Source: a virus
IMG/VR virus record: IMGVR_UViG_3300042879_001510
Coordinates: 1 to 20,135 of that record
DNA length: 20,135 nt
Direction: 5' to 3' (one strand)
A model generated the notes under the pieces. The model worked only from the letters and a program-made list of their open reading frames with translations, searched no databases and was not told the origin of the DNA. Shown here one piece after another: positions 1 to 20,135 of this stretch. The stretch's first letter is position 1. Each line of letters starts with the position of its first letter. Both the position numbers and the translations under genes were made by a program.

Positions 1-213
1 CTGAACATCGTTACTCCTTATCTTGAGTCAATCCAACAACGTCAAGGTCTTTATGCCTTCCGCGTTATCATGGATGAGTCGAACAACACACCTGACATCA
101 TCGACCGTAACATTCTTTATGGTCAGTTGTACCTACAACCTGCTAGAACTGCTGAATTCATCATTCTTGACTTCAACATTCAATCAACAGGTGCGGCATT
201 TCCAGGTGCCTAA
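1..213 (+). CDS. Tail sheath protein, C-terminal end (partial)
   Basis: This is the last 70 codons of a gene that begins before the window, read in frame from base 1 to the TAA at 211-213. The sheath protein polymerises around the tail tube and contracts to drive the tube into the cell. The visible end has the usual shape of a myophage sheath C-terminus: a segment with LYAFRVIMDESNNTP, then RNILYGQLYLQPAR, then the closing strand FIILDFNIQSTGAAF. The C-terminal domain is the most conserved part of this family (T4 gp18-like). The tail tube gene follows at once, which is the standard sheath-tube order. A strong hairpin terminator lies just after the stop. The rest of the protein is not visible, so its length cannot be judged. 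Confidence 0.85.
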   Translation: MNIVTPYLESIQQRQGLYAFRVIMDESNNTPDIIDRNILYGQLYLQPARTAEFIILDFNIQSTGAAFPGA

Positions 214-224
214 TTGAAATAATC

Positions 225-255
225 GGGGGAGTTGAAATATACTCCCCCAATTTTT
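225..255 (+). terminator. Rho-independent terminator after the sheath gene
   Basis: A perfect 8-bp stem, GGGGGAGT (225-232) with ACTCCCCC (241-248), closes an 8-base loop and is followed by AATTTTT. It starts 12 bases after the sheath stop codon. It probably ends or attenuates the sheath transcript, so the tail tube gene may be transcribed separately. Confidence 0.85.
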
Positions 256-266
256 CAAACTGATTA

Positions 267-274
267 TATTTATA
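267..274 (+). promoter_or_regulatory. TATTTATA boundary motif, candidate late promoter element
   Basis: TATTTATA ends 32 bases before the tail tube start codon and directly follows the sheath terminator. The same 8-mer recurs at 850, 2003, 6250, 16624 and 17250, always at a gene boundary. The role as a phage late promoter is inferred from this placement. Confidence 0.4.
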
Positions 275-306
275 TGAAAGAATGATTTTTAAACTTGGAG
301 AAATAA

Positions 307-795
307 ATGGCTGAACTACTCGATCCTACCGAAATTTTCTTTACCCCATATGAACCGAAACTTGCTAACCGGTTTATTATGTATATCGAAGGTGTTCCTG
401 CTTACCTTATCAAAGGTGCATCACGTCCGAACGTTACCTTTAACGCAATAACTCTTGAACACATCAACGTAAAGAGAATGATTAAGGGTAAAGCAAAGTG
501 GGAACCAGTAACAATTAAGCTTTACGACCCAATCGTACCATCAGCTGCACAAGCAGTTATGGAATGGGTTCGTCTATCACACGAATCTGTAACAGGTCGT
601 GATGGATATTCTGACTTCTACAAGAAGGACATTACATTCAATACACTTGGACCTGTTGGTGACAAGGTTGAAGAATGGACTTTGAAGGGTGCCTTCATTC
701 AGGCAACTTCTATGGGTGAAATGGACTGGGGTGTAGATGACCCCGTTGAAATTTCACTTACACTTGAATACGATTATGCAATTTTGCAGTTCTAA
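307..795 (+). CDS. Tail tube protein (T4 gp19-like)
   Basis: This 162-aa protein is the subunit of the inner tail tube, which stacks as hexameric rings on the baseplate and forms the DNA channel. Length and pattern match the T4 gp19 family: an N-terminal segment with ANRFIMYIEGVPAYLIKGAS, a middle with KWEPVTIKLYDPIVPSAAQA, and a C-terminal EWTLKGAFIQATSMGEMDWG followed by a final β-strand (EISLTLEYDYAIL). It sits between the sheath and tape-measure side genes, as expected. The start ATG has a good Shine-Dalgarno (GGAG at 297-300, six bases upstream). Many C-ending codons and its own terminator on both sides suggest high expression, as expected of a major structural protein. Confidence 0.93.
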   Translation: MAELLDPTEIFFTPYEPKLANRFIMYIEGVPAYLIKGASRPNVTFNAITLEHINVKRMIKGKAKWEPVTIKLYDPIVPSAAQAVMEWVRLSHESVTGRDGYSDFYKKDITFNTLGPVGDKVEEWTLKGAFIQATSMGEMDWGVDDPVEISLTLEYDYAILQF

Positions 796-816
796 TTTTT
801 GAACTTAAAATTTTTG

Positions 817-857
817 TGGGTGTATCGATTTTTTCGGTACACCCATATTTATTTATA
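817..857 (+). terminator. Hairpin terminator after the tube gene, merging into a TATTTATA motif
   Basis: TGGGTGTATCGA (817-828) pairs with TCGGTACACCCA (834-845), a 12-bp stem with one U-G pair and a five-T loop. The downstream side is TATTTATTTATA rather than a pure T run, so it may be a terminator, a processed 3' end, or both a terminator and the next promoter. Confidence 0.7.
850..857 (+). promoter_or_regulatory. TATTTATA boundary motif, candidate late promoter element
   Basis: TATTTATA (850-857) overlaps a second partial copy, TATTTATT at 846-853, and ends 37 bases before the ATG at 895. It lies directly after the hairpin that follows the tube gene. Confidence 0.4.
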
Positions 858-894
858 CGAACAATATTGTTTCATTTAGTTACAGGATTTAGTT

Positions 895-1764
895 ATGGCT
901 CAATTACCAACGGGATATAATCTCTCGAATAGCGGTGAGGCACTATCAGATGCCGAGTTAAAAGCACAACTTTTATCAGAATTCAAACCGACTTCGGTAA
1001 AAAAATCAAATTTTCCAACAGAAATCGTACCACTACCATCAAAGGGATTGGTTTACCCAGAAGGACATCCACTTGCAGAAGGTGTAATCGAAATGAAATA
1101 CATGACTGCAAAGGAAGAGGATATTCTTACTTCACAGAACCTTATTAAACAAGGTGTGGTATTAGATAAACTGTTTGAATCTCTCATTGTCACTCCGATT
1201 AATTATAATGACCTTTATCTTGGTGATAAGAATGCAATCATGGTTGCAGCCCGTATTTTAGGTTATGGTAAGGATTACACAGTTCAGATTGATGACCCGA
1301 ATTCTCCGGGAACAAAACAAAAAGTTACAATTGACCTTACTCAAATAGAGCACAAGGAGGTGGATTATACTCTATTAGAGAACAGAACAAATGAATTTGA
1401 TTTTGAATTACCACAATCAAAGAGAGTGGTGACATTCCGTCTTCTTACACACGGTATCGAAAAAGATATTGATGCGGAGATTAAGGGAATGACAAAACAA
1501 ATTAATCGTAGTGGAATAGATCGTGCTCTAACAACTCGTTTAAAACATATTATTATTGCAGTTGACGGCGAACGTGGACGTGCAGTAATTAATAACTTTG
1601 TTGATAATGAATTGTTTGCGCAAGATTCACGAGCTCTCCGTGCTTACATGAAGGATATTTCACCAGACCTTGATATGACATTTACTTTTATATCAGATTC
1701 AACAGGTGAGGCTTCGGAACTAGCAATTCCGATGGATGTTTCCTTTTTTTGGCCTGGGACTTGA
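895..1764 (+). CDS. T4-type baseplate / tail assembly protein, possible chaperone with frameshift
   Basis: This 289-aa protein resembles the T4 base plate protein family (gp26-type) seen in many marine myophages. The recognisable part is near residues 45-100: EIVPLPSKGLVYPEGHPLAE, then IEMKYMTAKEEDILTSQNLI and GVVLDKLFESLI. It ends in FFWPGT. Start: ATG with AGGA at 884-887, seven bases upstream. Its position, after the tube gene and before the tape measure gene, is where contractile and long-tailed phages carry tail assembly chaperones, often as a shorter and a frameshifted longer form. Its last codons run over a seven-T stretch, and an ORF in another frame continues from there. The family match is from memory of its motifs, and the chaperone role is inferred from position. 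Confidence 0.75.
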   Translation: MAQLPTGYNLSNSGEALSDAELKAQLLSEFKPTSVKKSNFPTEIVPLPSKGLVYPEGHPLAEGVIEMKYMTAKEEDILTSQNLIKQGVVLDKLFESLIVTPINYNDLYLGDKNAIMVAARILGYGKDYTVQIDDPNSPGTKQKVTIDLTQIEHKEVDYTLLENRTNEFDFELPQSKRVVTFRLLTHGIEKDIDAEIKGMTKQINRSGIDRALTTRLKHIIIAVDGERGRAVINNFVDNELFAQDSRALRAYMKDISPDLDMTFTFISDSTGEASELAIPMDVSFFWPGT

Positions 1765-1978
1765 TTATAAAGTTGGTCTCCACGAAGAAATTTTCTCTTT
1801 GTGTTATTACGGAAAAGGTGGATTTTCTTGGGAAGAAGTGTATAACTTACCTATTTATTTGAGAAGATTTTATATTCAACAAGTTAGTAAGGCAGTCGAA
1901 GCCAAAAACAAAGCTGAATCAGAAGCCTCCAAAAAACAATCTACATCTGCTCCAAAATTTTCAAGACCAACGAGATAA
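1736..1978 (+). CDS. Downstream frame of the assembly protein, probably reached by +1/-2 frameshift
   Basis: This short ORF overlaps the end of the preceding gene in a different frame and has no Shine-Dalgarno before its first ATG, which lies inside the preceding coding sequence. The credible coding part starts around 1751 and reads LGLDYKVGLHEEIF, then YYGKGGFSWEEVYNLP, then YLRRFYIQQVSKAVEAKNKA, ending in a polar tail. That HEEIF...GFSWEEVYNLPIYLRRFY pattern is a compact helical domain of the kind placed second in tail chaperone pairs. If ribosomes shift +1 (or -2) at the T7 run, the fused product is about 360 aa. Alternatives are a separately translated small protein or a one-base homopolymer sequencing error. 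Confidence 0.6.
   Translation: MFPFFGLGLDYKVGLHEEIFSLCYYGKGGFSWEEVYNLPIYLRRFYIQQVSKAVEAKNKAESEASKKQSTSAPKFSRPTR
1744..1750 (+). other. Candidate programmed frameshift site (T7 run)
   Basis: In the upstream frame the codons are TCC TTT TTT TGG CCT GGG ACT TGA. A P-site Phe-tRNA on TTT (1747-1749) can re-pair perfectly one base forward (1748-1750) or two bases back (1745-1747). Either shift enters the frame GGC CTG GGA, which stays open to 1978. A -1 shift would not. The stop follows only four codons later. Confidence 0.5.
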
Positions 1979-1994
1979 TCGTGGTATTATTAGA

Positions 1995-2030
1995 AGTCCT
2001 CATATTTATATGTATGAGGACTTTTTTATT
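1995..2030 (+). terminator. Strong rho-independent terminator with TATTTATA across its loop
   Basis: A perfect 10-bp stem, AGTCCTCATA (1995-2004) with TATGAGGACT (2013-2022), has an 8-base loop and a TTTTTATTT tail. It ends the tube-assembly gene group. The boundary motif TATTTATA (2003-2010) runs from the stem into the loop, so terminator and putative promoter occupy the same bases. Confidence 0.85.
2003..2010 (+). promoter_or_regulatory. TATTTATA boundary motif, candidate late promoter element
   Basis: TATTTATA ends 32 bases before the ATG at 2043, the same distance as the copy before the tube gene. It is embedded in a terminator hairpin. Confidence 0.4.
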
Positions 2031-2042
2031 TGAGGTAATACA

Positions 2043-2318
2043 ATGAAACTAACATCACATCAGAAAAAATTAATCCGTGAAGGTATAATGGATCACATCG
2101 TTAATTGGATTGTTGATAAACAATATTGGAAAGCCAAGAAAATGTTTGAGGATGATCCTGAATTACAAAAGATAACTCAAAGAGTTTTTGATAGTATTAC
2201 TAAAGCAGAAAAGCAAGCAGAGGATTATTGTAAGAAATACGGATGTATAGAGCCAACAAAACACACAATTAAACTTGAAAAGTTCAAAGACATTAGAGCA
2301 AAAAAAGGTAAAAAGTAA
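2043..2318 (+). CDS. Small basic helical protein of unknown function
   Basis: This gene encodes 91 aa, rich in Lys, Gln and Glu, and probably all α-helical. The N-terminal stretch HQKKLIREGIMDHIVNWIVD looks amphipathic, and the C-terminus is strongly basic (DIRAKKGKK). It has a Shine-Dalgarno (GAGG at 2032-2035) before its ATG and is followed by the tape measure start 12 bases after its stop, so the two are probably translated from one transcript. No signal peptide or membrane segment is seen. Its place between the assembly protein and the tape measure protein suggests a tail assembly or tape-measure-associated role, but I do not recognise a family and assign no function. Confidence 0.7.
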   Translation: MKLTSHQKKLIREGIMDHIVNWIVDKQYWKAKKMFEDDPELQKITQRVFDSITKAEKQAEDYCKKYGCIEPTKHTIKLEKFKDIRAKKGKK

Positions 2319-2330
2319 TAGTTGTATCAA

Positions 2331-5300
2331 ATGGCAAAACAAAAAGATAATACATCGGCAATAACAGATGACCAAAATAGACTCAATGATTCTTTGAGAA
2401 AGCAACAAGAGATTTTGGGACAAATTGCTGCGCTCGAAAATCAAAGTTTAGAGACATATGCCGATAGATTAAATCTTCAGGAACAACTATATACAAACGC
2501 AAAATTAATAGCAACGGTAGGACAACAAATAGACAAATTGGGTCAATCAGATTCTGACCGTGCAAAACTTTTAACAGAACAATATTCAACACACAGAGAT
2601 TTACTTGACGAAGTGCAAAGTAAATATTTTGATATTGTAACAAATTCTAACAATATAGTTGAAGATTCATTTGAAGTAGTAGATTTATCAAAAGAACAAA
2701 ATAAACTTGCAGAGATTTTGTTGGATACTGAACTTGCAAGAGATGTTCTTGGTGAAAAAGAGTATAATAAACAAAAAGCCCTTTTAGAGTTTATTAGACA
2801 ACGACTCGATTCAATGAACGAAATAAATAACACTCAACAAAGAGCGAATGATTTATCTAAAAAGTTTTTATCTGAAAATACTCTAATTGGTGGTGCTCTT
2901 CAAAAAACTCTCGGTGGTATAGAAAGTTTAGCCGAAAAATTCGGAGGTCATGGTCTCATAGGTCATATTCTTGGTAAGAAAGCATCTAAACTTATAGAAG
3001 AAACAAGAAATAGTATTCGAACAAAAATAGTAAAAGCATTTCAGGAGTCTGGAAGTGCTGGAGTTAATGCATTTTCAGTTGCTAAAATGGCGGCGGGTTC
3101 TTTTGTTAAGTATGCACTTCCTGCACTTGGTATTGCGGGTGTACTCGGTATATTCTATGCAATATCCCATGCAATAGGTCACCTCGATGAAGAACTAAAA
3201 GAGATTGGTCAATTATTTACAGCTAGTAGACAAGAAGCTGATAAGATACACCATATATCTGTTGATATGGCTAAAGAAATGGGTGTTGTTGGTATAAACT
3301 CTATGGAAGTTGCAAAGGGTATAAAGGAAACACAAAATTCTTTAAATGGTTTATCACTTGTTCCTTTATTAAAAGCTGGAAACGAAGAAGCTAAAAAACT
3401 TGTTGAAGACACAACTATTCTAACAGAAAAGTTTGGTCTGTCTGCTGATGAAGTTGGTAATCTTCACGGACTGGCTGCTATTACTAAAAAACCAATCGGT
3501 GAATTAGTAAAAGATAGTATTAAGATGGGTAAAGGGTTTTTAGGAACTAAAGCTTCAATTCAATTGATAGCAAAGTTATCACCAACAATGACGCTGAACT
3601 TTAAGAAAGGTGGACAAGAACTTTTAAAGGCAGCTCAAAAAGCCAAACTATTAGGAATGGAATTGGAAGATGTTCAAAACTTTGGAGAAACTATTCTCGA
3701 TTTTGAATCGTCACTTGAAAAAGAAATGGAAGCTAGAGTTCTTACTGGTAAGAATATAAACTTTGACCTAGCACGTCAGTATGCTCTTAATAATGATATT
3801 GCATCTTTACAAGAAGAAATGTTACATCAACTTGGTTCTTCCGCTGAATTTGAAAAGATGAATTTCTTACAAAGAAAATCAATCGCGGATGCATTTGGTA
3901 TGACAGTAGACCAAGTTGCAAAACTTTTAATTTCTCAAGAAAAATTAAAAGACTTGGGTATAAGTCAAAATAAGTTAGATGTGCTTCAGAGTAAGAATGC
4001 AGAAGAACTTAGAAAAGAATCAGAAAAACTTGGTAGTGGTAAACTAAAAGATTATATAACACAACTTGCAAAAGAAAAAGAAGTAGCAACGATAAATGAA
4101 CGTATAAGTGATGCAATGACAAAAATAAAAGAAACTTTGTCTGCAACACTCGCACCACTTCTTGAACAAGTACACCACTTTTTAGATTCTGCCGAAGGTG
4201 CCGAGTTTATTAAGAGTACAGTCGAAGGTATAAAGACAATTATGTATGGTCTTGTTTCTGCTGGTAAAGCACTTGCATCAGGTATTTCATACGTCAACAA
4301 GTTATTCGGTGGAACTGGGGTAGCAGTTGGTATGATAGGTGGTCTTTTGGCAACAATCGCAACTTACTTTGTAGGAAAGGCTTTGATTGTAAATGGAGTC
4401 AAAGCTTTAACAAGTTCATTAACAGGTGCATCATCTGCCGCAAGTAATCTTGCAGGGGGAGTTCAACAAATAGCCAATGCATCAAGTGGTCTTGGTGGAG
4501 CTGGTGGTGCTGGTGGTCAACTTGCATCATTTGGTTCTGGTATAACACCGTTTGCTCAAAATGCAGTTGCACTCGGAATATCCTTAATTGCTTTTGCTGG
4601 TGCTCTTTGGATAACATCGAAGGCTTTCCAAGAGTTTGCGAAACTAAATTGGGACAATATATACAAAGGTTTGACAGTAATGGGAGCTATGGCGGGGGTC
4701 GCCGTTGTATTAGGATTAGTTGGAAAGTTTTTCATAGCAGATGGTGGCGTTACTGCGGCAGGACTTATGGCATTAGGTGCGTCTCTTGTATTGTTTTCCG
4801 CTTCATTACTTATTGCCGCAAAAGGTCTAGAAATAATGTCCAAAGTAAAATGGAAAGATTTCGATGGAATGTTTACCGCGTTAGTGAAGGTTGCCGCATC
4901 ATTTGGAGTATTAGGTGCGTTACAACCACTTATTTATGCAGGTTCACTGGCTCTCGGTGCCGCTGGTCTTGCCGTCGGTTTATTCGCCGGTAGTGTTTAT
5001 CTTCTCGGCAAAGGACTCAAGTCTTTATCAGAAATAGGAGATATGAGTGCGGCAGGAAAGAACATTGTAAATGGATTGAAAGAACTTGCTAAGGTTCCAA
5101 AGGCATTAGATATAAAGGCAATTGAAGATTCATTTGATGAACTAGAAGATGCTTTGGATGAATTAAATTTTGATGACCTGATTGCATTTGGAGATTTGGC
5201 AAAAGCTGAAATGAAGAAAGCTGGTTCTAATTTAGTCGAAGGTATAAATTCATTGGTCGGTATAAATGAGAATATAAATTGGAGTCAACTTGAAACTACG

Positions 5301-6200
5301 TTTGACTTGTTGGAAGATTCTCTCGATGAATTAGATTTTGATGATGTAAAGGCATTTGCAGAACTTGCAAAAACAGACCTATCAAATGTTGGCTCAAACA
5401 TCAATAAAGGATTAGAATCCTTATCATTGGTAAAAGCAACACCAGACATTCAGAAAAATTTACTTCAAGTAGAAAAGATATTTGATTGGTTTGAAGATGC
5501 ACTTTCAGAATTGGATTATGAAGACATAAAAGAATTTACTAGTACCGCTTGGGAATCAATGACGGGATTTGCAAATAAATTCAAAGAGTTTTTAACATCA
5601 CTTGGTTCTCTTCCAAAAAATTCAGGTTCGATAATCGGTGGATTTTCTTGGTTGATGGGGATGGTATCTGAAGCCGTCAACAATATAGACCCAAGTATTT
5701 TTCAAACGATTGGCGAAATGCAAGTACAAAATCTTACTGCATTCTCAAATAAATTTAGTGATTTTATAAAGACATTGGAGTCAAGTAACGCAAAAGCACC
5801 AAGTGCAATTTCGAATTTGACATCTAACTTCCAATTATTAAACGAAGCCATAAACAAACTAAACGTCAATAAACTAAAAGAACTTTCTAGTATTAGAATG
5901 GAAGTTGCGGAACCAACAGGTATAGTTGGTTTTGTGAATAAACTTCTTTTTGGTAAAACCGCAGATGAGACAACTACTGCTGTTTCAACTCCATCGGGTG
6001 GGGTTGGTGTAAAGAATGAATCGAATGTAAAACTAGATAAGATGATTAAGTTGCTCGAACAACTTGTTGGTGGATTGAATCAACCTACTGTTATTAAGAT
6101 TGGTGATAAGACAGTAGAAACCATCGCAGTAAATGCTGAACGTTTGAGACAACAAAACCCAACACGTTCAGGTGGTCGTCAGATTGACGTGATTTTATAA
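2331..6200 (+). CDS. Tail tape measure protein
   Basis: This protein of about 1,289 aa sets the tail length and is carried inside the tube until DNA injection. The N-terminal 170 residues are Gln/Leu/Glu-rich with coiled-coil character. Hydrophobic helices lie near 257-285, 660-690, 742-768, 781-803, 810-835 and 851-898, a pattern usual for tape measures, which interact with the host membrane. Residues about 930-1090 hold three diverged repeats of 56-60 aa with cores such as DSFDELEDALDELNFDD. The start chosen is ATG 2331; an in-frame TTG at 2322 is possible, but neither has a clear Shine-Dalgarno. At about 0.15 nm per residue the predicted tail is near 190 nm, longer than that of T4 (gp29 is about 590 aa). 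No lysozyme or peptidase motif was noticed. Confidence 0.88.
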   Translation: MAKQKDNTSAITDDQNRLNDSLRKQQEILGQIAALENQSLETYADRLNLQEQLYTNAKLIATVGQQIDKLGQSDSDRAKLLTEQYSTHRDLLDEVQSKYFDIVTNSNNIVEDSFEVVDLSKEQNKLAEILLDTELARDVLGEKEYNKQKALLEFIRQRLDSMNEINNTQQRANDLSKKFLSENTLIGGALQKTLGGIESLAEKFGGHGLIGHILGKKASKLIEETRNSIRTKIVKAFQESGSAGVNAFSVAKMAAGSFVKYALPALGIAGVLGIFYAISHAIGHLDEELKEIGQLFTASRQEADKIHHISVDMAKEMGVVGINSMEVAKGIKETQNSLNGLSLVPLLKAGNEEAKKLVEDTTILTEKFGLSADEVGNLHGLAAITKKPIGELVKDSIKMGKGFLGTKASIQLIAKLSPTMTLNFKKGGQELLKAAQKAKLLGMELEDVQNFGETILDFESSLEKEMEARVLTGKNINFDLARQYALNNDIASLQEEMLHQLGSSAEFEKMNFLQRKSIADAFGMTVDQVAKLLISQEKLKDLGISQNKLDVLQSKNAEELRKESEKLGSGKLKDYITQLAKEKEVATINERISDAMTKIKETLSATLAPLLEQVHHFLDSAEGAEFIKSTVEGIKTIMYGLVSAGKALASGISYVNKLFGGTGVAVGMIGGLLATIATYFVGKALIVNGVKALTSSLTGASSAASNLAGGVQQIANASSGLGGAGGAGGQLASFGSGITPFAQNAVALGISLIAFAGALWITSKAFQEFAKLNWDNIYKGLTVMGAMAGVAVVLGLVGKFFIADGGVTAAGLMALGASLVLFSASLLIAAKGLEIMSKVKWKDFDGMFTALVKVAASFGVLGALQPLIYAGSLALGAAGLAVGLFAGSVYLLGKGLKSLSEIGDMSAAGKNIVNGLKELAKVPKALDIKAIEDSFDELEDALDELNFDDLIAFGDLAKAEMKKAGSNLVEGINSLVGINENINWSQLETTFDLLEDSLDELDFDDVKAFAELAKTDLSNVGSNINKGLESLSLVKATPDIQKNLLQVEKIFDWFEDALSELDYEDIKEFTSTAWESMTGFANKFKEFLTSLGSLPKNSGSIIGGFSWLMGMVSEAVNNIDPSIFQTIGEMQVQNLTAFSNKFSDFIKTLESSNAKAPSAISNLTSNFQLLNEAINKLNVNKLKELSSIRMEVAEPTGIVGFVNKLLFGKTADETTTAVSTPSGGVGVKNESNVKLDKMIKLLEQLVGGLNQPTVIKIGDKTVETIAVNAERLRQQNPTRSGGRQIDVIL
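5118..5634 (+). repeat. Three diverged 56-60-aa repeats in the tape measure protein
   Basis: Repeat starts are at 5118, 5286 and 5466. The cores read IEDSFDELEDALDELNFDD, LETTFDLLEDSLDELDFDD and VEKIFDWFEDALSELDYED, each followed by a helix ending in G/N-x-L-x-SL. A weaker fourth copy may follow near 5700. The acidic helical repeats are protein-level; DNA identity is low. Confidence 0.75.
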
Positions 6201-6245
6201 AGACATTCTCGTACCTACTAGGTAATATCAACATAATTGTCTTTA
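6198..6245 (+). terminator. Weak stem-loop after the tape measure gene
   Basis: TAAAGACA (6198-6205) pairs with TGTCTTTA (6238-6245) around a 32-base loop that contains a small inner palindrome, CCTACTAGG (6214-6222). It overlaps the tape measure stop codon. There is no T run, so this may be a processing or attenuation structure rather than a true terminator. Confidence 0.35.
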
Positions 6246-6249
6246 TCCA

Positions 6250-6257
6250 TATTTATA
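6250..6257 (+). promoter_or_regulatory. TATTTATA boundary motif, candidate late promoter element
   Basis: TATTTATA ends 23 bases before the start of the 1,963-aa baseplate gene. It would drive the long block from 6281 to at least 16632, in which no convincing terminator was seen. Confidence 0.4.
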
Positions 6258-6280
6258 TGTAATAACTATGGGTAAATATA

Positions 6281-9200
6281 ATGGCGTTAGTAGACTTATC
6301 ATCTGACTTATCTAAATTCCGTGTGAATGTAAAAACATCGGTTGAAACTAGACCTGATGTTTCAAAAGCAAAATCCGCACGTTCTTTTGGTGCTTTTCAA
6401 CCGATTTCTGAAAAGCTGTCTAGCTTTGCACCCAAGATAACAAAACCAACTCAAGATAAATTAGAGAATAAACTGGAATCAACAAGTTTAGATAACATAA
6501 TTAAAAAGTTATCCAATGATTTGATTATTAACTCGGTTTCAAGATATAGTCCTGTAAATATATCCGATAAGAGATTAAAACTTACTCAACCTTCAATAGA
6601 AGACATATCTTCTAAATTTCAAGAAATACGTCAAGAAGGATTTACTACAAAGTTAAATAAGTCAGATATTCTCATATTGAGAAGTGAACGTGGTACAAAT
6701 AATACTACTTCTCCTATTGAAGTTAATATGTTATTGGCAAAAACTATTGATAGAAAAAACTCTAGTCCAAATGTTTTTTCGTTTAAGAATACCGATAACA
6801 AAGAATTATCATCACCAAATATTTTTGTTGATAAAAATGATTCATCGGATGATGTTGTAAATCCAGATACAAAAATAAACACAATACCTTTGACTTTTGA
6901 TAGAACATCAAGCAGTCCTGATATTTTACCATCATCTAATGTAATGGATAAATCAGGTCAAAGTCCTGATGTATTAACTCCTACTCTTTCTATGGATGTG
7001 TCAGGTCAAAGTCCTGATGTATTAAAGTCATCGCCAGTTATGGATAAAACTGACCAAAGTCCTGACGTATTTTCACGAGGTGAATCATCTGATAAGTCAA
7101 AAAGTTCTCCAAAAATAAAAACAGATAGTCAAGAATATCTTAATAACATAACTGACCCAAAAACAAAGGTTTTCTCAAAACCACTTTCATTTGATAAATC
7201 CGGTCAATCTGTTCTTGTTAATAAGGACTTAATTTCTCCATTAAATAATGTTGTCAATCCTGATATTGCATTAGAAAAAAGTGTCCTGACTTTTGATAAA
7301 TCACTTCAATCTCCTGAGATATTTACAGAAACATTAAAACAAGGATTGGTGGTAAATCCAAATACAAAGGTATTTAGAATTGAATCTGGTACAAATCACT
7401 TAACAGACGAGAGTAGATTAAATCCAGATGGTATACCATTCAGATTTGAAACCACTTCTAGATTAGAAAAAAGAAATCCTTCAAGAATAGTTGACGATAA
7501 GAACAAGTACACGGGAATTTCCAATCAATTGGAAGATAATAGTTCTTTAAATATTGACGGAGTAAATAGAACAAATCCAATTGGTAGAAATGAAAATCCT
7601 GAAAAATCAATTCTTTCAACAAAAGGAACACAGGAAGTTAATTTCTTCCGAAACGATAATGGAAGTGGATTTACATCAAAAGTTCAAAAGGGTGTATCTG
7701 AATACAACAATAATTCAGAATTTGTTTGGCGTGGTTCAAGACTAAATGCACCAGAAACAAACTTCATTTCAGACACAAATGGTATAGGATTTACAAAGTT
7801 TGCAGTAATAGGTGATACTAAATTCAAAAATGAAACTTCAAAATATGGATTTGAAGGAAAACCTTCGGTCAATTATTTTGATTTAGGAGAAAGATATACT
7901 ACGGATGGATTTTCAACATCTGTTTTTTCTTTAAATTCTTTCTATAAAAAAGATTCTTCTATATTTGACTGGGATGGAAGTAGACAAAATGCATCTACAT
8001 TTGGTAGATTTACAAAATTTGTAACTCCACTTGTTACATCATATGTTAATGACAGTTCTGTTTTTACATGGAAAGGTTCAAATCAAAAAGCACCTGAAGT
8101 AAACTTTTTAGATGGAACTGGTATAAATACAACAAAAGGTTTTCATACATTTGCACAACAATATGATTCCAAGTATAATCACGAATCCTCCAGATACGGG
8201 TGGTTGGGGAATGATTCAACTGCACCACAAACCAATTTCTTTGATGTTAATGAAACAAATGTTCAAAGTGGATTTGATAGATTTGTAACTTTTCTTTCAA
8301 CAAAGTATAAGAATAACACATCAAGATATGGTTGGGTTGGTAGTAATACTCAAGCACCGTCTACAAACTTTTTTACAAATACAAACGCAACTGGATTTAC
8401 TACCTTTTCCACAAAATTATCGACTGAATACAAAACTGAAAATTCTGAGTTTGTTTTTAAGGGAGTTGTTCCGAATCCAACTGATTTCTTCTCAAACACA
8501 AATTCTTCTGGATTCACAACAAAGATTACACATTTAAATTCTCAGTTTTCAAAAGATTCAAGTGTTTATACATTTAAGGGTAATTCAAGACAAGCCCCGA
8601 CGGTAAACTTTATACAAGATACTTCAAACGGTGGTTTTACAAGTTTTGCACAATCTTTAACATCGGAATTTAAGAAAGATATTTCAAAATTTGGATTTAA
8701 GGGAAGTTCAAGACAGGCACCAACTGTAAACTTTATTCAAGACAGTATTAATTCTGGCTTTACAAGTTTTGTACAATCACAAGTTACTGAATTTAAGAAA
8801 GATACATCGAGATTTACTTTTGCCGGTACATCAAGACAGGCAAATGGTGTAAACTACATATCCGATACAATTAACACTGGATTTACAACGTTTGCACAAT
8901 CACAAGTAACTGAATTTAAAACTGATGTGTCAAGATATTCTTTTGTTGGCGGTAGAACAGTATCACCTCAAACTAATTTCTTTTCAGACACACCTTCTTC
9001 TGGATTTGATAGACTTGCTAGATATTTAGATACAAAGTATGTTCCAAAAGTCAGTAAATTCACATGGAATGGTGATAGACAAAATGCACCAGAGGTAAAC
9101 TTCTTTTACATACCCGGTAAAAATCCAAATGCTATTCCTGGATTTAATAAGTTATTCGTTGATAAATCTGAAACAAAATTATCCGATTCTTATTCAGGAC

Positions 9201-12172
9201 TTTCATTTGCTGGAACAACTGTTCGTTCTGCTGTAAAACCTGTACCATATACAAACTTCTTTGGATATATTCCATCTGAACGTTCTGGATTTATGGTAAA
9301 TATGTCTACATTTGATGGTACATTATACCCAAATATTTCTCCAAAATTAAATTACAATGCAGATAGTGGAACTCGGATTGGAGTAGAAAAAATAAGAGCA
9401 CTTCGTGGTGGATTGAAAACAACAAAATCGGAAGACGAAAAGTATGCTCCTAAATCATTAGGACCACGGCCTTGGATTGACGGAACACTCGTATCAACGT
9501 TAGATTCTCAAATACCAGAAGGTCAGATAAAAACTGGTGCAAATGCAGGTTCTTATTTAAAGAAATATGAAACTGCTTTGAGAGAAGGAACAAACGGTCT
9601 TGGGTTTGTAACAAAATGGGCAACAACAAGAAGATCACCATCTCCACTCGATGAACAATACTTGAAGTATAAACTTCAGAATGAATCAACGAATAGTGAA
9701 CCGGCGTTTTTCTTCCAACCATACATTGTTCGTGGTATCCAACGTGACGGTGAAGTTGAAAATCAACGTTGGGGATTTGGTGTAACATTTGATGACGGTC
9801 TTGTACGAGGTGGTGCAGTAACACAGACAGAAAGAATACTTGCAGATACAATACGTCTTGGAAAATGGACTGCTAGTGTAAAAGGACTTCTATTCAATAT
9901 AAAACAAGTTGGATTACAACTTATGAATCCAAATGTTGATATAAATCCTTCAAAAACAGAAAGTTCATTTTTAGGAGTATCTGCAACACAAATATTCAAC
10001 CCACTTTCTATTATCGCAAATATTGCAAGTGCTCGTATCGGATTACATTTACCAAGACATGGTATTTTACCTTTCAATAAAGATTATCTGAACAAGTATG
10101 AAGATGCGACTATTGCTAGAGAAAATAAGAGTAAATTCATTGACCCGAATTATAAAAAGTTTGATGACCTAGAAACACCAACAGTGGTAGATAGACAAAA
10201 AGATTATAACAGACTAATTGGATTGATGAAAGAACTACTTCCAAATTCATTTAAACCCGTAGTAGCCGCTGATGTTTCTTCTGATTTTACAACATCTGCA
10301 CTTGCTAGAGCTGGTATAGAGTTGGCAAAGAAACTAACAGGTCAAACAGGTATTGCAAGATTGTCATCAACATTTGGTGGACCGCAATCTATTCTCGGTA
10401 TAGGTGGTACGCAAATTAATCGTGCAAGTCATCCATACTTAACTAGTTATACAACCACACCACTTTTGATGTTAACTGGCGAACAAAAAGAACCACAGTA
10501 TCAGGCGAGTGCTAAGAGAAACAGTTATTATGCTGCAATGGCAACATATAAAGAATCGTTTAACTTAACGAATATGTTGAGAACCATTGCCTATAATTTA
10601 CCAAGTGGTCCTTTTGAAATAAATGATGAGAATGTTACTCGTAATGTAAAAAACATCACAAACTTACAGCCATCAACTGTAAACAGAATTACAAAACAAA
10701 ATCCATTCGATCCAAAGTATGATTTATTTGATAATCGTTTACAGGCAACTAATGAGAATAATATTCAGCGTGCCGAAAGTTTGGCGAAAGGAATAAACCC
10801 TGTTCATGCCAATCCGTCTAATCCACTTCTTTTATACAGAACTGCGACGTATGATAAACTTGGAGTGACAAGAGATAGAAGACGTTCTAAAAATTCAACC
10901 ACAAGTACAGGTGATATGAATGACTTTAGAGCGGATTTGGATTTAGATAATCCTCAACTTGAGTCATTTATAACAGACCCAGCTGTTGTTGATTATGCTA
11001 ACAATAATTTGGAAGATAGATTTGGATTTGGTAAACACGGAAAAGTTGGTGTAAAACGCAATAAACCTTTTGCAAACACAATATCATATGCAAAGGCAAA
11101 AGAAGGTCATTCTATACCACGACTAAAAGATGCAGATAATGAATTTAGAGGTGATAGAATTAACATCATAGATTATAAACGTGGTAAGTTTGAAGTATCG
11201 AAAGAACTTGTTTATGAGGTCGGTGGATATAATAATAGAAATCTACCGGGTGCAGAAGACCTAATTGAATTTTATTTTACAGGACTTACTATAAATGGAA
11301 CTCAAAGTAAACCAGCAGAAGTTATTGTATTTAGGTCAACTTTCGGCTCTATATCTGATAGTCATAATGCAGACTGGTCAACTATAAAGTACATGGGACG
11401 TGCTGACCCGTTATATGTTTATCAGGGATATGATAGAGATATTACGTTTGACTTTGTAGTTCAGATAACATCTCGTGATGAAATGAAAGCAACTTGGCGC
11501 AAGATAAACAATCTGGCATCATGGACGGCACCTGAATATACAAAGGGTGGTTTTATGAAGGCTCCTATTATCCGATTGAACATTGGTAATCTATACAGAA
11601 AAATGCCAGGATTCATGACAAGTATCAGATATAATTTCGATAATGCAGAAACAACATGGGAAACTGCAAAACTAAAGGATGATAGAAATCTTCTTGGACA
11701 AACAGGAGACCAATCATCACCTGGTGTTCTTCAACTCCCAAAAACAATTCGTGTAGAATGTTCATTTACACCGATAGGAGTTTACAGACCAGAATACAAT
11801 GGTGTTATGTACTCATTGTTTGATGATAGTGCAGCTGGTAAATTAGAGAACGGTCTCATACCAAATGATGATATTAGAGTAAATTACTTTAAGACATTTG
11901 ATGTAGATGAGACTGGTAATAAACAGAATTTTGATACACAAGAAAATACAAGATTCTACAATATACCACCTGGAACTGAATCAACTATTCCACAAATAAA
12001 AGAAGAAGAACGAGATGGTATATCTGGCAAACAAGAATCACAAGATTCACAGACAGTACCTTCTACAAGACCAACAGTACCTGCAGATTTTCAAGGTCCA
12101 GCAACGGATACAACAACATATAGAAATCCACCTGGAGACAACCTTTCTTCATATCAAAATGTAGATAGATAA
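6281..12172 (+). CDS. Giant repeat-rich baseplate protein with tube-initiator-like C-terminus
   Basis: This 1,963-aa protein has three parts. Residues about 155-360 hold short Ser/Pro/Asp repeats (SGQSPDVL type). Residues 453-1031 hold about fourteen units of about 40 aa, each with T/V-N-F-F, G-F-T-x-F and S-x-F-x-F-x-G. The C-terminal part (about 1635-1850) looks like the baseplate tube cap/initiator proteins of T4-like phages (gp48/gp54 type): RADPLYVYQGYDRDITFDF, NLASWTAPEYTKGG, PGFMTSIRYNFDNAETTWE and CSFTPIGVYRP. The last 100 residues are polar and probably disordered. T4 gp48 and gp54 are only about 320-365 aa, so this is a fusion or large extension. It follows the tape measure gene, matching the T4 order gp29-gp48-gp54. 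No catalytic motif was seen. The repeat part may form a β-rich fibre or shell; that is inference. Confidence 0.75.
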   Translation: MALVDLSSDLSKFRVNVKTSVETRPDVSKAKSARSFGAFQPISEKLSSFAPKITKPTQDKLENKLESTSLDNIIKKLSNDLIINSVSRYSPVNISDKRLKLTQPSIEDISSKFQEIRQEGFTTKLNKSDILILRSERGTNNTTSPIEVNMLLAKTIDRKNSSPNVFSFKNTDNKELSSPNIFVDKNDSSDDVVNPDTKINTIPLTFDRTSSSPDILPSSNVMDKSGQSPDVLTPTLSMDVSGQSPDVLKSSPVMDKTDQSPDVFSRGESSDKSKSSPKIKTDSQEYLNNITDPKTKVFSKPLSFDKSGQSVLVNKDLISPLNNVVNPDIALEKSVLTFDKSLQSPEIFTETLKQGLVVNPNTKVFRIESGTNHLTDESRLNPDGIPFRFETTSRLEKRNPSRIVDDKNKYTGISNQLEDNSSLNIDGVNRTNPIGRNENPEKSILSTKGTQEVNFFRNDNGSGFTSKVQKGVSEYNNNSEFVWRGSRLNAPETNFISDTNGIGFTKFAVIGDTKFKNETSKYGFEGKPSVNYFDLGERYTTDGFSTSVFSLNSFYKKDSSIFDWDGSRQNASTFGRFTKFVTPLVTSYVNDSSVFTWKGSNQKAPEVNFLDGTGINTTKGFHTFAQQYDSKYNHESSRYGWLGNDSTAPQTNFFDVNETNVQSGFDRFVTFLSTKYKNNTSRYGWVGSNTQAPSTNFFTNTNATGFTTFSTKLSTEYKTENSEFVFKGVVPNPTDFFSNTNSSGFTTKITHLNSQFSKDSSVYTFKGNSRQAPTVNFIQDTSNGGFTSFAQSLTSEFKKDISKFGFKGSSRQAPTVNFIQDSINSGFTSFVQSQVTEFKKDTSRFTFAGTSRQANGVNYISDTINTGFTTFAQSQVTEFKTDVSRYSFVGGRTVSPQTNFFSDTPSSGFDRLARYLDTKYVPKVSKFTWNGDRQNAPEVNFFYIPGKNPNAIPGFNKLFVDKSETKLSDSYSGLSFAGTTVRSAVKPVPYTNFFGYIPSERSGFMVNMSTFDGTLYPNISPKLNYNADSGTRIGVEKIRALRGGLKTTKSEDEKYAPKSLGPRPWIDGTLVSTLDSQIPEGQIKTGANAGSYLKKYETALREGTNGLGFVTKWATTRRSPSPLDEQYLKYKLQNESTNSEPAFFFQPYIVRGIQRDGEVENQRWGFGVTFDDGLVRGGAVTQTERILADTIRLGKWTASVKGLLFNIKQVGLQLMNPNVDINPSKTESSFLGVSATQIFNPLSIIANIASARIGLHLPRHGILPFNKDYLNKYEDATIARENKSKFIDPNYKKFDDLETPTVVDRQKDYNRLIGLMKELLPNSFKPVVAADVSSDFTTSALARAGIELAKKLTGQTGIARLSSTFGGPQSILGIGGTQINRASHPYLTSYTTTPLLMLTGEQKEPQYQASAKRNSYYAAMATYKESFNLTNMLRTIAYNLPSGPFEINDENVTRNVKNITNLQPSTVNRITKQNPFDPKYDLFDNRLQATNENNIQRAESLAKGINPVHANPSNPLLLYRTATYDKLGVTRDRRRSKNSTTSTGDMNDFRADLDLDNPQLESFITDPAVVDYANNNLEDRFGFGKHGKVGVKRNKPFANTISYAKAKEGHSIPRLKDADNEFRGDRINIIDYKRGKFEVSKELVYEVGGYNNRNLPGAEDLIEFYFTGLTINGTQSKPAEVIVFRSTFGSISDSHNADWSTIKYMGRADPLYVYQGYDRDITFDFVVQITSRDEMKATWRKINNLASWTAPEYTKGGFMKAPIIRLNIGNLYRKMPGFMTSIRYNFDNAETTWETAKLKDDRNLLGQTGDQSSPGVLQLPKTIRVECSFTPIGVYRPEYNGVMYSLFDDSAAGKLENGLIPNDDIRVNYFKTFDVDETGNKQNFDTQENTRFYNIPPGTESTIPQIKEEERDGISGKQESQDSQTVPSTRPTVPADFQGPATDTTTYRNPPGDNLSSYQNVDR
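6905..7144 (+). repeat. Tandem 48-bp (16-aa) repeats, SPDV type
   Basis: Units start exactly every 48 bases at 6905, 6953, 7001, 7049 and 7097. The best pair (6953 and 7001) begins with 25 identical bases encoding SGQSPDVL. The pattern is [S/T]-x-x-SP-[D/K]-[V/I]-x8-D-K. Looser relatives occur upstream (SSPNVF, SSPNIF, near 6757-6830) and downstream (QSPEIF near 7309). Confidence 0.85.
7637..9373 (+). repeat. Array of about 14 units of about 40 aa in the giant baseplate protein
   Basis: Each unit follows [V/T]-N-F-[F/I]...GF-[T/D]-x-F......[Y/F]-K......S-[R/K/E]-[F/Y]-x-[F/W]-x-G......AP. Units 8-11 (about 8480-8995) are the most alike, with near-identical stretches such as SSRQAPTVNFIQD and SGFTSFVQSQVTEFKKD. 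Unit 4 has lost its NFF, and the last two units are longer and diverged. This suggests duplication in the middle of the array with decay towards the ends. Confidence 0.85.
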
Positions 12173-12188
12173 TATATAGGAAAATGAT

Positions 12189-12524
12189 ATGGCAAATAGA
12201 TACGAAGTTTCAACGATAGTTAACAACTCAAAAAAAGTTGAAAGTGACGGAAATATTCGGTATGTTAGAAGATTATCATCTATAACGTATCCAGAATTTA
12301 ATACCGAAAACGATACAAAGATTTTATCACAGGAAGGTGACAGATTGGATTTATTGGCAAAAGAATTCTATGGTGATGAATCACTTTGGTTTGTAATCGC
12401 AAAAGCGAATAATCTCGGTAAAGGTAGTCTTAATGTACCAGCTGGTCAGGTTATACGCATTCCATTTTATGATGATTATACTGGAATTAGGACTTTGATG
12501 AGTGACGAAAACATGGAAAGATAA
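12189..12524 (+). CDS. LysM-like baseplate protein (T4 gp53 / gpX type)
   Basis: This 111-aa protein has a LysM-like fold in its second half: residues about 50-97 include GDRLDLLAKEFYGDESLWFV, IAKANNLGKGSLNVPAG and QVIRIPFYDD. This arrangement (D-x-L-A-x-x-F-Y-G-D-x-x-LW...I-A-x-A-N...P-A-G...I-R-I-P) is typical of T4 gp53 and of the small P2 gpX-type tail proteins. Baseplate LysM proteins connect hub and wedge parts rather than degrade peptidoglycan. It is flanked by two large baseplate genes; its ATG follows AGGA at 12178-12181, and its stop lies two bases before the next ATG, so it is translated in one operon with them. At 111 aa it is shorter than T4 gp53 (196 aa) and lacks extra domains. 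Confidence 0.82.
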   Translation: MANRYEVSTIVNNSKKVESDGNIRYVRRLSSITYPEFNTENDTKILSQEGDRLDLLAKEFYGDESLWFVIAKANNLGKGSLNVPAGQVIRIPFYDDYTGIRTLMSDENMER

Positions 12525-12526
12525 CT

Positions 12527-14743
12527 ATGGCAACGATTATCAAAGATGGAAATACTCCGGTAAATGTAAACCCATTTTATCAACAAGTAAATGGTTTTGT
12601 TGTATCGGAATTATCAAATAGAGCTGCTTTAGTCGGAAGACGTGTAAGAAGTGTTGGTAAGTCTGCACCAAAAAGTGTAGAATGGGGTTATCAAAAGACC
12701 GCATGGGCTATTGTAAAATCATTACACAATTCTGCTATAGTTTTAGGAACACCTGGCTCAAATATAATGTCAGACAGAAAAGGTAATCTTACATTATACA
12801 ATGCAGAAAGAAATGTACCGAATAAACCACTTCTAACAAAAGTTGATATTACAAATGAAGGACAACTCGGTTCATTCATGAAAGCTCAAATTAGTTTTAC
12901 AATTTTTCCAAGAATGACCGGTGCTGGATTTGATATTGGTGGAATTGAAGATGCTTTTTTTGTTCCCGGTAGAGAAATAAATTTACGATGGGGATGGAGT
13001 GTTTTTGCTAATAATCAACGTGCGTGTACTGGTGATTTTAATGGTATAGTTTATGATTTCAACTGGAACTTTAATAACGATTTATCTGTTGCCGCATCTG
13101 TTTCTATAATTTCTCCATCTGGTCTAGCAATCGGTATGTCAGCTGACCTGATGAACAAGGCAGAAAACACGGTTAAAACCGTAGATGCTGCTGGTAGAGA
13201 AATGGTTGGTAGTAATCTTTCGAAAGTTATAGATGCGGATTTATCTCAATTGAGTTCATCCATCGCTCTTGGTGATGGTCAAGTTCAATACGTTGACCGA
13301 AGAAGTACAATAAATCAAAAGTTAGATTATTATGTAGTTGGATTGCCAATCGAAGAAACCGAACAAAGTGACGGTAGTGCAGGTAGTGGTGGTTCAAGAG
13401 TAACAAAAACTCAATGGTATGTTAAGTTCGGAGCAATTACTCAGTTTATAAATGAACTTTTAGATGCTTTTGATGACCCTGTTAAACAAATATTTGCAGT
13501 TCAATGTTTTGGTAATGAAACACAATATCTACCAGATGTTGTATCATCATATCCAGTTGATGTTTTTTTCCCAGATAGATCTATGGGTAGATATGGCCAA
13601 CTACAACCATTTGGTCAAGGAGGAGATGAATCAAATCCACTAACATCAAATAAAAAAGAAGGCACGATAAATATAGGTGAGATATTGTTAGGAACGGATT
13701 ATGTTAAATCAACATATGAAGGCTTTATATCGGATAATGCAAATAACATTCCATATAAAACTTTACCAAAATTATTAGATGAATTTTGTAAAAGGATAAA
13801 TTACGCATCCGGTGATATGTATGATTTAACTCCTGTTTTGTTTGAACCTAGTATTAATAACATAACTGGTCAAAACTTAAAATCAATTCTAACAATAGAA
13901 GATACAAATCTTCATGTAGGACTTACTGTTACTCCATATAGGTTCGAACCAACAATATTTAAACCTATCATAAGAAGTGTATCAATATCTTCACAACCAC
14001 CACCGGCAATGGCTATGGCAGCATTTACTGCTGCTCGTGGTAATGCTAAACCGGAACAAGGAAACGTTAGATTGGCAACAAAAACTGAAAGAGATAATAC
14101 TGCATATGACGAAGAATATGTTGACGCAAAAACAAACATATCTAGATTAAGATTCGATGGAATGCAAAATGGATTTAGTGATAAATGGTCAGAAGAACTT
14201 CGAGGATTTCTTGTTAAGATAAAAAGAACATCAAATGCAACTGATGCTCATTGGTTGAATAAAGCAATATACCCTGTTAAGTTTTCAGTAACTATGGATG
14301 GTATAAATGGATTTAAATTCGGAGATACACTTTCTACAACTATGATACCTGCGTTATATAATACAACATATAACATGGTATTTACAGTATCTAAAGTTAT
14401 ACATAGTATAGAAAATAAAGACTGGACAACTCAATTAGAAACTGTTGCTCGTGTAACAAGCTTGGGAGATGGTGCACCACAAGTTAACTCAGACGGTACT
14501 GGTACACAAAATACACCAAGTTATTTATTGGCACCATGGGCAAGACCAGAAAATCAAGGAACATTACCAAGTGCACCAGGTTCTGCCCCTGTTCCAAAAC
14601 AAACTGCACCTGGATCTGGTCAATTTGTTTTTGGTAAAGGTTTTGTGACAACGAATCCACAACGAGTAAGTGGTGTTGGGACGGGAACAGGAGTTCAAAA
14701 CGGAACATTTACACCGGGTGATGGTTCTATATTAAAAAAATAA
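12527..14743 (+). CDS. Baseplate hub-like protein
   Basis: This 738-aa protein shows features of large myophage baseplate hub proteins (gp27/gpD-like). Early β-rich segments include SFMKAQISFTIFPRMTGAG and GREINLRWGWSVFANNQRAC followed by TGDFNGIVYDFNWNFNNDLS, the usual way a hub domain describes two interacting barrels. Near the end, SVTMDGINGFKFGDTLSTT, TYNMVFTVSKVIHSIENKDW and TTQLETVARV match the terminal domain of such hubs. The last 80 residues are Gly/Pro/Thr-rich and probably flexible. Its start lies two bases after the gp53-like stop, with only a weak GGAAAG leader, so translational coupling is likely. It contains no lysozyme domain, so any spike enzyme is elsewhere. The family is judged by motif pattern and neighbours, not by search. 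Confidence 0.72.
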   Translation: MATIIKDGNTPVNVNPFYQQVNGFVVSELSNRAALVGRRVRSVGKSAPKSVEWGYQKTAWAIVKSLHNSAIVLGTPGSNIMSDRKGNLTLYNAERNVPNKPLLTKVDITNEGQLGSFMKAQISFTIFPRMTGAGFDIGGIEDAFFVPGREINLRWGWSVFANNQRACTGDFNGIVYDFNWNFNNDLSVAASVSIISPSGLAIGMSADLMNKAENTVKTVDAAGREMVGSNLSKVIDADLSQLSSSIALGDGQVQYVDRRSTINQKLDYYVVGLPIEETEQSDGSAGSGGSRVTKTQWYVKFGAITQFINELLDAFDDPVKQIFAVQCFGNETQYLPDVVSSYPVDVFFPDRSMGRYGQLQPFGQGGDESNPLTSNKKEGTINIGEILLGTDYVKSTYEGFISDNANNIPYKTLPKLLDEFCKRINYASGDMYDLTPVLFEPSINNITGQNLKSILTIEDTNLHVGLTVTPYRFEPTIFKPIIRSVSISSQPPPAMAMAAFTAARGNAKPEQGNVRLATKTERDNTAYDEEYVDAKTNISRLRFDGMQNGFSDKWSEELRGFLVKIKRTSNATDAHWLNKAIYPVKFSVTMDGINGFKFGDTLSTTMIPALYNTTYNMVFTVSKVIHSIENKDWTTQLETVARVTSLGDGAPQVNSDGTGTQNTPSYLLAPWARPENQGTLPSAPGSAPVPKQTAPGSGQFVFGKGFVTTNPQRVSGVGTGTGVQNGTFTPGDGSILKK

Positions 14744-14755
14744 GATGAGGTAAAA

Positions 14756-15418
14756 ATGGCATTTCGTAAAAAAATATACTACCCCGAAAGTCAAATTGAG
14801 AAAAATCTTTACACCGCTGGTAAAGAATGGATGTTTTTGGATAACTGGAGGGAATATGTTGGATATTACCACAAATATTCTAACGGAGAAGTTTACTCAG
14901 GTAGAGAATGGGATCCAAATAGATCATTTAGATTGGTAGTGTATAAAGATAATCCAGAAGCATACTTCAGATATTTGGATTTGAAAAATTACACAATATA
15001 CAACGGTCAAAAATATCCAATAATCGGGGCACAACAAACTTGGAAATATGTTGCACCAAGAGCAGTTAAAGTTGTTCCTAATCAAAATGAAATTACAGAT
15101 GGTGTTATGAATCGGTATTTTGTTTACAAAAGAAATGAACCAAACAAAATAATTTTCGAAGTAGATTCAAGACAATTGGACGACTTTGGTAAAGATAATG
15201 CAGGTATAAACCAATATCTATGGAATTATATAACAGTGCCTTGGAAATTAACAGGACCAGAATTTGATTCATATCAAAACGGTATTTTAAAAACACCCGG
15301 TGTTGTTGATACAAACTCAAGAATTATTAGTAGACTTTCGAAAAAATTTCCTATATTAACACGGATATTAAATAATCCAAGAGAACATTCAATATACGAT
15401 AACTCAAGATCAAAATAA
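14756..15418 (+). CDS. Probable tail/baseplate structural protein of unknown function
   Basis: This 220-aa protein is rich in Tyr, Trp and Asn, which is common in phage virion proteins. Visible patterns are YYPESQIEKNLYTAGKEWMF, REYVGYYHKYSNGEVYSGRE, and a repeated aromatic core YLDLKNYTIYNGQKYPII. The YTxGKEW...YVGYYHxYxxGEVYSG arrangement resembles a small structural protein commonly seen next to hub genes in marine myophages (recalled, not searched). Start: ATG with GAGG at 14747-14750. The stop TAA overlaps the ATG of the polymerase gene by one base. No enzyme motif or membrane segment was seen. It may attach to the hub or serve as a fibre connector; this is only inferred from its location. 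Confidence 0.68.
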   Translation: MAFRKKIYYPESQIEKNLYTAGKEWMFLDNWREYVGYYHKYSNGEVYSGREWDPNRSFRLVVYKDNPEAYFRYLDLKNYTIYNGQKYPIIGAQQTWKYVAPRAVKVVPNQNEITDGVMNRYFVYKRNEPNKIIFEVDSRQLDDFGKDNAGINQYLWNYITVPWKLTGPEFDSYQNGILKTPGVVDTNSRIISRLSKKFPILTRILNNPREHSIYDNSRSK

Positions 15419-16632
15419 TGTTTCATTCAAATCCGTGCATTTGTATTCCATTTTTTTCAAATAACAACTTCCATTCTTCTGAATCTGAAGTAGTTGGTAT
15501 GTATCTATATTTTGTTGACGGAACAACAAAGATAGTAAACTTTACACATCCAGATGCTATTTTGTCAGAATATAATTTGGATTCAATAAAACTCCATCCA
15601 AATTCACTCATTCTAAATAAGAAAGGTATGGTATATCATGGATTTGATGATGGTATTGACTTAAATTCATATCTTCATTATTACATTCATGACCACGTAG
15701 ATATAGAGGATTTTTACACGAATGTGATGGAGAATTTCTACTCTCGGTATCACACATCAAAGAAATTATCTAAAATAATACCTCTGTCAAAACTTATTGA
15801 GTTTGCGGAGAATATTATCCTATTCGTTCTTCCATATTACAAACCAGATAAAATCTCACAGGAATGTATCGACTATTGTCAGGATTTTACAAATACATTC
15901 AAGTTCATTGAGTCAAACGAGATTCCATTTGGTAACGAGATGAAGAAACAGAATTATATGTGGTACACTGCAACTTCTCGTCCAAGTAACTCTTGGAACA
16001 ATTTCAACTTCTCTGCCCTCAATAAAAATGATGGTACACGTAATAAGATTCATTCCCGTTTTGATGGAGGGAAGATAGTTCAGTTTGACTATGATGCTTT
16101 TCATATCAAACTACTGGCAAAGATTCTTGATTATAAGTTTACCAAACATCCATACGAAGAAATAAAAGAAGAGTTGGGACTGGATATTCCATATGACGAA
16201 GTAAAGTCAAGGGTATTCCAAAACATCTATGGAACAATTACAGACCAATTCTTACAACATCCATTCTTCCAAAGAGTTCAAGCAATGATTGATGAACTAT
16301 ATCAAGAGTATGTTGAAAAGGGATATACGGAGTCATATTTCTATCATAAGAGATTCCGTGAAATAGAAGACCCAACACCAAATAAGGTCTTCAATTACTT
16401 CTTACAATCATTAGAGACCGAATACAACGTTCGTAAATTAAAAACCGTTCTACCGATGTTGCAAGAGCAAAGAACGATATTGTGTATGTATCTCTATGAT
16501 GCCTTTGTATTTGACGTTCCACCTGATGAATTACAATCTATATCACAACTAAAACGAGTTTTTGAAACGGACAATATGACTACTAAATGTTCAATTGGTG
16601 ATGATTTTGGTAGCATAATGCCATATTTATAG
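15418..16632 (+). CDS. Compact family A DNA polymerase-like protein
   Basis: This 404-aa protein carries the polymerase core of family A (E. coli Pol I-like), compared here with Pol I numbering. TATSRPS at R188 matches TATGRLS (R668). Motif A is VQFDYDAFHIKLLA with D224 (D705). The O-helix EVKSRVFQNIYG keeps K263, F267 and Y271 at the spacing of K758, F762 and Y766. NYFLQ (N326, Q330) matches N845/Q849. Motif C is LYDAFVFDV with D361 (D882). Both catalytic aspartates are therefore present. Odd residues: the steric-gate Glu is H229, HDE is YDA, and R754 is Tyr. The 187 residues before R188 are too few for both thumb and a full 3'-5' exonuclease, and no DxE exonuclease motif was seen. The start overlaps the previous stop (TAATG), with no Shine-Dalgarno, so it is coupled to a virion-protein gene. 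Confidence 0.85.
   Translation: MFHSNPCICIPFFSNNNFHSSESEVVGMYLYFVDGTTKIVNFTHPDAILSEYNLDSIKLHPNSLILNKKGMVYHGFDDGIDLNSYLHYYIHDHVDIEDFYTNVMENFYSRYHTSKKLSKIIPLSKLIEFAENIILFVLPYYKPDKISQECIDYCQDFTNTFKFIESNEIPFGNEMKKQNYMWYTATSRPSNSWNNFNFSALNKNDGTRNKIHSRFDGGKIVQFDYDAFHIKLLAKILDYKFTKHPYEEIKEELGLDIPYDEVKSRVFQNIYGTITDQFLQHPFFQRVQAMIDELYQEYVEKGYTESYFYHKRFREIEDPTPNKVFNYFLQSLETEYNVRKLKTVLPMLQEQRTILCMYLYDAFVFDVPPDELQSISQLKRVFETDNMTTKCSIGDDFGSIMPYL
16624..16631 (+). promoter_or_regulatory. TATTTATA boundary motif, candidate late promoter element
   Basis: TATTTATA lies over the last codons of the polymerase gene (Pro-Tyr-Leu-stop). It ends 30 bases before ATG 16662, which supports that start over ATG 16635, only three bases away. 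Confidence 0.35.
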
Positions 16633-16661
16633 TTATGTCAGTATCATTTATACGGGGTGTT

Positions 16662-16835
16662 ATGAAAGAATTAATAGATAAAATAGTAGAACAGTGGTCG
16701 AACAGAATACCATCTGGTATTATTGATTTAAAAAATGAAGAACACAAATATCACCTTATGAGTGTATTAAATGAAATTATAAATGATGATGTCTTGGTTG
16801 AGGAAGTTATGAGAAACATTTACGATAATAAATGA
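16662..16835 (+). CDS. Small conserved-type phage protein, unknown function
   Basis: Starting at ATG 16662 this gene encodes 57 aa; an in-frame ATG at 16635 would add nine residues (MSVSFIRGV). I prefer 16662 because GGGGTG lies just upstream and the TATTTATA motif is 30 bases away, as at other genes. The core IVEQWSNRIPSGIIDLKNEE followed by HLMSVLNEI resembles a family of very small proteins in marine phages with an EWSxRxxxGxxDxxNxxH pattern. That similarity is from memory. The protein is acidic and helical with no Cys. Its function is unknown. The next gene starts 10 bases after its stop. Confidence 0.68.
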   Translation: MKELIDKIVEQWSNRIPSGIIDLKNEEHKYHLMSVLNEIINDDVLVEEVMRNIYDNK

Positions 16836-16845
16836 GAGAGGATTA

Positions 16846-17235
16846 TTGAGAACACAATTAGTATGTACTTTCGTTCGGAAACATGAAATAGATGATGTCA
16901 TAGATAAGGTTAAAGATTCATTTTCAGTTTTGAATAACAAAATTTTCTTATTGAAGTCCACGAATATTCAAAACGAACTAATGATTTCATATAACGTATT
17001 ACTCGATACAAGAAAAGATTTTTTACCTGGCTCTATAATGGTTCATCGTAAAAAAGAAACAAACACGATCTATACAATTAATGCACTAAATGAATTAATC
17101 ATGAATTTGAATAACGGTGTTCTTGATAAACATTATCCTATTGAGTGGGATAATTACAAAAATTCAATGTTACTTAAAAAACCTGACGGGTTAAAAGTAT
17201 TGAAGATTGAAGTAGTTTCAACGTATTCTATTTAA
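16846..17235 (+). CDS. Conserved-type phage protein of unknown function, TTG start
   Basis: This 129-aa protein most likely starts at TTG 16846, with AGAGAGGA (16835-16842) just before it; there is no nearby in-frame ATG. Visible segments are TQLVCTFVRKHEIDDVIDKV, SIMVHRKKETNTIYTINALN and ELIMNLNNGVLDKHYPIEWD. The VHRKKETNTxYTINALNELI block and the following NGG/NGVLD...W..Y...L are strikingly specific, and I recall similar proteins in virulent marine phages, some also with TTG starts. No function is known to me. It is a soluble α/β protein without a signal peptide. It follows the small 57-aa gene closely and ends shortly before another boundary motif. Confidence 0.72.
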   Translation: MRTQLVCTFVRKHEIDDVIDKVKDSFSVLNNKIFLLKSTNIQNELMISYNVLLDTRKDFLPGSIMVHRKKETNTIYTINALNELIMNLNNGVLDKHYPIEWDNYKNSMLLKKPDGLKVLKIEVVSTYSI

Positions 17236-17249
17236 TTTTAGATTTCGGA

Positions 17250-17257
17250 TATTTATA
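17250..17257 (+). promoter_or_regulatory. TATTTATA boundary motif, candidate late promoter element
   Basis: TATTTATA ends only five bases before the ATG at 17263. If it is a promoter, the first gene downstream would be leaderless or start further in (Met at 17317), and the element would mainly serve the gene at 17606. Confidence 0.3.
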
Positions 17258-17262
17258 GATAT

Positions 17263-17589
17263 ATGAAGTATAATTCTTATCATAAAATAGTTGAAGATAC
17301 CGACCATCTTTTAAAGATGATGTGGGAAAATTTATCCAAAACCATCCAAGAAGGTGGTGTGGATGTAATATTTTCTTCTATTCAAGAGAAATTGAAGAAT
17401 ATATATTTGAGACCCAATAATATAATTGACGCTGGTAGATATAGTCAATCAAAAATAGATCAAGCACTTTATGATTTGGGATATGAGTTCAGAAAAGAAA
17501 TGGAAGACAAATTACATTATTTCAATAAAACGAGTAGTGTCAGTTTGTACTTGAATCCTAAAAATAGAAAAATTACATTAACGCCATAA
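17263..17589 (+). CDS. Small protein of unknown function
   Basis: This gene encodes 108 aa. The first half is helical (IVEDTDHLLKMMWENLSKTI); the second contains YSQSKIDQALYDLGYEFRKE and ends in a short β-like SLYLNPKNRKITLTP. No family was recognised and no catalytic pattern or membrane segment was seen. Its start is uncertain: ATG 17263 has no Shine-Dalgarno and lies right after a TATTTATA motif, and the next in-frame ATGs are at 17317 and 17320, also without a good leader. It is separated from the next gene by 16 bases, so the two are probably co-transcribed. Confidence 0.62.
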   Translation: MKYNSYHKIVEDTDHLLKMMWENLSKTIQEGGVDVIFSSIQEKLKNIYLRPNNIIDAGRYSQSKIDQALYDLGYEFRKEMEDKLHYFNKTSSVSLYLNPKNRKITLTP

Positions 17590-17605
17590 ATTTACGAGAA
17601 GTATA

Positions 17606-18388
17606 ATGAAAAAATTCAAGAAACAAATAAAAGAAGGTCTTGCCGATAATATATCGAATAGTCTTCTTTACTCTTTTTTTATTGATGCATATCCACTTGT
17701 TAAAAAGAAAGGTGGACTTGTTACAATAATGTTTCCAAATGTTGGTCTTAAAAAGATAAGTCGCTGGGTAAGTGAAGTTGAGAATAGTGATGTTTTTACC
17801 CAAAATGAAGATAAGTTCAAACAAATTTTTATGAAGATGGGTGCAAACTCTTCACTTAAAACACTATACCGTGCAGTTAATACTTTAAAGTCAAAAGAAA
17901 CAAACTCTCAAGACAACGAACAACGTATAAGTGATTTAGAACTTCTTGTAAACAAGATAGGTAGATTTATAAAATCAAGATTATCTCAAGATGAACGTCA
18001 ATTATTTGAATCTATTTCTTCTATTTTAGATGGGGCAGCAGACAATGCCGCTAAATCGATAGAAGGTTCTGTTGGTGCATCCACGATTACACCGGAAAAA
18101 CCTAAAGAAGAACCAACGGAAGAACCAACGGAAGAACCGAAGGAAGAACCAACGGAAGAACCGAAGGAAGAACCAACGGAAAAACCTAAAGAAGAACCAA
18201 CGGAAGAACCGAAGGAAGAACCATCAGAAGAACCGAAAACAAAAGAAACCCCAGAAAAAGAGGTCAGTAAATCACCAGAAGGTGAAGATAAATCGGAAGA
18301 AAAACCAAAAGAAGAGTCTGTTAATCTTGAAGAATATTTAAAGTCTCTTATTCGGGAAATAGTTCAAAGAAAATTAAAATTGAAATAG
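17606..18388 (+). CDS. Unknown protein with Pro/Glu-rich tetrapeptide repeat
   Basis: This gene encodes 260 aa in three parts. Residues 1-150 are a folded, mostly helical domain (start MKKFKKQIKEGLADNISNSL). Residues about 163-212 repeat P-[T/K]-E-E, with proline at every fourth position. The last 20 residues form a basic amphipathic helix (YLKSLIREIVQRKLKLK). It begins 16 bases after the previous stop with GAGAAG at 17595-17600. The stiff, highly acidic spacer joining a domain to a C-terminal helix suggests a tether or scaffold-like role, or a periplasm-spanning linker, but no signal peptide or transmembrane anchor is visible. No family was recognised. Its stop codon lies inside the left arm of the 13-bp inverted repeat before the lipoprotein gene. 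Confidence 0.72.
   Translation: MKKFKKQIKEGLADNISNSLLYSFFIDAYPLVKKKGGLVTIMFPNVGLKKISRWVSEVENSDVFTQNEDKFKQIFMKMGANSSLKTLYRAVNTLKSKETNSQDNEQRISDLELLVNKIGRFIKSRLSQDERQLFESISSILDGAADNAAKSIEGSVGASTITPEKPKEEPTEEPTEEPKEEPTEEPKEEPTEKPKEEPTEEPKEEPSEEPKTKETPEKEVSKSPEGEDKSEEKPKEESVNLEEYLKSLIREIVQRKLKLK
18092..18240 (+). repeat. 12/24-bp tandem repeat encoding P-[T/K]-E-E
   Basis: About twelve tetrapeptide units are encoded by near-identical 12-base blocks (GAACCAACGGAA, GAACCGAAGGAA), often pairing into a 24-base unit. The high DNA identity suggests recent slippage expansion, and copy number may vary between isolates. Confidence 0.88.
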
Positions 18389-18410
18389 TTTGTAACTTTT
18401 TTCTTATATT
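18380..18410 (+). promoter_or_regulatory. σ70-like promoter for the lipoprotein gene
   Basis: TTGAAA (18380-18385) and TATATT (18405-18410) are separated by 19 bases; transcription would start near 18417. The spacing is long for σ70, but the -10 is the same as that of the ssb promoter. The -35 box overlaps the left arm of the inverted repeat and the stop of the preceding gene. Confidence 0.5.
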
Positions 18411-18437
18411 GAGGTTATTAATAGACAAACTATTTCA
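18381..18437 (+). repeat. Perfect 13-bp inverted repeat bracketing the promoter, touching the RBS
   Basis: TGAAATAGTTTGT (18381-18393) and ACAAACTATTTCA (18425-18437) are exact reverse complements, separated by 31 bases that contain the -10 box. The right arm ends one base before the AAGGAG Shine-Dalgarno (18439-18444). It could be an RNA hairpin in read-through transcripts or a DNA operator. Confidence 0.85.
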
Positions 18438-18450
18438 TAAGGAGTATAAT

Positions 18451-19068
18451 ATGAAGACAACATTACTTTCACTCATCACAGTTCTTGGACTTATGGCAAT
18501 CGTTGGTTGCTCAAATACAGAAACAGGTCCAACAGAACCAGAGACAATGTACACAACAATGGGATTCAATTCAGATGGTTCTATTTCAGAACAACCAATT
18601 GAACGACCAAATCCAGATAATGGTAAAAAGGTTACACCGAGTCCATTCGTTGACCTACTTCGTCTTCTAAATCTTACATCAGAACAAAAACCTGTTGTGG
18701 AAAGACTACTTATTCAACATAAACAATGTACACAATCTTGTATCGAAACACTCAAGACAGCTGAACGTGAAATTCTTATAAACGCAAAAATCGAAGAAAA
18801 TAAAATCAAAGACGCATTGAAGGGCGGTACAATCACTCGTGAAGTTGCACGTCGTGAATTGGCTCAATTGAAAAAATCAACACAAGAAAAACTAAAAGCA
18901 CTTCCAAGAGAAAAGGTTCGTGAATGTCTACAAGGGTGTGATACACAATTCCTAAACTCACTCAAAGAAATTCTTACATCTGAACAGAAAATTAAACTTG
19001 AAAAGTGGATTGCCTCTCGTCAAAAGAGAGGAACCACAGACGATAAGAATCCAAAGGGTCGGGGTTAA
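18451..19068 (+). CDS. Spy/CpxP-like lipoprotein with two LTSEQ motifs and twin CX3C
   Basis: This gene encodes 205 aa. I chose ATG 18451 because it has a very good Shine-Dalgarno (AAGGAG, six bases upstream) and begins a proper lipoprotein signal: MKTT, a hydrophobic core, and lipobox I-V-G-C with C20. Ser at +2 predicts an outer membrane anchor in Gram-negative hosts. After a low-complexity linker (21-65) comes a helical domain opened and closed by LTSEQ (residues 75-79 and 175-179), the signature of the Spy/CpxP LTxxQ periplasmic chaperone family. C93/C97 and C159/C163 form two CX3C pairs that could make disulfides across a helical hairpin. It has its own promoter and terminator. Phage lipoproteins often alter the infected cell surface, for example to block superinfection; that role here is inference. 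Confidence 0.82.
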   Translation: MKTTLLSLITVLGLMAIVGCSNTETGPTEPETMYTTMGFNSDGSISEQPIERPNPDNGKKVTPSPFVDLLRLLNLTSEQKPVVERLLIQHKQCTQSCIETLKTAEREILINAKIEENKIKDALKGGTITREVARRELAQLKKSTQEKLKALPREKVRECLQGCDTQFLNSLKEILTSEQKIKLEKWIASRQKRGTTDDKNPKGRG

Positions 19069-19091
19069 TTCCCTGACCCTTTTGGGTTTTT
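19053..19091 (+). terminator. Rho-independent terminator overlapping the lipoprotein stop
   Basis: AAAGGGTCGGGG (19053-19064) pairs with CCCTGACCCTTT (19071-19082), a 12-bp stem with one G-U pair and a 6-base loop that holds the stop codon, followed by TGGGTTTTT. It isolates the lipoprotein gene from the ssb operon. Confidence 0.88.
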
Positions 19092-19102
19092 ACAAACACC
19101 TA

Positions 19103-19131
19103 TTGACTTTTAACATTTAATTTCGTATATT
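19103..19131 (+). promoter_or_regulatory. Strong σ70-like promoter for ssb and recA/uvsX
   Basis: TTGACT (19103-19108) and TATATT (19126-19131) are separated by exactly 17 bases. Transcription would begin near 19138, leaving a leader of about 60 bases. This is the best σ70 match in the window and suggests host-RNA-polymerase-driven early or middle expression. Confidence 0.75.
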
Positions 19132-19140
19132 AGTACTATC

Positions 19141-19172
19141 AATTGACCTGATACAGTTATCAGTTCACAATT
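19141..19172 (+). promoter_or_regulatory. Leader hairpin upstream of ssb
   Basis: CTGATA (19148-19153) and TATCAG (19158-19163) form a 6-bp stem with a CAGT loop. An outer AATTG/CAATT stem (19141-19145 with 19168-19172) extends it across an internal loop. It lies in the predicted 5' leader, 15 bases before AGGAG (19187-19191). T4 gp32 represses its own translation through a leader structure; a similar role here is inferred. Confidence 0.45.
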
Positions 19173-19198
19173 ATCATTTAACTTTTAGGAGTACCTAT

Positions 19199-19954
19199 AT
19201 GGCAATCAATCTTGATGCTATCAAAAACCGTTTGAACAATCTGAAGAATGCGAATAATCGCACTTCAAATATTTGGAAGCCAGAACCTGGTGAACACCAA
19301 ATCCGAATTGTTCCTTATGTACACAACCGAGAAAATCCTTTCATCGAGTTGTTTTTCCACTACAACTTTGGAAACAAGAAGTCAATCTTGTCACCACAAT
19401 CATTTGGTCGTCCTGACCCAATTGCTTCTTTTGGAGAAAAGCTGAAGCAACAAGGCGATAAGGAAAGTTGGTTGATGGGTCGTGGTTTGGAACCAAAGAT
19501 GCGTACATACGTTCCTGTTATCGTTCGTGGTCAAGAACACGAAGGTGTAAAGTTTTGGGGATTCGGAAAGGGTCTCTATCAGGAACTTCTTGGTTTTATT
19601 GCAGACCCTGACTACGGTGATATTACAGACTTGAAGGAAGGTCGCGACGTTGTAGTAACTGTAAAGTCGGCCGAAGAAGCTGGTAAGAGTTACGCAGAAA
19701 CAACAATCCGTATCAAGCCAAAGCAAACACCAGCAACAGAAAATCCTGAAATTATTGAAAAGATTAAGCAACAGCCACAAATAACTGAGCTTTATCCAGA
19801 ACCAACATATGAAGAGTTAAAGACATATCTTGACATACATATGGGTCTGAAGGACGGAAGTCAGGAAGTTGAATACAAGAAGCCAGCTGAAGCTCCAAAG
19901 CAGACGGTAACAAAGTCAGAAGTTGAAGACGCATTTGATGACCTCTTCAACTAA
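19199..19954 (+). CDS. Single-stranded DNA-binding protein, T4 gp32-like
   Basis: This 251-aa protein coats single-stranded DNA during replication and recombination. The order matches gp32: a basic N-terminal segment used for cooperativity (LDAIKNRLNNLKNANNRTSN), an OB-fold core beginning GEHQIRIVPYVHNRENPF and continuing through MRTYVPVIVRGQEHEGVKFW, GFGKGLYQELLGFI and DLKEGRDVVVTV, and an acidic C-terminal tail EVEDAFDDLFN used to bind partner proteins. T4 gp32 binds zinc through His and three Cys; this protein has no Cys at all, and the equivalent loop reads LSPQSFGRPDPI, so it is a zinc-less form. It has a strong σ70-like promoter, a structured leader and AGGAG seven bases before its ATG. 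The recombinase gene starts 12 bases after its stop. Confidence 0.9.
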   Translation: MAINLDAIKNRLNNLKNANNRTSNIWKPEPGEHQIRIVPYVHNRENPFIELFFHYNFGNKKSILSPQSFGRPDPIASFGEKLKQQGDKESWLMGRGLEPKMRTYVPVIVRGQEHEGVKFWGFGKGLYQELLGFIADPDYGDITDLKEGRDVVVTVKSAEEAGKSYAETTIRIKPKQTPATENPEIIEKIKQQPQITELYPEPTYEELKTYLDIHMGLKDGSQEVEYKKPAEAPKQTVTKSEVEDAFDDLFN

Positions 19955-19966
19955 TAGGAGTCCTCT

Positions 19967-20135
19967 ATGGCAAAAAACAAAATGGAACTCACCGATGAAC
20001 TCGGTGGAGTGATTGCTGAAACTATCAACAAGCAATTCAAATCTCAAAATCTCAAAACGGCTTACTTCTTGGAAGGTGACGATGATGCACCAACCATCGT
20101 GAAGGAATGGGTATCTACGGGGTCAACTATCCTTG
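19967..20135 (+). CDS. RecA/UvsX-like recombinase, N-terminal part (partial)
   Basis: The first 56 codons are visible before the window ends. Start: ATG with AGGAG (19956-19960) six bases upstream, 12 bases after the ssb stop. The N-terminal helix (ELTDELGGVIAETINKQFKS) is followed by FLEGDDDAPTIVKEWVSTGS and TIL. The phrase EW-[V/I]-STGS-[T/L]-x-L is the usual lead-in to the ATPase core of phage RecA/UvsX proteins; the Walker A motif would come just beyond the window. UvsX works with gp32 in strand exchange and recombination-dependent replication, so an ssb-recombinase operon makes sense. The identification rests on this short segment and the neighbour gene. Confidence 0.82.
   Translation, partial: MAKNKMELTDELGGVIAETINKQFKSQNLKTAYFLEGDDDAPTIVKEWVSTGSTIL

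Follow-up and report, generated by a model that had tools for sequence, protein, structure and literature searches.

The window, by which we mean the whole stretch of DNA that was analyzed, is the complete 20,135-base virus record IMGVR_UViG_3300042879_001510, which probably represents only part of a phage genome. It carries a contractile-tail module in which the C-terminus of the sheath protein is followed by the tube protein, a phrog_150 hub protein, two small genes, the tape measure protein (TMP), an open reading frame (ORF) of 1,963 aa, a LysM-like protein, and a hub candidate.

1-213: C-terminus of the sheath protein
307-795, plus strand: tail tube protein, 162 aa (phrog_4542, E = 1.5e-26)
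895-1764: baseplate hub protein (phrog_150)
2322-6200, plus strand: tape measure protein, 1,292 aa (phrog_4372, E = 8e-8)
6281-12172, plus strand: tube-initiator-like protein with N-terminal repeat arrays, 1,963 aa, whole ORF
12189-12524, plus strand: LysM-like baseplate protein, 111 aa (phrog_7145, baseplate wedge subunit, E = 1.2e-12; weak LysM matches)
12527-14743, plus strand: hub candidate, 738 aa (named from its position; the neighbour is conserved in relatives)

The tail tube protein is 78 to 83% identical to the tube proteins of many relatives. Family and profile searches with the 738-aa hub candidate returned no match. Directly after the tail genes, a 404-aa ORF (positions 15418 to 16632) has weak matches to DNA polymerases (Pfam DNA_pol_A, E = 0.03; phrog_2573, E = 0.004). 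A 260-aa ORF (positions 17606 to 18388) has a repeat tract of the PTEEPKEEPTEEP type and is without a confident family match. The 219-aa product of positions 18409 to 19068 is possibly a phage lipoprotein, as its N-terminal start resembles a signal peptide followed by a lipobox (LMAIVGCSN).

A first-pass annotation, made from the letters of the sequence, had proposed that positions 6281 to 12172 encode a single baseplate protein in which short repeats that take up more than 1,000 residues are joined to a C-terminal domain like those of the T4 tube-cap proteins. The single ORF is real, and the rest of that description was confirmed in part. The protein is divided as follows.

6281-6745, plus strand: conserved N-terminal head, aa 1 to 155 (MALVDLSSDLSKFR...FQPI...; alignment, 14 invariant columns)
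6746-7600, plus strand: short-tile array of 16- to 20-aa repeats, about aa 156 to 440, limits drawn by eye (direct repeats, sister-pair indels)
7667-9139, plus strand: long-tile array, 12 units of mostly 39 to 44 aa, aa 463 to 953 (unit HMM)
9140-9289, plus strand: degenerate last long unit, about aa 954 to 1003, limits drawn by eye (sequence)
9290-11230, plus strand: non-repeat middle region, about aa 1004 to 1650 (BLAST and sequences)
11234-11866, plus strand: C-terminal tube-initiator-like domain, aa 1652 to 1862 (AF2 model, fold searches)

An HMM built only from the units of a homologue in Microcystis phage Mel-JY01 counted 12 long units in the window protein; in 200 shuffled sequences it never counted more than one. 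The long units described earlier are thus present, but their array covers about 490 to 540 aa rather than more than 1,000, and a second repeat family of 16 to 20 aa, located ahead of the long units, had been missed. These short repeats are of the D-x-S-x-x-S-P-D-V-F type and appear as direct repeats at a spacing of 48 nt; indels of 16, 31, 32, 34, and 20 aa separate sister pairs within this array. The head also holds a single 20-aa repeat of the LDDI type, which is amplified in the relatives L090 and L103. The arrays are not joined directly to the C-terminal domain but are separated from it by about 650 non-repeat residues, and motifs from this middle region recur in the distant members L059, L066, L073, L083, L085, and L087 (BLAST, sequences). 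The impression that the repeats are most alike in the middle of the array was roughly right: identity between neighbouring long units is 51 to 63% for the units at 744, 785, 826, and 867 and 17 to 39% at the array edges. In most relatives, unit spacing follows the pattern 40-40, then n × 44, and then shorter units of 39 to 41 aa.

Profile and sequence searches with the C-terminal domain in Pfam, PHROG, NCBIfam, and the PDB found no match at the sequence level. The domain was modeled with AlphaFold from 32 relatives with moderate confidence (pLDDT, 69; pTM, 0.64), and the top Foldseek matches of this model were baseplate and initiator chains of contractile systems. Chains from extracellular contractile injection systems (eCIS), phage A-1(L), and R2 pyocin were matched with E values of 1.4e-5 to 2.2e-4 and a probability of 1.00, the top matches being the Pvc7-like chain 6j0n_b (E = 1.4e-5), the A-1(L) initiators in 8kea (17% identity), and AFP 6rao_G. 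The best VIA-align Z scores were 8.9 to 9.7, over about 150 residues of the domain (P1, 9.7; A-1(L), 9.6; R2 pyocin, 9.2; AFP, 9.1; T4 baseplate 5iv5, 9.0). The proposed resemblance to gp48/gp54 is therefore supported at the level of fold and found no counterpart in the sequence databases. The gene order of TMP, initiator-like gene, LysM-like gene, and hub candidate is shared by the window and most relatives with enough flanking sequence.

Because of the fold matches of the C-terminal domain and this gene order, the 1,963-aa protein is identified as a putative tail-tube initiator, and the model supports a tube-like β-barrel fold for it. The C-terminal domain would sit at the center of the baseplate, as fold and gene order suggest, and the protein is presumably hexameric. 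The modeled C-terminal domain shares this fold with the known tube initiators of contractile machines (T4 gp48/gp54, A-1(L) gp18, Pvc7/Afp7, and R2 pyocin). In A-1(L) gp18 the initiator barrel comprises residues 2 to 180 (PMC10966104). Unlike these known initiators, the protein studied here carries two repeat arrays in the roughly 1,600 residues ahead of its barrel, and it is 1,963 aa long compared to 364 and 320 aa for T4 gp48 and gp54.

A search of IMG/VR with a profile of the C-terminal domain showed that at least 548 stretches encode a relative. This family has so far been unnamed, and no Pfam, PHROG, or NCBIfam model for it was found. Of the at least 548 stretches, 80 were kept, and complete pairs of TMP and initiator were gathered after extending loci that had been cut at the TMP. 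The closest cultured homologue is WWT39329.1 of Microcystis phage Mel-JY01, which is grown on Microcystis elabens; it is a protein of 2,255 aa annotated as hypothetical, whose gene has the same neighbours in the same order as in the window. It has 21 long units by HMM, mostly of 44 aa, compared to 12 in the window, and the Mel-JY01 TMP has 1,348 aa compared to 1,292. A homologue in Flavobacterium phage immuto (716 aa) is without such an array. A literature search for papers on Mel-JY01 found none, and a profile of the N-terminal part, run against the GTDB genome collection to look for a prophage or host link, found no relative.

The length of phage tails is a textbook case of one molecular ruler. 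TMP length was used throughout as a stand-in for tail length, and the stretch before the first long unit was entered in residues rather than as counted short tiles. In 34 non-redundant array-bearing members, ordinary least squares gave TMP length = 499 (36) + 20.2 (1.0) × long units + 1.14 (0.07) × N-terminal residues, with an R2 of 0.951 compared to 0.51 for the best of 5,000 permutations. The ratio of the two coefficients was 17.7 aa; that is, one long unit was worth as many N-terminal residues as are in one short repeat, which indicates that a short repeat carries the same weight as a long one. If residues were what mattered, a ratio of about 44 would be expected. The idea that a short tile equals a long one was formed on these training data, after the number of long units alone had left the window and its sister L003 as outliers. 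With TMP length as the yardstick, a ruler read in residues was rejected, because in the same 34 members models based on the residue length of the N-terminus plus array (R2, 0.55) or of the whole protein (R2, 0.30) fell far short of tile counting (R2, 0.95).

In independent contrasts on all 46 members, about 19.2 TMP residues corresponded to one long unit (bootstrap 95% interval, 15.5 to 22.0) and the coefficient ratio was 17.0 aa (14.3 to 20.8), whereas R2 was 0.14 to 0.15 for the residues of the array alone and 0.007 for the rest of the protein. Shared ancestry was considered as the cause of the correlation and rejected: independent contrasts on a tree of the C-terminal domain, which reuse the training data, gave an R2 of 0.866 for the 34 members (t = 11.6 and 11.8; ratio, 16.7 aa) and 0.78 to 0.83 for all 46.

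The held-out set is alone in being new. The HMM, its cutoff, and the formula were frozen before the new TMP lengths were seen, and the goals were an r above 0.8 and a root mean square error (rmse) below 35 aa. In 12 new members, several of which are closely related to one another or to members used for training and so do not amount to twelve fully independent tests, r was 0.892 (P = 1e-4; Spearman, 0.854), above its goal, and the rmse was 46 aa, larger than its goal but lower than the 85 aa about the training mean. Whole-protein length in the same set had an r of −0.23 with TMP length. The largest misses (+100 and +82) were L163 and L180, which belong to a clade with stretched units; recounting by eye raised their unit numbers from 15 to 16 and from 16 to 18, respectively, which brought the misses down to about +79 and +42.

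Thus, in this group of large phages with contractile tails, the number of tiles, not of residues, tracks TMP length across the array-bearing relatives, and as a correlation this ruler-like co-variation is strong. A literature search found no earlier report of it. Like the TMPs themselves (λ gpH, T4 gp29, and TP901-1), the N-terminal part is a long chain whose length varies with tape-measure length. The repeats of the TP901-1 TMP are 11 or 18 aa long (PMC5099701). Unlike in TMPs, it is the tile count that matters here, the chain is fused to a tube initiator, and the tape is encoded by its own gene, immediately upstream of the repeat-bearing initiator gene.

Comparisons between sister phages show how the total changes. 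From the window to L003, three long units are lost and short repeats of 31 and 16 aa are gained, with TMP longer by 4 aa; from L010 to L009, two long units are gained and 32 aa of short repeats lost (TMP, +5 aa); and from L038 to L015, four long units are gained and two stretches of 34 aa lost (TMP, −14 aa). Sister phages with similar TMPs therefore swap long for short tiles one for one (3 for 3, 2 for 2, and 4 for 4). Since the gains and losses of the window and L003 lie in different arrays of one protein, the total seems to be kept. Where the TMP does change, from L089 to L090 (+54 aa), one long unit and two 20-aa tiles are added. In two further pairs, L093/L094 and L101/L103, the TMP differs by about 20 aa and the tile number is unchanged. 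The compensated length variants that occur naturally offer material for testing how rulers work.

In L091, L095, L096, and L097, units reach about 105 aa, yet there are 18 to 20 of them at a TMP length of 1,300 aa. In the clade of L091, L095 to L097, L140, L163, and L180, the inserts lie within long units and the unit count is roughly kept; some units of L140 are near-identical 70-aa copies.

These data bear on the proposal that the repeats expand and contract neutrally and that the correlation stems from shared ancestry or chance. The greater likeness of the central units is what arrays growing by unequal exchange would display, and some distant relatives do break the rule. Neutral change is nevertheless very improbable, given that independent contrasts retain an R2 of 0.78 to 0.87, that r in the held-out set was 0.89, and that gains in one array of a protein are offset by losses in its other array at a nearly constant TMP length.

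A search of solved structures with a profile of the repeat unit found nothing meaningful, and an AlphaFold model of six units without a partner (42-row alignment) had a pLDDT of 34, a pTM of 0.14, and almost no strands. The long units are thus predicted to be without a stand-alone fold, in line with a chain that depends on a partner. The first-pass annotation had pictured several copies of the protein as a large, repeated β-rich mass around or inside the baseplate. A compact mass of this kind, with its repeat number free to vary, agrees with the place predicted for the C-terminal domain, in the center of the baseplate, but it is not supported by the modeled units, for which no fold is predicted, or by a repeat number that follows TMP length, which a local baseplate mass does not predict. 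We regard it as having little chance of being correct. A side remark in the same annotation, that the protein might act as a second ruler, is favored by the comparative data (regression, contrasts, and hold-out), so that its interpretation as a whole is partly supported.

The explanation proposed here, to which we give an even chance as a whole, is that the initiator carries a tiled tether with a tile total matched to TMP length. The C-terminal domain would anchor the protein at the center of the baseplate, and the N-terminal part would form the tether, with the conserved head, which lies beyond the variable array, at or near its far end. Each tile, whether of 16 to 20, 40 to 44, or up to about 105 residues, would make one step on a periodic partner, and one step would correspond to about 19 to 20 TMP residues. 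With one tile per step, selection would fit the tile total to the length of the TMP and presumably of the tail. The chain would then physically run along the tail or the tape.

The size of the step constrains the partner. At 0.153 nm per residue, a value from deletion data on TP901-1 (PMC5099701), 19 to 20 TMP residues span about 2.9 nm, whereas the tube rings of A-1(L) rise by 3.62 nm (PMC10966104). The bootstrap interval of the step (15.5 to 22.0 aa) lies below the 24 to 27 aa expected per ring, so that one tile per ring is not an exact fit. The periodic partner may be the tape itself, on which 21 aa make 3 heptads, or the ring lattice with an attenuated slope. The hydrophobicity of the TMP repeats at 7, 11, 14, and 21 residues; these are general helical and heptad peaks, the one at 21 included, and the case for a TMP lattice of about 20 aa as the partner is weak for that reason.

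The same step is relevant to a rather unlikely alternative, in which the tiles bind the TMP as a sleeve or chaperone, each covering about 19 to 21 residues (about 3 heptads), while the TMP alone sets the length and the array follows. The tiles would keep the TMP coiled coil extended until the tube polymerizes. On this reading, the tiles would resemble the λ tail assembly chaperones gpG/gpGT in covering the tape to an extent that scales with its length; the tape-coating candidate here would differ in its covalent link to a baseplate protein. At 19.2 aa, the step is nearer to 21 aa than to the ring step, and the TMP hydrophobicity peaks agree with such binding. Furthermore, the array starts at the initiator, and the distal end of the tape is near the initiator in solved A-1(L) tails (PMC10966104); in other phages, tail assembly chaperones act with TMPs (PMC5099701). 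However, there is no direct sign of pairing between tiles and TMP, TMP indels of close relatives fall partly in a low-complexity C-terminal linker, and stretched units that stayed in the lumen would still need space. The length difference between the TMPs of L089 and L090 lies mostly in this linker (L090 TMP, near residues 1330 to 1375), which in L090 has repeats of about 22 to 24 aa (SSLFGGGEEKKTTT).

Space in the lumen was estimated for an assumed radius of 20 to 21.5 Å. Six chains beside six tape helices would have room for only 33 to 46 aa per chain per ring, without any water, a result that speaks against placing six copies within the tube if their units are stretched. Units of up to about 105 aa would be accommodated more easily if the chains left the baseplate, followed the outer surface of the tube or sheath with one tile for each ring, and served stability or adhesion, covering the tail rather than measuring it. 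Such an outer decoration would scale with TMP length in the same way. The step is about 20% short of the ring rise, though, and in solved baseplates the initiator ring is enclosed by the wedge and the sheath initiator (PMC10966104), so that chains on the outside would need an exit path. It seems unlikely that the arrays are an outer decoration.

For the tiled tether, the co-variation alone does not establish the array as a ruler. The array may help to set or check tail length, as a second ruler, beyond merely following it; as a mechanism, this is a hypothesis with about even odds. A more specific form, in which the tether extends from the baseplate toward the top of the tail, takes one tile of whatever length per lattice step, and together with the TMP fixes or checks the number of rings, is conceivable but doubtful. 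A second protein at the baseplate end with a repeat count, rather than a mass, held to the length of the ruler would suggest a readout of tail length by the counting of docking steps.

The relation between tiles and TMP is not universal, and distant relatives with few or no repeats fall off the line: L083 (TMP, 1,009 aa) and L085 (TMP, 950 aa) are nearly free of repeats, and no significant relation was found in the distant group. Other N-terminal repeats are present in the distant members L066, L073, L059, L064, and L067, whose TMPs have 543 to 747 aa; the repeat types in this set are GRHTEGKEV-type (about 16 aa), YNVNTDQSETGIFGIP (16 aa), and PYQxNGYxPIQ-type (about 22 to 24 aa).

No homologue was identified in the long-tailed cyanophage S-CREM2 (PMC10665884). 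Its genome (OR473000) has two large adjoining virion ORFs among the tail genes at positions 154483 to 163554, gp208 and gp209, which are annotated as endolysins and have about 1,565 and 1,456 aa; the tail of this phage is 418 nm long.

The 484-kb phage LR756508 (L007, positions 9765 to 14504) encodes an initiator homologue with an unrelated acidic N-terminal array (33% D+E) that has a period of 16 to 17 aa across about 840 residues, and its TMP has 1,602 aa. The frozen formula, applied post hoc, predicted 1,498 aa. The occurrence of a 16- to 17-aa period in this unrelated array as well may reflect a physical spacing.
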